Below are positions 1-64,000 of a stretch of DNA of 64,000 nucleotides, piece by piece. A model generated the notes under the pieces. It was not told the origin of the DNA. It did not search any database and was given only the letters and a program-made list of their open reading frames with translations. Source of the stretch: Kiloniellales bacterium (lineage in GTDB: Bacteria; Pseudomonadota; Alphaproteobacteria; Kiloniellales; JAKSDN01); the NCBI GenBank assembly GCA_028280455.1, contig JANQLT010000027.1, forward strand, positions 1 through 64,000, in the 5' to 3' direction. How positions within the stretch are numbered: the stretch's first letter is position 1; every line of letters begins with the position of its first letter. The translations under genes were made by a program, and so were the position numbers.

Positions 1-69
1 CGGCCCCCCAGGCCCCAAAACCATGGCCGCCGGATGGCACAAATTCAAAACCATGAGCCAAGGATGGAG

Positions 70-180
70 CCTCTCCCAAATGTGTGAATCTGCTAGCCCC
101 GCCGGGGGAGAGGGTTGCGCAGGCTTGGTGAGGCCAAAGGCCGAACCTAGCCGAAGCTGGGTGAGGGGGCAGGTCGTTTC
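70..180. repeat. Truncated copy of the CTCACCCGGCT-type palindromic repeat
   Basis: The right half matches the right half of the fuller copy at 43586-43790: a GGGAGAGGG core, then an AGGCTTGG segment, then the terminal GCCGAAGC(C/T)GGGTGAGGGG block. The left terminal arm seen at 43586 is missing here, so this is a degraded or half copy. Positions 1-69 hold no gene or motif that I can support. Confidence 0.6.
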
Positions 181-250
181 GATGTCGAAGACTGCCGCGA
201 CGCGCCGAGAGCGCCGGAGCAGTGACGATTCCGCTCGAGCAGGTAGTGCC

Positions 251-469
251 CTAGAAGAACACCTCTTCGTCGGACAGGACATCGGCGGCGAAGGCCTGGG
301 CGGCTCTGATGTCGTCGGCGGTCAGCTTGGGGTGGTCGCGAAGGACGTCTTCGACCGACATGCCGGCCGCCAGCTTTCGCAGGAGCTGTTCCACGGTGAT
401 CCGCGTGCCGCGGATGACCGGCTTGCCGAACATGATGTCGGGGTCGCTGACAATTCGCTCGTGTGCCAT
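251..469 (-). CDS. DUF433 domain protein (antitoxin-like)
   Basis: This is a 72-residue protein made up almost entirely of a DUF433 domain: an N-terminal RIVSDPDIMFGKPVIRGTRI segment followed by a helical region containing LRKLAAGMSVEDVLRDHPKL. DUF433 is a winged-helix-like family that is often paired with a DUF5615 PIN-like toxin directly downstream. No such partner is present: the 250 bp downstream contain no plausible reading frame and run into a palindromic repeat. It is therefore an orphan antitoxin-like gene or the remnant of a pair. The family call is firm, but its function as an antitoxin is only inferred. Confidence 0.8.
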   Translation of the reverse strand: MAHERIVSDPDIMFGKPVIRGTRITVEQLLRKLAAGMSVEDVLRDHPKLTADDIRAAQAFAADVLSDEEVFF

Positions 470-536
470 CTCGGTGTCCCGCTAGTGACGGGTCTGCGGT
501 CACGGGATAGGCCAGAAGCGGCGGACGAGACATAGC

Positions 537-567
537 AAAAGGCCCCGGGATCGCTCCCGGGGCCTTT
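537..567 (-). terminator. Rho-independent terminator of the Bax inhibitor gene
   Basis: A 13-bp near-perfect GC-rich stem (AAAGGCCCCGGGA paired with its complement) with a 4-nt loop is followed on the minus strand by a T run. It lies 24 bp beyond the stop codon of the Bax inhibitor-1 family gene. Confidence 0.85.
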
Positions 568-590
568 GCGTTTCGCGTCGGCGGTTGCGC

Positions 591-1316
591 TTACTCGCCG
601 CGCATCATGCCGATGATGTTGAGGATCCAGACGAACATGGTCACGAAGGCACCGTAGAGCAGGAAGGCGCCGAAGATCGACTTGCGCATGGCGACTTCGT
701 TGCCGTCGCCTTCGTAGTACATGTTCTTGATCTGCTGGGTCTCGTAGGCGGTCAGGCCGGCGAAGACGACGACCACGACGATCGAGAGGATCAGGTGGAA
801 GCCGGTGCTCTGCAGCAGGAACATGTTGACCAGCAGCGCGATCAGGATGCCGATCGTCGCCATGGCGAGGAAGCGGCCGATCGCCGAGAGGTCCTTCTTC
901 GTCGTGTAGCCGAGCAGGCTCATGCCGGCGAAGGCGCCGGCGGTGATGAAGAAGGCGCGGGCGATGTCGGCGCCGGTATAGGCGTAGAGGATCGGCGAGA
1001 GCAAGGCGCCCCAGAGCGCCGCGTAAACCCAGAAGCAGGCCTGCGCGGACATGACGCTGCCGTTCATCATGATGCGCGGCGCGAGAAAGCCCATGCCGAT
1101 GATGCCGACGAACAGCACCCACTTGAAGGGGCCAAGCGCGATGGCCTGCATGATCGCCGGGTTCATCGCCACCAGGAGCGAGACCGCGCCGGTGAAGGCG
1201 ACGCCGAGCGACATGTAGTTGTAGATGCCCAGCATGTATTTGCGCAGGCCGACGTCGATCTGCGCCGCCTCGGCCTGGGCGTGGGTCATCGTTCTACGAT
1301 CAGGTGCGATAGCCAT
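591..1316 (-). CDS. Bax inhibitor-1/YccA family membrane protein
   Basis: This is a 241-residue, very hydrophobic protein with about seven predicted membrane segments. It shows the family's spacing of helices and the late FAGLTAYETQQIKNMY segment with acidic and basic residues that is typical of BI-1 (TMBIM) proteins. The family forms pH-sensitive calcium-leak channels, or in bacteria interacts with membrane proteases. The start chosen is the ATG at 1316, followed by a short polar N-terminus and then the first helix. The gene stands alone, with its own promoter candidate and terminator. Its substrate cannot be read from sequence. Confidence 0.9.
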   Translation of the reverse strand: MAIAPDRRTMTHAQAEAAQIDVGLRKYMLGIYNYMSLGVAFTGAVSLLVAMNPAIMQAIALGPFKWVLFVGIIGMGFLAPRIMMNGSVMSAQACFWVYAALWGALLSPILYAYTGADIARAFFITAGAFAGMSLLGYTTKKDLSAIGRFLAMATIGILIALLVNMFLLQSTGFHLILSIVVVVVFAGLTAYETQQIKNMYYEGDGNEVAMRKSIFGAFLLYGAFVTMFVWILNIIGMMRGE

Positions 1317-1358
1317 TGGTCTTCCCGGTTCCCGATGGTTGACGGACTGCTTGCAGGG

Positions 1359-1387
1359 AATATTGGCCCAAGCGTGTTGCGAATCAA
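1359..1387 (-). promoter_or_regulatory. Candidate promoter of the Bax inhibitor gene
   Basis: On the minus strand a TTGATT -35-like hexamer (1382-1387) is separated by exactly 17 bp from an AATATT -10-like hexamer (1359-1364). This lies about 45 bp upstream of the start codon at 1316. It is a sequence match only. Confidence 0.4.
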
Positions 1388-1389
1388 GA

Positions 1390-1416
1390 AATTCTCCCCT
1401 TGAAAAGGGGAAAATT
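1390..1416 (-). terminator. Probable terminator of the ABC exporter operon
   Basis: An AT-flanked hairpin with a CCCCTT/AAGGGG core and an AATT(T/C) outer stem lies about 20 bp beyond the stop codon of the permease gene. A T-rich stretch follows on the minus strand. Confidence 0.6.
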
Positions 1417-1435
1417 CAGCGAGATGGCGAAATTT

Positions 1436-4011
1436 TCATTCGTTGCGCAGCAATGGCGCGGGCTTCTGGGACAGGGCCCGCCAGGTGCCGAGGAAGCCGA
1501 GCAGCGCCGTGGCCGCGACGGCTATGGTTAAGGTCGCCAGGGCGGCGGCCGGCAGCGCCGTGAAGCTCAGCTCCATGACCTCGGTGATGACGTAGCCCGC
1601 CGCCAGCGTGCCGAAGATCCCGGCCAGCAGGGCCGTCGCCAGGCCCAGCAGGGCGAACTCCAGCAGATAGCCGGCGGCGGTGGCGCTGCGCGTCGCGCCC
1701 AGGACCTTGAGCACGACGGCGTCGTAGATGCGCTGGCGCTGCCCCGCGGCGATGGCGCCGGCCAGGACCAGGACGCCGGCCAGCAGGGCCACGGCGGCGA
1801 CCGCCCGCACCGAGACCGCGACGCTCTCGATCACCTGGCTGAAGGTCTCGACGGCGTCGCGCACACGGATCGAGGAGATGTTGGCGAAGCGCTCGGTCAC
1901 CGCCTGCTGCAGGGCGGCCTCGGACTCCGGCGCGATCTTGACGGTGGCGATGTGGGTCTGCGGCGCCTTCTCCAGCAGGCCGGGCGAGAAGACCATGACG
2001 AAGTTGATGGTCAGGTTGGACCACTCGATCCGGCGCAGGTTGGCGATGGTAACCTCGACGTCGCGGCCCAGGATGTTGACCGACATCCGGTCGCCCGGGC
2101 CGATGCCCAGGAGCCGTCCGACCTCGTCGGACAGCGAGACCAGGGGCGGGCCGTCGTAGTCGGCCGGCCACCAGTCGCCGCGCGTCAGGAGCGAGTCCTC
2201 GGGCGGCTCGCGCGACCAGGTCAGGCCCCGGTCGCCGCGGAACACCCAGCCGATCTCGTTCGGCACGCTCAGCTCTTCGGCGGGCACGCCGTTGACCGCC
2301 GAGATGCGGCCGCGCAGCATCGGCACCCGGCGCAGCTCCTGGATGCCCGGCGTCGCCTGGACGACGCGCTCGAAGTCGGCCACCTGGTCCGGCTGGATGT
2401 CGATGAAGTAGAAGGCCGGCGCCTCCTCGGGCAGCGACTCCTCGACCCAGCCCGCCAAATTGCCCTCGATCTGGGCGATGGCGACCAGCACGGTCAGGCC
2501 GAGCCCGAGGGACAGGATCACGCCCGCGCTCGGCGCGCCCGGCCGATGCAGGTTGGCGATGGCCAGGCGCAGCGCCGTCCAGCGCACGCGCGGCGCGCGC
2601 TTGGCCAGGTCGATCAACGCCCGCGCCGCCAGGTGGAAGGCCAGCAGCACGGCGAAGGCGGCGGAGACGAAGGCCAGGGCCAGCCAGCGGTCGTCGGCGC
2701 TCCAGACCGCCAGGCCGCCGAGCGCCAGGCCGCAGAGCACGATGGCCAGGGCCGTGCCGGGCTCGACGCGGGCCCGGGCCTTGGCGACCCGGTCGCGGAA
2801 CAGGTGGGCCGCCGGCACGGCGCGGGCCCGCGCCAGGGGCCAGAGCGAGAAGGCGAAGGCGGTCAGCAGGCCGAAGGCGGCGCCCAAGGCCAGCGGGCCG
2901 GGATAGAAGCCCCAGGCGGCCTCGAAGCCGAAGATGCCGCTCAGCAGCTCGCCGATCGGCAGTGGCGCCAGGGCGCCCACGACCAGGCCGAGGGCGGTGC
3001 CGAGCAGCGCCAGGGCCAGGATCTGGATCAGATAGGCCTGGTGGATGAGCCGGCTCGGCGCGCCGAGGCACTTGAGGGTGGCGATGGTCCGCGCCCGGCC
3101 GTCGAGGTAGCCCTTCACCGCGTTGCCGATGCCGACGCCGCCGACCAGCAAGGTGGTCAGGCCGACCAGGGTGAGGAACTGGGTCAGCCGGCCGATGAAG
3201 CGCGCCAGGCCGGGCGCGGCTTCGTCGGTGGTGCGGATGCGCCAGCCGGCCTGCGGGAAGCGCTCGGCCAGGTCGGCCTGGAAGCCGTCCGGCGCGAGGC
3301 CTTCGGCCAGGCGCAGGCGGTAGTAGTAGCGGATCAGGCTGCCCGGCTGCTCGAGCCCGGTGTCCGCCAAGCTCTCGCGCGCCACCAGGATGCCCGGGCC
3401 GAGCACGAAGCCGCGGCTGGCCCGGTCCGGCTCGCTCTCGATCTCGGCGCGGACCTCGTATTCGATCTCGCCGATCTTGACGCCGTCGCCGAGCGACAGC
3501 CCGAGGCGGCCCAGCAGGCCGCGCTCCAGGGCGGCGCCCCAACGGCCGTCGCGCTGCGCCATGACCTCGGCCAAGGGCAGCGCCGGCTCGAGCGCGACCG
3601 CGCCGTAGAGCGGATGCAGGTCGTCGGCGGCGCGCAGCTCGACCAGCACGGCGGCCTGCGCGCCGCCCGGGTTGCGCGCCATGGTGCGCATGGCGACCAG
3701 CTCGGAGACCTGGCCCCGGCCGTCCAGATAGGCGCGTTCCTCGGTGCTGGCCGGCCGATGGGTCAGGCGCAGCTCGATCTCGCCGCCGAGGATCACCCGG
3801 CCGTTGGCGCGCAAGCCGTCGAGCAGGGCGTTGGCCACCGAGCCGACGCCGGCGATGGCGGCGACGCCCAGGGTCAGGCAAGCGACGAAGACCCGGAAGC
3901 CGACCAGGCCGCTGCGGAACTCGCGGCGTGCCAGGCGCAAGGCGAGGCCGAGGCCGGGCCGGCCCGGTGCCGCGGCGCGCGTCGCAGCACCCGTCGCCGC
4001 GAGCTCTGCCG

Positions 4012-4015
<4 letters not shown>
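1436..4015 (-). CDS. ABC transporter permease, FtsX-domain (YbbP-like)
   Basis: This is an 859-residue membrane protein with an N-terminal membrane segment (about residues 35-60, after LALRLARREFRSG), a long periplasmic domain, several central helices and a C-terminal FtsX block beginning near VAVSVRAVAAVALLAGVLVL. The size and double FtsX/MacB-like architecture match YbbP. This family, with its ATPase, is thought to extract or export hydrophobic molecules from the inner membrane. The GTG start overlaps the stop of the ATPase gene (GTGA), so the two are translationally coupled. The substrate is unknown. Confidence 0.88.
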
Positions 4016-4782
<767 letters not shown>

Positions 4783-4839
4783 CGGAAGCCGATCGATGGT
4801 TCGGGAGGCCGCGAGCGCTTCCGCCGCGCTGCAGGGCAT

Positions 4840-5140
4840 ATGGCTTCGAAGCTGCCCGATTCAAAGGGGCCGGCCGGAGCATCGGCGTAGCCGAGCCGCC
4901 CCGGGGCTGGCCCTTTCCGCATCGCGCTGCTGGCAAGACGGACTATCTGCGTGCCCGAGATTCACTAAGGGTAAACCCCAAAACAGCATATTACTAAAAG
5001 ACGAGATATCTGGTGCTAGAACAATGCTGGATAACCTTTGGACGGGATTGTGGTCCTTTTGCTCTCCATTTCGGCATATCTCCCTGAGAGTGAGGCCCCT
5101 CTCGGCGAGACATGGATAAGCGACGAGGCGCGCCGCTGAC
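4840..5140. other. Divergent intergenic region
   Basis: About 300 bp (360 bp if the ATPase starts at 4782) separate the leftward ABC ATPase from the rightward diguanylate cyclase. The segment around 4960-5060 is noticeably more AT-rich than its surroundings and probably carries both promoters. I see no convincing hexamer pair, repeat or small gene in it. Confidence 0.4.
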
Positions 5141-6103
5141 ATGGGCTCGATCCTGACCGGCTCGGCACTGGCCTTGGACTTCATCCACCGCGTCTTCGAA
5201 GCGGCTTGGATCATCGACGAGGACTCGAGGATCCTGTTCGCCAATCCCGCCGCCGAACGCCTGACCGGCTATGAGCGCGAGGAGCTCGTCGGACAGTGCC
5301 TTACCTTGCTGCTGCCGCCGGAGGTCGCCGCGAGGCACTGCGACATCATTCGCTCCTACTTCGCGCGCTCGGATCCACGATCCAGCGTCCTCGATACAGT
5401 GCGTGAGTTTACGGTCGTCAGCAAAGCCGGAGAGGTGATTCCGATCGAGTTGACGGCCTTTGAGCTGCCGCGAAACGATGGCGCGCGGCGGCTGGGGGCG
5501 CTCATGCACGACATCCGTGAACGGCGCGCGCTCCAGCAGCGTCAGAGCGAGCTGCTTCGCGAAATCTCGATCCAGGCGCGGACCGACGAGCTGACCGGGT
5601 TGCTCAACCGTCGCGCCCTCTTGGACCGCATCAAAGAGGCCAGGGGGCTGGTCGAGCGACACGCCCGTCCCGTCGTCGTCGCCATGGCCGATGTCGATCA
5701 GTTCAAGCAGGTCAACGACACCCACGGCCATGTCGCCGGTGATCGTGCGCTTCAGCACATTGCCCAGGTCATGCGCAGCAAGCTGCGGAGCGAGAACATC
5801 GTCGGTCGCTTGGGCGGCGACGAGTTCGGTTTGATGTTCCCGGAATGCGAAATTCCGCAGGCTTGGAAAGCGGCCGAAGAAGTTCGATCGGCGATCGAGA
5901 GAACGCCGTTGCAGGTCGCCGAGGACACGGCCGTGAGCCTCACGCTGTCCGTCGGGCTGGCGCCGCTGCTGCCGGGCCCCGAGCCGATCGAGCATGCCCT
6001 GCGGCGGGCTGATAGCGCCCTCTATGACGCCAAGGCGGCGGGCCGAGATCAGGTCATGGCCTACGGCGACGAAGACGCACCCGACCTCGCGCTGTCCCTC
6101 TGA
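5141..6103 (+). CDS. PAS-GGDEF diguanylate cyclase
   Basis: The protein has 320 residues: a PAS domain at about 10-125 (WIIDEDSRILFANPAAERLTG...) followed by a GGDEF domain at about 150-310 that starts with DELTGLLNRRALLD. The active-site GGDEF motif is intact (about residues 225-229), so it should make cyclic di-GMP from two GTP. The inhibitory I-site five residues before it reads RSEN instead of RxxD, so product inhibition is probably weak or absent. No membrane segment is seen, so it is likely a cytosolic sensor. It stands alone between oppositely oriented genes. Confidence 0.92.
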   Translation: MGSILTGSALALDFIHRVFEAAWIIDEDSRILFANPAAERLTGYEREELVGQCLTLLLPPEVAARHCDIIRSYFARSDPRSSVLDTVREFTVVSKAGEVIPIELTAFELPRNDGARRLGALMHDIRERRALQQRQSELLREISIQARTDELTGLLNRRALLDRIKEARGLVERHARPVVVAMADVDQFKQVNDTHGHVAGDRALQHIAQVMRSKLRSENIVGRLGGDEFGLMFPECEIPQAWKAAEEVRSAIERTPLQVAEDTAVSLTLSVGLAPLLPGPEPIEHALRRADSALYDAKAAGRDQVMAYGDEDAPDLALSL

Positions 6104-6158
6104 GCGCACAGAGCGTCGATTCGTCCCGTCGGGCGGCTTGCTCGCTTTCGGGCCGCAC

Positions 6159-7070
6159 TCAGTGCTTGCCGCCGTCGCCCTGGCAGGCGCCGAGGGAGGG
6201 CGAGACGGTGCGGGTCTCGAAGCTGCCGCCATCGATCGTCTCTACGCTGTCGGCGGTCTCCCGGATCTCTCCGGCGCGGCCGTCGCGGCGGCGCTGCCGG
6301 ACGATCTCGGCCAGGATCGAGAGGGCGATCTCCTCGGGGGTGACGGCGCCGAGGTCGAGGCCGGCCGGCGCGCGCAGGCCGTCGATCCGCTCCGGCGGCA
6401 GGCCCTGCTCGCGCATCGCCGCCTTCAGGCTCTCCGCCTTCTTGCGGCTGCCGACGAAGGCGCGGTAGGGCGCCTCGCGGGCGAGCGCCGCGGCCAGGGC
6501 CTCGCGGTCGCGCTTGCCCTGGGTCGCCACCACGATGGCGGCGTCGCTCTGCGCTGCCGCGCCGAGGTCGAAGCCCTCGATGCGGCCGGCCGCCTCGGGC
6601 GCGGCGGCCTGGTCCTCCGCCAGGGCGGCCAGGGTGACGGCGAAGCCGGCGCGGGCGCCGAGCGCGACCAGGGCGCGGGCGACCGGCGAGGCGCCGGCGA
6701 CGATCAGCGCCGGGCGCGGCAGGATCGGCTCGACGAAGACCTCGATGGTGCCGCCGCTCGGGCAGGCGTTGCGGTGCTGCTCGACGTCGGCCTCTTCGCC
6801 CGCCGCGGGCGCCTGCGGGTCCGGGCGAATGCGGATCAGGCGGGCGCGGCCGTCGGCGAGCGCCCGGGCGGCGGTCTTCTTCACCGCGCCGAGCGTGCAG
6901 CCGCCGCCGACCCAGCCGAGCAGCGCGCCGTCCGCCTGGACCAGCAGCTTGGCGCCGGGCTTGGCGGCGGTGGCGTCCTCGGTGCGCACCACGGTGGCCA
7001 GCGCGAAGGGCTGGCCGTCGCCCTTGAGGCGCGCCATGCGGTCGATCAGGTCTTCGCCGGTCTCGGTCAT
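6159..7070 (-). CDS. coxF: XdhC/CoxI family maturation protein (CoxF-like)
   Basis: This 303-residue protein has the N-terminal XdhC_CoxI motif GWVGGGCTLGAV and a C-terminal Rossmann domain (ALIVAGASPVARALVALG) ending in the family motif GLDLGAVTPEEIALSILAEI. XdhC-type proteins bind, sulfurate and insert the molybdenum cofactor into xanthine dehydrogenase-family enzymes; CoxF and CoxI do the equivalent for CO dehydrogenase. It is the last gene of the cox operon, 16 bp after coxE, which fits the CoxF position in known clusters. The C-terminal 40 residues are polar and poorly conserved. CoxI cannot be excluded as the better name. Confidence 0.85.
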   Translation of the reverse strand: MTETGEDLIDRMARLKGDGQPFALATVVRTEDATAAKPGAKLLVQADGALLGWVGGGCTLGAVKKTAARALADGRARLIRIRPDPQAPAAGEEADVEQHRNACPSGGTIEVFVEPILPRPALIVAGASPVARALVALGARAGFAVTLAALAEDQAAAPEAAGRIEGFDLGAAAQSDAAIVVATQGKRDREALAAALAREAPYRAFVGSRKKAESLKAAMREQGLPPERIDGLRAPAGLDLGAVTPEEIALSILAEIVRQRRRDGRAGEIRETADSVETIDGGSFETRTVSPSLGACQGDGGKH

Positions 7071-7086
7071 GGCTTCGCCGGATCGG

Positions 7087-8280
7087 TCATAGCTTGGCTA
7101 GGTAGGGCTCGAGGGCCGCCAGGCTCTGCAGGTTGTGCGCCGGGGCGAAGAGGTCGACGTGCGGCAGGGCGGCGGCCATGCCGGCGGCGGTGGGCTCGTA
7201 GTCGCGCCAGCCGATCATGGGGTTCAGCCAGACCACGCGGCGGACCCGCCGCTTGAGCCTGGCCATCTCCTCGGCGAGCCGCTCGGGCGGGCCCGTGTCG
7301 TAGCCGTCCGAGACGACGATCAGGGCTGTCCGCCGGTTGATCGCGCGGCGCGCGTGGTGCCGGTTGAAGGCGGCCAGGCTCTCGCCGATGCGCGTGCCGC
7401 CGGCCCAGCCTGAGGCCAGCAGCGACAGGCGCTCCAGGGCGCGCGCCGTGCTCTTCTCGCGCAGGGCCGGGCTGATGTGGACCAGCCGGGTGTGGAACAC
7501 GAAGGCCTCGGCCTCGCGGAAGTTGCCCAGCACGCCGCGCAGGAAGCGCAGGAAGAAGGCGCTGTAGAGCGACATGGAGCCGCTGGCGTCGAGGATCACG
7601 ACCAGGCGCAGCGGCTTCGGCCAGGGCTTCCGGTAGGCCAGCTTGAAGGGGCTGCCGCCGGTGGCGACGGAATTGTGGATCACCTTGCGCAGGTCGAGCC
7701 GCCGGCCGCGGCGGGACTTCTTCTCGCGCCGGGCCAGGCGGTAGCGCATGCGCGCGGCCAGGCGCTCGGTCAGCTCGTTGACCCGCGCCAGCTCGTCCGG
7801 GTCGTGGAGGTGGCGGACGTCGACCTGCTCGAGCGATTCGGCGGCGCTGGCCCCACCGCGCCGGCCCTCGCCGTCCTGCGCTTCCAGGCCCTCGCCGCGC
7901 TGGCTGCGCTGCGGCGGCCCGTGGGCGCCCGGCAGGTCGCCCGGCGCGCCGGCGTCGAGCCCGGCGCCGCGGCCGCCGGCCCGGCTGACCCGGGTCTCGT
8001 GCCGGGTGCCGATGCCCAGCCAGTAGAGGTCGAAGAGCTCGCCGAAGCGCCGCCACTCGCGCGGCGAGCCGCAGAGCAGCGTGCGCAGCGCGGCGCGCAG
8101 CGAGGCCGGCTCGTCGATCGGCTGGTCGCGCAGCACGCGGAAGGCGTCGGCCGACTCGCGCAGGCCGACCGGCAGGCCGTTGTCGCGCAGCAGATGCAGG
8201 AAGCCGAGCAGCCGGCGGGCCAGGTGGCCGCCGGCGCCGCCCGGGCCGCCCGGGCCAGGCATCTCGACGGCGACGTTCAT
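7087..8280 (-). CDS. coxE: CoxE-like VWA domain protein
   Basis: This is a 397-residue protein starting MNVAVEMPGPG, with a C-terminal von Willebrand A domain whose MIDAS motif reads DASGSMS and whose later motif is VSDGYDTG. The ATG overlaps the end of coxD (ATGA type). In Oligotropha, CoxE works with the AAA+ protein CoxD to introduce sulfur and copper into the Mo site of CO dehydrogenase. The linker at about residues 95-160 is Gly/Ala/Asp-rich. The gene lies between coxD and coxF, and the whole order supports the name. Confidence 0.9.
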   Translation of the reverse strand: MNVAVEMPGPGGPGGAGGHLARRLLGFLHLLRDNGLPVGLRESADAFRVLRDQPIDEPASLRAALRTLLCGSPREWRRFGELFDLYWLGIGTRHETRVSRAGGRGAGLDAGAPGDLPGAHGPPQRSQRGEGLEAQDGEGRRGGASAAESLEQVDVRHLHDPDELARVNELTERLAARMRYRLARREKKSRRGRRLDLRKVIHNSVATGGSPFKLAYRKPWPKPLRLVVILDASGSMSLYSAFFLRFLRGVLGNFREAEAFVFHTRLVHISPALREKSTARALERLSLLASGWAGGTRIGESLAAFNRHHARRAINRRTALIVVSDGYDTGPPERLAEEMARLKRRVRRVVWLNPMIGWRDYEPTAAGMAAALPHVDLFAPAHNLQSLAALEPYLAKL

Positions 8281-9185
8281 CCCGTCTTGCCGGCCAGCCG
8301 CTCGACCACCTCCCGGGTCACCGCGGCCTGGTCCTCGCGGGTCTTCAGCAGGCACAGCAAAGTCTCGTGGAGCTGCTCGGGCCGGTAGCGCAGGTCGACC
8401 ACCGCCAGGCCCATGAGCGCGGCGGCCCAGTCCAGGGTCTCGGCGACGCCGGGCACCTTCTGCAGGTCCTCCTTGCGCAGCGCCTGGACGAACTGCACGA
8501 CCTGGCGCGCCAGCGCCGCTTCGATGCCCGGCAGCCGCGCTTGCAGGATGCGCAGCTCCTTCTCCGGCTCGGGAAAGTCGACGTGGTGGTAGAGGCAGCG
8601 CCGGCGCAAGGCGTCGCTCAGCTCGCGCGTGCCGTTCGAGGTCAGGACGACGTAGGGAGTCGCCTTGGCGCCGATCGTGCCGAGCTCGGGGATCGAGATC
8701 TGGAAGTCGGACAGCACCTCCAGCAGGTAGGCCTCGAACTCCTCGTCGGCCCGGTCGATCTCGTCGATCAGCAGGACCGGTGCGCGCGCCTGGGAGATCG
8801 CCTTGAGCAGCGGCCGCTTGAGCAGGAAGCTCTCGTCGAAGACGTGACGCTCCTTCTCCTCCGCGGAACGGCCCTCGGACTCCCAGATCTTGATGGCGAG
8901 GAGCTGGCGCTGATAGTCCCACTCGTAGACCGCCGCGCTGGCATCCAGCCCCTCGTAGCACTGCAGGCGGATCAGCTCGGCGTCGAGCGCGCCGGCCAGC
9001 GCCTTGGCCACCTCGGTCTTGCCGACCCCGGCCTCGCCCTCGATCAGCAACGGCCGCTGCAATTGCTCCATCAAGCCTATGGCGGTGACGAGCTGGCCAT
9101 CGGCGATGTAGCCGGTTGTCGCGAGGGCTTGTTGCAGAGCGTCGCGGTCGGTGAGCGGGACTGGTTTGGGGTCTGTCACCCTCAC
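8277..9185 (-). CDS. coxD: MoxR-type AAA+ ATPase (CoxD)
   Basis: This MoxR-family ATPase has 302 residues, with Walker A GEAGVGKTE (about 50-58), Walker B LLIDEIDRAD and a sensor at VVLTSNGTREL. CoxD is a chaperone ATPase that partially unfolds apo-CoxL for assembly of the Mo/Cu site. No ATG is available. Two GTG codons, at 9185 and 9179, fit, preceded by GGGAGGGTGAG. Both this ribosome-binding-like stretch and the start lie inside the terminal arm of the palindromic repeat at 9176-9330, so the repeat appears to supply the translation start. The gene overlaps coxE by 4 bp. Confidence 0.9.
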   Translation of the reverse strand: MRVTDPKPVPLTDRDALQQALATTGYIADGQLVTAIGLMEQLQRPLLIEGEAGVGKTEVAKALAGALDAELIRLQCYEGLDASAAVYEWDYQRQLLAIKIWESEGRSAEEKERHVFDESFLLKRPLLKAISQARAPVLLIDEIDRADEEFEAYLLEVLSDFQISIPELGTIGAKATPYVVLTSNGTRELSDALRRRCLYHHVDFPEPEKELRILQARLPGIEAALARQVVQFVQALRKEDLQKVPGVAETLDWAAALMGLAVVDLRYRPEQLHETLLCLLKTREDQAAVTREVVERLAGKTG

Positions 9186-9330
9186 CCTCCCACGCGTCTC
9201 GCGACGCGCGGGCCCCTCCCTCTCCCCTCAAGGGAGAGGGAATGCATGCCGCGTCGACGGCGTTTTCTTCCCCTCTCCCTCGAGGGGAGAGGGAGGGGCC
9301 CATCGCGAAGCAATGGGAGGGTGAGGGTGA
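9176..9330. repeat. Palindromic repeat, left copy of the DUF559 unit (copy A)
   Basis: A 155-bp inverted-repeat structure. The ends read TCACCCTCACCCTCCCA and its complement, followed on each side by a small variable hairpin and then GGCCCCTCCCTCTCCCCTC. The centre carries GGGAGAGGG-type hairpins. Its left arm overlaps the start of coxD. Confidence 0.9.
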
Positions 9331-9361
9331 TGTGTTTCACGTTAGGTCTTCTTGTCTCACA

Positions 9362-9709
9362 ATGTCCGCCATGGCGATCAAGACTGAGCGTGCGCGACGC
9401 CTGCGCCGCGACTCGACCGATGCCGAGCAACTGCTTTGGCGCCACCTGAGAAACCGCACGGCGATCGGTGCCAAAATCCGCCGACAACACCCCGTCGGTC
9501 CCTATGTCGTCGATTTCGTCTGTCTGGAGAAGAACCTCATAATCGAGATCGATGGTGGGCAGCATGCTTCTGAGGTCGAGGCCGACAGCGCGCGCAGCGA
9601 CTGGTTGGCAAGCGAGGGCTACCATGTCCTGCGCTTCTGGAACAACGAGGTGCTGGCGCAGACCGAGGCTGTGCTGACGGCCATTCGAGACGCCCTGAAA
9701 TCGCGTTAG
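9362..9709 (+). CDS. DUF559 domain protein (restriction-endonuclease-like fold)
   Basis: This is a 115-residue protein starting MSAMAIKTERARRLRRDSTD (a second ATG lies three codons later). It carries the DUF559 signature: RLRRDSTDAEQLLWRHLRNR, then the PD-(D/E)xK-like core VVDFVCLEKNLIIEIDGGQH, then WLASEGYHVLRFWNNEV. DUF559 is related to Vsr-type mismatch endonucleases; its biological role is unsettled. The frame stays open upstream through the repeat, but the first conserved residue follows the ATG at 9362, so the longer version is a read-through of the repeat. It lies antisense to the cox operon and is tightly flanked by two repeat copies. Confidence 0.85.
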   Translation: MSAMAIKTERARRLRRDSTDAEQLLWRHLRNRTAIGAKIRRQHPVGPYVVDFVCLEKNLIIEIDGGQHASEVEADSARSDWLASEGYHVLRFWNNEVLAQTEAVLTAIRDALKSR

Positions 9710-9863
9710 CACCCTCACCCTCCCACCACTTCGTGGCGGGCCCCTCCCTCTCCCCTAAAGGGAGAGGGGAAGAGCGTCGCGTCGCCCGTGTTTCTTTCCC
9801 CTCTCCCTCGAGGGGAGAGGGAGGGGCCCGCGCGGCGTAAGCCGCGTGGGAGGGTGAGGGTGA
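9710..9863. repeat. Palindromic repeat, right copy of the DUF559 unit (copy B)
   Basis: This is the second copy of the 155-bp palindrome, with the same ends (CACCCTCACCCTCCCAC and complement), the same CCCCTCCCTCTCCCCT blocks and a different small hairpin near each end. It begins at the base after the DUF559 stop codon and ends 50 bp from the coxL stop codon. Confidence 0.9.
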
Positions 9864-9913
9864 CTTTCGCTCCGCCTCGCCGTTTCCGTGGTGGCGGTTT
9901 CATGCGACCTCGC

Positions 9914-12319
9914 TCACCCCCCGATCCCGAGCGCCTCGCATTGCTTCCAGACGCGCCAGTGGGTGTGGGGCATGGTCATGTGGGTGACGCCGAGGTGGGC
10001 GAAGGCGTCGACCACGGCGTTGGAGAAGGCCGGGACGCCGCCGACGTTGGGGCTCTCGCCGACGCCCTTGGCGCCGATCGGGTGGTGCGGGCTGGGCGTG
10101 ACGGTGAAGTCGGTCTCCCAGTGCGGCGTCTCGACGGCGGTCGGCAGGAAGTAGTCCATCAGGCTGGCGCCCTGGATGTTGCCGATCTCGTCGAACACGA
10201 GCTCCTGGCCCATGGCGATGCCGAAGGCCTCGGCGAGGCCGCCGTGGACCTGGCCGTCGATCACCATCGGGTTGATCCGCGTGCCGCAGTCGTCGAGGGC
10301 GTAGAAGCGGCGGATTTTCACCTCGCCGGTATGCGGGTCGACGTCGACCACGCAGACGTAGGCGCCGAAGGGATAGGTGAAGTTCGGCGGGTCGTAGTAG
10401 TTGACCGCTTCCAGGCCCTGCTCCAGGCCCTCGGGCAGGCTCTGGTAGGCGGCCATGGCGATCTCCTTCATGCTTGCCGCCTTCTCCGGCAGGCCCCTGA
10501 CCTTGAAGCGGTCGATCTCCCACTCGAGATCGTCCTCGCCGACCTCGAGCATGTGGGCGGCGATCTTCTTGGCCTTGGCCCTGATCTTGCGCGCGGCCTG
10601 GGCGGCCGCCGCCGCGGCCACCGGCGTCGAGCGCGAGCCGTAGGTGCCGAGCCCGTAGGGCGCGGTGTCGGTGTCGCCCTCCTCGATGGTGATGTCGTCG
10701 GAGGGGATGCCGATCTCCGTGGCGATGATCTGGGCGTAGGTCGTCTCGTGGCCCTGGCCCTGGGACTTGGTGCCGAGCCGGGCGATGGCGCTGCCCGTCG
10801 GGTGCACGCGGATCTCGCAGGAATCGAACATGCCGATGCCGAGGATGTCGCAGTTGCGCGTCGGCCCGGCGCCGACGATCTCGGTGAAGGTGGCGATGCC
10901 GATGCCCATCAGCTCGCCGCGCGCCCGCTTCTCGGCCTGCTCGCGGCGCAGGCCCTCGTAGTCGACGGCGGCCAGGGCCTTGTCGAGGGCGGTCTCGTAG
11001 TCGCCGCTGTCGTACTCCCAGCCCAGGCAGGAGCGGTAGGGGAACTGCGAGGCCTTGACGAAGTTGCGGCGGCGTATCTCCGCCTTGTCGATGTCGAGCT
11101 TCTGCGCCAGCACGTCGATCATCCGCTCGATCAGGTAGGCGGCTTCGGTGACCCGGAAGGAGCAGCGGTAGGCGACGCCGCCCGGCGCCTTGTTGGTGAA
11201 GACGCCGTCGACGCTGCAGTGCGCGACCGGGATGTCGTAGCTGCCGGTGACGATGTTGAAGAAGCCGGCCGGCCACTTGCTCGGCTGGGCGTGCGAGTTG
11301 AAGGCGCCGTGGTCGGCCAGGACGTGGCAGCGCAGCGCCGTGATCCGGCCGTCGGGGTCGGCCGCCAGCTCGCCGGTCATCAGATAGTCGCGGGCGAAGG
11401 CGGTGGTCGAGAGGTTGTCGATGCGGCTCTCGATCCACTTCACCGGCCGGCCGAGCACGATCGAGCCGACCGTGGCGCAGACGTAGCCGGGATAGGCGCC
11501 GACCTTGTTGCCGAAGCCGCCGCCGACGTCCGGCGAGACCACGCGGATGTTGTGTTCCGCCAGGCCGGAGATCAGCGAGACCACCGTGCGGATGACATGC
11601 GGCGCCTGGAAGGTGCCGTAGAGCGTCAGCTCGCCGCGCACCTTGTCCATCGAGGCGACACAGCCGCAGGGCTCGAGCGGGCAGGGATGGCAGCGCGGGT
11701 AGAAGATCTCCTCCTTGACGGTCACCGCCGCGCCGGCGAAGGCCTGGTCCGTCGCGTCCTTGTCGCCGCAGTCCCAGGTGAAGATGTGGTTCGGGTGCCT
11801 GCGCGCGCCCTGGCCCACCTCGCTCTTGTCCTGGGCGTCCTCGCGCAGCACCGGCGCGTCCGGCAGCAGCGCCTTGGTCGGATCGACCAGGGCCGGCAGG
11901 TCCTCGTATTCGACCTCGACCGCCTCGATGCCGTCGGCCACCGCGTAGCGGTCCTCGCCGATGACGAAGGCGACCTCCTGGTTCTGGAAGTGCACCTTCT
12001 CGTCGGCCAGCACCGCCTGGGCGTCGCCGGCCAGGGTCGGCATCCAGTGCAGGTTCAGCGGTCTCAAGTCATCGGCCGTGAGCACGGCGATGACGCCGGG
12101 GATCCTGGTCGCCGGCTCCGTGTTGATCGACTTGATGCGGGCGTGGGCATGGGGGCTGCGCACGAAGTTGCCGACCACCGTGTCGGGCAGCTTGATGTCG
12201 TCGACGTAGTTGCCCTTGCCTTGGATGAAGCGCGCGTCCTCCTTGCGCTTGCGCGCCGTGCCGATGCCGCCGAGGGTGGCTTCCCGCTCTTCCAGGGTCA
12301 TCTCTTTCACGTCGGTCAT
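9914..12319 (-). CDS. coxL: Aerobic CO dehydrogenase large subunit, form I (CoxL)
   Basis: This molybdenum-copper catalytic subunit has 801 residues, close to the 809 of Oligotropha CoxL. It oxidises CO with water to CO2 and two electrons. The diagnostic form I active-site loop VAYRCSFR is present at residues 382-389, so the copper-ligand cysteine is Cys386. Other cofactor motifs are intact: GTKSQGQGHETTYAQI, and PIGAKGVGES with the catalytic glutamate at about 755. Form II enzymes have AYRGAGR instead. The ATG is chosen because it overlaps the coxS stop (TAATG) and gives [13 protein letters not shown]; the upstream open frame has no similarity. It is cytoplasmic or membrane-associated in the CoxLMS heterotrimer. 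Confidence 0.97.
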   Translation of the reverse strand: MTDVKEMTLEEREATLGGIGTARKRKEDARFIQGKGNYVDDIKLPDTVVGNFVRSPHAHARIKSINTEPATRIPGVIAVLTADDLRPLNLHWMPTLAGDAQAVLADEKVHFQNQEVAFVIGEDRYAVADGIEAVEVEYEDLPALVDPTKALLPDAPVLREDAQDKSEVGQGARRHPNHIFTWDCGDKDATDQAFAGAAVTVKEEIFYPRCHPCPLEPCGCVASMDKVRGELTLYGTFQAPHVIRTVVSLISGLAEHNIRVVSPDVGGGFGNKVGAYPGYVCATVGSIVLGRPVKWIESRIDNLSTTAFARDYLMTGELAADPDGRITALRCHVLADHGAFNSHAQPSKWPAGFFNIVTGSYDIPVAHCSVDGVFTNKAPGGVAYRCSFRVTEAAYLIERMIDVLAQKLDIDKAEIRRRNFVKASQFPYRSCLGWEYDSGDYETALDKALAAVDYEGLRREQAEKRARGELMGIGIATFTEIVGAGPTRNCDILGIGMFDSCEIRVHPTGSAIARLGTKSQGQGHETTYAQIIATEIGIPSDDITIEEGDTDTAPYGLGTYGSRSTPVAAAAAAQAARKIRAKAKKIAAHMLEVGEDDLEWEIDRFKVRGLPEKAASMKEIAMAAYQSLPEGLEQGLEAVNYYDPPNFTYPFGAYVCVVDVDPHTGEVKIRRFYALDDCGTRINPMVIDGQVHGGLAEAFGIAMGQELVFDEIGNIQGASLMDYFLPTAVETPHWETDFTVTPSPHHPIGAKGVGESPNVGGVPAFSNAVVDAFAHLGVTHMTMPHTHWRVWKQCEALGIGG

Positions 12320-12813
12320 TACTCCGCGGCCTCCTTCTGGGCCTGCAGCTTCTCGGCGGCGTAGCGCACCGCCTTGACGATGTTCTGATAGCCGGTGCAG
12401 CGGCAGAGGTTGCCCGAGAGGCCCCAGCGGATCTGCTCTTCGCTCGGGTTCGGGGTCTCCTGCAGCAGGCGATAGGCGCGGGTGATCATGCCCGGCGTGC
12501 AGTAGCCGCACTGCAGGCCGTGCTCTTGCATGAAGCCTTCCTGGATCACCGAGAGCGTGCCGTCGGCGCCGGCCATGCCCTCGACGGTCAGCACCTCGGC
12601 GCCCTGGGCCTGCACGGCGAAGAGGGTGCAGCTCTTCACCGACTTGCCGTCGATGTCGACGGTGCAGGCGCCGCAGTGCGAGGTCTCGCAGCCGACATGG
12701 GGCCCGGTGATGCCGAGCTGGTCGCGCAGGAAGTGGATCAGCAGGGTCCGCGGCTCGGCCAGCGCTTCGACGGCCCGGCCGTTGACGGTCATGGATACGG
12801 CGGTTTTGGCCAT
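12319..12813 (-). CDS. coxS: CO dehydrogenase small subunit, two [2Fe-2S] clusters (CoxS)
   Basis: This is a 164-residue iron-sulfur subunit. The plant-type cluster is bound by Cys42, Cys47, Cys50 and Cys62 ([10 protein letters not shown]), and the second cluster by Cys102, Cys105, Cys137 and Cys139 (QCGYC and LCRC). It passes electrons from the Mo/Cu site of CoxL to the FAD in CoxM. A strong GGGGGAGG ribosome site precedes its ATG. It lies 17 bp after coxM and overlaps coxL by one base (TAATG), so the three enzyme genes are tightly coupled in the order M-S-L. Confidence 0.97.
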
Positions 12814-12830
12814 GTCTCTCGCCTCCCCCT

Positions 12831-13697
12831 TTACGCTGCGGCGCGCCGGCGCGCGCGCTCGACGGCCCGGCGGACCATCACGCCGGCGAGATGCCGGCGA
12901 TAGTCGGCAGGGCCGCGCAGGTCGCTGACCGGCTCGGCGGCGGCCCTGGCCGCCTCGACGGCGGCGGTCACGGCCGCGTCGTCGAGGCCGCTACCGGCGA
13001 GCGCCTGGCCGGCGGCCTCGACGAAGAGCGGCGTCTCGCCGACGTTGGTCAGGGCGACGGAAGCCGTCTCGCAGGTCCCGCCGGCCAGGGTCAGCATGAC
13101 CGCGGCGGCGGCGGTGGCGTAGTCGCCGACCTTGCGCTTCTGCTTCTCGTAGGCGGCGCCGTGGCCGGCCGCCGGGGTCGGGATCTCGACGGCGGTCAGG
13201 ATCTCGTCGTCGGCCCGCGCCGTGAAGTAGGCGGCCTCGTAGAAGTCCCGCGCCGCCACGCTGCGCTCGCCGTTCGGCCCGCGCAGGCGGTAGCTGGCGC
13301 CGAGGCACTGCATGACCGCCGGCATGTCGTTGCCGGGATCGCCGTTGGCGACGTTGCCGCCCAGGGTGCCGCAGTAGCGCACCTGCGGGTCGGCGATCAG
13401 CGCCGCCGTCTCGCGCAGGATCGGGCAGCGCGCCGCCAGCGCCTGGTCGGCGATGATCTCGTGCTGCGTGGTCATGGCGCCGATGACGATGGCCTGGTCG
13501 GCGACCGCGATGCCCTTCAGCTCGTCGAGCGCGGCCAGGTCGATCAGATGGCTCGGCGCGGCCAGCCGCAGCTTCATCATCGGCACCAGGCTGTGGCCGC
13601 CGGCGATGACCCGGCCCTCGTCGCCGTGCTGCGACAGCAAGGCGATGGCGTCATCGACCGAGCGCGGCCGATGATAGTCGAATGCACCCGTGATCAA
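12831..13697 (-). CDS. coxM: CO dehydrogenase medium subunit, FAD-binding (CoxM)
   Basis: The flavoprotein subunit is 288 residues when started at the TTG at 13697, which has a GGGAGG ribosome site at proper spacing. With this start the FAD motifs fall at AGGHS 32-36 and TLGG 111-114, the same numbering as in Oligotropha CoxM (AGGHS, TIGG). An upstream ATG in frame (13784) would add 29 unsupported residues. CoxM takes electrons from CoxS to FAD and on to the respiratory quinone pool. It is the first structural gene, about 210 bp downstream of the coxC regulator gene. Confidence 0.95.
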
Positions 13698-13910
13698 GGC
13701 ATCCTCCCGTTGTTGCCCGCCGTTCGTTGCGGCGGTCCGTTTTTGTTCTCGGTCATGCGGCGCCCCGGCCATGGGCCAGGGCAAGCTTCGCCTCAGGATA
13801 GCCGAGCCGTTGTAGGCGGCCAGGGCTGCTGCCCGAGCGGTCGCCTTGGCTCATGAATGGTGCTCTACAGCCCACGAATGGCGGGCGCGTACGGGCTTGC
13901 GTCGGCGCGC

Positions 13911-15020
13911 TCAGGCCCGCAGGCCGAGGGCGGTCTCCAGCTTGCCGACGTTGCGCCGGCTGACCGGCACGCTGGGCGCCGCCGCGCCGCTGAGGCGCAG
14001 CAGGCCCTGCTCCTTGCGCCGCTCGAAGGCCTTGGCGTGCTTCAGGTTGATGATGTGGCTGCGGTGAACCCGCAGGAACTGCGCCGGATCGAGCAGCGCC
14101 TCGAGCTCCGACAGGGCGTAGGAGCAGAAGTAGCTTTCCCGGCCGTCGTAGATCCGCGTGTAGTGGGCGTCGGCCTGGATGCTGACGATCTCGTCCAGCT
14201 CCAGCAGGATCGTGGTCTTGTTGCGCTCGACCGGCAGGCGGGACAGGCGCTCGGGCGCGGGTTCCCCGGCTGCCGCTTCGGCCGGGGCGGCCGACTGGGC
14301 GGATTGCGGTGCCTTGGGGCGGTCCGGCAGCGCGATCAGCAGGGCCAGGCCGAAGATCAGGAAGGCCGCCAGGGCCACGACGATGGCCAGCAGGTGGGCG
14401 CTCAGCGCGGGCGCGGCGTAGTCGAACAGCACCTCGACCGGCAGGAAGCTCGCCGCCGCCATGGCCGTGTAGTGCATGCCGGAGATCGCCAGGCCCATGA
14501 CGATGCCGGCGGCGAAGGTCTGCCAGGGCGCCTTGGGGCTGAAGGCGAGCCACATGGCCAGGGTCGAGGCCGCGATGCCGACCAGCACCGAGGCCGCGAC
14601 CAGGCCGGACTGGTAGTCGATCACGCAGTTGGCCCGCACCGCCGCCATGCCGACGTAGTGCATGGTCGAGATGCCGAGGCCCATGGCCAGGCCGGCGCCC
14701 GCCAGGCGCTTCGGGCTGGGCGGCCCATAGCTGGCGATGGTGATGCCGAGGCCGGTCATCAGGATGGCCAGGAGCGCCGAGACCAGGGTCAGCAGGATGT
14801 CGTAGTTGATGGTCACCGGCAGGCTGACCGCCAGCATGCCGACGAAGTGCATGGACCAGATGCCGGCGCCGATGGTCACCGCCGCGCCCGAGAGCATCGC
14901 CTTGCGCAGGGCGCCGCTCTCGCCGACCAGCTTGCGGGCGAGCTGCAGGCCCGCGAAGGACCCGAGAATCGCGATCGCGATGGACAGTGACACCAGCAGC
15001 GGATCGTAGGTGACGATCAT
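13911..15020 (-). CDS. coxC: MHYT-LytTR membrane regulator (CoxC/CoxH-like)
   Basis: In this 369-residue protein the first 240 residues form about seven membrane helices with three MHYT-type motifs (SMHFVGM, TMHYVGM, GMHYTAM). These are proposed to bind copper and sense diatomic gases. A Pro/Ala-rich linker leads to a C-terminal LytTR DNA-binding domain (about 265-369; FLRVHRSHIINLKHAKAF). CoxC and CoxH of Oligotropha have exactly this MHYT-LytTR architecture. Its place directly upstream of coxM-S-L suggests that it senses CO, oxygen or copper and controls the operon, which is an inference. coxB, coxG, coxH, coxI and coxK are not in the window. Confidence 0.85.
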   Translation of the reverse strand: MIVTYDPLLVSLSIAIAILGSFAGLQLARKLVGESGALRKAMLSGAAVTIGAGIWSMHFVGMLAVSLPVTINYDILLTLVSALLAILMTGLGITIASYGPPSPKRLAGAGLAMGLGISTMHYVGMAAVRANCVIDYQSGLVAASVLVGIAASTLAMWLAFSPKAPWQTFAAGIVMGLAISGMHYTAMAAASFLPVEVLFDYAAPALSAHLLAIVVALAAFLIFGLALLIALPDRPKAPQSAQSAAPAEAAAGEPAPERLSRLPVERNKTTILLELDEIVSIQADAHYTRIYDGRESYFCSYALSELEALLDPAQFLRVHRSHIINLKHAKAFERRKEQGLLRLSGAAAPSVPVSRRNVGKLETALGLRA

Positions 15021-15161
15021 GCCTCGGCGGCCGGTCTCCGCCAGCCTTGCTCCCTGTTTGCGGGGACCATTCTAGCACCTCGCGGCGGAATCCGCTGCCC
15101 ATCCGAAAGTCGCGGCAGCCGTGCGTTTCCGGCTAGCGCCTCTTCCACTCACGCGTAATCT

Positions 15162-15241
15162 CGGCACCGGCCCGCTCCCCCTCCCGGCCACCCAACGCCA
15201 GTATCCTGTGGGTGGCCGGGAGGGGGAGCGGGCCGGTGCCG
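15162..15241. repeat. Perfect 33-bp inverted repeat in a divergent intergenic region
   Basis: Left arm 15162-15194 and right arm 15209-15241 are exact complements (each begins or ends CGGCACCGGCCCGCTCCCCC), with a 14-nt loop. It lies between coxC (leftward) and the MFS gene (rightward). It could be a very strong hairpin at the start of a transcript or a member of a dispersed repeat family. No other copy is seen in the window. Confidence 0.9.
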
Positions 15242-15323
15242 TAGGAACGGAAATCGCGCTAGCGCGCGAGCGCCAACTGGGGCATAAGCCGCGCTTTCCG
15301 GCCGCTTTCGAAGGCGCCTCGCC

Positions 15324-16616
15324 ATGCTGACGACACTGCGATCGATCTGGGCCCTGCTGCTCGGCATCGGCTTGATCATGACCGCCAGCGGGCTGCAGTC
15401 GAGCCTGCTGGGCGTGCGCGCCGGCCGCGAGGGCTTCGCGACCGAGGTCACCGGTCTGATCATGTCCGGCTACTTTGTCGGCTTCCTGGTCGGCTCGATG
15501 ATCGTGCCGCGGCTGATGAAGCAGGTCGGCCACGTCCGGGTCTTCGCGGCCCTCGCCTCGCTGTTCTCCACCGCGGTGCTGGTCCATGCCGTGGTCGTCG
15601 AGCCGGCGACCTGGCTGCTGATGCGCCTGCTGACCGGCTTCTGCTCGGCCGGCCTGTTCATCGTCTGCGAAAGCTGGATGAACGACCGCAGCCCCAACGA
15701 GTCCCGCGGCCAGGTCCTGGCGCTCTACATGATGGTGGTGATGGGCTCGATGGCGATCGGCCAGTTCGGGTTGAACCTGGCCGACCCGCAGGGCTTCCTG
15801 CTGTTCATCTACGCCTCGGTGCTGATCTCGCTGGCCTTGATCCCGCTGCTGCTGACCGCGAGCCAGGCGCCGGAGTTCTCGACCACGAAGCGGATCGGCC
15901 TCTGGGCGCTCTACCGCCTGTCGCCGCTCGGCTTCATCGCCTGCTTCGGCGTCGGCCTGCTGCAGTCGATGATCTGGGGCCTCTCGGCGGTCTACGCCAA
16001 CCTCGCCGGCTTCACGATCAGCCAGATCGCGCTCTACGGCGGCGCCATCTTCGTCGGCGGCCTGCTCTGCCAATGGCCGATCGGCCGGCTGTCGGACCGC
16101 TACGACCGGCGCAGCGTGCTGACCGGCGTGCTGCTGACGGTCGCGATCCTGGCCGCGCCGGCCGGTCTCTTCGCGCCCCTCAGCTTCGCGAGCGAGGTCT
16201 GGGCGATCGGCCTGATCGGCGGTCTGGCCATGACCAGCTATTCGGTCGCCATCGCCTACGTGAACGACTGGCTCGACCCGGAACAGATGGTCGGCGCCAG
16301 CGCCAGCCTCTACTTCGTCTACGGCGTCGGCGCCTCGATCGGCCCCTTCGCCACCTCGGCGGTGATGTCCGAGATCGGTCCGCCCGGCTACTACCTGAGC
16401 ATGGCGACTGTCAGCGGCGTGACCGTGGCCTTCGCGCTCTACCGCATGACCAGGCGCGTCGCGGCCCCGATCGAGGAGCAGGGCCCGAGCGTCGCCCTGC
16501 CGCCGCCGGCCTCGCCGATCATGACCGAGATGGCCGCCGAGATGCTGCAGGAGCAGGCCGAGGAGGACGCCGGTTTCGACGAGGACGAGGAGGCGGAGAC
16601 CACGACCCTGTCTTGA
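15324..16616 (+). CDS. MFS transporter (YcaD-like)
   Basis: This is a 430-residue permease with about 12 predicted membrane segments. It contains GYFVGFLVGSMIVPRLMKQVGHVRVF (TM2 and the loop 2-3 motif) and the second-half motif GRLSDRYDRRSVL. A conserved cytoplasmic CESWMNDRSP segment follows TM4-5, as in the YcaD/UMF2-like MFS group. The C-terminal 50 residues are acidic (EEQAEEDAGFDEDEEAETT) and cytosolic. The substrate is unknown. The ATG lies 9 bp after a pyrimidine stretch, without a strong ribosome site. It is convergent with glnT. Confidence 0.85.
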   Translation: MLTTLRSIWALLLGIGLIMTASGLQSSLLGVRAGREGFATEVTGLIMSGYFVGFLVGSMIVPRLMKQVGHVRVFAALASLFSTAVLVHAVVVEPATWLLMRLLTGFCSAGLFIVCESWMNDRSPNESRGQVLALYMMVVMGSMAIGQFGLNLADPQGFLLFIYASVLISLALIPLLLTASQAPEFSTTKRIGLWALYRLSPLGFIACFGVGLLQSMIWGLSAVYANLAGFTISQIALYGGAIFVGGLLCQWPIGRLSDRYDRRSVLTGVLLTVAILAAPAGLFAPLSFASEVWAIGLIGGLAMTSYSVAIAYVNDWLDPEQMVGASASLYFVYGVGASIGPFATSAVMSEIGPPGYYLSMATVSGVTVAFALYRMTRRVAAPIEEQGPSVALPPPASPIMTEMAAEMLQEQAEEDAGFDEDEEAETTTLS

Positions 16617-16625
16617 CGTTGGTCG

Positions 16626-17930
16626 TCAGCAGTCGAGCGTGTGGTCGCGCTCCCATTGGGTCAGGTGGCGGCCGAAGGCGCTCCACTCTTCGGACTTGAG
16701 CTTCACGTAGCTGTCGATCTGCTCCTTGCCCATGGCCTCGTTCAGCACCTTGCTCTTCTGCAGGTTGCGCAGGGCGTCGAGCAGGTTGAGCGGCAGCTTC
16801 TTGGCGCCTCTAACCTTGTGGCCGTCGGCGTACATGTCGATGTCGAGGCGCTTGCCGGGATCGCGCTTGTTGGCGATGCCGTCGAGCCCCGCGGCCAGGA
16901 CGCCGGCCTGCAGCAGATGCGGGTTGGCGGCGCCGTCCATCAGGCGGAACTCGATGCGGCCCGGGTCCGGGATGCGCACCATGTGGGTGCGGTTGTTGCC
17001 GCCGTAGGTCACGCTGTTCGGCGACCAGGTGGCGCCGGACAGGGTGCGCGGTGCGTTGATCCGCTTGTAGCTGTTGATGGTCGGGTTGAAGAGCGCGCAG
17101 AGCGCCTCGGCCGAGTGCATGACGCCGCCGAGGAACTTGTAGGCCAGCGCCGACAGGCCCATCTCGTCGCGGCCGACGAAGAGGTTCTTCTTGCCGGTCT
17201 TGTCCCAGACGGACGCATGGCAGTGGCAGCCGTTGCCGGTCAGGTTGAGGAAGGGCTTGGGCATGAAGGTGGCGCGCAGGCCGTGCTTCTCGGCGATCGA
17301 CTTGACCATGAACTTGAAGAAGCTGTGACGGTCGGCGGTGACCAGCGCGTCGTCGTAGTCCCAGTTCATCTCGAACTGGCCGTTGGCGTCCTCGTGGTCG
17401 TTCTGGTAGGGCCCCCAGCCGAGCTCGATCATGGCGTCGCAGATCTCGCTGATCACGTCGAAGCGGCGCATCAGCGCGGCCTGGTCGTAGCAGGGCTTCT
17501 CCTGGATATCGCGGTCGTCGGAGATCGCCGTGCCGTCGGGATTGATCAGGAAGTATTCGCACTCGACGCCGGTCTTGAGGCGATAGCCCTTCTTGGCCGC
17601 CTTCTCGATCTGGCGCTTGAGCATGACGCGCGGCGAGGCTTCGACGGGCGCGCCGTCCATCCAGAGGTCACCGGCCAGCCAGGCGACCTCCGGCTTCCAG
17701 GGCAGGATGATCAGGCTGTCGGGATCGGGGATCGCGAACATGTCCGGATGGGCCGGCGTCATGTCGAGCCAGGCGGCGAAGCCGGCGAAGCCCGCGCCCT
17801 CCTTCTGCATGCCGCCGATCGCCCGCGCCGGCACCAGCTTGGAGCGCAGCACGCCGAAGAGATCGACGAAGCTGATCAGGAAGTACTTGATCTTCTTTTC
17901 TTTAGCGACTTTCGCCAGATCCACGGCCAT
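16626..17930 (-). CDS. glnT: Type III glutamine synthetase-like ligase (GlnT)
   Basis: The 434-residue ligase has the GS catalytic core: GVECEYFLINPDG, the ENxNGQFEMNWDYDDAL metal-site region and NGCHCHASVWD. It is shorter than GlnA and groups by pattern with GlnT/GmaS. It joins an amino group to glutamate using ATP. The neighbours are glutamate-synthase-like genes (glxD, glxC, glxB), as in rhizobial glxBCD-glnT loci. In methylamine users the equivalent neighbour of mgsABC is gmaS (gamma-glutamylmethylamide synthetase), so either substrate, ammonia or methylamine, is possible. It is the last gene of this leftward cluster. Confidence 0.88.
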   Translation of the reverse strand: MAVDLAKVAKEKKIKYFLISFVDLFGVLRSKLVPARAIGGMQKEGAGFAGFAAWLDMTPAHPDMFAIPDPDSLIILPWKPEVAWLAGDLWMDGAPVEASPRVMLKRQIEKAAKKGYRLKTGVECEYFLINPDGTAISDDRDIQEKPCYDQAALMRRFDVISEICDAMIELGWGPYQNDHEDANGQFEMNWDYDDALVTADRHSFFKFMVKSIAEKHGLRATFMPKPFLNLTGNGCHCHASVWDKTGKKNLFVGRDEMGLSALAYKFLGGVMHSAEALCALFNPTINSYKRINAPRTLSGATWSPNSVTYGGNNRTHMVRIPDPGRIEFRLMDGAANPHLLQAGVLAAGLDGIANKRDPGKRLDIDMYADGHKVRGAKKLPLNLLDALRNLQKSKVLNEAMGKEQIDSYVKLKSEEWSAFGRHLTQWERDHTLDC

Positions 17931-18018
17931 GCCCTGTCTCCCTCTCTTTGTCGTTGTGTCCGGCGCCGCGCCCCTGGCGTCGCCCTGCTCTCCCGGTCGA
18001 TCCTTGCGGGTGTCGATC

Positions 18019-19347
18019 CTATCTGTCGGTCTTGCCCGGTATCCAGTCCGTTCCCGACAAGGGCACCTGAGCCATGGCGGCGGCTTCGACGGTGACCGCG
18101 ACCAGGTCTTCCGGCTCCAGGTTGTGGACGTGCGTCTTGCCGCAGGCCCGCGCGATGGTCTGCACCTCGAGCGTCATGACCTTGAGGAAGTTCGCCAGCC
18201 GGCGCCCGGCCAGCTCGGGGTCGAGCCGCTTGGCCAGCTCCGGGTCTTGCGTGCTGATGCCGGCCGGGTCGCGGCCTTCGTGCCAGTCGTCGTAGGCGCC
18301 GGCGGTGGTGCCCAGCGCGCGGTACTCCTCTTCCCAATGCGGGTCGTTGTCGCCCAGCGCGACCAGCGCGGCGGTGCCGATCGACACGGCGTCGGCGCCG
18401 AGGGCCAGAGCCTTGGCGACGTCGGCGCCGTTGCGGATGCCGCCGGAGACCACGAGCTGCACCTTGCGGTGCATGTCGAGGTCCTGCAGCGCCTGCACCG
18501 CCGGCCGGATGCAGGCCAGGGTCGGCTGGCCGACATGCTCGATGAAGACCTCCTGGGTCGCCGCCGTGCCGCCCTGCATGCCGTCGAGCACGATCACGTC
18601 GGCGCCGGCCTTGACCGACAGCGCGGTGTCGAAGTAGGGCCGGGCGCCGCCGATCTTGATGTAGATCGGCTTCTCCCAGTCGGTAATCTCGCGCAGCTCC
18701 TGCACCTTGATCTCCAGGTCGTCCGGGCCGGTCCAGTCCGGATGCCGGCAGGCCGAGCGCTGGTCGATGCCCTTGGGCAGGGTGCGCATCTCGGCCACCC
18801 GGTCGGAGATCTTCTGGCCCAGGAGCATGCCGCCGCCGCCGGGCTTGGCGCCCTGGCCGACCACCACCTCGATGGCGTCGGCCTTGCGCAGGTCGTCGGG
18901 GTTCATGCCGTAGCGCGAGGGCAGGTACTGGTAGACGAGCTGCTTGGAGTGGCCGCGCTCCTCCGGGGTCATGCCGCCGTCGCCGGTGGTCGTCGAGGTG
19001 CCGGCGGCATTGGCGCCGCGGCCCAGCGCCTCTTTCGCCTGGGCCGAAAGCGAGCCGAAGCTCATGCCGGCGATGGTGATCGGGATCTTCAGCTCGAGGG
19101 GCTTCTTGGCGAAGCGCGTGCCGAGCGCGACGTCCGTGCCGCAGCGCTCGCGATAGCCCTCCAGGGGATAGCGCGACATGGAGGCGCCGAGGAACAGCAG
19201 GTCGTCGAAGTGCGGGAAGCGCCGCTTGGCGCCGCCGCCGCGGATGTCGTAGAGGCCGGTGCTGGCGGCCCGGCGGATTTCCGACAGGGTGTAGTCGTCG
19301 AAGAGCGCCGACTTGCGCGGCGTCGTGCGGGGCGTATCAGGATCCAC
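18019..19347 (-). CDS. glxD: Glutamate synthase-like FMN-binding subunit (GlxD/MgsC)
   Basis: This 442-residue protein corresponds to the FMN-binding (beta/alpha)8 domain of glutamate synthase, with ITIAGMSFGSLSAQAKEALG, QGAKPGGGGMLLG, VLDGMQGGTAATQEVF and VSGGIRNGADVAKALALGAD. The GTG start at 19347 (VDPDTPRT) has its ribosome site TGAGG overlapping the glxC stop, and replaces a much longer open frame that runs antisense through repeats. Together with GlxB and GlxC it would form a three-subunit amidotransferase/synthase, producing glutamate or N-methylglutamate. It is 88 bp upstream of glnT. Confidence 0.9.
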   Translation of the reverse strand: MDPDTPRTTPRKSALFDDYTLSEIRRAASTGLYDIRGGGAKRRFPHFDDLLFLGASMSRYPLEGYRERCGTDVALGTRFAKKPLELKIPITIAGMSFGSLSAQAKEALGRGANAAGTSTTTGDGGMTPEERGHSKQLVYQYLPSRYGMNPDDLRKADAIEVVVGQGAKPGGGGMLLGQKISDRVAEMRTLPKGIDQRSACRHPDWTGPDDLEIKVQELREITDWEKPIYIKIGGARPYFDTALSVKAGADVIVLDGMQGGTAATQEVFIEHVGQPTLACIRPAVQALQDLDMHRKVQLVVSGGIRNGADVAKALALGADAVSIGTAALVALGDNDPHWEEEYRALGTTAGAYDDWHEGRDPAGISTQDPELAKRLDPELAGRRLANFLKVMTLEVQTIARACGKTHVHNLEPEDLVAVTVEAAAMAQVPLSGTDWIPGKTDR

Positions 19348-19355
19348 GGTGCGCC

Positions 19356-20039
19356 TCAGTATGAATCGGCATGGTCGACGTCGAAGTTGTAGAGCTTGCG
19401 CGCCGAGCCGTAACGGCGGAAGGCCGCCGGATCGGCGTCGATGCCGGCGCGCGCCAATAGATCGCTCAAGGTCTCCAGGTGCTCCGGCCGCATCTCCTTC
19501 TCGACGCAGTCGGCGCCGAGGCTCTCCACCGTGCCGCGGACGAAGAGCTTGGCCTCGTAGATCGAGTCCCCCAAGGCCTCGCCGGCGTCGCCGCAGATCA
19601 CCAGGTGGCCGAGCTGCGCCATGAAGGCCGACATGTGGCCGACCGAGCCGCCGACCACGATGTCGATGCCCTTCATGGAGATGCCGCAGCGCGAGGCGGC
19701 GTCGCCCTCGATGACCAGCAGCCCGCCATGGCCGGTGGCGCCGGCCGACTGGCTGGCGTTGCCCTTCACGCGCACCAGGCCGGACATCATGTTCTCGGCC
19801 ACGCCCGGCCCGGCATGGCCCTGCACCGTGATCTCGGCCTCCTTGTTCATGCCGCCGCAGTAGAAGCCGACGTGGCCCTCGACCGTGACCTTGAGCGGCG
19901 CGTTCAGGCCGACCGCGATGGCATGCTTGCCCATCGGGTTGAGCACCCGGAAATCGCGCTCGTTGGTCTCCGGCGCGATGTCGTGCAAACGCTGGTTGAG
20001 CGCCCGCAGCCCGACGTCCTGGAGATCGAGGTCGATCAT
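19356..20039 (-). CDS. glxC: Glutamate synthase GXGXG-domain subunit (GlxC/MgsB)
   Basis: This 227-residue protein consists almost wholly of the right-handed beta-helix (GXGXG) domain found at the C-terminus of glutamate synthase. Its repeats include VEGHVGFYCGGMNKEAEITVQG, GATGHGGLLVIEGDAASRC and VVGGSVGHMSAFM. The domain is structural, connecting the amidotransferase and FMN halves. The ATG at 20039 is directly followed by MIDLDLQDVGLRALNQRLHD. It is coupled to glxD by 8 bp, but separated from glxB by 554 bp filled with palindromic repeats. Confidence 0.9.
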   Translation of the reverse strand: MIDLDLQDVGLRALNQRLHDIAPETNERDFRVLNPMGKHAIAVGLNAPLKVTVEGHVGFYCGGMNKEAEITVQGHAGPGVAENMMSGLVRVKGNASQSAGATGHGGLLVIEGDAASRCGISMKGIDIVVGGSVGHMSAFMAQLGHLVICGDAGEALGDSIYEAKLFVRGTVESLGADCVEKEMRPEHLETLSDLLARAGIDADPAAFRRYGSARKLYNFDVDHADSY

Positions 20040-20056
20040 CGCGCCGCTCCAACGCT

Positions 20057-20209
20057 GTCACCCTCGGGCTTGACCCGCCTGCGGGCCATAGCCCCTCGGC
20101 GGGCGACGGCCCGGGGGTCCATGGCAAAGCAGGGGCGAGGCTGGTGCTCATGATTGACGGTGTTGGTGCAAGCCGCTCCATGGATGCTCGGGTCAAGCCC
20201 GAGCATGAC
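20057..20209. repeat. Palindromic repeat, copy 1 of 3 (CCCTCGGGCTTGACCCGAGGG family)
   Basis: Outer arms read GTCACCCTCGGGCTTGACCC and GGGTCAAGCCCGAGCATGAC, with GTCCATGGCAAAGC and CTCCATGGATG inside. The left arm carries an extra segment of about 35 bp (about 20080-20115) that is itself palindromic (CGGGCC...GGCCCG). The copy lies between glxC and glxB. Confidence 0.85.
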
Positions 20210-20266
20210 GAGTGTGGCGCGCTCTGATCGGGTTGATTTGCACCTCATCGCGCCACTCCAACTCGG

Positions 20267-20382
20267 TTACCCTCGGGCTTGACCCGAGGGTCCATGGCAA
20301 AGCGGGTTCGAGGGCGGTGATTGTGAGTGATGGCGTTGGTGCAAGCACGTCGATGGATGCTCGGGTCAAGCCCGAGCATGAC
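20267..20382. repeat. Palindromic repeat, copy 2 of 3
   Basis: Same family and same orientation as the copies at 20057 and 20439: a TACCCTCGGGCTTGACCCGA arm, a variable middle with ATGGCAAAGCGGG, and a closing GCTCGGGTCAAGCCCGAGC arm. Each arm is itself a hairpin. Confidence 0.9.
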
Positions 20383-20438
20383 GAGTTTGGGGCGTGTCGA
20401 GAGGGCTTCGACTCTCTTCATAGCGCCTCTCCACCTTT

Positions 20439-20555
20439 GTCACCCTCGGGCTTGACCCGAGGGTCCATGGCAAAGCGGGTGCGAGGCCGGTGATCGTGAT
20501 TGATGGTGTTGGGGCAAGCCGCTCCATGGATGCTCGGGTCAAGCCCGAGCATGAC
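20439..20555. repeat. Palindromic repeat, copy 3 of 3
   Basis: Same family: a GTCACCCTCGGGCTTGACCC arm, the ATGGCAAAGCGGGTGCGAGG middle, and a closing GCTCGGGTCAAGCCCGAGC arm. It ends 39 bp beyond the glxB stop codon. Confidence 0.9.
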
Positions 20556-20593
20556 AAGGAGAGTGTGCACGGAGCGGGCTTTAACGCGTCTCA

Positions 20594-21493
20594 TCACGCG
20601 CGGCCCCAGCTATAGATCTTGCCGGGCACCGGCTCCCAGATGCTGGCGTCGTCGGCGCCGGGCAGGGTGGCGATGGAGCGGTACTCGGTGGCCATGGCGA
20701 CCCAGTCGTCGGTCTCGGCGAGGACCGCGTGCTTGCAGGCGATGGGGTCGCGCAGCACGGCGAAGCCGTCCTTGGTGCCGACGGCGAAGGTGTAGAAGCC
20801 GTCCAGGTCCTTGATCGCCGCTTCCAGCGCCTGCTCGATGGTCGCGCCCTCGCGCAGGCGGTAGGTCAGGTACCCGGCGGCGACCTCGGTGTCGTTGTCG
20901 GTCTGGAAGTCCACGCCGCGCTTTCGCAGCCAGGCGCGCAGGCGGTTGTGGTTGGACAGCGAGCCGTTGTGCACCAGGCAGAGGTCGAGGCCGGTCGAGA
21001 AGGGATGCGAGTGCTCCGTCGTGACCGCGCTCTCGGTCGCCATGCGGGTGTGGCCCAGGGCGTGGCTGCCGCTGACGTCGCGCAGGGCGAAGCGCTCGAC
21101 CACGTCCTGCGGCCGGCCCTTCTCCTTGAAGATCTCGATGCTGCTGCCGGCCGACATGACCCGCAGCTCCGGGTGATGCCGCTCGAGCCAGGCGCCGACG
21201 GTCTCGAAGTCGCGATGGGCCACGACGATGGCGTGACTGGCCCGCACCTCGATCTCCGCCTTGTCGCCCAGCTCCTCGGACAGGCCGGTGGCGAGCTGGC
21301 GCCAGGGGTAGTCCGGCTCGGCCGCGAAGAGCGACAGCTTGACGCCCTCGGCCGGCGCCGGGTTGCGATAGAGCGACACCCCGGCGCTGTCCGGCCCGCG
21401 GTCGCTCATCTCGATCAGCATGGACGAGAGGTAATCGCCCAGCTTCTCGCCGACCGCCGGGGTCTTGGTGAACAGGCCGACAATGCCGCACAT
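20594..21493 (-). CDS. glxB: Class II glutamine amidotransferase subunit (GlxB/MgsA)
   Basis: This is a 299-residue Ntn-type amidotransferase. The start at 21493 gives MCGIVGLF, which places the catalytic cysteine at position 2 after methionine removal, as required for this family; an AGGAG ribosome site precedes it. Further motifs include MSDRGPDSAG, LGHTRMATESAVTTEHSHPF and LVHNGSLSNHNRLR with the oxyanion Asn-Gly. It releases ammonia from glutamine for use by the GlxC/GlxD synthase. It lies 119 bp downstream of the regulator gene and is followed by three palindromic repeats. Confidence 0.92.
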   Translation of the reverse strand: MCGIVGLFTKTPAVGEKLGDYLSSMLIEMSDRGPDSAGVSLYRNPAPAEGVKLSLFAAEPDYPWRQLATGLSEELGDKAEIEVRASHAIVVAHRDFETVGAWLERHHPELRVMSAGSSIEIFKEKGRPQDVVERFALRDVSGSHALGHTRMATESAVTTEHSHPFSTGLDLCLVHNGSLSNHNRLRAWLRKRGVDFQTDNDTEVAAGYLTYRLREGATIEQALEAAIKDLDGFYTFAVGTKDGFAVLRDPIACKHAVLAETDDWVAMATEYRSIATLPGADDASIWEPVPGKIYSWGRA

Positions 21494-21565
21494 GGGCGCT
21501 CTCCTGCGGAATTCGGGCACCGGCAGGGGCCGGTTCCGAGTTTCTGTGTGGGAAACTAATATGAA

Positions 21566-21582
21566 CTGGAGGAAAATTCCAG
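21566..21582. promoter_or_regulatory. Small inverted repeat upstream of glxB, possible operator
   Basis: A CTGGA...TCCAG dyad with a GGAA-AA-TTCC centre lies in the AT-rich 120-bp gap between the XRE-cupin regulator gene and glxB, about 75-90 bp upstream of the glxB start. Binding by the adjacent regulator is a guess from position. Confidence 0.25.
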
Positions 21583-21612
21583 CAGAAAGCGGCAGCGGCC
21601 GCCGGACCCGCC

Positions 21613-22263
21613 CTAGCCCTCCTCCCTCGGCTGGGCGATCACCGAGAGCAGGCGCACGGGCAGGGCGATCAGCTCCTCGGGGCCGTGCGGCGCGTCGGCG
21701 TCGAAGAACAGCGAGTCGCCGGGGCGCAGGCGGTAGGTCTTGTCGGCGTGGCGGTAGAGCACCTCGCCCTCGAGGACGTAAATGAACTCGCTGCCGGGAT
21801 GCTGGAACAGCGGGAAGACCTCGGACTCCTCGGTCAGGGTGACCAGGTAGGGCTCCTGCGCCACGGCGCCGCCGAGGCTGTGGCCGAGCAGGTGGTACTG
21901 GTGGCCGCTGCGGGTGCCGCGGCGCTCGATCAGCAGGCCCTCGCCGGCGCGCACGAAGGTCGCGTCGCGTTGCTCCTCGAACTTCCGGAACAGGGCGGTG
22001 ACCGGCACGTTGAGCGCGCTCGACAGGCTGCGCAGGGTGGCCAGCGAGGGCGAGGTCATGCCGTTCTCGATCTTCGAGAGCATGCCGGGCGAGAGCGCCG
22101 CCAGCTTGGCCAGCTCGACCACGGTCATGTCGAGCTGCTGGCGGAACAGCCGGACCTGCCGGCCGATGGCGACCTCCAGCCGGTTGTCGCGGCCCTCGTC
22201 CGCGGCGTCCCCGGCACCCTCGGCCCCTGCCTTCTTCGGGCCGCGCGGCGACTGGCCGGCCAT
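21613..22263 (-). CDS. XRE-family regulator with C-terminal cupin domain
   Basis: This 216-residue protein has a helix-turn-helix at about 35-90 (VELAKLAALSPGMLSKIENGMTSPSLATLR) and a cupin_2 sensor domain at about 140-210 (HPGSEFIYVLEGEVLYRHADKTYRLRPGDSLFFDADAPHG). This architecture is common among regulators of amine, polyamine and amino-acid catabolism (PuuR-like). It is the first gene of the leftward glxB-C-D-glnT cluster and probably controls it. The N-terminal 30 residues are low-complexity. The ligand is unknown. Confidence 0.9.
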   Translation of the reverse strand: MAGQSPRGPKKAGAEGAGDAADEGRDNRLEVAIGRQVRLFRQQLDMTVVELAKLAALSPGMLSKIENGMTSPSLATLRSLSSALNVPVTALFRKFEEQRDATFVRAGEGLLIERRGTRSGHQYHLLGHSLGGAVAQEPYLVTLTEESEVFPLFQHPGSEFIYVLEGEVLYRHADKTYRLRPGDSLFFDADAPHGPEELIALPVRLLSVIAQPREEG

Positions 22264-22305
22264 CGCCTAGAAGCTGGGGAAAGTTTTGTGCATCGAGTGA
22301 AAATA

Positions 22306-22383
22306 ACGCCTGGGCCCGCGCCGGACAACGGCGCGCCAGTCAAACGCAGTCGTCGGTCCCGGGAAAGGCGCCGGCCCAGGCGT
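22306..22383 (-). terminator. Long-stem hairpin, possible terminator of the 75-aa protein gene
   Basis: Two 17-bp arms (22306-22322 and 22367-22383) pair with one mismatch around a 44-nt loop. On the minus strand the second arm is followed by TTATTTT. This fits a terminator for the small gene ending at 22406, although the loop is unusually long. Confidence 0.5.
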
Positions 22384-22405
22384 GGCTTCGGTCCGGCGGC
22401 GTTGC

Positions 22406-22633
22406 CTATTCGGCTTCGCCCACCGGCTCGAAGCCGAGGTGCAGGCTGCGGCGGACCGTATCGAAGCGGATCGGCTTCTCGTTGCGCAGCAGGTCCACCA
22501 GCATGCGCATCTCCTCGGGTGTCTGCCCGCCGATGCCGTAGCCGACATTGTTGGCCAGGTTGAGCTGGATGTTACCGAAGTGGCCGTCGACGTCCCAATG
22601 CACGACGTAGCTGTTGATCTCGACGAGTGCCAT
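22406..22633 (-). CDS. Conserved-looking 75-aa protein of unknown function
   Basis: This small acidic protein (75 residues) starts MALVEINSYVVHWDVDGHFG and continues NIQLNLANNVGYGIGGQTPE. An AGGAGG ribosome site at good spacing precedes the ATG, and a hairpin with a T run follows the stop, so it looks like a real monocistronic gene. No signal peptide, cysteine or known motif is seen; the Gly/Asn-rich start and the C-terminal helix EEMRMLVDLLRNEKPI suggest a small folded beta-alpha protein. It is divergent from the chromate genes. I do not recognise the family. Confidence 0.75.
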   Translation of the reverse strand: MALVEINSYVVHWDVDGHFGNIQLNLANNVGYGIGGQTPEEMRMLVDLLRNEKPIRFDTVRRSLHLGFEPVGEAE

Positions 22634-22822
22634 GGTCAGGCCTCCTGGACTGGGGTTTCGCCAAGCATCTCCGATAGAGGGAAGGCTAGTGCGCGCCGCC
22701 TTGCGCGCCGCGGCCGGAGGGCCTAGATAGGGGGCCGTCGGGGCTCCGCGGTCTCCCGGCCAGTCCAAGGCGATTGCCGCCCAAGCACCGCTTAACGCTC
22801 CTCGATAAGGAGGGTTGAGCTC

Positions 22823-23656
22823 ATGGGCGACCCCAACAGCAGCATCACCCCGCAAGACCTGATCGATCGCATCGGCACGCCGCTTGCGCCTCATGTGATC
22901 GACGTGCGCCGCGCCGCGGCCTTCGCCGAGGCCGACGACGTCATCGCCGGCGCGGTCTGGCGCGACCACCGGCAGGCGGCGGCCTGGGCCGCGGACTTCT
23001 CGCGCGACGACGATATCGTCGTCTACTGCGTCCGCGGCCACCAGGTCAGCCAGTCGGCGGCGGCGCGGCTTCGCCATCTCGGCCTGCCGGCGCGCGTGCT
23101 TCGGGGCGGCATCGAAGCCTATCGCGCGGCGGCCGGTCCGCTCGTGCGCCGCGGCGTCGTGCCGGGCCAGTCGAGCGACGGCCCGACCCGCTGGGTGACG
23201 CGGGAGAAACCGAAGGTCGACCGCGTCGCCTGCCCCTGGCTGATCCGCCGCTTCGTCGATCCCGACGCGGCGATCCACTTCGTCGAGGCCGATTGGGTCG
23301 AGGCGGCCGCCGTCGAGCTCGGGGCGATCCCCTTCGACATCCCCGGCGTCGCCTTCTCGCACGTCGGCGAGCGCTGCAGCTTCGATGCCTTCATCGAGGC
23401 CTTCGGACTCAGCGATCCGGCATTGGAACGCGTGGCACGCATCGTCCGCGGCGCCGACACGGGGCGCCCGGAGCTGGCGCCGGAAGCCCCCGGCCTGCTG
23501 GCCGTCTCGCTCGGCCTGTCGGCGATCGAGCAGGACGACCTGGCGATGATGGAACAGGGCTTCGCCGTCTACGACGCGCTCTACGGCTGGGCGCGGCACG
23601 CCGCTGCCGAGACGCATGGCTGGCCGCCGGCCCCGGCGGCACGGGGCACGGCGTGA
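22823..23656 (+). CDS. Rhodanese - ChrB domain fusion protein
   Basis: This 277-residue protein has a rhodanese domain at about 10-112, with the active-site cysteine in VVYCVRGHQVSQS. A ChrB C-terminal domain at about 125-265 follows, recognised by KVDRVACPWLIRRFVDPDAAIHFVEA and the later SFDAFIEAFGL. ChrB proteins regulate or assist chromate resistance. The gene overlaps chrA by 4 bp (GTGA), so the two are made together. The start ATG follows AAGGAGGGTTGAGCTC, a strong ribosome site. A rhodanese fused to ChrB suggests thiol or persulfide chemistry linked to chromate stress. Confidence 0.9.
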   Translation: MGDPNSSITPQDLIDRIGTPLAPHVIDVRRAAAFAEADDVIAGAVWRDHRQAAAWAADFSRDDDIVVYCVRGHQVSQSAAARLRHLGLPARVLRGGIEAYRAAAGPLVRRGVVPGQSSDGPTRWVTREKPKVDRVACPWLIRRFVDPDAAIHFVEADWVEAAAVELGAIPFDIPGVAFSHVGERCSFDAFIEAFGLSDPALERVARIVRGADTGRPELAPEAPGLLAVSLGLSAIEQDDLAMMEQGFAVYDALYGWARHAAAETHGWPPAPAARGTA

Positions 23657-24984
23657 AACCGGAGGTGCAGCCGCAAGTTCCCTTCGGCGAGGCCTTCCGG
23701 GTCTGGCTCAAGATCGGTCTGCTCAGCTTCGGCGGGCCGAGCGGGCAGATCGCCCTGATGCATCGGGTCCTGGTCGAAGAGAAGCGCTGGGTCGCCGACG
23801 ACCGCTTCCTGCACGCGCTCTCCTTCTGCATGCTGCTGCCGGGACCCGAGGCCCAGCAGCTCGCCGTCTACGTCGGCTGGCTGCTGCACAAAGCTAGGGG
23901 CGGCCTGGTGGCCGGCGTGCTCTTCGTGCTGCCCGGCGCGCTGGTGATCCTGCTGCTGAGCATCCTCTATGCCGGCTTCGGCGAGCTGAAGCTGGTGCAG
24001 GCGATCTTCTTCGGCATCAAGGCGGCGGTCCTGGCGATCGTCGTCGAGGCGCTGCTGCGGATCGCCAAGCGGGCGCTCAAGACGGCGGCGCTCTACGCCC
24101 TGGCCGGCGCGGCCTTCGTGGCGATCTTCTTCCTGGCCGTGCCCTTCCCGGTGATCGTCTTGGCGGCGGGGCTGTTCGGCTTCGCCGCCGCGCGCCTCGC
24201 GCCCGCGCTGCTGCCGGCGGTGAAGGACACGGCGGTCGAAGACTCGAACGGGCGGCAGCCGCGTGGCTCCTGGCGTCGGGTGCTCGGGCTCCTGGCGCTC
24301 TTCCTGCCGCTCTGGTTCGGGCCCCTGGCCCTGCTCGCGCTGGTCTTCGGCCCGGACCACGTCTTCGTCGTCGAGGGCCTGCTGTTCAGCAAGCTGGCGG
24401 TGGTCACCTTCGGCGGTGCCTACGCGGTCCTCGCCTACGTCGCGCAGGAGGCGGTGACGACCTATGGCTGGCTGCAGCCCGGCGAGATGCTCGACGGTCT
24501 CGGCCTGGCCGAGACCACGCCGGGCCCGCTGATCATGGTGCTGCAGTTCGTCGGCTTCCTCGCCGCACACCGCAACCCCGGCGCGCTCGACCCGATGCTG
24601 GCCGGCACGCTGGGCGCGCTGATCACCACCTGGGTCACCTTCGTGCCCTGCTTCCTCTGGATCTTCCTCGGCGCGCCCTACATCGAGGCCCTGCGCGGCA
24701 ACCGCGCCCTGGCCGGCGCCCTGACCGCGATCACCGCCGCCGTTGTCGGCGTGATCCTCAACCTGGCCGTCTGGTTCGCGTTGCACGTGGTCTTCGGCGA
24801 GGTGACGGAAAGCAGCGCCGGCCCGCTGCACCTCCTGGTGCCGACGCTCTCGACCATCGAGCCGGCCGCCGCCCTGCTCGCGGTCGCCGCCATGGTCGCC
24901 ATGTTCCGCTTCAAGCTCGGCATGCTGCCGACCCTCGCCGGCTGCGCCCTCCTCGGCGGGCTCTACGCGGGTTTCGTGCTCTAG
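23653..24984 (+). CDS. chrA: Chromate transporter, two-domain CHR family
   Basis: This is a 443-residue membrane protein with two homologous CHR halves. The first carries LLSFGGPSGQIALMHR, and the second VTFGGAYAVLAYVAQEAV followed by the conserved GLAETTPGPLIMVLQFVGF. About 10-12 membrane segments are predicted. ChrA exports chromate using the membrane potential. The GTG start at 23653 overlaps the stop of the rhodanese-ChrB gene; the open frame further upstream is an antisense-like extension into chrB. No other resistance genes follow. Confidence 0.95.
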   Translation: MKPEVQPQVPFGEAFRVWLKIGLLSFGGPSGQIALMHRVLVEEKRWVADDRFLHALSFCMLLPGPEAQQLAVYVGWLLHKARGGLVAGVLFVLPGALVILLLSILYAGFGELKLVQAIFFGIKAAVLAIVVEALLRIAKRALKTAALYALAGAAFVAIFFLAVPFPVIVLAAGLFGFAAARLAPALLPAVKDTAVEDSNGRQPRGSWRRVLGLLALFLPLWFGPLALLALVFGPDHVFVVEGLLFSKLAVVTFGGAYAVLAYVAQEAVTTYGWLQPGEMLDGLGLAETTPGPLIMVLQFVGFLAAHRNPGALDPMLAGTLGALITTWVTFVPCFLWIFLGAPYIEALRGNRALAGALTAITAAVVGVILNLAVWFALHVVFGEVTESSAGPLHLLVPTLSTIEPAAALLAVAAMVAMFRFKLGMLPTLAGCALLGGLYAGFVL

Positions 24985-25032
24985 CCGGCAGACAACATGG
25001 AGGTATTGCTGAGAGGAACCAGCCCCTCAACT

Positions 25033-25117
25033 GGTCATTGCCGGACTTGATCCGGCAATCCATCGACGACCGAGTCTCGGACTTCGATGGACCCTCGGGT
25101 CAAGCCCGAGGGTGACC
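25033..25117. repeat. Composite palindromic repeat
   Basis: The left arm is a CATTGCCGGACTTGATCCGG hairpin and the right arm is a CCCTCGGGTCAAGCCCGAGGG-type hairpin as at 20267. Together they form an inverted repeat with matching CCATCG/CGATGG inner parts. It looks like a hybrid of two related subfamilies. Confidence 0.8.
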
Positions 25118-25145
25118 GGAGGAGGGATGGGGGGAGCTCTCAGAA

Positions 25146-25958
25146 TCAGATTCGCGTTGGGTCCCGTAAGAAAGCGACCAGCGCCGCGTTGACCTCTTCG
25201 GCAGCCTCGATGGGCATCATGTGGCGGCGGCCCGATAGCACGAGGGCGCGGGCGTCGGCTAAACGTGCGGCCAGCGCTTCGGCCATGGCGGGGGTCGAAT
25301 TGCCGTCGTCGCCGCCGGTCATCACCAGGGTCGGACAGGCGATGCGGGCCAGGGCCTCGTCCGGCTCGCGGTCCTCGGTTGCGAAGACTCGATAGGCCTT
25401 GAGGAAGCCCGCCGGGTCGTTGGCCAGGAGGCGCCGGCGGATGCCCTCTATCACCGCCGGATGGGCGGCGGCGTAGGCCGGCGTGAACCAGCGCTCCAAC
25501 GCCGCCTCGGCGGTCGCCGCCGGGCCGCCTTCGGCGAGCGCTCGGCAGCGCGCCTCGACCGCCTGGCGCTGCGCGGCGTCGCGGGCGTAAACGCTGCTCA
25601 TGACGACCAGGGCCGAGACCCGCGCCGGCCACCTGGCGGCGAAGGCGCGGGCGACCAGGCCGCCCATGGAGAAGCCGATCAGGCGGACCCGCTCGAGGGC
25701 CAGGTGGTCGAGCAGGGCCGCGAGCTGGTCGGCGAAGTCGGCGAGCCCGCGCGGGCCCGGAGGGTCGGGGCTCTCGCCCTGGCCGAGCATGTCGTAGGCC
25801 AGGACCGGACCGAGCGGCGCCAGCGCGCCGCGCTGGGCCGCCCACAGGGTCCGGTCGAGCCCGACGCCGTGGATCAGGACGACGGGCTCGCCCGGCCGTT
25901 CCGGGCCGTCCAGGTCGTAGGCCGTGCCCGACGGGCAGCATACCGGTTCTGGCGGCAC
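25146..25958 (-). CDS. Alpha/beta hydrolase
   Basis: This 270-residue hydrolase has the oxyanion motif VVLIHGVGLDRTLW, the nucleophile elbow GFSMGGLVA (Ser at about 97), an acidic residue in VMTGGDDGNSTP and the C-terminal histidine in LSGRRHMMPIE. It resembles RutD/PcaD-type carbon-carbon or ester hydrolases. It is the second gene of a two-gene unit, starting one base after the LLM monooxygenase stop, so the two probably act in one catabolic step sequence. The substrate cannot be told. Confidence 0.88.
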   Translation of the reverse strand: MPPEPVCCPSGTAYDLDGPERPGEPVVLIHGVGLDRTLWAAQRGALAPLGPVLAYDMLGQGESPDPPGPRGLADFADQLAALLDHLALERVRLIGFSMGGLVARAFAARWPARVSALVVMSSVYARDAAQRQAVEARCRALAEGGPAATAEAALERWFTPAYAAAHPAVIEGIRRRLLANDPAGFLKAYRVFATEDREPDEALARIACPTLVMTGGDDGNSTPAMAEALAARLADARALVLSGRRHMMPIEAAEEVNAALVAFLRDPTRI

Positions 25959-25959
25959 C

Positions 25960-27129
25960 CTACTCGGCGGCGACGGTCGCGCCGGCGCTGTCGGCGAAGC
26001 GGGGCATGACCTCTTCGGTGAACAGCCGGGTGCTGGCCATGGCCGCCTCGTGCTCGACGCCCGGGAAGTGCGACCAGACCAGCAGGGTCTGGATGTTCAG
26101 CTTCTCGCGCATCTCCTCGATCTTCTCGGCGACGTAATCCGGCGTGCCGAAGAGCAGGTTGCGCGGGTGCAGCCAGTCGTAGCTCAGCAGGTCGAGGTTG
26201 CCCGGGGTGCGCGGCAGGGTCTCGCCGGGATAGGTGTGGTTGCCCAGGCCGCGCCAATGGCAGACCCAGCGCAGATAGTCGAGGATGCCGTCGCCGGCCA
26301 GGCGCTCGGCCTCCTCCATGGTCTCGGTGACGAACATGTCGCGCACCAGGGCGATGCCCTCGCCGAGCGCGACCTCGCGGCCCTCGGCCTCGCTGCGCTC
26401 GTCGCGGTACATCTCGAAGCGCCAGACCAGGGAGTCGGTCGGCGGGATCCACATCATGGCCTGCAGGTCGTTCTGCGCCGCGAACTTGATCGAGCCCGGG
26501 CCGTCGACGACCTGCCAAAGCGGCGGCGTCGGCTGCTGCAGGGTCCGCGGCACCAGCGCGAGCTTCTTCAGCTCGTTGCTCTCCAGGTCCATGTGCGCGT
26601 CCGACTTCGGGCTCATGGCGTGGTCCCAGGTGAAGCCCGGGTCCGGGTAGCGGTAGTGCTCGCCGGAGAACTCGAAGAAGTCCTGCGACCAGGCGCGGCG
26701 CATGATCTCCAGGGTCTCCTCGAAGATCTTGTAGTTCTGCGCCGGGTTGCGGGTGTCGGCCTGCTTGTTGAGGTTGAGCGCCTCGCGGCCGTAAAGCCCG
26801 CGGCCGAGCGCGACCTCGGTGCGCCCGCCGTTCATGTGGTCGAGCATCGCCAGGTCCTCGGCGACCCGCAGCGGGTGCCAGAAGGTGACGATGTTAGCGG
26901 CCTGGCCGATGCGCAGGCGCTCGGTGCGGGCCGAGATGTCGCAGGACATCAGCACCGGGTTGGGGCAGACCTCGAAGCCCTCGTGGCCGAAGTGGTGCTC
27001 AGTGAACCAGATCGAATGCCAGTCCTGGGCGTCGAGATAGCGCGCCAGGTCGCGCGTCTCCTCGATCACCCGGCGATAGGGCTTTTTCAGATCCCGATTG
27101 TTCTGATTGGCGAAATAGCCGAACTGCAT
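25960..27129 (-). CDS. Luciferase-like (LLM) flavin-dependent monooxygenase
   Basis: This 389-residue enzyme has a TIM-barrel LLM fold: the N-terminal MQFGYFANQNNRDL strand, SIWFTEHHFGHEGF, the flavin-contacting GQAANIVTFWHPLRVAEDLAMLDHMNGGR and ALGRGLYGREALNLN. LLM proteins use reduced flavin and oxygen to oxidise or cleave organic substrates such as nitriloacetate, long-chain alkanes or heterocycles. The gene is co-transcribed with the alpha/beta hydrolase. A flavin reductase gene lies about 3 kb further on, on the same strand but outside this unit. The ATG at 27129 begins exactly at the first barrel strand. Confidence 0.88.
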   Translation of the reverse strand: MQFGYFANQNNRDLKKPYRRVIEETRDLARYLDAQDWHSIWFTEHHFGHEGFEVCPNPVLMSCDISARTERLRIGQAANIVTFWHPLRVAEDLAMLDHMNGGRTEVALGRGLYGREALNLNKQADTRNPAQNYKIFEETLEIMRRAWSQDFFEFSGEHYRYPDPGFTWDHAMSPKSDAHMDLESNELKKLALVPRTLQQPTPPLWQVVDGPGSIKFAAQNDLQAMMWIPPTDSLVWRFEMYRDERSEAEGREVALGEGIALVRDMFVTETMEEAERLAGDGILDYLRWVCHWRGLGNHTYPGETLPRTPGNLDLLSYDWLHPRNLLFGTPDYVAEKIEEMREKLNIQTLLVWSHFPGVEHEAAMASTRLFTEEVMPRFADSAGATVAAE

Positions 27130-27142
27130 GGCTCGCTCTCCG

Positions 27143-27168
27143 TCGTTCGTGTCGCACGCTGCGAACGA
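27143..27168. promoter_or_regulatory. 7-bp dyad upstream of the LLM monooxygenase
   Basis: TCGTTCG and CGAACGA arms are separated by 12 bp, 14 bp upstream of the LLM start codon. This would fit an operator of a dimeric regulator, but only one copy is present and no regulator gene is adjacent. Confidence 0.25.
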
Positions 27169-27412
27169 GGGCAGTGCCCCGCCCGCGACGAGAGGGCTTC
27201 ACAACGACACGGCTTCACGACAACAAGACCGCGCCAGCGCGAAACCCTCGGCACACACCGTTTAGGCTCACTGCCTGCCGACTTGAGCGAAGTGTTATGC
27301 TAGCACAGATGCCGGGATCAGCGGAAGCCGGCGCGCGCCGGTCGCCTTGGCGCCCGGATCTGCCGGCCCCATATCTCGCGCGACGCACGGTCGGCATCCT
27401 GGAAGGCGGCCT

Positions 27413-29221
27413 TTGACCCAAGGGCAGGACGCGCAAACGCGGGACTCGGGCTCCAGGGAAGTCTCCCTGCGGACCATGCTGTCCCTGACCCTCGCGGTGC
27501 TGGTCGTGGTCGCGGTGCTGCCGGTGATCGCCATCGGCTACGGCATCTCCAGCGACACCTCCGAGCGGCTGCTGGCCGAGCGCGGCGAGCTGCTGGTCGA
27601 CGGCCTGGAGAACGAGATCCGCAATCTCCTGGATCCCGTCGTCGCCCAGCTCCGCTATGCCCGCCGGGCCGTGCAGGAGGGCCATGCCGACCCGCGCCGG
27701 CCCGAGGACTTCCGGATTTTCATGCAGGGGCTGCTGGGCGGCACGCCGCAGATCAGAGGCATCGGGCATCTCCGCCCGGACCTCACCATGCTGCGCTGGG
27801 AGCGCGAGGGCTTCACCGAGGCCATCGAGCCGACGGAGCGGCTGCCCCTGGCCGCCGAGGCGATCGAAGCCGCCCGCAACGGCCGCATCGGCTATTGGTC
27901 GGCGCCCTTCCACAGCGTCGTGGTGGGCGACACCATGCTGAGCTACCGCGTCGCCTTGGAGCGGGAGCAGGTCTTCCTCGGCCTGCTCGCCGCCAGCGTC
28001 ACCAGCGAGGGTCTGTCGCGCTACGTCGCCGAGGCCTCGCGGCGCTTCGATGCCACGGTCTTCGTGCTGGCGGGCCGGGAGCGCATCATCACCTATCCGG
28101 ACCACAAGCCGCCGGCGGGCGAGATCACCTCGCTCGAGCTGCCGCCCCTGTCGTCGGCGACGGACCCGGTGGTCGCCAACATCTGGCACGAGCCGAACGA
28201 CTTGTCGCAAATCGCCGAGCTGAGCCGCAGCAAGGGCCATTGGAACCGGCTCGGCGAGGACTCCTACGTCTATCTCTACCGCGAGCTGGACGACTACGGC
28301 CCTGCGCCGCTGATCGTGGCGGTCGCGCTGCCGTCCGAGGAGAGCCGACGGGACCGTTGGGCGCCCACCGTCACGGCCGGCGTCGGCCTGGTCCTGATGC
28401 TCCTGGCCGCGGCCATCGCCTGGCGCGTCGGCGGCGTGCTCAGCCGGCCGGCCGGCGCCTTCGACCGGGCGCTCGGCAACATCGCCAAGCTCGAGTTCGA
28501 CAAGGTGGCCTTGCCGCGGCTGGCCGGCAGCCGGGTGCGGGAGTGGCGGATCATGGCGCGCCGCCTGGAGGGCACGGCCCGGGCGCTGTCCGCCTTCCAG
28601 ACCTACCTACCGCGCGCCCTGGTGCGCCGGCTGTTCGATCTCGGCGAGGGCGGCGTCGAGTCCAGCGAGCGCGAGATCACCGTCATGTTCATCGATCTGG
28701 AGGGCTTCACCAAGTTCGCCCGCGGCCGCGGCGCCGGCGAGGTCGCGGACCATCTGAACGGCGTCTTCGCCCTGGCCGGCCCGATCATCGAGGCCAGCGG
28801 CGGCGTCATCGACAAGTACACCGGCGACGGCCTGCTGGCTTTCTGGGGCGCGCCCGACCCGCAGCCGGACCACGCCCGCCGCGCCTGCCGTGCCGCCGCC
28901 GCGCTGGCGCGGGTCTTCGAGGCGGACGGCACGCGAGAGGCGGCCACCGCGCCGCGCCTGCGCATCGGCCTGCACAGCGGCAAGGCCATCGTCGGCAACA
29001 TCGGCTTCGCCGGCCGGATCGACTACACCCTGGTCGGCGACACCGTGAACGTCGCGCAGCGCACGGAATCGGCCCTGCGCGGCCTGCGGCCCGAGTCGCG
29101 CGTGGTGATCGGCGCGACCGAGGCTGTCTTGGACTCGCTGGGCGAAGAGGACGCGCCGCTCACCAAGGCGGAGCCCCTGGACAAAGCCCCGCGGCCGGCC
29201 TCGCTCTGCACGCCAAGCTAG
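27413..29221 (+). CDS. Membrane adenylate/guanylate cyclase with CACHE-like sensor
   Basis: This is a class III nucleotide cyclase of about 602 residues. It has a membrane segment at about 22-45, a periplasmic double-CACHE-like sensor at about 50-315, a second membrane segment at about 318-343, a short HAMP/linker region and a C-terminal CHD domain from about 420. Metal-binding aspartates are seen in VMFIDLEGFTKF and DKYTGDGLLAFWG; the VGDTVNVAQRTE motif is intact. It would make cAMP (or cGMP) in response to an external ligand. No ATG precedes the first helix; the TTG at 27413 with GGAAGG six bases upstream is the best start, and a TTG at 27347 is an alternative. Confidence 0.88.
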   Translation: MTQGQDAQTRDSGSREVSLRTMLSLTLAVLVVVAVLPVIAIGYGISSDTSERLLAERGELLVDGLENEIRNLLDPVVAQLRYARRAVQEGHADPRRPEDFRIFMQGLLGGTPQIRGIGHLRPDLTMLRWEREGFTEAIEPTERLPLAAEAIEAARNGRIGYWSAPFHSVVVGDTMLSYRVALEREQVFLGLLAASVTSEGLSRYVAEASRRFDATVFVLAGRERIITYPDHKPPAGEITSLELPPLSSATDPVVANIWHEPNDLSQIAELSRSKGHWNRLGEDSYVYLYRELDDYGPAPLIVAVALPSEESRRDRWAPTVTAGVGLVLMLLAAAIAWRVGGVLSRPAGAFDRALGNIAKLEFDKVALPRLAGSRVREWRIMARRLEGTARALSAFQTYLPRALVRRLFDLGEGGVESSEREITVMFIDLEGFTKFARGRGAGEVADHLNGVFALAGPIIEASGGVIDKYTGDGLLAFWGAPDPQPDHARRACRAAAALARVFEADGTREAATAPRLRIGLHSGKAIVGNIGFAGRIDYTLVGDTVNVAQRTESALRGLRPESRVVIGATEAVLDSLGEEDAPLTKAEPLDKAPRPASLCTPS

Positions 29222-29293
29222 ATCGTCTTCCGCTCGCGCGGAGTCACGGCACTGACCCGCTCCCCCGATCGTCAGTTCTCCCCTCCAATACCA

Positions 29294-29322
29294 GACGGCG
29301 ATGAGTATGACTCATCGCCGTC
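29294..29322. terminator. Perfect 13-bp hairpin between convergent genes
   Basis: GACGGCGATGAGT pairs with its complement across a 3-nt loop, 70 bp beyond the cyclase stop. No strong T run follows on either strand, so terminator function is likely but not certain. Confidence 0.55.
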
Positions 29323-29343
29323 CGCTATAAGGGCATTTTCACT

Positions 29344-29457
29344 GGTCACCCTCGGGCTTGACCCGAGGGTCCATGGGACCGGCGACTAGTGTGAGCCCTA
29401 CACTGCACGAGAGGTGCAACGGCCCAATGGATGCTCGGGTCAAGCCCGAGCATGACA
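29344..29457. repeat. Palindromic repeat (CCCTCGGGCTTGACCCGAGGG family)
   Basis: Same arms as the copies between glxC and glxB: GGTCACCCTCGGGCTTGACC on the left and GCTCGGGTCAAGCCCGAGC on the right, with CCATGG and CAATGG inside. It sits between convergent genes. Confidence 0.9.
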
Positions 29458-29503
29458 GTCGGGGAGTTGCCATAGGCCTGTCTTGGAGATTCGGGGGCCT
29501 GGC

Positions 29504-30277
29504 TTACCGCGAGTGGAGCCGGCGCGGAACGCCGACCCGCTCCGCCGCCTCGACCGCGCCGGGTGACCCGGCGATCTCCAGCAGCAGCTTGCGCTGCACC
29601 GCCTCGGCGAAGCTCTGGCGGTCGTCGGCGGTGACCACGAAGTGGCCGGGGCCGCCGACGATGAACTGCGCGAAGCTCGATTCCAGGTCGTAGCCGACCG
29701 GCCGGCCGCTGCAGTCGGCCTGGCGGCAGAGGATCGCCAGGCCGTTGATGGTGATGCCGGCGGCCAGCACCGAGGCGCGGGCCTCGGGCACCGGCAGGCC
29801 GCCCTGGGTGTAGGCGCTGTCGCCGGAGAAATCGATGACCCGGCGGGTGCCCTCGATGGCGTTGCCTTCGATCAGGGCCTGGGCGGCGGCCAGCGCGCTG
29901 CCGATGCTGTTCGGCCCGGTAGCCCGGCGCGGCGCGGCCAGCAGCTTGGAGGCGAAGTCGCCGGCGCTCTCCTTGCCGTCGATCAGGGTCCAGGGCACGA
30001 CCACGTCCTGCCAGGTCTCGTCACCCCACTCGACGTAGGTCACGGCGATGCGCTGCAGGAAGCCGTTGGCGATGGCGGCCAGCACGTCGGGATGGGTGAT
30101 CGCCGCGACGTAGCCCTCGCGCTGGAAGCGGATCTCGGCGTCGTCGATGGAGCGCGAGGCGTCGGCCAGCAGCACCAGCTCCAGGTCGACCGGCTCGTTG
30201 GCCCGGCTGTCGACGCCGGGCAGCGCCATCATCAGACCGGCGAGCAGCAGCGCTAAAGCAGTCGGTCGCGGCATCAC
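29504..30277 (-). CDS. DUF1194 domain, VWA-like exported protein
   Basis: This 257-residue protein has a signal peptide (ALALLLAGLMMALPGVDSRANE, cut near residue 25) and a DUF1194 domain, a von Willebrand A-like fold with the metal site LLADASRSIDDAEIRFQ and later VIDFSGDSAYTQ. It probably lies in the periplasm and binds a partner through the metal site; the function of the family is unknown. The start overlaps the stop of the flavin reductase gene (ATGATG/TGA), which suggests translational coupling. Two cysteines (ILCRQADC) could form a disulfide. Confidence 0.85.
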   Translation of the reverse strand: MMPRPTALALLLAGLMMALPGVDSRANEPVDLELVLLADASRSIDDAEIRFQREGYVAAITHPDVLAAIANGFLQRIAVTYVEWGDETWQDVVVPWTLIDGKESAGDFASKLLAAPRRATGPNSIGSALAAAQALIEGNAIEGTRRVIDFSGDSAYTQGGLPVPEARASVLAAGITINGLAILCRQADCSGRPVGYDLESSFAQFIVGGPGHFVVTADDRQSFAEAVQRKLLLEIAGSPGAVEAAERVGVPRRLHSR

Positions 30278-30750
30278 GGCAAGTCCCTGTAGCGCCCCTG
30301 GTGGAACACGAGGGGCCGGCGCTGGTCATCATAGGCCATGGCGCCGACTTCGCCGACGAAGATGACGTGATCGCCGCCGTCGTGTGTGTAACGGGTGTGG
30401 CACTCGAAGTTGGCCACGGCGCCGGGCAGGATCGGGCAGCCGCTGTCCCAGGTCTCGAAGTCCAGGCCCGCCCAGCGGTCGGCCGCGGCCTTGCCGAAGA
30501 GGTCGGAGAGCCACTGCTGGTCGGCGGCCAGCACGTTGACGGCGAAGTCGTGGCTGGACAGGAAGGCGCGCAGGCTGAGCGCCCGCCGGCCGAGGCTGAA
30601 CAGCACCAGGGGCGGCTCGAGCGACACCGAGTTGAAGGAGTTGGCGGTGAAGCCGACCGGCCGGCCCTTGGGGTCGAGGGTGGTGATGACGGTGACGCCG
30701 GTGGCGAAGCAGCCGAGCGCGCTGCGGAAGGCGCGCGGGTCGATGCTCAT
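30274..30750 (-). CDS. Flavin reductase (HpaC-like)
   Basis: This 158-residue flavin reductase-like domain has ALGCFATGVTVITTLDPKGR, PVGFTANSFNSVSLEPPLVLF and a C-terminal TRYTHDGGDHVIFVGEV. Such proteins use NAD(P)H to make free reduced FMN or FAD for a partner oxygenase. It lies 30 bp after an acyl-CoA dehydrogenase-like protein and overlaps the DUF1194 gene by 4 bp. The arrangement suggests that it is the reductase half of a two-component monooxygenase. Confidence 0.92.
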   Translation of the reverse strand: MSIDPRAFRSALGCFATGVTVITTLDPKGRPVGFTANSFNSVSLEPPLVLFSLGRRALSLRAFLSSHDFAVNVLAADQQWLSDLFGKAAADRWAGLDFETWDSGCPILPGAVANFECHTRYTHDGGDHVIFVGEVGAMAYDDQRRPLVFHQGRYRDLP

Positions 30751-30780
30751 GCCGGCCGCCGGGTCATCGCGCGGCCCAGG

Positions 30781-32202
30781 CTACTCGGCCGCCGCGTCGC
30801 GGGCCTCGGCCAGGAGCTGCTCGGCCAGGCGCCGCTTGGCGGCCTTGTCCATCTTCTTGATCTCGTTGTGCAGCACGCGCTCGTTGATCGCCTGGTTCCA
30901 GTAGTCCAGGGACTCGAAGCCGAGCAGGGCGTGCTTGCCGACGAACTGGCGCAGCACCTCGTTGGAGGGACCCATGATCCAGCCGGCCTTGGCGTCGCGC
31001 AGGTAGCGCTCCATGCCCATGGCCGGCTTGTAGGCGGTGCCGCCGCAGGCATGCAGCATCTTGTCGGAGACCCGGGCGACGTTCTTGGCGGCGGTGAACT
31101 TGACCTGCCACATCCAATGCAGCAGGGCGCTGCGCGGCAGGTGCTCGGGGTCGGTGTGGAGCGACCAGTCGCAGTCGCCGGTCGCCCGGTCGAGCGCCCG
31201 GGCCATCATGAAGGTCAGCGCCCGCGAGGCGTTGCTGTCGATGATCGCCTCGCCGACGTAGTCCTGGATGGTCGGGTAGTCGCAGACCCGCATGCCGACG
31301 TCGAGGTGCGTCTTGCGCGTCGTGTGCGCCTTGGCGATGTCGATGGTGCCCATGGCGATGCCGTTCCAGCAGGCCGAGGAGCAGAGCAGGAAGAAGGGGT
31401 CGACCGCCTCATCGTTGGAGACCGCGCCGTCGCCGACCCGGCCGATCAGCCGGTCCTCCGGCACCTCCAGGTCGTCGACCTGGATCGGCCCGGACTGGTT
31501 GCCGCGCAGGCCCATGCCGTCCCAGCTCGCCGGGTCGGCCTCGACCTCGTCGGCCAGCAGCAGGAAGCAGGAGAGGTCCGAATAGTCGCCGCCGAACTCG
31601 GGGCTGGTGGTCTGCACCACGTACCAGTCGGCGAAGCCGCCGGAGGTGGTCCAGGAGGCCTTCTTGCGCAGCCGCCAGCCCTCGTCGGTGCGCTCGGCGC
31701 CGGAGGAGATCGGGTACCAGAAGTGGCCGCCGGTCTCGGGATCGGAGTAGGACAGGGTGCCGACCAGGCAGTCCCGGTCGAGCCGGCGCATCAGGTCCTC
31801 GATGCGCTCGTTTCCGTGGTGGCGCAGCAGGGCGGCTGAGACGGCGGCGAGGTGCATGGTGTAGCACATGGCCGTGCTCGGGCAGCCGTAGCGGGCCAGG
31901 GTCTCGACCGCCATGGCGGCGGCGAGGTGCGACTGGCCGAGACCGCCCAGGGTCTTGGGCACCAGCAGGCCGAGCAGGCCGTGCTGGGCGAGCAGCTTGA
32001 AGTTCTTGCGCGGGAACAGGAGGTTGCGGTCGCTCTCCACCGCATTGTCGCGCATCTCGCGGCGGCAGAGCTCGATCAGCGTGGCCTGGATCCGCTTCTG
32101 CTCGTCGTCCAGCAGCCACTGCGGGTCGTAGTCGAAGCCGAGGCCCCAGAAGGGCGCGTCGCCCCAGAGCTTGGCCTCGCCGCCGTGATCCGCTCCGCTC
32201 AT
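30781..32202 (-). CDS. Acyl-CoA dehydrogenase-like flavoprotein, probable monooxygenase component
   Basis: This 473-residue protein has the acyl-CoA dehydrogenase fold: an N-terminal helical domain, a middle beta domain (TLSYSDPETGGHFWYPIS, WTTSGGFADWYVVQTTS) and a C-terminal four-helix domain. The catalytic glutamate that normally precedes Gly in the late YEGT-type motif is replaced by Met410 (WIMGPSNEV), and no glutamate is seen at the alternative helix-G site. Together with the flavin reductase next door this points to a group D (DszC/HpaB-like) flavin monooxygenase rather than a dehydrogenase. The substrate is unknown. An acyl-CoA dehydrogenase with unusual chemistry remains possible. Confidence 0.8.
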   Translation of the reverse strand: MSGADHGGEAKLWGDAPFWGLGFDYDPQWLLDDEQKRIQATLIELCRREMRDNAVESDRNLLFPRKNFKLLAQHGLLGLLVPKTLGGLGQSHLAAAMAVETLARYGCPSTAMCYTMHLAAVSAALLRHHGNERIEDLMRRLDRDCLVGTLSYSDPETGGHFWYPISSGAERTDEGWRLRKKASWTTSGGFADWYVVQTTSPEFGGDYSDLSCFLLLADEVEADPASWDGMGLRGNQSGPIQVDDLEVPEDRLIGRVGDGAVSNDEAVDPFFLLCSSACWNGIAMGTIDIAKAHTTRKTHLDVGMRVCDYPTIQDYVGEAIIDSNASRALTFMMARALDRATGDCDWSLHTDPEHLPRSALLHWMWQVKFTAAKNVARVSDKMLHACGGTAYKPAMGMERYLRDAKAGWIMGPSNEVLRQFVGKHALLGFESLDYWNQAINERVLHNEIKKMDKAAKRRLAEQLLAEARDAAAE

Positions 32203-32250
32203 CCGACTCCGTCCCGCCCCCGCAATCCGACTCTTCCTCGGCCGCCCCGC

Positions 32251-32916
32251 TCAGAGCTCCGACCAGGCGCGCATCAGGTTCTCCTTGATGCGGTCGACGC
32301 GCTCTTGATAGGGGCTGTCGGGGTGTTCGCGCGCGATGTCCTGGCGAAGCTGCTCCAAGTCGACGAAGAGCTCGCGCTGGTAGCCGTGGCGCAACAGCGA
32401 CTGGACCCAGCCGATCGCCGCGACGCGCGAGCCGCTGGTCACCGGCAGGACCTCGTGCAGCATGTTCGCCGGATAGACCACGGCGTTGCCGGCGGCGTCC
32501 TTGGCCCGGATCTCGCCCAGGGGCGTCCGGATCACCAGCTCGCCGCCTTCGTACTCGCTCGGGTCGCTGAGGAACACGGTGAAGGAGACGTCGGCGCGCA
32601 TCGGCTGCCGGTTGGCGCCGCCCATCAAGGCCGCGTCCATGTGCGCCTTGTAGTGCATGCCGACATCGTAGCGGTTGAAGACCAGGTTGATCTGCCGCGG
32701 CAGCGCGTAGACCTGGAACTCCTGGCGGGCCGAGAGCGCGCCGACGATCTTGCGGGTTGCCTCCTGCATGCCGGGGTTGCCCTGGGCCGACTGCAGATTG
32801 TGCTTCAGCGAGGCCTTGCCGGAGGCCGCGCCGTCGATGAATTCGGCCGAGTCGAGGGTCGCGCGGACGACCTCGATGTCTTGGGTCGAGAGCACGTTGT
32901 GCAGCTTCAGAAGCAT
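32251..32916 (-). CDS. PKHD-type Fe(II)/2-oxoglutarate hydroxylase (PiuC-like)
   Basis: This is a 221-residue dioxygenase. The iron ligands are His and Asp in HYKAHMDAAL and the distal His in ANMLHEVLPV; the 2-oxoglutarate arginine is in SGSRVAAIGWVQS. The length and N-terminus (MLLKLHNVLS) match the Fe2+-dependent PKHD hydroxylase family of E. coli YbiX and Pseudomonas PiuC. That family usually lies beside TonB receptors; none is present here. The ATG at 32916 is chosen because the family N-terminus starts there, with AGAGGAA upstream. The role, probably linked to iron uptake, is inferred. Confidence 0.92.
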   Translation of the reverse strand: MLLKLHNVLSTQDIEVVRATLDSAEFIDGAASGKASLKHNLQSAQGNPGMQEATRKIVGALSARQEFQVYALPRQINLVFNRYDVGMHYKAHMDAALMGGANRQPMRADVSFTVFLSDPSEYEGGELVIRTPLGEIRAKDAAGNAVVYPANMLHEVLPVTSGSRVAAIGWVQSLLRHGYQRELFVDLEQLRQDIAREHPDSPYQERVDRIKENLMRAWSEL

Positions 32917-33073
32917 GGCGGTCCGTTCCTCTGGGCGCGGGAGCGGCGAGACGCGACGGGAGACCTGCTCTCCCCCGGCCTCGCGCGGCCGGGAGCATAG
33001 GCGACCTCGTCCGGCCACTCAAAGCCCTAGAGCCGCATCGATCGCTCGCCGGAAGGGCGTGAGAGGAGAGGCG

Positions 33074-34375
33074 CTAGCCGATGACCCTGTCGGGCGGGAA
33101 GCGGCCGACCATGATGGTGCCCTGGCCGCAGCTACTGAGGATCTCCAGGCTGCCGCCGTGGGCCTCGAGCAGGCGCTGGGTCAGCGGCAGGCCGAGGCCG
33201 GTGCCCTGCTCGGCTTGCTGCTCGGCGCCGCCGACCTGGCCGAAGGGCGCCAGGGCGACGGTGAGGTCCTCGGCGCTCATGCCGATCCCCGTGTCGAGCA
33301 CGGAGACGAAGAGGCCGCCGTCCGCCTCGCGGTCGGCGGTCAGCAGCACCTCGCCGCCCGGGGGCGTGAACTTCACGGCGTTGGCCAGCAGGTTGATCAG
33401 GATCTGCCGGACCCGGCGCTCGTCCGCCTTGAGGCGCGGCAGGTCGTCGGCGATGGCCACCGAGACCTCGACCGAGGTCTCCCGGGCGGTCTGCTGGATC
33501 ATCTTGACGCTGGCCTGCACGGCGGCGACCAAGTCGACCCGGCTCTCGTTGAGCTCGAGCCGGCCGGCGTCGGCCTTGGAGAGGTCGAGGATCTCGTTGA
33601 CCAGCTCCAGCAGGTGATGGCCGCTCTCCAGGATGTCGGCGGCGTATTCCCGGTACTTGGCGTGCGGCAGGGCGCCGAAGATCTCCGAGCGCAGCACGTC
33701 GGCGAAGCCGATGATCGCGTTGAGCGGCGTGCGCAGCTCGTGGATCAGGTTGGCGGTGAAGCGGAAGTCCTCTTCCGGGCTCTTGCCGCGCGCCGTGATC
33801 TGGGTGCCGCTCGGCTCCGGCGGCGGATGCCGGACCACGGCCTCGGACAGCAGCCAGATCGTCGAATGGCCGCTGCCGTAGTCGTCGATCGCCTTGGAGG
33901 CCGTGACCTCGGCCGGGAACAGGCGGCCGTCGCGGCCGCGGCACTCCAGCGCCACGGGCTCCTGGCGGTCGGCGATCTTGGCCTGGCGCAGCCGCTCCAG
34001 CGTCTCCGCGTCGACCAGCCGGCTCCAGACCTCGGTCTCGCTGCAGTCGAGGATCTCGTCCTCGGTAAAGCCGGTCAGGCGCAGCAGCGCCCGGTTGGCG
34101 TAGACCACATGGGCGTGCTCGCCCCGGGGCTCGCAGAGCATGGCGCCGTTCGGCAGGCAGTCGAGCGCCGCGCGATAGCGCTGGCTGCTCTTGCGGAGGT
34201 CGCTGACGACCTCGATCAGGTAGGCGATGCTGGGCGAGTCGCTGCCGCGGGCCACCCGGGGCACGGCGGCAGGCCGCTGGCCGGCCGGGCTCGTGCGGAC
34301 CGGCGGCTCCAAGCGGTGGAACTCGGCCTCCTCGGGTTCGGGCCGTCTTTGCAGGTAGGAATCGCCCATCGCCAT
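33074..34375 (-). CDS. PAS sensor histidine kinase, PleC/DivJ-like
   Basis: This protein has about 433 residues: a PAS domain at about 65-180 (ALDCLPNGAMLCEPRGEHAHVVYANRALLR and onward), a HisKA domain with the H-box LIHELRTPLNAIIGFADVLR, and an HATPase_c domain with LINLLANAVKFT, DTGIGM and GTGLGLPL. The H-box and following SEIFG...YREYAADILESGHHLLELVNEILDLSKADAGR closely resemble the PleC/DivJ/PdhS group that feeds the DivK/CtrA cell-cycle pathway. No membrane segment is seen. The frame is open from a TTG at 34432; ATGs occur at 34375 and 34369 and neither has a good ribosome site. A CtrA-like box lies upstream. Confidence 0.88.
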   Translation of the reverse strand: MAMGDSYLQRRPEPEEAEFHRLEPPVRTSPAGQRPAAVPRVARGSDSPSIAYLIEVVSDLRKSSQRYRAALDCLPNGAMLCEPRGEHAHVVYANRALLRLTGFTEDEILDCSETEVWSRLVDAETLERLRQAKIADRQEPVALECRGRDGRLFPAEVTASKAIDDYGSGHSTIWLLSEAVVRHPPPEPSGTQITARGKSPEEDFRFTANLIHELRTPLNAIIGFADVLRSEIFGALPHAKYREYAADILESGHHLLELVNEILDLSKADAGRLELNESRVDLVAAVQASVKMIQQTARETSVEVSVAIADDLPRLKADERRVRQILINLLANAVKFTPPGGEVLLTADREADGGLFVSVLDTGIGMSAEDLTVALAPFGQVGGAEQQAEQGTGLGLPLTQRLLEAHGGSLEILSSCGQGTIMVGRFPPDRVIG

Positions 34376-34446
34376 CCATCGCGCTGTTCGCCGGCGGCCG
34401 CCCGACAGGGCCCGGCGCTCGAGCGATTTCAAGAATCCTTAGCCAA

Positions 34447-34463
34447 GGTTAATGAAGCGTTAA
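34447..34463 (-). promoter_or_regulatory. CtrA-type box upstream of the histidine kinase
   Basis: Read on the minus strand the site is TTAACGCTTCATTAACC, an exact TTAA-N7-TTAAC match to the CtrA consensus. It is about 70-90 bp upstream of the favoured kinase start (34375). Binding is inferred. Confidence 0.6.
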
Positions 34464-34561
34464 TGGGCCGCAATCGGCCGGATTCCCGGGCTTCGGCCGC
34501 TCGAAAAACAGGCGCCGAGTCGCGAGGACAAGGCGCCGGCTAGTCTTGTCTTAACCTGGAA

Positions 34562-34608
34562 CATGCAATCCGCCGACGGAGTACGAGACTCCGTCGGCAG
34601 ACTGCATG
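34562..34608 (-). terminator. Hairpin downstream of the histone-like gene
   Basis: An 11-bp perfect stem (GCCGACGGAGT with its complement, 5-nt loop) lies inside an outer CATGCA/TGCATG stem, 59 bp beyond the histone-like stop codon. It is probably a transcription or RNA 3' end. No T run follows. Confidence 0.5.
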
Positions 34609-34666
34609 ACGAGGCGGGAAAGATCTTTTTCGAACCGAGGCCGCGCTCTTCGGCGCGCGCTTCGGT

Positions 34667-35437
34667 TCAGAAGCGGCTACCTCCATTGTGCCAGGCCGGC
34701 ACGAAGGGGCCTGAGCCCGGCGTCCGCTTCTCGACGGGCGCGGGGCTGGCCGGCACGGCTGCCGGCGCAGGAGCGACCTTCTTGGCCGCGGGCTTTCGGG
34801 CGGCCGCCGCCTTGGGGGCCGCCTTCTTGGCCGTTGTCTTGCGCTTTGATGCAGCCTTTTTGGCGGTTTTCTTTCGGGCCGTCGACTTCCTGGCGGTCTT
34901 CTTCCGGGCTGTCGACTTGCGAGCGGTCTTCTTGCGCGCAGTGGCCTTGCGGGCAGTCTTCTTGCGCGCGGTCGTCTTCCGGGCCGTCGACTTGCGGGCA
35001 GTTTTCTTGCGCGCAGTGGTCTTCCTGGCCGTCGACTTGCGAGCGGTCTTCTTGCGTGCGGTGGTCTTCCTGGCCGTCTTCTTGCGCGCGGTGGTCTTGC
35101 GAGCCGTCGACTTCCGGGCGGTTTTCTTGCGCGCGGTCGTCTTCTTGCGCGCAGTGGTCTTCCGGGCCGTCGACTTGCGGGCGGTTTTCTTGCGCGCCGT
35201 GGTCTTCTTACGCGCGGTGGTCTTGCGAGCAGTTTTCTTGCGCGCCGTGGTCTTCCTGGCCGTCGACTTCCGGGCGGTCTTCTTACGCGCGGTGGTCTTC
35301 CTGGCCGTCTTCTTGCGCGCAGTGGTCTTGCGGGCGGTGGTCTTCCTGGCCGCCGTCTTCTTACGCGCGGTGGTCTTGCGGGCGGTCTTCTTGCGCGCCG
35401 CAGGCTTCTTCGCGGTCTTACGTTTGGTTGCTGCCAT
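34667..35437 (-). CDS. Histone H1-like Lys/Ala/Arg/Thr-rich protein
   Basis: This protein has 256 residues, of which about residues 5-190 are imperfect tandem repeats of a KTARK(T/S)TARK unit. A Lys/Ala/Pro linker follows, then a unique C-terminus PGSGPFVPAWHNGGSRF. Such strongly basic, unstructured chains bind DNA like eukaryotic histone H1 and bacterial HctB/AlgP-type proteins and may compact the nucleoid. The start MAATKRKTAKK at 35437 has GGGGAAACGAAAG upstream; an upstream start in frame (35455) would add six residues. The DNA repeat makes the gene prone to length change. Repeat-unit counts are approximate. Confidence 0.85.
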   Translation of the reverse strand: MAATKRKTAKKPAARKKTARKTTARKKTAARKTTARKTTARKKTARKTTARKKTARKSTARKTTARKKTARKTTARKKTTARKKTARKSTARKTTARKKTTARKKTARKSTARKTTARKKTARKTTARKKTARKSTARKTTARKKTARKSTARKTTARKKTARKATARKKTARKSTARKKTARKSTARKKTAKKAASKRKTTAKKAAPKAAAARKPAAKKVAPAPAAVPASPAPVEKRTPGSGPFVPAWHNGGSRF

Positions 35438-35529
35438 CTTTCGTTTCCCCGTCACTGCGTAGAACAGTCATGACATCGGCACGTAGAGCCAAGGGTCATG
35501 TAGGGCCAATCTGTAAACAAATCCTTACC

Positions 35530-35735
35530 GAGTCGTCTGCAAAAAAAACAACAGCCGATAGAGACTGCCGCGCTTCCCTTTCGGCCTCTCGGATTCAACT
35601 TTGGTGGCGACTGAGACTCCTGTCGCTTCATTCGGACGATCACTGATTGATCCAGCCGACTCCTCCGGCGGCGAGTCAGATCCATTTGCCGGGCGATCTG
35701 AACTGCGTTTTCAGCCGTCTATCGCAAGTCGACTC
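35530..35735. promoter_or_regulatory. Cluster of six GANTC (CcrM methylation) sites
   Basis: GANTC occurs at 35530, 35592, 35615, 35658, 35673 and 35731. In DNA of this GC content fewer than one would be expected in 206 bp by a rough base-composition estimate. GANTC is the site of the alphaproteobacterial cell-cycle methyltransferase CcrM. Confidence 0.6.
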
Positions 35736-35805
35736 TCGGGGGCGACTTGGCTTTAACCGACCTCGTCTGCTGCCGTTTTCGCCCTAATGAAAGCCGCTCG
35801 ATTAG

Positions 35806-35830
35806 TTAAGTTCTTGTTAACGCTTGTTAA
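35806..35830 (+). promoter_or_regulatory. CtrA-type box upstream of the 67-aa protein gene
   Basis: TTAA (35806) and TTAAC (35817) are spaced by exactly 7 bp, matching the CtrA consensus, and a third TTAACC follows at 35827 with a 6-bp gap. The site is about 100-120 bp upstream of the small gene. Binding is inferred. Confidence 0.65.
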
Positions 35831-35927
35831 CCAAATATCCAGAAAATGCCTCTTTATTTCAGAAACCTCTATTCCATATTAACCAAGGTCGGGCAGTTGT
35901 TTTCGAGAGCTGTGACAGGAACCAGCT

Positions 35928-36131
35928 ATGAACGGCCCAAGGCTCAGCTACGAAGCGCAGATCGAGCGCGTGGAAGAGCTGATCGTACAGATCGACCAGG
36001 CGTTTCAGGCCCGGGACTTCCCGCGGCTGATCCGCTTGGCGAATCGTCTGGCGACCGACGGCGTGATCGCGGGTGCCCTGAGCAACCCGCGTAGCAAGCC
36101 GAAACAGGTCCAGACCGCCCACGCCGCCTGA
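35928..36131 (+). CDS. Small helical protein of unknown function, 67 aa
   Basis: The protein starts MNGPRLSYEAQIERVEELIV and is mainly predicted alpha-helix (QIDQAFQARDFPRLIRLANRLATDGVIAGAL), with a basic tail. ACAGGAAC lies at ribosome-site distance from the ATG. No known family is recognised. An AT-rich, CtrA-box-bearing region precedes it, which makes cell-cycle-dependent expression possible. Other frames across the region show no better coding candidate. It is a moderately supported hypothetical gene. Confidence 0.6.
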   Translation: MNGPRLSYEAQIERVEELIVQIDQAFQARDFPRLIRLANRLATDGVIAGALSNPRSKPKQVQTAHAA

Positions 36132-36265
36132 GCGGCGCAGCGCTTCTATGACCGGCCGAGACGGCCGGCGCGCTGGGCCCCCGCGGATCGGCCAAGGGGC
36201 GAGTCTCTCTCGACGGTACGTCAGACTCCAAGGCGCCGCGATTGTCGAGCGGCGGCGGCGCCGGG

Positions 36266-36316
36266 TGTCCGCCTACGCCAAGGCTTCCGCCTTCGCTCTT
36301 CGAGCTTCGGCGGACA
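36266..36316. repeat. TGTCCGCC...GGCGGACA palindrome
   Basis: Outer arms TGTCCGCC and GGCGGACA enclose CTACGCCAAGGCTTCCGCCTT and CGAAGCTCGAAGAG-type hairpins. It lies between the small 67-aa gene and the GIY-YIG gene. Confidence 0.7.
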
Positions 36317-36374
36317 CAAGCCTCGTAGGCCGAGAGGGAAAGTCTGGGCATCTGTGACCGGCGGTCGAGATCCG

Positions 36375-36611
36375 CTACCACAGCCGTCGATTTGCGAAGG
36401 CCTTGCCGGATCCTGACTTGAAGTAACGTTCAAGTTCGCGGGCCAGCTTTTCCGATTCGACCGCGATGTAGGATTTCAGAGTGACAGGAAGATGAGCCTT
36501 GGTGGAGGCGACGTGGCCTTGCTTATGTGATTGGAGGCGCCTCTTGAGATCGTTGGTCGATCCGACGTAGACGTCGCCGTTCTGAAGTCGGAGAAAGTAG
36601 ACGTACCACAT
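36375..36611 (-). CDS. GIY-YIG domain protein
   Basis: This 78-residue protein is a complete minimal GIY-YIG nuclease domain: WYVYFLRLQNGDVYVGSTNDLKRRLQSHK holds the YVYFL / YVGST signature pair and the catalytic arginine (RRL), and ELERYFKSGSGKAFANRR contains the conserved glutamate region. Such stand-alone proteins (UPF0213/YhbQ-like) are nucleases of uncertain role. The gene is flanked on one side by a TGTCCGCC palindrome and on the other by another palindrome that abuts tRNA-Arg, an arrangement similar to the DUF559 unit. Confidence 0.9.
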   Translation of the reverse strand: MWYVYFLRLQNGDVYVGSTNDLKRRLQSHKQGHVASTKAHLPVTLKSYIAVESEKLARELERYFKSGSGKAFANRRLW

Positions 36612-36648
36612 GGCACCAGTCTCCCTACGCTCCTGAGGGAGCTTCGGG

Positions 36649-36724
36649 AGACACGCCTACGCCTAAACGCCTTCGGATGCCAGCCCACCAAGGTGGCCTG
36701 CCACCCGAAGCCGAAGGCGTAGGG
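36649..36724. repeat. Palindrome next to tRNA-Arg
   Basis: CCTACGCCT...CGCCTTCGG on the left pairs with CCGAAGGCGTAGG on the right around a CCACCAAGGTGG hairpin. It ends exactly at the 3' end of the tRNA gene. Confidence 0.65.
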
Positions 36725-36801
<77 letters not shown>

Positions 36802-36887
36802 TTGGCGGCTCGGCGGCGACGTGGCGGCCGAGCGAGCCGGGAGACTAGACCAAGGGTGGCCTGGGGTAAACCGGGCTGACGGGCCGG

Positions 36888-37940
36888 CTAGTCGGCCGCC
36901 TCCGCCTCGTTGCCCGTCGCTTCGTCGTCGGCGTCCGGCTCGCGGGCCCGCAGGGCGGCGCGGGCCTCGGCGTCGGCGCCGGAGGGCAGGGCCGCTTCCG
37001 GGTCGGCGATCCAGGCGGCGATGTCGTCGTGGACGCGCGGCGCCTGCAGGTCGCGCAGCAGCATGTGCCAGCCCTCGGCATAGAGCGCCTGGCGTTGCCG
37101 TTCGGCGGCGGCGGCCGGCAGGTCGCGCCAGAAGCGGAAGACCGGCGTCTTCGGCACGATCTCGTCCTTCTCGCCGTAGAGCAGCAGGGCGCGGGTCTCG
37201 AAGCGCGGTGCCGCCTCGAGGGCCGCGGTCATCAGGTGGGTCAGGCCGTCGACGGCGTCGACCCGGGTGCGCTTGATGACCAGGGGGTCGCGGCCGAGCG
37301 CGCGCAGCATCTCGATGTTGTCGGAGGCCTGGATGTCGAGCCCGCGGCCCGACAGCCGGGCCCAGGGCATGAGCCGCGCGAACAGCCAGAGCGCCGCGCG
37401 CTGGTAGAAGGGCATGATCTGGCGGCCCCAGACGGCCGGCGCCACCAGGATCGCGCCGGCGACCGGCGCGGGCGGCGCCTCGGCGGTCAGGGCGACCAGG
37501 ACCACCGCGGCGCCCATGGAGTCGCCCAGCAGGTAGACCGGCAGGCCCGGGTGGCGGGTGGCGACGGCCTGGTGGGCGTCGGCCAGGTCGGCGGCGAGCC
37601 TGACGTGGCCGGCCCAGAGGCCGGGCTCCGGGCCGGCGCCGAAGCCGCGCTGGTCGTAGGCATAGGTCGCGATGCCACGCTCGGCCCAGGCCGCGCCGGG
37701 TCCCTCGAAGGCCTTGGAATAGTCGTTGAAGCCGTGCAGGGCGATGACCACGGCCTCGGTCTCGCGGCCGGCCGGCGGCAGCCAGGCGCGCAGCGGCAGC
37801 GCCTGGCCGTCGTCCATGACGATGCTGTCAGCCGCCAGCCGCGGCTCGCTCGGCCCGGGGCCGGGGGCCATGCGGGCCGGCGCACAGGCGGCGCCGAGCA
37901 GCAGCAAGCAGAGCGCGAGAAGTGACCTAAGCCGCGGCAC
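36888..37940 (-). CDS. Lipoprotein alpha/beta hydrolase (monoacylglycerol lipase-like, S33)
   Basis: This protein has about 350 residues. From the GTG at 37940 the N-terminus is VPRLRSLLALCLLLLGAAC, a lipoprotein signal with lipobox cysteine; an ATG at 37976 would lengthen the signal by 12 residues and overlap the ABC gene by 50 bp. The hydrolase core has VVIALHGFNDYSKAF, the nucleophile GDSMGAAVV and a late histidine in AEGWHMLLRD. The C-terminal 40 residues are acidic. It is probably anchored in the membrane and cleaves lipid esters. It follows the ABC ATPase gene directly. Confidence 0.85.
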   Translation of the reverse strand: MPRLRSLLALCLLLLGAACAPARMAPGPGPSEPRLAADSIVMDDGQALPLRAWLPPAGRETEAVVIALHGFNDYSKAFEGPGAAWAERGIATYAYDQRGFGAGPEPGLWAGHVRLAADLADAHQAVATRHPGLPVYLLGDSMGAAVVLVALTAEAPPAPVAGAILVAPAVWGRQIMPFYQRAALWLFARLMPWARLSGRGLDIQASDNIEMLRALGRDPLVIKRTRVDAVDGLTHLMTAALEAAPRFETRALLLYGEKDEIVPKTPVFRFWRDLPAAAAERQRQALYAEGWHMLLRDLQAPRVHDDIAAWIADPEAALPSGADAEARAALRAREPDADDEATGNEAEAAD

Positions 37941-38958
37941 CGTCCGAACTGCCGGCCGGCCCGTCGCCGTCGCCATGGGCGCCGCGCGTGAGCTGCAGGA
38001 AGATGTCCTCCAGGTCGGTCTCCTCGGTGGTCACGTCGATCACCGTCAGCCCGGCCTCGCCGGCCTTGCTGAGGATGTCGGAGACCGGGCTGGCGCTGGC
38101 CCGGTAGTGGAAGCGCAGGCACTGCGGCGAGACCAGCTCCGGCTCGAAGGGCGACAGGGGCGCGGGCACGGCCTCGAGGGACTCGGCGAAGACCAGGGTC
38201 ATGGTCTTGTTGTCGAGCCGGCGCAGCAGCGCCCCGGTGGTGTCGCAGGCGATCACCTTGCCGTGGTTGATGATCGCGATCCGGTCGCAGAGCTCCTCGG
38301 CCTCCTCCAGATAGTGGGTCGTCAGCAGGATCGTCGTGCCGCCGCGGTTGAGCTCGCGGACATGGGCCCAGAGCTGCTGGCGCAGCTCGATGTCGACGCC
38401 GGCGGTCGGCTCGTCGAGCACCAGGACGGGCGGCGAGTGGACCATGGCCTTGGCGACCATCAGGCGCCGGCGCATGCCGCCGGAGAGCGTGCGGGCGTAG
38501 GCGTCGCCCTTGTCCGCCAGGCCGAGGGCGCCGAGGATCGCGTCGGTCTTGCGCTCGGCCGGCGGCACGCCGTAGAGGCCGGCATGAAGCTCCAGCAGCT
38601 CGCGCGGCGTGAAGAAGGGGTCGATGTTGAGCTCCTGCGGCACCACGCCGATGGCCGCCCGGCTCTGGCGCGGCGCCTTGTCGATGTCGTAGCCCCAGAC
38701 GCTGGCGCTGCCGCCGGTCTTGATGACCAGGCCGGCCAGGATGTTGATCAGGGTCGACTTGCCGGCGCCGTTCGGGCCGAGCAGCCCGAAGAGCGAGCCG
38801 CGCGGCACGTCGAGGTCGACCGCATGGAGCGCGTGCTTGGCCGCGCTCTTGCCGCTGGCCTTGTAGGTCTTGTCCAGGCCGCGCACCGAGACCGCCTGCT
38901 CGGGCAGCGGCAGGGGTTCCAGGGATGCGGGCCCGGGCTGGGCGAGCGACATGGCCAT
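37927..38958 (-). CDS. ABC-2 type transporter ATP-binding protein (YadG/NatA-like)
   Basis: This 343-residue ATPase has Walker A GPNGAGKSTL, signature LSGGMRRRL, Walker B VLVLDEPTAGVD and H-loop TTHYLEEAEEL. It belongs to the ABC-2 group. The C-terminal domain after residue 240 is typical of YadG, including the ETDLEDIFLQLTRG motif. Its permease partner (YadH-like) is not adjacent; the next gene downstream is a hydrolase. Export of a lipid, drug or polysaccharide precursor is possible. Confidence 0.9.
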   Translation of the reverse strand: MAMSLAQPGPASLEPLPLPEQAVSVRGLDKTYKASGKSAAKHALHAVDLDVPRGSLFGLLGPNGAGKSTLINILAGLVIKTGGSASVWGYDIDKAPRQSRAAIGVVPQELNIDPFFTPRELLELHAGLYGVPPAERKTDAILGALGLADKGDAYARTLSGGMRRRLMVAKAMVHSPPVLVLDEPTAGVDIELRQQLWAHVRELNRGGTTILLTTHYLEEAEELCDRIAIINHGKVIACDTTGALLRRLDNKTMTLVFAESLEAVPAPLSPFEPELVSPQCLRFHYRASASPVSDILSKAGEAGLTVIDVTTEETDLEDIFLQLTRGAHGDGDGPAGSSDGAAA

Positions 38959-39094
38959 GCGAAACGAAATGCCCTAGCGCTGCTGGTGATCGAGGGGCCG
39001 GGCGGCGTTGAACCCGGCGCGGCTTTGCGTATCATCGGCCGTGCCGGCCGGTCAACCAAGGCCGGCGTGCCGCTGCCGCGAGGAGCCAGGTCCC

Positions 39095-39307
39095 GTGTCC
39101 CAGAGCCATCCGCACCAGAGCGACGCGATCGCGCCGCCGGAGGTCATCGAAGTCGACAGCGAGATCGTGTCCTGCGACGGCGGCGGCGGGGCCCTCGGTC
39201 ATCCGCGCGTGTTCTTGAACATGGAAGGCCGCGGCCAGATCGACTGCCCCTACTGCGACCGCCGTTTCGTTCTCAAGGCCGGCGCCAAGGGGTCGGCCGG
39301 CCACTGA
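39095..39307 (+). CDS. Small CHCC zinc-finger protein (NDUFS6-like)
   Basis: The protein is 70 residues from a GTG start at 39095 (VSQSHPHQSDAIAPPEV). The C-terminal half has the zf-CHCC pattern: VSCDGGGGALGHPRVFLNM, then DCPYCDRRFVL, so one Cys, one His and a CxxC bind zinc. Mitochondrial NDUFS6 is a complex I assembly subunit of this family; alphaproteobacteria keep the free small protein. The ribosome site AGGAG is about 11 bases upstream. An ATG at 39008 in frame would add a non-conserved leader. Confidence 0.85.
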   Translation: MSQSHPHQSDAIAPPEVIEVDSEIVSCDGGGGALGHPRVFLNMEGRGQIDCPYCDRRFVLKAGAKGSAGH

Positions 39308-39317
39308 AGCCGCGGAC

Positions 39318-39899
39318 CTAAGCCTCGCTCAAAGCCACGCGAGCCGCCGCCTCTTCGGGCGAGCCCGGCCGCCGACCCACGCCGGGCCGCCGGGTCAAGC
39401 GGTAGGCGCCGGCCTCGAGGCTGCCGGCGAGCTCGCGCGCCGCGTCGAGGAGGGCCGGCACGCCGGCCGCCGTGACCAGCCAGGCCGCGCGGAGCTTCGC
39501 CGCCTCGACGTCGCCCGATTGGCAGTCGGCGACCAGGGCCAACAGGCAGGCTTCGTCGGCGCCCAGGCAGGGACAGCAGGGCTGGTGATAGGCGATGCGC
39601 CGGCGGGCATGGCCGCAGATCTCGTTGACCAGGGCGGAGAGCGCGGCCAGCGCGTCGCGCGCCCGTTCGCTGCCCAAGCCGGTCGCCAGCTCGCTCCAGG
39701 CCATCGACCAGGCGTCGTGGTCGCGGTGGTGCAGGCCGACGATCCAGTGCCGCAGGCTGCGCAGAAGGAGCGCCTCGGCCTCGCCCAGCTCGGCAAGCGT
39801 CTGGGGCGGTCGCGGGCTCGGCAGGCCGCCGCGACGGCGGGCGGCACTGCTCCGAGGGGCCGGGTATGGCTTGTGCAAAGGCTTGATATTGCTGGACAT
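39318..39899 (-). CDS. Cys-rich protein of unknown function, possibly iron-regulated
   Basis: This 193-residue protein is mostly helical (LLRSLRHWIVGLHHRDHDAWSMAWSELA...) with a conspicuous cysteine segment CGHARRRIAYHQPCCPCLGADEACLLALV and another cysteine nearby. The cluster could bind iron-sulfur or zinc. The ATG at 39899 is preceded by CAGGAG at good spacing. A Fur-like palindrome lies about 65-80 bp upstream. I do not recognise the family with certainty. It is divergent from polA. Confidence 0.75.
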   Translation of the reverse strand: MSSNIKPLHKPYPAPRSSAARRRGGLPSPRPPQTLAELGEAEALLLRSLRHWIVGLHHRDHDAWSMAWSELATGLGSERARDALAALSALVNEICGHARRRIAYHQPCCPCLGADEACLLALVADCQSGDVEAAKLRAAWLVTAAGVPALLDAARELAGSLEAGAYRLTRRPGVGRRPGSPEEAAARVALSEA

Positions 39900-39961
39900 A
39901 GTAGGCTCCTGCAGCGCTGGCCGGCGGCCACGTCCTCAGGCGATGAAGGGACATTAATGCG

Positions 39962-39980
39962 ATTGCGACTTATTCGCAAT
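39962..39980. promoter_or_regulatory. Fur-like palindrome (ATTGCGA-N5-TCGCAAT)
   Basis: Perfect 7-bp arms flank CTTAT; against the GCGAAT-N-ATTCGC Fur consensus only one position differs. It is upstream of the leftward Cys-rich protein gene and 75 bp upstream of polA. Confidence 0.5.
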
Positions 39981-40054
39981 ACTTTGTCAGCAGCTTTCTG
40001 TAGCCCGGGGTCTCCCGCTCGACAGCCTGAGGGGCCTCGGGCATCCTGCCGGCC

Positions 40055-42838
40055 ATGAGTCCCAAGGCGCCTCCCTACAAGCACCTCTATCTGGTCGACG
40101 GCTCGGGCTACATCTTCCGGGCCTACTTCGCGATTCCGCCGCGCAGCACCTCCGACGGCACGCCGACCAACGCGACCTTCGGCTTCACCAACATGCTGAT
40201 CAAGCTGCTGCGCGAGAGCGATGCCGACGGCCTGGCGGTGATCTTCGATGCCGGCTCGCGCAGCTTCCGCAACGAGATCTACGCCGACTACAAGGCGCAG
40301 CGGCCCGACCCGCCGGAGGACCTGGTGCCGCAGTTCGCCGCCATCCGCGAGGCGACGAAGGCCTTCAACCTGCCCTGCATCGAGCTGGAGAACTACGAGG
40401 CCGACGACCTGATCGCGACCTACGCGCGCCTCGCCCGCGAGGCCGGGATCGAGGTGACGGTGGTCTCCTCGGACAAGGACCTGATGCAGCTCGTCGGCGA
40501 GGGCGTCGCCATGCTCGACCCGATGAAGAACACGCCGATCGGCCGCGCCGAGGTCGAGGCCAAGTTCGGCGTCGGGCCGGAGAAGGTGGTCGAGGTCCAG
40601 GCCCTGGCCGGCGACTCCGTCGACAACGTGCCGGGCGTGCCGGGCATCGGTGTCAAGACCGCGGCGCAGCTCATCACCGAGTACGGCGACCTGGACTCCC
40701 TGCTGGCGCGCGCCGGCGAGATCAAGCAGCCGAAGCGCCGCGAGAAGCTGATCGAGAACGCCGAGCTGGCGCGCATCAGCCGCGAGCTGGTGCGCTTGAA
40801 GGACGACGTGCCCCTGGAGGTCGGCCTCGAGGGCTTCGGCACGGCGGAGCCCGATCCCGACAGCCTGCGCGGCTTCCTGGAGAAGTACGAGTTCCGCTCC
40901 GTGCTGCGCCGGCTGGCGGACCAGCTCGGCGGCGAGCAGTCGGCCGAGGAAGAGGAGGCGCTGCCGGCGCCGGACGCCGCCACGGCGGCCTACGAGCTGG
41001 TCCGCGACGGCGCGCGGCTGGCGGCCTGGATCGCCGAGGCCGAGGAGCGCGGCGTCGTCGCCGTCGACACCGAGACCACCGGGCTCGACGCCATGCGCGC
41101 CGGCCTGGTCGGCATCTCGCTCTCCACCGAGCCCGGCAAGGCCTGCTACATCCCGCTCGCCCACCGCAACCGTGCCGAGGACGGCGAGCTGGCGCTGGCC
41201 GAGGGCGACGGCCTGCTGGACGAGCAGATCCCCCTCGAGGAGGCGCTGGCCGCGCTCAAGCCCCTGCTCGAAGACCCGGCCGTGCTCAAGGTCGGCCAGA
41301 ACATCAAGTACGACGCCATCGTCTTCCGGCGCCACGGCATCGCGGTGGCGCCGATCGACGACACCATGCTGCTGTCCTACGTCGTCGAAGGCGGCCTGCA
41401 CGGCCACGGCATGGACGAGCTGGCCGAGCTGCACCTCGGCCACAAGACGATCAAGTTCAAGGAGGTCGCCGGCAGCGGCAAGAGCCAGGTGACCTTCGAC
41501 CTGGTGGCCCTCGACAAGGCGCTGGACTACGCCGCCGAGGACGCCGACATCACCCTGCGCTTGCACCGGATCCTCAAGCCGCTGCTGGTCGAGCAGCACA
41601 TGGTCGGCGTCTACGAGACCATCGAGCGGCCGCTGGTGCCGGTGCTGAGCGCCATGGAGCGCGCCGGCATCAAGGCCGACCGCGCGCGCCTGCGCCGGCT
41701 CTCCAACGACTTCGCCCAGCGCATCGCCGGGCTGGAAGAAGAGATCCACAAGCTCGCCGGCCGGCCCTTCACCATCGGCTCGCCCAAGCAGCTCGGCGAG
41801 ATCCTGTTCGACGAGATGAGCCTGCCCGGCGGCAAGAAGGGCAAGACCGGCGCCTACGCGACCGGCGCCGAGGTGCTGCAGGAGCTCGCCAACCAGGGCC
41901 ACGACCTGCCGGCGCGGGTGCTCGACTGGCGCCAGTTCAGCAAGCTCAAGAGCACCTACACGGACTCGCTGCAGGAGCAGATCAACCCCGACAGCGGGCG
42001 CATCCACACGTCATACAGCCAGTCCGGCGCCTCCACCGGCCGGCTCAGCTCGAACGACCCGAACCTGCAGAACATCCCGGTGCGCACCGAGGAGGGCCGC
42101 AAGATCCGCGAGGCCTTCGTCGCCGAGAAGGACTGCACCCTGCTGTCGGTCGACTACAGCCAGATCGAGCTGCGCCTGGCCGCGCACATCGCCGACGTCG
42201 GCCCGCTGAAGCAGGCCTTCGAGGAAGGCCAGGACATCCACGCCATCACCGCCAGCCAGGTCTTCGACGTGCCGGTCGAGGGCATGGACCCGATGGTCCG
42301 GCGCCAGGCCAAGGCCATCAACTTCGGCATCATCTACGGCATCTCGGCCTTCGGCCTGGCCAACAACCTCGGCATTCCGCAAGGCGAGGCAAAGGCTTAC
42401 ATCGATGCCTACTTCAAGCGCTATCCGGGCATCCGGGACTACATGCAGAGGACCAAGGAGGAGGCCAAGGAGCGCGGTTTCGTCTCGACCCTGTTCGGCC
42501 GCAAGGTCCACCTCTCGATGATCCGCGACAAGAACCCGGCCCGCCGCGCCTTCGCCGAGCGCGCCGCGATCAACGCGCCGATCCAGGGCACCGCCGCCGA
42601 CATCATCAAGCGCGCCATGATCCGCGTGCCGCCCGCACTGGAGGCGGCGAAGCTCGAGGCCAAGATGCTGCTGCAGGTGCACGACGAGCTGCTGTTCGAG
42701 GTGCCGAAGGATCAGGTCGAGGAAACCACGGCCGTGGTCCGCGACGTCATGGAGCAGGCCTGCGCACCGGTCGTCGAGCTCTCGGTGCCCTTGGTTGCCG
42801 ACGCCGGCACCGGCAAGACCTGGGCGGCGGCGCACTAG
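40055..42838 (+). CDS. polA: DNA polymerase I
   Basis: This 927-residue enzyme has all three domains. The 5'-nuclease is at about 1-290 (YLVDGSGYIFRAYFA, VVSSDKDLMQLV, GDSVDNVPGVPGIGVKTA). The 3'-5' exonuclease starts at about residue 330 with an intact VAVDTETTGLDA site, so proofreading is likely active, unlike in several Gram-positive homologues. The polymerase is at about 560-927 (GRLSSNDPNLQNIPVRTEEG, LSVDYSQIELRLAAH, RRQAKAINFGIIYGISAFGL, LLQVHDELLFEVP). It fills gaps and removes RNA primers. A T-run terminator follows directly. It is divergent from the Cys-rich gene. Confidence 0.98.
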   Translation: MSPKAPPYKHLYLVDGSGYIFRAYFAIPPRSTSDGTPTNATFGFTNMLIKLLRESDADGLAVIFDAGSRSFRNEIYADYKAQRPDPPEDLVPQFAAIREATKAFNLPCIELENYEADDLIATYARLAREAGIEVTVVSSDKDLMQLVGEGVAMLDPMKNTPIGRAEVEAKFGVGPEKVVEVQALAGDSVDNVPGVPGIGVKTAAQLITEYGDLDSLLARAGEIKQPKRREKLIENAELARISRELVRLKDDVPLEVGLEGFGTAEPDPDSLRGFLEKYEFRSVLRRLADQLGGEQSAEEEEALPAPDAATAAYELVRDGARLAAWIAEAEERGVVAVDTETTGLDAMRAGLVGISLSTEPGKACYIPLAHRNRAEDGELALAEGDGLLDEQIPLEEALAALKPLLEDPAVLKVGQNIKYDAIVFRRHGIAVAPIDDTMLLSYVVEGGLHGHGMDELAELHLGHKTIKFKEVAGSGKSQVTFDLVALDKALDYAAEDADITLRLHRILKPLLVEQHMVGVYETIERPLVPVLSAMERAGIKADRARLRRLSNDFAQRIAGLEEEIHKLAGRPFTIGSPKQLGEILFDEMSLPGGKKGKTGAYATGAEVLQELANQGHDLPARVLDWRQFSKLKSTYTDSLQEQINPDSGRIHTSYSQSGASTGRLSSNDPNLQNIPVRTEEGRKIREAFVAEKDCTLLSVDYSQIELRLAAHIADVGPLKQAFEEGQDIHAITASQVFDVPVEGMDPMVRRQAKAINFGIIYGISAFGLANNLGIPQGEAKAYIDAYFKRYPGIRDYMQRTKEEAKERGFVSTLFGRKVHLSMIRDKNPARRAFAERAAINAPIQGTAADIIKRAMIRVPPALEAAKLEAKMLLQVHDELLFEVPKDQVEETTAVVRDVMEQACAPVVELSVPLVADAGTGKTWAAAH

Positions 42839-42842
42839 GCGC

Positions 42843-42869
42843 GCGCCACTCGGCGCACCTCCTTTTTTT
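42843..42869 (+). terminator. Rho-independent terminator of polA
   Basis: A GCGCC-ACTC-GGCGC hairpin starts 5 bp after the stop codon and is followed by ACCTCC and seven T. Confidence 0.75.
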
Positions 42870-42988
42870 GTCATTCTCGGGCAAGTGCCGCAGAGCGGCA
42901 CGCCGACCCGAGAATCCATGGCGCCGCTTGGCGCCAGGCCCTGACATGGATCCTCGGGTCTCCGCTGCGCTCCGCCCGAGGATGACAA
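42868..42988. repeat. Palindromic repeat (TTGTCATTCTCGGG family)
   Basis: TTGTCATTCTCGGGC and CCCGAGGATGACAA ends enclose ATCCATGGCGCCG and CATGGATCCTCGGG segments, plus internal GTGCCGCAGAGCGGCAC and GGCGCCGCTTGGCGCC hairpins. It follows polA. Confidence 0.8.
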
Positions 42989-43245
42989 GCAGCGGAGGTT
43001 TTCGACGAGAGCGACGTCGCCCGTCACGACTCTCCGAATCCCCGCCGCGGCGAGCGGCGGTCCTCTCGGCCATCTCTGTGACAAGCGTCGGGCGGTCGCG
43101 CCCCATCGCTGACCGCCCTTTGACTCTCCCAAAGGCGCCCGTGCGCACCGACTCTCGGCACGCGGGTCGGCGCGCCCTGCCTCTCACCAGCGCCGGCCCG
43201 CGGGGTAGTAGCGACTCTTGGAACCGAACCTTGGAGAAGGCAGTC
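42989..43245. other. Upstream region of the DUF1344 gene
   Basis: This stretch has no gene. GACTC (GANTC) occurs at 43028, 43122, 43150 and 43213. The region is otherwise GC-rich with no clear -10/-35 pair; GGAGAAGG near 43233 is the ribosome site of the following gene. Confidence 0.5.
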
Positions 43246-43494
43246 ATGAAGTCACTTGCAAGCACGATCGCCCTGCTCGCGATGCTCAGCTTCGCGGGCC
43301 TCGCGCAGGCCGCCGAGACCAGCGGCCGCATCATCTCGATGGACGCGAACATGATGGTCCTCGAAGACGGCACCGCCATCGCCATCCCCGACGGCATGGA
43401 CGTCAGCGCGCTGCAGCCCGGCGCGCAGGTGATGGTCGCCTACGAGGAGCGCGACGGCGTCAAGGTCGCCACGGAGGTACAGCCTGCCAAGTAG
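43246..43494 (+). CDS. DUF1344 exported small protein
   Basis: This 82-residue protein has a clear signal peptide (MKSLASTIALLAMLSFAGLA, cleaved near QAAET). The mature part is small and beta-rich: SGRIISMDANMMVLEDGTAI, IPDGMDVSALQPGAQVMVAY and EERDGVKVATEV. DUF1344 proteins are alphaproteobacterial periplasmic proteins of unknown function with an OB-like fold. The ribosome site GGAGAAGG is good, and a GNRA-loop hairpin follows the stop, so it is monocistronic. Confidence 0.9.
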   Translation: MKSLASTIALLAMLSFAGLAQAAETSGRIISMDANMMVLEDGTAIAIPDGMDVSALQPGAQVMVAYEERDGVKVATEVQPAK

Positions 43495-43516
43495 CCGCAG
43501 CCTCACGGGCGCCGAC

Positions 43517-43544
43517 ACGGGCGGGGGCGCAAGCCCCCGCCCGT
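43517..43544 (+). terminator. 12-bp hairpin with GCAA loop after the DUF1344 gene
   Basis: ACGGGCGGGGGC and its exact complement enclose a GCAA tetraloop, 22 bp after the stop codon. No T run follows, but the stem is very stable. Confidence 0.65.
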
Positions 43545-43585
43545 CAGCCTTGCGGGCGGTGGAAGGCAGGAGATGAACGAGAAAA

Positions 43586-43790
43586 CAACCGCCCCCTCAC
43601 CCGGCTCCGGCTAAGGCGCGACGTGCCGTCGCGCCAAGCCTGCGCATCCCTCTCCCGCCAGGGGAGAGGGCTAAGTTCTTCTGACATCGAGAGGAAATCC
43701 CCTCTCCCCCGTCGAGGGAGAGGGACGCGAAGGCTTGGCGAGGCGTCTCAGCCGAGCCTTAGCCGAAGCCGGGTGAGGGGGGCGGTCGTT
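43586..43790. repeat. 205-bp palindromic repeat, CTCACCCGGCT type (full copy)
   Basis: Ends read ACCGCCCCCTCACCCGGCT and its complement with CCGAAGCCGGGTGAGG. CCAAGCC and AGGCTTGG segments and a double CTCTCCC...GGGAGAGGG core lie inside. It shares the core with the DUF559-flanking repeats but differs at both ends, so it is a sister subfamily. No gene is enclosed. Confidence 0.8.
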
Positions 43791-43807
43791 ACGCGGCCGA
43801 ACACCGC

Positions 43808-45415
43808 TCAAGCCGGGCCGTGGATCCCCGCGGCCTTCACGGAGTCGCCGACGTAGGGCTCGTATTGCTTGAAGTTGACGGCGAAGCGCTTGGTCAGCTC
43901 GCGGGCGGTCTGGTCGTAGGCGCTCTTGTCGGCCCAGGTGGTCTTGGGGTCGAGCACTTCCTCGGGGATGTTCGGGCAGCTCTTCGGCACGTTGAGGCCG
44001 AAGTTCGGGTGCACCCGCGTGCCGACCTCGGCGAGCTGGCCGTCGAGCGCGGCGCGGATCATCGCCCGGGTGTGGTCGATCGCCATGCGCCGGCCGACGC
44101 CGTAGCTGCCGCCGGTCCAGCCGGTGTTGACCAGCCAGCAGTCGGCGCCGCTCTCGGCGATCTTCTTGCCGAGCATCTCGGCGTAGACCGAGGGGTGGCG
44201 CGGCATGAAGGGCGCGCCGAAGCAGGTCGAGAAGGTCGCCGTCGGCTCCGACAGGCCCTTCTCGGTGCCGGCCACGCGCGCCGTGTAGCCGGAGAGGAAG
44301 TGGTACATGGCCTGGTCCGGCGTCAGGCGCGAGATCGGCGGCAGCACGCCGAAGGCGTCGGCGGTCAGCATGACCACGGCCTTGGGCACGCCGCCGCGGC
44401 CCGAGCGGCTGGCATTGGGGATGAAGTCGATCGGGTAGCTCGCCCGGGTGTTCTCGGTGTGGCTCTTGTCGGTCAGGTCGAGACGGCCGCTGGCCTCGTC
44501 GAGCACGACGTTCTCGAGGATCGTGCCGAAGCGCGATGTGGTCGCGAAGATCTCCGGCTCCGCCTCGGCCGAGAGGTCGATGACCTTGGCATAGCAGCCG
44601 CCTTCGAAGTTGAACAGGCTGTCGTCCGCCCAGCCGTGCTCGTCGTCGCCGATCAAGGTGCGGCCGGGGTCGGCGGAGAGCGTCGTCTTGCCGGTGCCGG
44701 AGAGGCCGAAGAAGATCGAGGTCTCGCCTTGCGGGCCGATGTTGGCGGAGGCGTGCATCGGCAGCACGTCGCGCGCCGGCAGCAGGTAGTTGAGGACCGA
44801 GAAGATCGATTTCTTGATCTCGCCGGCATAGCTGGTGCCGCCGATCAGGATCAGCCGGCGCTTCAGGTGCACCAGGATGAAGCACTCGGAGTTGGTGCCG
44901 TCGCGCGCCGGATCGGCCTGCAGGTCGGGCGCATGAAGCACGGTGAAGCCGGGCTCGAAGTCGGCGAGCTCGTCGTCGGCGGGCGCGATGAACATGTTGC
45001 GGGCGAAGAGGCTGTGCCAGGGGCTCTCGCTGACCACCCGGACATTGAGCCGGTAGCGGGGCTCGGCGCCGGCGTGGAGGTCCTGCACCCAGAGGTCGCG
45101 GGCGCTCAGGTGGGCCTGCATCCTGCGCTCGAGGCCGTCGAAATGCGCTTCGTCGATCCGGGCGTTGACCTCGCCCCACCAGATATCGTCGCGTGACGAG
45201 GGCTCCTCGACGATGAACTTGTCCTTCGGCGAGCGCCCCGTGTGCTGGCCGGTCAGCACCACCAGGGCGCCGCCGTCGGCCAGGCGGCCGAGGCCGCGTT
45301 CCAGGGTTTGGGTGACGAGGGCCGGGGCCCGGTGATTCCAGAAAACACGCCGTTCGGGGCTGAGCCCATGGCGATCCAAGCCAAAGCGGCTCCGTGCCGC
45401 GCCGCGGTCGGTCAA
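43808..45415 (-). CDS. pckA: Phosphoenolpyruvate carboxykinase (ATP)
   Basis: This 535-residue enzyme has the kinase-like P-loop [10 protein letters not shown], the metal site [25 protein letters not shown], the IDFIPNA and [13 protein letters not shown] region, and [18 protein letters not shown]. It converts oxaloacetate and ATP to phosphoenolpyruvate in gluconeogenesis. The length fits the ATP-dependent class. The start is the ATG at 45415 ([13 protein letters not shown]). It stands alone; the 3' side has a palindromic repeat and the 5' side 140 bp of noncoding DNA before hldE. Confidence 0.97.
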
Positions 45416-45556
45416 AACCCGTCTCCTCTAGCCGTCCCTCGACCCTGTTCCCGGCGCAGGGGGACCCCGAGCCCAACGCAACCTCCCAGAGGTACCGCAT
45501 CGCAGCGGACAAGGCCAGGCGACAGATCTGTCAGTGTTGACAGGGGCTTCCGGGAG

Positions 45557-47026
45557 TCAGCCCGTCAGCTTGCGCAGGGTCCCCGTGGTCGAGTGGCCGG
45601 GGGCGATCTCGGCCAGCAGGACCCGCCCGCCGGCCGCTTGGACGGCCTCGGCGCCGACCACCTGGTCGAGGCTGTAGTCGGCCCCCTTGACCAGCAGGTC
45701 CGGGCGCAGGGCCTCGATCAGGGCCAGGGGCGTGTCCTCTTCGAAGATCACCACCCGGTCGACGTCGGCCAGGGAGCCGAGCACGGCGGCGCGCGCGGCC
45801 TCGCCCTGCACCGGCCGGCGCGCGCCCTTCAGGCGGCGCACCGATTCGTCGCTGTTCAGCGCCACCACCAGGCGGTCGCAGGCGGCCCTGGCCTGGCGCA
45901 GCAGCGAGACGTGGCCGGGATGCAGCAGGTCGAAGCAGCCGTTGGTGAAGCCGACCTTGAGGCCGGCCCGGCGCCACTCGGCGATGTGCTCCTGCAGCGC
46001 TGCGCGGGTGACCAGCTTGGGCGAGGGGCCGACCCCGTCGTGGCCGTGGATGGCGTCCAGCACCTCGCCGGGCAGGGCCACGGCGGTGCCGGTCTTGCCG
46101 ACCACGATGCCGGCCACCAGGTTGGCCAGCTCGGCCGCGTCTGCCAGTGGCGCGCCGCTCGCCAGGCAGGCGGCGACCACCGCCGCCACCGTGTCGCCGG
46201 CACCGGAGACGTCGTAGACCTCGCGGGCCCGGGCCGGCAGGTGCCGCGCCTCCGCCCCGGCCTTGACCAGGGTCATGCCGGCCTCGCTGCGGGTCGCCAG
46301 GACCGCGCCCAGCCCGGCCGTCTCGATCAGGGCGCGGCAGGCGGTCTCGATCTCGGCGTCGCTGTCGATCGGCAGGCCGCTCGCCTCCTGCAGCTCGCGC
46401 CGGTTCGGCGTCACCAGATCGGCGCCGCCATAGGCGCCGTAGTCCCGGCCCTTGGGATCGACCACGACCGGGCAGCCGGCCCGCTTGGCGCCTTCGATCA
46501 GGCCCGGCAGCGTGTCCGGGGTCAGCACGCCCTTGCCGTAGTCCGACAGCAGCAGCGCGTCGCTGTCCCGCAGCGCCGCCTCGGCGGCCGCGAGCAGCGC
46601 CTGCCGCGTCACCTCGCTGGCCTGGTGCGGTGTCTCGCGGTCGACGCGCAGGAGCTGCTGCGCGTTGGCGACGACCCGCTCCTTGATGCTGGTGCGACGC
46701 CCGGGCTCGACCAGCAGGCCGGCGGGCGCGCCGCCCTCGGCCTCGACCAGCGCCTTGACCTCGGCGCCGGTCGCGTCGTCGCCGATCAGCCCGAGAAGCT
46801 GGCCCGCCGCGCCGAGCGCCGTCAGGTTGCGCAGCCCGTTGCCGGCGCCGCCGAGCATGGCCGTTTCGCGCAGCACCCGGACGACCGGGATCGGCGCCTC
46901 GGGCGAGACCCGATCGACCGCGCCGTAGACGAAGCGGTCGAGCATGACGTCGCCGACCACCAGGACGCGCGCGCCGGCTAGCTGCGCGAGCAGAGCGGCG
47001 AGGTTGCTATGGGTAGCGTCGGTCAT
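45557..47026 (-). CDS. hldE: Bifunctional heptose kinase / adenylyltransferase
   Basis: This 489-residue protein has an N-terminal PfkB-type kinase (about 20-325; ETAMLGGAGNGLRNL, SDYGKGVL, VSGAGDTVAAVVA) and a C-terminal cytidylyltransferase-like domain (about 350-489; VGFTNGCFDLLHPGHVSLL with the HxGH motif). It phosphorylates D-glycero-D-manno-heptose-7-P at C1 and adenylylates the product, giving ADP-heptose precursor for the LPS inner core. It starts 5 bp after gmhA. A stretch of open frame upstream through gmhA is not coding for this protein. Confidence 0.97.
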   Translation of the reverse strand: MTDATHSNLAALLAQLAGARVLVVGDVMLDRFVYGAVDRVSPEAPIPVVRVLRETAMLGGAGNGLRNLTALGAAGQLLGLIGDDATGAEVKALVEAEGGAPAGLLVEPGRRTSIKERVVANAQQLLRVDRETPHQASEVTRQALLAAAEAALRDSDALLLSDYGKGVLTPDTLPGLIEGAKRAGCPVVVDPKGRDYGAYGGADLVTPNRRELQEASGLPIDSDAEIETACRALIETAGLGAVLATRSEAGMTLVKAGAEARHLPARAREVYDVSGAGDTVAAVVAACLASGAPLADAAELANLVAGIVVGKTGTAVALPGEVLDAIHGHDGVGPSPKLVTRAALQEHIAEWRRAGLKVGFTNGCFDLLHPGHVSLLRQARAACDRLVVALNSDESVRRLKGARRPVQGEAARAAVLGSLADVDRVVIFEEDTPLALIEALRPDLLVKGADYSLDQVVGAEAVQAAGGRVLLAEIAPGHSTTGTLRKLTG

Positions 47027-47031
47027 CGTGG

Positions 47032-47622
47032 TCAGGCCAGCCCGAGGCCTTGCTCCAGCGCGCCGCAGAGCATCTGGCCGAGGGTGATGTGCATTTCCTG
47101 GATCCGCGCGGTCCTGGCCGAGGGCACGATCAGCAGGGGATCGGCCAGGCCGGGCAGCTCGCCGCCGTCGCGGCCGCTCAGGGCGGCGGCCGTCAGCCCG
47201 CCGGCCGCGGCGGCCTGGAGGCCGCGGATGACGTTGGGGCTCTTGCCCGAGGTCGAGATGCCGATGGCGACGTCGCCGGGCCGGCCGAGCGCCTCGACCT
47301 GCCGGGCGAAGAGCCGCTCGAAACCGAGGTCGTTGCCGATCGCGGTCAGGGCCGAGCTGTCGGTGGTCAAGGCGATCGCCGGGATCGGCGCGCGGTCGTC
47401 GACGTAGCGCACGGTCAGCTCTGTCGCCAGATGCTGGGCGCCGGCGGCGCTGCCGCCGTTGCCGAAGAACAGCAGCTTGCCGCCGGCCCGCAGGGACTCG
47501 AGCGAGACGGCGACCAGCCGGGCGAAGGGCTCGGCGAGCGCCGCGCGCGTCGCCGCGGCGACGGCCGCATGCTCGTCGAGCTCGGACTCGAAGAAGGCGG
47601 ACAAGGCAGCAGCTTCCGTCAT
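47032..47622 (-). CDS. gmhA: Sedoheptulose-7-phosphate isomerase
   Basis: This 196-residue SIS-domain protein has LLFFGNGGSAAGAQHLATELTVRY, DVAIGISTSGKSPNVIRGL and C-terminal IVPSARTARIQEMHITLGQMLC. It converts sedoheptulose-7-P to D-glycero-D-manno-heptose-7-P, the first step of ADP-heptose synthesis, feeding HldE. It lies 6 bp after the phosphatase gene and 5 bp before hldE, so the three are one operon. The ATG at 47622 gives MTEAAALSAFFESELDEHAA. Confidence 0.95.
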   Translation of the reverse strand: MTEAAALSAFFESELDEHAAVAAATRAALAEPFARLVAVSLESLRAGGKLLFFGNGGSAAGAQHLATELTVRYVDDRAPIPAIALTTDSSALTAIGNDLGFERLFARQVEALGRPGDVAIGISTSGKSPNVIRGLQAAAAGGLTAAALSGRDGGELPGLADPLLIVPSARTARIQEMHITLGQMLCGALEQGLGLA

Positions 47623-47628
47623 GGGCGA

Positions 47629-48378
47629 TCAGACCTGCAGGAAGTGCCGCTGGTCGGCTTCCAGGGCGACCGCGGTCAGTTGGCCGCCGTAGACTGCGCC
47701 GGTGTCGACGCCGATGCGGTTGGCCCGCTCCTCCGGCGCCTTGCGCGGGCTGTGGCCGTGCACGACGACCTTGCCGAAGTCCTCCTTGGAGCCGAGGAAC
47801 TCGTCGCGGATCCACAGCAGGTCGTGCGGGTCCTGCTGGTCGATCGGCACGCCCGGTCGGACGCCGGCGTGGACGAAGTGGTAGTCGCCTTCGCCGTGGC
47901 TCATGCGCAGGCCGCGCAGGAACTTCAGCTCGGCCTTGGTCAGCGCCTCGCGCAGCGCCGCCTGCAGGCCCTCGGCGCCGCCGACGAAGGGATTGACCCC
48001 GAAGCTGCGCAGCGTCTCGTCGCCGCCGTTGAGCAGCCAGATCCGCATGACCTCGCTCTTGCGCAGGAAATCGAGCAGGAACTGCTCGTGATTGCCCATC
48101 AGGTGAACGGACTCGAAGCCCGCCAGCGGCTGCTCGATCAATTGACGGATCACGCCCCGGCAGTCCGGGCCGCGGTCGAGGTAGTCGCCGAGGTAGACCA
48201 CGACCTTGCGCTTGGCCTCGCTGGCCGCGGCGTCCTCCTGGATGGCCTCCTGCAAGGCGAGGAGCTGCTCGAGGCAGCCGTGGATGTCGCCCACGGCATA
48301 GACGCGCGTGTCCTTCGGCGCCTGGGCGGGGGGCGCCGAGACCTTCGACTTGCTGGACAAGAGGCGCGATAGAGCCAC
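47629..48378 (-). CDS. PPP-family metallophosphatase (Ser/Thr phosphatase-like)
   Basis: This 249-residue phosphatase has the PPP signature: DTRVYAVGDIHGCLEQL, YLGDYLDRGPDCRGV, LMGNHEQFLLDFL and late HGHSPRK with FVHAGVRPG. The start is GTG at 48378 with GGAGGAAA six bases upstream. It could be a protein phosphatase or an Ap4A-type hydrolase. It is the first gene of the phosphatase-gmhA-hldE operon; the usual heptose-bisphosphate phosphatase GmhB (HAD family) is absent here, so a role in this pathway is conceivable but unproven. Confidence 0.9.
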   Translation of the reverse strand: MALSRLLSSKSKVSAPPAQAPKDTRVYAVGDIHGCLEQLLALQEAIQEDAAASEAKRKVVVYLGDYLDRGPDCRGVIRQLIEQPLAGFESVHLMGNHEQFLLDFLRKSEVMRIWLLNGGDETLRSFGVNPFVGGAEGLQAALREALTKAELKFLRGLRMSHGEGDYHFVHAGVRPGVPIDQQDPHDLLWIRDEFLGSKEDFGKVVVHGHSPRKAPEERANRIGVDTGAVYGGQLTAVALEADQRHFLQV

Positions 48379-48457
48379 GTCTTTCCTCCGGCCGTCGGTC
48401 AGCCTTACAGCGCCCTCGCGGCAATTGCCAGTCCGGGCGTGGCGGGCGGCGGCCGGC

Positions 48458-49489
48458 TCAGTCCTCGATCTTGCCGCTGACCCCGGCCTCCTCGAAGGTC
48501 GCCATGCCGGCGTGGCAGGCGCAGGCGGCCTTGAGCAGCAGCAGCGCCAGGCTGGCCCCGGAAGCCTCGCCGAGGCGCATGCCGAGCTGCAGCAGCGGCG
48601 GCTTGCCGAGCTTCGCGAGCAGCGCCTCGTGGCCCGGCTCGACGGAGAGATGGGCGACCAGGCAGTGGTCGACGGCGGCGGGCGCGACGGCATGGAGCAC
48701 GGCGGCGGCGGCCGTGCAGGTGTAGCCGTCGAGCACGACCGGGATGCGCGCCAGGCGGGCCGCCAGGATCGCCCCGGCGATGGCGGCGATCTCCAGGCCG
48801 CCGAGGCAGCGCAACACCTCGAGGCCGTCGCTCAGGGCCGGGCGGTGCAGCGCCACCGCCGACTCCACGGCAGCGGTCTTGCGGCGCAGGGTCTCGTCAT
48901 CGATGCCGGTGCCGCGGCCGGTCCAGTCCGCCGCCGCGCCACCGTAGAGCGCGTGGCAGAGCGCCGCCGCGGCGGTGGTGTTGGCGATGCCCATCTCGCC
49001 CAGGGCATAGGCGTCGAAGCCGGGCTCGACCGCCATCATGCCGTAGGCCATGGCCTTGACGCAGTCCTCCTCGGTCATGGCCGGCCCCTGGGTGAAGTCC
49101 CGGGTCGGCTCCTCCAGGGCCATCTCGTGGACCCGCAGCTCGGCCTCGGCCAGGCCGGCGAGCTGATTGACCGCCGCGCCGCCCTCGATGAAGTTCGAGA
49201 CCATCTGCGCGGTGACGGCGGCCGGATAGGCCGAGACGCCCTGCGCCGCGACGCCGTGGTTGGCGGCGAAGACCGCGACATGGGGCCGCTCCAGGCGCGG
49301 CGGGTGGCGGCCCTGCCAGCCCGCCAGCCAGAGCGCCAGCTCCTCCAGGCGGCCGAGCGAGCCGGGCGGCTTGGTGAGCTGGGCCTGGCGGGCTTCGGCC
49401 TCGGCCCCGGCCTCTCGGTCCGGCCCCGGCAGGTCGCGCAGCAGGGCGCGGATCTCGTCCAGGCTGGCGGGTGTCTGGCTCTGGCTCAT
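48458..49489 (-). CDS. cobT: Nicotinate-nucleotide-dimethylbenzimidazole phosphoribosyltransferase
   Basis: This 343-residue protein has LTKPPGSLGRLEELA, VAVFAANHGVAAQGVSAYPAAVT, EMGIANTTAAAALCHALYGG, ATDWTGRGTG-like AADWTGRGTGIDD and the catalytic glutamate region MRLGEASGASLALLLLKAA. It makes alpha-ribazole phosphate for the lower ligand of cobalamin. The start is the ATG at 49489, with CAGAGGGGAC upstream. The gene is divergent from cobS, a common arrangement. Confidence 0.97.
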   Translation of the reverse strand: MSQSQTPASLDEIRALLRDLPGPDREAGAEAEARQAQLTKPPGSLGRLEELALWLAGWQGRHPPRLERPHVAVFAANHGVAAQGVSAYPAAVTAQMVSNFIEGGAAVNQLAGLAEAELRVHEMALEEPTRDFTQGPAMTEEDCVKAMAYGMMAVEPGFDAYALGEMGIANTTAAAALCHALYGGAAADWTGRGTGIDDETLRRKTAAVESAVALHRPALSDGLEVLRCLGGLEIAAIAGAILAARLARIPVVLDGYTCTAAAAVLHAVAPAAVDHCLVAHLSVEPGHEALLAKLGKPPLLQLGMRLGEASGASLALLLLKAACACHAGMATFEEAGVSGKIED

Positions 49490-49651
49490 GTCCCCTCTGA
49501 CTCGGCTCTGATCTCGCGGCCCCGGAAAGCGCGGCACTATGGCGAGCGGCGCCCGCAGCGTCCAGGCTGGCGGAGCCCGCGCGGCTCTCCTATAAACCGC
49601 GCCAGCGCCGCCTCTGCCCCCAGCGCCGCTTCTGGCCAAGGAGCTCCCGCC

Positions 49652-50404
49652 ATTCTAAGGACTTGCCTCGGTGCCTGGTTCACCGCCCTGGGCTTCCTGA
49701 CCCGCCTGCCGGTCGGCCGGAGGGCGCATCGCGGGCAGGGCCTGGCGGAGGCCGCCGCGGCCTTCCCGCTGGTCGGCGTCCTGCTCGGCCTGCTCGGCGC
49801 CCTGGTCTACTGGATCTGTCACAGTCTCGGGTTGGGCGCGGTGCTCTCGGCGCTGGTCGCCGTCGGCGCCACGATCCTGGCCACCGGCGGCCTGCACGAG
49901 GACGGTCTCGCCGACGTCGCCGACGGCTTCGGCGGCGGCAGCGGGCGCGACCGTAAGCTCGAGATCATGCGCGACTCGGCGCTCGGCAGCTACGGCGCCA
50001 TGGCGCTGTTCCTGACCCTGGCCGTGCGGGTCGTCGCCCTGGCCATGCTGGGCCACCCGGAGCTGGTGGCCCTCGCCCTGATCGCCAGCCATGCCGCGGC
50101 GCGTGGCGCGCTGCCGGCGGTCATGGCCTGGGCGCCCCTGGCCCGCGACGACGGCCTGGCGGCCGGCGCCGGGCGGCCGACGGCCGGTGCGGCCGGCCTG
50201 GCCCTGTTGCTGGCGGCCCTGGCGGTCTTGCTGGCGGTCGGCTTCGGCGCCGGCTTGTTGGCGCTGCTGGTCGGTTGGCTGGCCGGCGCCCTGGTGCTGG
50301 CCCAGGCGCGGCGCCAGATCGGCGGCCAGACCGGCGACGTGCTGGGCGCTATCGAGCAGGCCGTCGAGGGCGCCGTCCTGCTGACCCTGGTGGCCCTGCG
50401 ATGA
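49652..50404 (+). CDS. cobS: Cobalamin synthase, apparent ATT start
   Basis: This 250-residue membrane enzyme joins adenosylcobinamide-GDP to alpha-ribazole(-P). Motifs include FLTRLPVGRRAHRGQGLAEA, TGGLHEDGLADVADGFGGG and KLEIMRDSALGSYGAMALFL. About six hydrophobic segments are seen. No in-frame ATG, GTG or TTG lies close to the conserved N-terminus. The AAGGAG at 49638 has an ATT 8 bases later at 49652, and the resulting sequence (I/M)LRTCLGAWFTALGF aligns with the usual CobS start, so a rare ATT start is favoured. It overlaps cobC by ATGA. Confidence 0.85.
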   Translation: MLRTCLGAWFTALGFLTRLPVGRRAHRGQGLAEAAAAFPLVGVLLGLLGALVYWICHSLGLGAVLSALVAVGATILATGGLHEDGLADVADGFGGGSGRDRKLEIMRDSALGSYGAMALFLTLAVRVVALAMLGHPELVALALIASHAAARGALPAVMAWAPLARDDGLAAGAGRPTAGAAGLALLLAALAVLLAVGFGAGLLALLVGWLAGALVLAQARRQIGGQTGDVLGAIEQAVEGAVLLTLVALR

Positions 50405-51051
50405 GCCTCGGCGCGGCCGGCGCCGGCCCTGTCACCCGCTGGTGGTGGGTCCGCCACGCGCCGGTCGATGCCGGCGGCCGGATATACGGCGCCGCCGACG
50501 TCGACGCCGACTGCTCGGACCCGAGCCTGTTCTTCGGTCTGGCGACCCGTCTGCCGGAGCCGGCCGTCTGGATTGCCAGCCACCTGCGGCGCACCCACCA
50601 GACGGCCGACGCGATCCTCGCCCAGCGCGGCGGCGGGAGGCCGGCGATCCGCCACGACCCGGCGCTGGCCGAGCAGAGCTTCGGCGACTGGCAGGGCCTG
50701 ACCTACGCCGAGCTCGAGGCGCAGCGCGGCAAGGGCATGGCGACCTTCTGGCTGTCGCCGGCCGACGAGACGCCGCCCAACGGCGAGAGCTTCGCCGACC
50801 TGGTCGCGCGGGTGAGCGCCGCGGTCCGCCGCCTGACCGACGAGCATAGCGGCGCCGACATCGTCGCCGTGACCCACGGCGGCACGATCCGGGCCGCCCT
50901 GGCCCTGGCGCTGAACCTGCCGCCGGCGCAGGTCCTGTCCTTCTCGATCGACAACTGCTCGCTGACCCGCATCGACCACATCGTCACCGACAGCGAGCCG
51001 GGCGGCGAGGCGTGGCGCGTCGCGGCGGTCAACGTCGGGCCGAGACTCTGA
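50401..51051 (+). CDS. cobC: Histidine phosphatase family, alpha-ribazole phosphatase-like
   Basis: This 216-residue enzyme of the phosphoglycerate-mutase-like fold has the catalytic motif WVRHAPVDAGG, EQSFGDWQGLTYAELE and a late histidine in VAVTHGGTIRAALAL. CobC removes phosphate from alpha-ribazole phosphate in cobalamin assembly. The ATG overlaps the cobS stop (ATGA), so it is translationally coupled. Context supports the name; other small-molecule phosphatase roles cannot be ruled out. Confidence 0.85.
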   Translation: MSLGAAGAGPVTRWWWVRHAPVDAGGRIYGAADVDADCSDPSLFFGLATRLPEPAVWIASHLRRTHQTADAILAQRGGGRPAIRHDPALAEQSFGDWQGLTYAELEAQRGKGMATFWLSPADETPPNGESFADLVARVSAAVRRLTDEHSGADIVAVTHGGTIRAALALALNLPPAQVLSFSIDNCSLTRIDHIVTDSEPGGEAWRVAAVNVGPRL

Positions 51052-51093
51052 GAGTGGCGGCGGCGCCGTCGCGCGGTGCTTCAGGCGTCCGGG

Positions 51094-51199
51094 GGCTCAC
51101 CCTTCGTCAGGCTCACCCTTCGTCAAGCTCAGGGTGAGGCGATGCTTGTGATCCTCGTCACGCGCAACCTCCCTCATCCCGAGCTTGACGAGGGATGAG
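51094..51199. repeat. CTCACCCTTCGTCA / TTGACGAGGGATGAG palindromic repeat
   Basis: A direct duplication of GGCTCACCCTTCGTCA (51094 and 51110) opens the element. CTCACCCTTCGTCAAGCTCAG and CATCCCGAGCTTGACGAGGG form hairpins that also pair with each other. It ends at the region of the methyltransferase start codon. Confidence 0.75.
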
Positions 51200-51248
51200 C
51201 GCGGCAAGGCAACTTGCCGTCGAGAACCGCTTGCCGCATCGTCGTCGC

Positions 51249-52109
51249 ATGACAGCGGAGACGAAAGCCATCGCCCTCTCGCCCGACATCCGACGCTTCT
51301 ACGCGGAGCAGATCCGTGCGCTGGCGGCCTTACCGGACGGGCCGGCGACGGCGCGCCTGCTCGAGGCCTTCGCCGCCGTGCCGCGCGAAGAGCATGCCGG
51401 CCCCGGGCCTTGGCTGCTGCGCTCGTCCTTCTACGGCTTGGCGTCCCGCCGCACGCCGGACGCGGATCCGAAGCACCTCTATCACTGCGTGCTGATCGCG
51501 CTCGACGAAGAGCAAGGCGTCAACATCGGCGATCCCTCCCTCTGGGCGCGCTTCCTGCATCGCGTCGCGATCGCCGAGGGGGCGTCGGTCCTGCAGATCG
51601 GGGCGGGCTCGGGCTACTACACGGCGCTCCTCGCCGAGCTGGTCGGCCCGGCTGGCCGGGTCGTCGCGACGGAGATCGACGAGGCCCTGGCGGGCATGGC
51701 CGAGCGCGCCCTGGCGCGCCGCGCCAACGTGGCGGTCCGGCACGGCAACGGGACGAGCGCGCTCGGCGGCGGCGAGAGAGCCTTCGACCTGGTCGTGGCT
51801 TTCGCGGGGGTGACCCACCCGGTGCCGGCCTGGCGCGAGCGGCTCGCGCCGGACGGCCGTCTGCTCCTGCCGCTGACGGACGACGACTGGCGGGGCGCCA
51901 TGGTGCTGTTCGAGCACGACGGCGAGGCCTTCGAGGGCACGACTCTCGGCCCCTGCGGCTTCTTTCCCTGCGTCGGCGCGCGCGACGAGGAAGCCGCCGG
52001 CCGGCTGGCCAAGCTCTGGTCGGAGCCCAGCCGCTTGACGGGTAGGCGCCTGCGCGTCCGCGTCAGCGACGGCACTGTCCGCTACGAGATGGACGGCATC
52101 GAGTCCTGA
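51249..52109 (+). CDS. SAM-dependent methyltransferase, PCMT-like
   Basis: This protein has about 286 residues with a Rossmann methyltransferase core: SVLQIGAGSGYYTALLAELV (SAM motif I), VVATEIDEAL and FDLVVAFAGVTHPV. It resembles protein-L-isoaspartate O-methyltransferase, but the substrate may be different because the N-terminal region (FYAEQIRALAALPDGP...) is unusual. An ATG at 51195 would add 18 residues from within the repeat; I favour 51249 (MTAETKAIALS), without a good ribosome site. It is convergent with gyrB. Confidence 0.82.
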   Translation: MTAETKAIALSPDIRRFYAEQIRALAALPDGPATARLLEAFAAVPREEHAGPGPWLLRSSFYGLASRRTPDADPKHLYHCVLIALDEEQGVNIGDPSLWARFLHRVAIAEGASVLQIGAGSGYYTALLAELVGPAGRVVATEIDEALAGMAERALARRANVAVRHGNGTSALGGGERAFDLVVAFAGVTHPVPAWRERLAPDGRLLLPLTDDDWRGAMVLFEHDGEAFEGTTLGPCGFFPCVGARDEEAAGRLAKLWSEPSRLTGRRLRVRVSDGTVRYEMDGIES

Positions 52110-52133
52110 GGCATCGGCGGCCGGCGCGGCCGG

Positions 52134-54584
<2,451 letters not shown>

Positions 54585-54599
54585 TTACTGGCTGACCAT

Positions 54600-55856
54600 T
54601 TACTGGGCCGCCAAGCTGGAATGGGCGGCGCTGAGGGGTGCGGGCGTCACCGTCGCCTCGCGCACCCGGAAAAACTGCGCGGCCGCGCCCAGGGGCGCGA
54701 AGAGCGCTTCGTCGGTGCCGGTCAGCCAGGCTTGCGAGCCCAGCTCCAGCAGGCATTGGTAGAGCGCCTCGCGGCGGCCGCCGTCGAGATGGGCGACCAC
54801 CTCGTCGAGCAGCAGGATCGGCGCCGCGCCGCGCTCCAGGGCGACCAGCCGGGCATGGGCCAGCACGATCGAGACCAGCAGCGCCTTCTGCTCGCCGGTC
54901 GAGCAGAGGTGGGCCGGCAGCGCCTTGTCGAGGTGGCTCACCTCGAGGTCGCTGCGCTGCGGGCCGACCGAGGTGCTGCCGCTGGCGGCGTCCTCGTCGC
55001 GGGCCGCGGCGAGCCGGTCGCGCAGCCGCTCCTCGGCGGCCAGCGCCGGCATCTCGTCGAGCCAGGCCTCGGTCTCGCCGGTCAGCGCCAGGCCGGCCTT
55101 GGGGAAGTCGCCGGGCGCCAGGCCCGCGGCCTCGTCGAGCCGGGCGACCAGGGCGCGCCGGGCGGCGGTCACGGCGATGGCGCGGCCGGCCATGGTCTCT
55201 TCCAGGGCGGCCAGCCAGCGGTCGTCGCGCCGGCCCTCGGCGAGCAGCCGGCTGCGCTCGCGCTGGGCCTGCTCGTAGCCGGTCAGGCGGCCGCCGTGGG
55301 CCGGGTCGTAGCCGACCACCAGGCGGTCGAGGAAGCGCCGGCGGCCGGAGGCGCCGTCGCGGAACAGGCCGTCCATCTGCGGCGTCAGCCAGACCAGGCG
55401 CAGCAGCTCGTCGAGGGCCTGCTGGCTGCGCGCCAGGGCGCCGTCGATCTTGATCAGCCGGCGCTCGCGCGTGGTCTCGGCCTCGCCGCCGCGGGCCGCC
55501 GGGTCGCGGCCGGTGCCGAGCTCGCGCGGCCCCTCGGGGGTCTCCAGCCGGGCGGCGACCGCCCAGGCATCTTGCGGCGCCGTCCGGTCTCCCTGGCGCC
55601 GCTCGACCTCGCCGAGCTTGGCCCGGCGCAAGCCGCGTCCGGGGGCCAGGAAGGAGATCGCCTCCAGCAGATTGGTCTTGCCCGCGCCGTTGGCGCCGGT
55701 CAGCACGACCGGCCGGTGGTCGGCCTCGATCGTCGCCTGGGCATAGCTGCGGAAGGCGTTGAGCCGCAGCCGCCGCAGCCAGAGCGCCGGCGGCCGGCCG
55801 CCGCCTTGCAGCTTGCGCGCCTCGCCCGCCTCGACATGCGCCAGGGATAAGCTCAC
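54600..55856 (-). CDS. recF: DNA replication and repair protein RecF
   Basis: This 418-residue SMC-like ATPase has Walker A TGANGAGKTNLLEAISFL, the LTPQMDGLFRDGASGRRRFLDRLV stretch, the ABC signature LCSTGEQKALLVSIVLAHA and Walker B ILLLDEVVAHLD. It loads RecA onto gapped DNA with RecO and RecR. It follows dnaN by 15 bp. A short acidic insert is seen around residue 115-130. The first 25 residues (MSLSLAHVEAGEARKLQ) are longer than usual before the core LWLRRLRLNAFRSY. Confidence 0.95.
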   Translation of the reverse strand: MSLSLAHVEAGEARKLQGGGRPPALWLRRLRLNAFRSYAQATIEADHRPVVLTGANGAGKTNLLEAISFLAPGRGLRRAKLGEVERRQGDRTAPQDAWAVAARLETPEGPRELGTGRDPAARGGEAETTRERRLIKIDGALARSQQALDELLRLVWLTPQMDGLFRDGASGRRRFLDRLVVGYDPAHGGRLTGYEQAQRERSRLLAEGRRDDRWLAALEETMAGRAIAVTAARRALVARLDEAAGLAPGDFPKAGLALTGETEAWLDEMPALAAEERLRDRLAAARDEDAASGSTSVGPQRSDLEVSHLDKALPAHLCSTGEQKALLVSIVLAHARLVALERGAAPILLLDEVVAHLDGGRREALYQCLLELGSQAWLTGTDEALFAPLGAAAQFFRVREATVTPAPLSAAHSSLAAQ

Positions 55857-55871
55857 GAGCCCGGCCGCACC

Positions 55872-56990
55872 TCAGACCCGCATCGGCATGAGCACGTAGA
55901 GCGCGCTCGGATCGTCGAGGTCGCGCACCACCGTCGGCGAGGCCGCGTCGGCCATGGCGAACTGCGCCTGCTCGCCCTCGATCTGCTGGGCGATGTCCAG
56001 CAGGTAGCGCGAGTTGAAGCCGATCTCGATGGTGTCGCCGCCGTAGTCGACCTCGATCTCCTCGGTGGCGCTGCCGCTCTCCGGCGAAGTCGCCGAGAGG
56101 GTCAGGGTGCTGTCGCCGACCGCCATCTTGACCGCCCGGCTCTTCTCGGTGGCGATGGTCGAGACCCGGTCGACCGCCGAGGCGAAGGGCTTGCAGTCGA
56201 CCTTGAGGATCTTGTCGTTGCCGCTCGGGATGACCCGCTCGTAGTCCGGGAAGGTGCCGTCGATCAGCTTGGAGCTGAGCACGGTGTTGCCGAAGGCGAA
56301 GCGCACCTTGGTCTCGGACAGCGAGACCTCGATGGCGTCTTCGGCCTCGTCGATCAGCTTGCGCAGCTCGCCGACGGTCTTGCGCGGCACGATGACCCCG
56401 GGCATCTCGGCCGCGCCCTCGGGCAGCGGCATCTCGAAGCGGGCCAGGCGGTGGCCGTCGGTCGCCACCGCGCGCAGCACCGCGACGCCTTCGCTCTCGG
56501 TGGCGTGCAGATAGATGCCGTTCAGGTAATAGCGCGTCTCCTCGGTGGAGATCGCGAAACGCGTACGGTCGATCAGGTTCTTCAGCTCGCTGGCCATGAC
56601 CTGGAAGGTCCGCGGGAACTCGCCGTCGAGGGTCGAGGGGAAGTCTTCCCGCGGCAGGGTCGCGAGCTGGAAGCGCGAGCGGCCGGCGGAGAGCGCCAGG
56701 CGGCCGTCGTCGCCGCTCGGCGCGAGCTCGACCTGGGCGCCCTCGGGCAGCTTGCGGACGATGTCGTGCAGGGTGTGGGCCGGCGCCGTCGTCGCGCCGC
56801 CCTGGCCGACCTCGGCGGCGACCGATTCGACGATCGTCAGGTCCATGTCCGTGGCGGTCAGGGAGAGCTGGCCGTCGGCGCTGTCGAGCAGCACGTTGGA
56901 CAGGATCGGGATGGTGTTGCGGCGCTCGACCACGCTGTGGACATGGCTCAGCGACTTCATCAGCGCCGCGCGTTCGATTGTCAGCTTCAT
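55872..56990 (-). CDS. dnaN: DNA polymerase III beta sliding clamp
   Basis: This 372-residue clamp has three repeated domains, with the N-terminal MKLTIERAALMKSLSHVHSV start, SNVLLDSADGQLSLTATDMD and the C-terminal YVLMPMRV ending that binds partner peptides. It forms the ring that holds polymerase III on DNA. The ATG at 56990 is followed by the conserved first strand. It lies 270 bp downstream of dnaA. Confidence 0.98.
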   Translation of the reverse strand: MKLTIERAALMKSLSHVHSVVERRNTIPILSNVLLDSADGQLSLTATDMDLTIVESVAAEVGQGGATTAPAHTLHDIVRKLPEGAQVELAPSGDDGRLALSAGRSRFQLATLPREDFPSTLDGEFPRTFQVMASELKNLIDRTRFAISTEETRYYLNGIYLHATESEGVAVLRAVATDGHRLARFEMPLPEGAAEMPGVIVPRKTVGELRKLIDEAEDAIEVSLSETKVRFAFGNTVLSSKLIDGTFPDYERVIPSGNDKILKVDCKPFASAVDRVSTIATEKSRAVKMAVGDSTLTLSATSPESGSATEEIEVDYGGDTIEIGFNSRYLLDIAQQIEGEQAQFAMADAASPTVVRDLDDPSALYVLMPMRV

Positions 56991-57249
56991 GGTGCTCTTA
57001 GGAGGTCAAATGGCTGGCGGTAATGGCGCATCTCGGAACTCCCTGGGCCGCCCGGAGGGGCGATCCGAGGGGGTGTGGCGGTCTTCCCGCAGCGCCTGGG
57101 AGGGCCCGCGAATCGGGCCTCTGCGTCACGGTCAGCCAGTATAGCATAGGCGACCGGTTAGGTAAGCTTTTTCAATCCTTTTGAGGGTCCCGGCGGGGCC
57201 CGGAAAAGGCCCTCTTCGGGGCCGTCTCCGGGGTCCTTCGCCGGCCCCA

Positions 57250-57272
57250 CTGGAGGCCGCTCAGGCCTCCAG
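57250..57272 (-). other. Hairpin over the dnaA stop codon
   Basis: CTGGAGGCC pairs with GGCCTCCAG around GCTCA; the dnaA stop codon (57261-57263) lies in the loop. No T run follows, so its role in termination is unclear. The rest of 56991-57260, between dnaN and dnaA, has no gene; it is GC-rich except for an AT-rich patch near 57140-57180, probably holding the dnaN promoter. Confidence 0.45.
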
Positions 57273-58676
57273 CATGCGCCGCAGCAGCTCGACGTCCTCG
57301 GCGAACTCGTTGTCGGTCACCTTCAGCTCCTCGACCTTCTTCACGGCGTGCATGACCGTCGTATGGTCGCGGCCGCCGAAGCGCCGGCCGATCTCCGGGA
57401 GCGAGCGGGCGGTGAGCTGCTTGGAGAGGTACATGGCGACCTGCCGGGGCCGGGCCACGGCGCGCGCCCGGCGCGCCGAGTGCATGTCCGCCACCTTGAT
57501 GTTGAAGTGCTCGGCGACCCGCTTCTGGATCTCCTCGATGGTCACCTTGCGGTCGTTGGCGCGCAGCAGGTCGTGCAGCACCTCCTGGGCCATCTCCAGG
57601 CTGATCGAGCGGCCGATCAGGGTGGCGTGGGCGACGATGCGGTTCAGCGCGCCCTCGAGGTCGCGGATGTTCGAGGTGATCTTGTGGGCCAGGAACTCCA
57701 GGACCTTGGTCGGCACGGCGACGCCGAGCGGCTCGGCCTTGGCCTGCAGGATGCCGAGCCGCAGCTCGTAGGTGGTCGGGTGGATGTCGGCGACCAGGCC
57801 CCAGCCGAGCCGCGAGCGCATGCGCTCCTCGACCCCTTCGAGATCGGAGGGGCTCTTGTCGGCGGAGATCACCACCTGGCGGTTCTGGTCGACCAGCGCG
57901 TTGAAGGTGTGGAAGAACTCTTCCTGCGTCGCCTCGCGGCCGCCGATGAACTGTACGTCGTCGATCATCAGCACGTCGACCGAGCGGAACAGCTCCTTGA
58001 AGGCCACCGTGTCCTTCGTGCGCAGGGCGCGCACGAACTGGTACATGAACTTCTCGGCGGAGAGGTAGATGATGCGGCGCTTGGGCGTACGCTTGCGGAT
58101 GTGCCAGGCGATCGCGTGCATCAGATGGGTCTTGCCGAGGCCGACCCCGCCGTAGAGGAACAGCGGGTTGAAGGGCACCGCCTCGGCCTCCGCGACGCGC
58201 CGCGCCGCGGCATAGGCAAGCTCGTTGGGCTTGCCGACCACGAAGTTGTCGAAGGTGAAGCGCGGATCGAGCGGCGCGCTGATCGCCGTGCCGAGATCCT
58301 TGCCGTTGGCCTCGCCGGCGACCGCGCCGAGGCTGGCCGCCAGGCCGCTGCTGCGGCCGGTCGAGTCATGGGCGCGGCCGTTGTGCGCGTCACGCTCGGC
58401 GGGGGCGCCTTCCGGCTTGGCCTGCGGCCGCTTGGTCGACTGAACGACGATCGCCACCGCGGCGATGCCGTCGTTCTCCTCCTTCCAAAGCTGCAGCAAG
58501 CGCTCGGCGTAGTTCTCCTGAACCCAGTCGCGCATGAAGCGCGTCGGTAGAGCGAGGCGAATGCGCCCGTCGCGGGCGCTCTGCAATGTCAATGGTTTGA
58601 GCCAAGACCGAAAGGCAGCCTCGCCGACCTCCGCTCGCAAGCGAACTCGGACTCTTGCCCACTGTTCCTGTAGCAC
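57261..58676 (-). CDS. dnaA: Chromosomal replication initiator protein DnaA
   Basis: This 471-residue protein has domain I ([20 protein letters not shown]), a variable linker at about 85-130, the AAA+ core with Walker [12 protein letters not shown], Walker [12 protein letters not shown] and sensor motifs, and the C-terminal helix-turn-helix with the signature [18 protein letters not shown]. It unwinds the origin and starts replication. The start GTG at 58676 (MLQEQWARV) fits the conserved N-terminus. A gene-free region of 750 bp separates it from rpsT. Confidence 0.98.
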
Positions 58677-59425
58677 GTTTTATCAGTCCCCATTGCTTCG
58701 AGCCGGCGCAGCCGCGACAAGCGGCGGCTCATGACCGGACCAAAGTCACGACGAACGTCGGACAGTGATCAATGAGTCTCCGGTAATACCGCAGGCGTCG
58801 AACGGCGCACCGAGGACCGTCGTCACAAGGACCGGCATCGTTACGCTTCGACCGTCGATCGAAGCGCCCCCAACGACGTCAAGCCTGTGTGAAGAGGTCA
58901 AACACTGCGTTCGGTGCATCGCGACCAGCGCCTCCCCTTGATCCACGGCGAGCCGCGAATCGCGAGATTTATACCTGGAGTTGACAGGGAGACGACTGGA
59001 GAAACGATCAAGAAACCCGACTTGTCAGGACCTTGGCGCCGCCTCTCCGGGCATTATAAGTAATTGTCCCCGCAACCCAAGCCAAAAACTCGTTTCTTGA
59101 CGATTTTTACTTGATTTCGTCTTGTTTTATTGCCCCTCAAGGCAATGGTTAATATTACACAGGGCTCTGAAGCGTGCAAGCGGTCCTTATCGCGAACGTG
59201 ACAAAAAAACTGCAACGCGACGCGCAATCCCTTCGTGCGCGCGCCATTCGCAAAGCACCTTAGATTGCATGAAGATGCGACGCCAGCGTCGACGCGCGCG
59301 CGACTGCGTCGCATGTAATCGCGCGACTCAAGCTTTCGGAATTTAAGATTCGAATGTTGGTTGCGCGGGCCCGGCGCTGATGCGCGCCGCCCGCGCCTGG
59401 GCGCGCTTGTCGCGCGGCTACGCGC
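58677..59425. other. Gene-free dnaA-rpsT region, origin candidate
   Basis: No credible gene lies in this 750-bp space; the short open frames have no recognisable content. Part of it (about 59050-59160) is clearly more AT-rich than the window average. GANTC occurs at 58775, 59324 and 59348. No perfect DnaA box (TTATCCACA) is present; TGATCCACG at 58939 is a two-mismatch site. It holds at least the dnaA promoter. Origin function is not shown. Confidence 0.4.
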
Positions 59426-59689
59426 TCAGGCCATCGCCTTGATGCGCGCCGACAGGCGCGAGAGCTTGCGTGCCGTCGTGTTCTTGTGCAGCACGCCCTT
59501 GGTCACGCCGCGGTGCATCTCGGGCTGTGCGGCGCGGAACGCGGCCTGCGCGTTTTGCTGATCGCCGCTGGCGATCGCTTCTTCGACCTTCTTGACGAAG
59601 GTGCGCACGCGGCTGATGCGCGCGTGGTTGATCTCGGTGCGCCGCGCGTTGCGGCGGATCCGCTTCTTGGCGGATTTGTGGTGGGCCAT
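59426..59689 (-). CDS. rpsT: 30S ribosomal protein S20
   Basis: This 87-residue basic protein has the S20 start [20 protein letters not shown], the central [17 protein letters not shown] helix and the C-terminal [19 protein letters not shown]. It binds 16S rRNA in early 30S assembly. The rpsT-dnaA order is characteristic of many alphaproteobacteria. Confidence 0.98.
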
Positions 59690-59742
59690 CGTCTCGACCT
59701 GTCTCGACCTGTCTCTGGAATGGGCGGGCGCTTATAGCCAGG

Positions 59743-59787
59743 CCCCGGGAGCCCGTCAAGGCGCTAGAATCGGCGCCTCCCGGGGCT
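59743..59787 (-). terminator. 10-bp GC stem downstream of enoyl-CoA hydratase
   Basis: GCCCCGGGAG and its complement CTCCCGGGGC flank a 25-nt loop, just after the hydratase stop on the minus strand. There is no T run, so it may act as an attenuator. Confidence 0.35.
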
Positions 59788-59800
59788 CCGGAGGCCCCGC

Positions 59801-60577
59801 TCAGCGGTGCTTCCAGCTCGGCTTGCGCTTCTCGGCGAAGGCCGCCATGCCCTCGGCGCGGTCCTCCAGGGCGAAGGTGGCGTGGAAGCTGCGCCGCTCG
59901 AAGCGGACGCCCTCCGCCAGGGTGGTCTCGAAGGCCCGGTCGACCGCTTCCTTGACCACCATGACCACCGGCAGGGAGAGCCCGGCGATGGTCTCGGCCG
60001 CGGCGACGGCCTCCTCCATCAGGCGCTCGGCCGGCACCACGCGGGCCACCAGGCCGGCGCGCTCGGCCTCCTCGGCATCCATCATGCGGCCGGTCAGGCA
60101 GAGGTCCATGGTCTTGGCCTTGCCGATCGAGCGCGCCATGCGCTGGCTGCCGCCGGCGCCGGGGATGGTGCCGAGGGTGATCTCCGGCTGGCCGAACTTC
60201 GCGTTCTCGGCGGCGATGATCATGTCGCACATCATGGCGACCTCGCAGCCGCCGCCGAGCGCGTAGCCGGCCACGGCGGCGATGATCGGCTTGCGCATCG
60301 AGGCGACGCGCTCCCAGTCGCCGGTGATGAAGTCCTCGGACAGGACCTGGGCGTAGTCCTTGTCCTTCATCTCCTTGATGTCGGCGCCGGCGGCGAAGGC
60401 CTTCTCGGAGCCGGTCAGGACCACGCAGCCGATGGCCTCGTCGGCCTCGAAAGCGTCGATCGCCTGGCCGAGCTCCTGGATCAGGGCATCGCAGAGCGCG
60501 TTCAGGGCCTTGGGCCGGTTCAGGGTGACGATGCCGACGCGGCCGCGGGTCTCGACCAGGATGTTCTCGTAGCTCAT
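59801..60577 (-). CDS. Enoyl-CoA hydratase
   Basis: This 258-residue crotonase-fold protein has [18 protein letters not shown] (oxyanion loop) and [20 protein letters not shown] with the first catalytic glutamate; [20 protein letters not shown] carries the second. It hydrates 2-enoyl-CoA in fatty-acid or other acyl-CoA breakdown. The C-terminus ends [15 protein letters not shown]. It lies 111 bp downstream of rpsT's start side and is the last gene of a leftward set with mutM and the exported protein. Confidence 0.95.
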
Positions 60578-60652
60578 GGACAGCGCTCTCCAGTTCCAGG
60601 CGCGCCGCGGAGGGAGGGAGGAGCGGCGGCGGTCTCGGGGATGGGGCCGCGG

Positions 60653-61063
60653 CTATTCCGGCCGCAGGCTGAATCGAAGGGTGAGGGGTGCCGCGTCGTC
60701 GATGACCTCGATGGTCAGCTTCTCGCCGTCGCGCGCGTAGCCGCGCTCGCCGTCCGGCGCCCAGCCGAGCTGGGGCAGGGACTTGCGATAGAAGGAGAGG
60801 ACGGCCGAGCGCCCGACCGCGCCCTGGGCGTAGGCCTCGACGATGCGCCCCGAGGGCTTGTCGAAGGCGATGCCGGCCTCGGCCAGCTCGGTCAGCCCGG
60901 GCATCAGGGGCAGGTCCGGGATCTCGGTGACGAAGCCCCCATCCTGACCAGCATCCTGGGCGCCCGCCACGCCGCCGACGGCGAGCATGGCGGCCACGAT
61001 CGTCGCCCGGAGCCCGGCCTTGAGGCCTCTGGCCCGGGCCAAGCCTTCCTGCGGGGCCCACAT
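60653..61063 (-). CDS. Exported protein of unknown function
   Basis: The 136-residue protein has an N-terminal signal peptide (ARARGLKAGLRATIVAAMLA, cleaved near AGAQD). The mature part contains IPDLPLMPGLTELAEAGIAF, DKPSGRIVEAYAQGAVGRSA and a C-terminal FYRKSLPQLGW plus a short beta region. The LPLMPGL-GRIVE-LPQLGW pattern is seen in other alphaproteobacterial genes between mutM and the hydratase, as far as I recall, but has no assigned function. It starts 15 bp after mutM's stop, so they are co-transcribed. Confidence 0.8.
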   Translation of the reverse strand: MWAPQEGLARARGLKAGLRATIVAAMLAVGGVAGAQDAGQDGGFVTEIPDLPLMPGLTELAEAGIAFDKPSGRIVEAYAQGAVGRSAVLSFYRKSLPQLGWAPDGERGYARDGEKLTIEVIDDAAPLTLRFSLRPE

Positions 61064-61078
61064 GGCGCCTCTCCTACC

Positions 61079-61933
61079 TCAGCGCTGGCGCCTTGGACAG
61101 TAGAAAGTCGCCCGGTTCGACTGCACCAGCCGGCGGATGCCGCCGCCGCCCAGGGGGCCGCCGTCCGCGCCGCAGTCGCAGCCGGGGCAGGGCTCGCCTT
61201 CGCGGTCGTAGACCGCCCATTGGTGCTGGAAGTAGCCGAGTTCGCCGTCGGCCTGGACATAGTCGCGCAGGGAGGAGCCGCCGGCGGCGATGGCCCGCTG
61301 CAGCACGTCGCGGATCGCCCAGGCCAGGCGCTCGGCGCGGCCGCGCTGCACCGTGTAGGCCTGGCGCCGCGGCGACAGGCCGGCATGGAACAGCGCCTCG
61401 CTGGCGTAGATGTTGCCGAGACCGGCGACGATCTTCTGGTCGAGCAGGGCCGCCTTGATCGGCGTGCGCCGGCCGGCCAGGCGCTCGGCCAGGAAGGGGC
61501 CGTTGAAGGCGTTGGACAGCGGCTCCGGGCCGAGATCCTTGAGCAGCCAGTGCGCCTGGAGCTCGGCCTCCGCCACCAGGTCCATGATGCCGAAGCGGCG
61601 GGTGTCGTTGAAGCGGATCTGCAGGCCCTGGTCGGTCTCCAACACGATGTGGTCGTGCGCCTGCAGCGGCTCATCCGGGTCCTCGACCAGCAGCATGCGC
61701 CCGGACATGCCGAGGTGGGCGAGCAGCGCCTCGCCGCCGTCGAGGTGCGCCAGGATGTACTTGGCGCGCCGCTCGATGCGCTCGACCCGCCGCCCGGTCA
61801 GCCGCTCGGCGAAGCGCGCCGGCAGCGGAAAGCGGAGATCCTTGCGGCGCTGCTGCACGCGGCGCAGCCGCCGGCCCTCCAGACGGGGCCGCAGGCCGCG
61901 CACGACGGTCTCGACCTCGGGCAGCTCGGGCAT
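61079..61933 (-). CDS. mutM: Formamidopyrimidine-DNA glycosylase, zinc finger altered
   Basis: This 284-residue glycosylase removes 8-oxoguanine from DNA. The catalytic N-terminus is exact ([14 protein letters not shown], Pro2 nucleophile and Glu3), and [16 protein letters not shown] and ITAGGSSL-like [12 protein letters not shown] are present. The C-terminal zinc finger begins CPGCDC but ends FYCPRRQR, so the fourth zinc ligand is Arg instead of Cys; an extra cysteine occurs two residues after the second. The start is the ATG at 61933; the open frame upstream is not conserved. It is divergent from ubiE. Confidence 0.93.
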
Positions 61934-62006
61934 GGCGGACGACTCGGTTCGAAAAGACCGGGCGCCAGAGTAGCTTGCGCCGGGGCCGCAGGCTATTGTC
62001 CGCGCC

Positions 62007-62792
62007 ATGGAGACAGCCATGCAACGTGACGAGTCGGACAAGGAGCGCTTGGCCGCCTTCGGCTACCGCGACGTCGAGGCCGATCAGAAGCCGCGGCTGG
62101 TGCGCGATCTCTTCGGCCGCGTCGCCGGCCGCTACGACCTGATGAACGACCTGATGTCGGGCGGCATCCACCGGCTGTGGAAGCGCGAGATGGTCGACTG
62201 GCTGGCGCCGCGCCCCGGCCAGAGCCTGCTCGACGTGGCCGGCGGCACCGGCGACATCGCCGAGCGGGTGCTGACGCGGGTCGGGCCCGGCGCGGCCGGG
62301 CCGGTCGTGGTCTGCGACCTGACCCCGGAGATGCTGCAGCAGGGCCGCGACCGGATGATCGACCGCGGCCGGATCGGCGCGCCGATCGCCTGGCTCTGCG
62401 GCGACGCCGAGGCGCTGCCGCTGGCCGATCGCAGCGTCGAGGCCTACACCATCGCCTTCGGCCTGCGCAACGTGACCCACATCGAGCGCGCCCTCGCCGA
62501 GGCCCACCGGGTGCTCAAGCCGGGCGGCCGCTTTCTCTGCCTGGAGTTCAGCCGCGTGGTCCTGCCGCTGTTCGACCGGCTCTACGACCTCTATTCCTTC
62601 CGGGCCCTGCCGGCCCTGGGCGCCATGGTCGCCGGCGACCGCGAGGCCTATCTCTATCTCGCCGAATCGATCCGCCGCTTTCCGGACCAGGCGACACTCG
62701 TCGATCTGATCGGCGCCGCCGGCTTCGGCCAGGTCCGCTATCGCAACCTCAGCGGCGGCATCGCGGCGCTGCACTCCGCCTGGCGTCTCTAG
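62007..62792 (+). CDS. ubiE: Ubiquinone/menaquinone C-methyltransferase
   Basis: This 261-residue SAM methyltransferase has the UbiE motif [39 protein letters not shown] (SAM site), [20 protein letters not shown] and [12 protein letters not shown]. It adds the C-methyl group of ubiquinone. It is followed 38 bp later by ubiB, and the two form the usual ubiE-ubiB operon. A second ATG four codons in is an alternative start. Confidence 0.96.
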
Positions 62793-62829
62793 GACGCCCG
62801 CAAGCCGCCCGGGAGCCAGTCGAGCGTCG

Positions 62830-64000
62830 ATGCTGCAGCCCTTCCGCCTGCTCTGGCGCCTCCTGGTGATCGCCCGCACGCTGGCGCGGCACGACGCCCT
62901 CTCCGCGCTGAGCGACCTGGGCGTCGCGCCCCTGGTCTCGCGTATCGTGTCGATCCTGCCGCGCCGCAAGGTCGAGGGCCGGCCGGGCCAGAAGCTGGCC
63001 AGCGCGCTGACCGAGCTCGGGCCGATCTTCATCAAGCTCGGCCAGTTCCTCTCGACCCGCGCCGACCTGCTGGGCGACCAGGTGGCGGCAGACCTCTCCG
63101 AGCTGCAGGACAGCCTGCCGCCCTTCTCGGCGCAGGAGGCGCGCGCCACCATCGAGCGCGAGCTGGGCCGGCCGATCTCGGCGCTCTTCGAGTCCTTCGA
63201 CGACCAGGCGATCTCGGCGGCCTCGATCGCCCAGGTGCACCTGGCGGTGACGCCGCCGCCGCCGGACCCGGCGGAAGCGCCGGAGAGCGGGGACGAGATG
63301 CTGATGCCCGCCGCCGCGCCGGCGCCGGCGCCGCGCGAGGTCGCGGTCAAGGTCCTGCGGCCGGGCATCGAGGAGGCCTTCGAGCGCGACCTCGCCTTCC
63401 TCTTCGCGCTGGCCGACCTGACGGAGCGCAGCCAGCCGAGCCTGCGCCGCTTCCGCCCGCGCGAGGTGGTCGAGACCTTCGCGCGGACCGTGCGCATCGA
63501 GATGGACCTGCGCATGGAGGCCGCCGCCGCCTCCGAGCTGGCCGCCAACTTCGAGGGCGACGAGAGCTATCACGTGCCCCGGGTCGACTGGCAGCGCAGC
63601 GGCCGGCGGGTGCTGACCCAGGAGCGCGTCAGCGGCATCCCGCTGGACGACCGCGAGGGCCTGGTCGCCGCCGGCCACGACCTGCCGGCGGTGCTGGGCA
63701 AGGCCGCCGAGATCTTCTTCTACCAGGTCTTCCGCGACGGCTTCTTCCACGGCGATCAGCACCCTGGCAACATGTGGGTCGACGCCGAGGGCAACATCGT
63801 CGCCGTCGACTTCGGCATCATGGGCCGGCTCGACCGGCGCACCCGCTGCTACCTGGCCGACATGCTGCGCGCGACCCTGGAGCGCGACTACCGCGCCCTG
63901 GCGGCGGTGCACCGCGAGGCGGGCTACCTGCCGCCCGGCGGCGACATCGAGACCTTCGCCCAGGCCCTGCGCTCGGTCTGCGAGCCGATCTTCGGCCGGC
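62830..64000 (+). CDS. ubiB: Ubiquinone biosynthesis ATPase/kinase-like protein, partial
   Basis: The first 390 residues of UbiB are present; the gene runs off the window. It has the ABC1/ADCK features: the KxGQ motif in IFIKLGQFLSTRADLLG, the ATP-site lysine in VAVKVLRPGIEEAFERDLAF, HGDQHPGNMWVDAEG and AVDFGIMGRLDRR. UbiB is needed for ubiquinone assembly at the inner membrane. A Pro/Ala/Glu-rich insert of about 30 residues (near 141-170; TPPPPDPAEAPESGDEM) sits just before the ATP-lysine strand. The start ATG is at 62830, MLQPFRLLWRLLVIARTLA. Confidence 0.95.
   Translation, partial: MLQPFRLLWRLLVIARTLARHDALSALSDLGVAPLVSRIVSILPRRKVEGRPGQKLASALTELGPIFIKLGQFLSTRADLLGDQVAADLSELQDSLPPFSAQEARATIERELGRPISALFESFDDQAISAASIAQVHLAVTPPPPDPAEAPESGDEMLMPAAAPAPAPREVAVKVLRPGIEEAFERDLAFLFALADLTERSQPSLRRFRPREVVETFARTVRIEMDLRMEAAAASELAANFEGDESYHVPRVDWQRSGRRVLTQERVSGIPLDDREGLVAAGHDLPAVLGKAAEIFFYQVFRDGFFHGDQHPGNMWVDAEGNIVAVDFGIMGRLDRRTRCYLADMLRATLERDYRALAAVHREAGYLPPGGDIETFAQALRSVCEPIFGR

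Follow-up and report, generated by a model that had tools for sequence, protein, structure and literature searches.

The two palindromic repeats and the DUF559 gene between them that lie in the window (the stretch of 64,000 nucleotides of a Kiloniellales genome that was analysed here) form a unit that has moved in the past. Repeat and gene co-occur, they keep a fixed geometry, repeat type matches enzyme type, and both the module and the dispersed doublets of the repeat are present at some orthologous sites and absent from others. We consider it likely, therefore, that this segment is a small mobile module, that DUF559 is the enzyme dedicated to a superfamily of REP-like repeats, and that the dispersed units are non-autonomous derivatives. 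The fold of the protein, the position of its gene and the type matching suggest further that the repeat is cut by DUF559 and owes its movement to that enzyme.

Palindromes around the DUF559 gene of the window

A sequence-only reading of this DNA had described two near-identical 155-bp palindromes around a DUF559 gene. Repeat searches and folding bear out the palindromes and their placement (Table 1), and the length is right for copy A, while copy B is one base pair shorter. The near-identity is confined to the 17-nt ends, which are identical, and to the hairpin core; overall, the copies are 83% identical in the inverted register and 81% in the direct register. Copy A, whose arms span about 9176-9241 and 9266-9330, folds as single-stranded DNA at a predicted -71.6 kcal/mol (z -13.2), and 0 of 200 shuffled sequences were as stable; the hairpin cores of A and B reach z values of -7.8 and -9.2, respectively. 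Also as first read, copy B starts directly after the DUF559 stop codon, 31 bp separate the end of copy A from the ATG, and the unit is antisense to the cox operon (coxM-S-L-D). No Rfam model matched the hairpins above its gathering threshold, with low-scoring eukaryotic models as the only matches, and the hairpins are thereby ruled out as a known RNA family.

Table 1. Features of the DUF559 unit and its neighbours, in window coordinates.
Feature	Coordinates	Length	Strand	Description
Copy A	9176..9330	155 bp		Palindromic inverted doublet of two repeat units; repeat search, DNA fold, dispersed family
Copy B	9710..9863	154 bp		Palindromic inverted doublet; begins one base past the DUF559 stop
DUF559 gene	9362..9709	115 aa	+	ATG at 9362 or 9371; stop TAG at 9707-9709
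coxD-like AAA ATPase gene	8277..9185		-	AAA_5 at 1e-12 and ORF list; downstream of the insertion
coxL	9914..12511		-	CO dehydrogenase large subunit family; ORF and tblastn to relatives; upstream side of the insertion

For coxD, the longest ORF begins at a GTG inside copy A (within 9176-9185), and the insertion may therefore have changed the coxD start.

The palindrome family of copies A and B is dispersed over about 14 places in its own 5.94-Mb genome, which carries two DUF559 genes. The other gene, at the carA-carB junction of contig C25, has a matching inverted palindrome pair at both ends, of a different type (CCTCCCCCCTTGTGGGGGAGG). Since this second gene is likewise flanked, the association of gene and repeat was tested at scale.

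Matching repeats on both sides of DUF559 genes

We assembled 177 DUF559 loci, mainly of Pseudomonadota, from the same order, from GTDB genomes of many phyla, from a phylum sample and from further paralogues, and took a score of 24 or more as a flank match. Matching repeats were present on both sides of the gene at 114 of the 177 loci (64%) as compared to 8.6% of cross-locus pairs, and they were found in each sample (22/29 loci of the order, 46/78 GTDB loci, 16/29 loci of the phylum sample). Among the 72 loci that offered at least ten in-locus controls, the left-right match beat every control in 49, where 1.7 were expected. Measured over 138 loci, repeat density was highest next to DUF559, with 4.15 per kb in the first 100 bp; it then fell to 1.03 per kb between 100 and 200 bp, to 0.41 between 200 and 300 bp and to 0.02-0.06 farther out, a drop of more than 60-fold past 300 bp.

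The repeats are also oriented with respect to the gene. Their tails point to it in 107 of 114 cases and the opposite way in 7 (p 4e-24), and the canonical layout runs from a CCCTCTCCC-loop-GGGAGAGGG hairpin through TTGGGGTGAGGG to the gene and then to the reverse complement of the same elements, with the right repeat containing the DUF559 stop codon in 41 of the 114 loci with matching flanks. The in-locus controls, the cross-locus controls and the orientation rule together rule out chance or plain terminator hairpins. Two properties of this collection count against a mobile module: the best flank match is direct rather than inverted in 42 of the 114 pairs, and about one third of the DUF559 genes have no matching flanks. 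The DUF559 genes on Azospirillum brasilense plasmids (L161, L163, L164) belong to the latter and form a negative group. In N. gonorrhoeae, the species whose protein was solved as 3hrl, a DUF559 gene (L162) is flanked on either side by long direct repeats that match each other.

Repeat copies in genomes with and without DUF559

The repeats carry tails of the CCCTCACCC or CCCCCACCC types, with no GTAG tag. Hairpins of the CCCTCACCC type are abundant intergenic repeats of many Pseudomonadota, and we know of no account of how they spread. Genomes were searched for the repeat with the pattern CCCNCNCCCNNNCCCTCNCCC and scored as positive at four or more matches. In the order, positives made up 21 of the 24 relatives that have a strong DUF559 match and 4 of the 34 that do not (p 8e-9), with up to 98 matches in a DUF559-bearing relative; in the phylum sample the counts were 20/38 and 3/42 (p 1e-5). 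Genomes are not independent, and therefore the genus-level figure is safer: positive genera made up 9 of the 11 with DUF559 and 1 of the 15 without (p 1.6e-4). Within a single genus, G099 has DUF559 and 54 matches and G161 has neither. Three DUF559-bearing relatives without the pattern and four DUF559-free relatives with it are exceptions in the order and count against the association. Together with the flank controls, these counts nevertheless place the co-occurrence of repeat and gene, which the sequence-only reading had proposed as a check, far beyond chance.

Dispersed copies are often inverted doublets with their tails outward, a REPIN-like form, and the start-to-start spacing within the doublets is constant at about 76 bp (G012, G019, G031). 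In G004, some doublets (L265, L267, L281) lie inside a longer palindromic element that ends in TAGTACC...GGTACTA.

Repeat type also follows DUF559 type. Protein similarity correlated with left-repeat similarity (Mantel r 0.25, p 0.002; 0.23 without close pairs), a modest correlation for which shared ancestry or base composition may partly account. All matches in G012 (74/74) and G019 (28/28) were of type B, as were the flanks of their DUF559 genes; no match was of type B in G003 (0/16) and G042 (0/10), where the flanks of the best-match DUF559 genes (L030, L041) are not type B. Within genus g2, G004, whose DUF559 gene (L037) has type-B flanks, has 43 type-B matches, G001, which carries two DUF559 genes, has 3 and G006 has 8.

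Presence and absence at orthologous sites

By tblastn, coxL and coxD are adjacent in relatives. The junction was read in ten relatives with both genes matched and was empty in eight of them (G001, G004, G006, G038, G039, G041, G042 and G044), which rules out an always-present ancestral DUF559 gene at this position and agrees with the earlier view that the unit has split the two genes. In the other two, G007 and G021 of another family, the junction holds a DUF559 gene in the opposite orientation with type-B flanks, whose protein shares about 48% identity with that of the window and 57-59% with that of C25. Because DUF559 subtype, orientation and repeat type all differ, two independent insertions are the simplest reading. 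Association at chance level and an ancestral gene, the two outcomes that had been named in advance as contrary to a minimal mobile unit, were thus both not seen, and that reading is supported by the co-occurrence and by presence and absence at orthologous sites.

The same holds elsewhere. Between glcD and glcE, the unit is present in G004 and absent in G000, G001, G003 and G006, where the site is occupied by a short spacer (G000), a CACAGAG-type palindrome (G001, G006) or a solo CCCTCACCC repeat (G003). At five further g2 sites with doublets in G004, the doublet is absent from G001 at four and replaced by another repeat type at one; G006 has two of the five in common with G004. At the glcD-glcE junctions (L195, L196, L197) and at the L272 site, different palindromic repeat families are found in related genomes, which gives such junctions the look of common landing sites.

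A search for target duplication, also proposed beforehand, found no general direct repeat outside the hairpins and no exact element end; this counts against the mobile module. DUF559 genes lie between carA and carB in three genomes of different families (L024, L025, L038). At these three insertions only, the first 42-45 bp of carB are duplicated beyond the unit. The duplicates differ from genome to genome and are nearly identical inside each, a pattern that points to more than one insertion at this site, accompanied by a long duplication. In genus g22, DUF559 occupies the same site in seven of eight genomes; therefore, vertical inheritance of some units also occurs, a further point against the module as a mobile one.

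The DUF559 protein and its predicted fold

The window protein matches PF04480 at 138 bits (1e-40; curated cut-off 20.6), and DUF559/MTES_1575 is its only Pfam match. Numbered from the residue encoded at 9374, positions T15, E18, W22, Q38, D47, E58, D60, G61, G62, H64, D71, R74, G82, R87 and W89 are invariant in 46 aligned DUF559 proteins, and E18, D47, E58, D60 and H64 are putative active-site residues. Foldseek searches with an AF2 model (pLDDT 86.6) returned N. gonorrhoeae 3hrl and I-Bth0305I (3r3p; probability 1.00, TM about 0.7-0.8, E 1e-4 to 5e-4) and, more weakly, Vsr (1vsr, 1cw0). The model thus points to the PD-(D/E)XK/Vsr fold class rather than to HUH Y1 (IS200/IS605-like), in line with the Vsr-like fold that had been proposed from the letters. 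A profile search agrees on 3hrl and 3r3p; toxin B-subunit chains in the same search were dismissed as chance matches (E about 0.6-1). Besides 3hrl, I-Bth0305I is the nearest characterised relative by fold and by sequence (similarity at E 3.5e-4).

I-Bth0305I is an EDxHD homing endonuclease that shares with DUF559 its fold, its active-site region and detectable sequence similarity, and DUF559 might accordingly be a free-standing homing endonuclease that cuts at or near repeat loci. The repeats would then be landing pads and not cargo, and the gene would be copied by double-strand-break repair with the flanking repeats as homology arms. Such a process could account for the usual position of the gene between repeats and for the use of the same junctions (coxL-coxD, carA-carB) in different genomes. 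It is nonetheless unlikely: empty sites have no such repeat (coxL-coxD in G001, G004 and G006; glcD-glcE in G000), and homing predicts neither the amplification of the repeat with DUF559 and its near absence without DUF559 nor tails that face the gene on both sides. In the PDB, I-Bth0305I is named as a mobile intron protein, whereas DUF559 is a free-standing single-domain gene between palindromic repeats at many unrelated sites. The DUF559 unit is intergenic, and its empty sites lack the repeat.

Comparison with REP/RAYT and Vsr

REP sequences are short intergenic palindromes that carry an unpaired tag and occur singly or as inverted doublets, and the RAYT/TnpA_REP gene is bracketed by repeats whose type tracks the enzyme type (PMC3733652, PMC8266576). 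The DUF559 gene resembles a REPtron in being bracketed by its own repeats, and the dispersed inverted doublets resemble REPINs in their constant length and in being polymorphic at orthologous sites. However, RAYT is an HUH tyrosine transposase and DUF559 is a predicted PD-(D/E)XK/Vsr-fold nuclease, for which, unlike RAYT, we know of no strand-transfer activity; moreover, the tag linked to DUF559 is CCCTCACCC-like rather than GTAG. The module would therefore work like a REPtron while lacking two of its defining traits, the HUH enzyme and the GTAG tag, and DUF559 is best read as analogous but unrelated to RAYT. In Alphaproteobacteria, CGTC-tagged REPs, which differ in tag from the DUF559-linked repeats, have been reported without a dedicated transposase (PMC3733652). 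The text of that paper contains no CCCTC or GGGTGAGGG motif, does not name DUF559 and has the word 'endonuclease' once.

Given that GTAG-tagged REP repeats are linked to RAYT (PMC3733652, PMC8266576), one could suppose that the repeats are moved by a transposase encoded at another locus, RAYT or otherwise, and that DUF559 is a passenger trapped between two of them. We think this improbable, since one gene family over many taxa, with fixed geometry and matched type, is not expected of a random passenger, and shifted positions within the same loci were seldom bracketed by matching repeats.

Vsr belongs to the same fold family with weak similarity. The NCBIfam vsr model matches 13 of the 46 DUF559 proteins and did not match the window protein at E 0.001. 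Unlike Vsr, the window DUF559 is linked to repeats, and no cytosine methylase adjoins it, its neighbours being cox genes. A defence-gene identity was rejected, as PADLOC yielded just a weak DpdF match (E 0.0024). For pairs with measurable dS, dN/dS was about 0.08-0.21 (one near-identical pair was uninformative), which indicates that DUF559 is under purifying selection; fragmented copies occur in several genomes. The DUF559-domain protein VsrA of Caulobacter has been linked to a cytosine methylase and to the SOS response (PMC12907096). That DUF559 is a domesticated host nuclease, which tolerates or processes repeat hairpins or acts in Vsr-like repair, with the repeats as regulatory elements or terminators, would agree with the purifying selection, the vertical retention in g22 and the VsrA case, but it is very improbable. 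DUF559 is patchily distributed, occurs in several copies per genome, has inserted independently and includes degraded copies, all of which suit a mobile gene better, and a housekeeping nuclease need not sit between its own substrates.

A parallel nuclease-repeat pairing

GxxExxY genes (PDDEXK_3, PF13366) of the same order (L250-L261) are bracketed by repeats in about 9 of 12 cases, beyond in-locus controls, and one of them lies in the genome of the window (L257, G000:C129:4784-5125). The flanking copies are mostly inverted and belong to another superfamily (AACCACAGAGGCACAGAG, CACCACGAAGACACGAAG, CACGGATGAACACGGATG). GxxExxY is a parallel nuclease-repeat pairing.

Proposed mechanism and implications

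The mobile module that we favour would consist of two repeat units and the DUF559 nuclease gene that they enclose, with the unpaired GGGTGAGGG-like tails of the repeats toward the gene. Each unit of the superfamily would comprise a tail, CCCTCACCC, and a hairpin, CCCTCTCCC-loop-GGGAGAGGG, in type variants; single units, as well as inverted doublets about 97 bp long, would be non-autonomous and dependent on DUF559. The enzyme may recognise the tail-hairpin into which repeats of its own type fold and cut or nick there; host replication or repair would then copy either the repeat alone or the gene together with its two repeats to other intergenic sites. The sequence-only reading had likewise offered DUF559 as the agent that nicks or moves the repeat, and we infer the same.

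We also put forward, tentatively and with somewhat less than even confidence, that a very widespread REP-like superfamily has as its mobility enzyme a lone Vsr/EDxHD-fold nuclease, which has no help beyond host replication and repair and no homology to RAYT. Several pairings of this kind may exist, because GxxExxY genes are bracketed by a CACAGAG-like superfamily. Within the open-access literature that our search covered, we found no link between DUF559 and repeats, and nothing relevant on REPIN/RAYT with a nuclease or on GxxExxY. As the CGTC case illustrates, non-GTAG repeats are not all explained by RAYT (PMC3733652). If the proposal is true, it would provide a testable mechanism for the spread of CCCTCACCC-type hairpins, a function for a large family of 'unknown function' for which a structure has been solved (3hrl), and a second, convergent route by which a gene and a minimal hairpin form a mobile unit.
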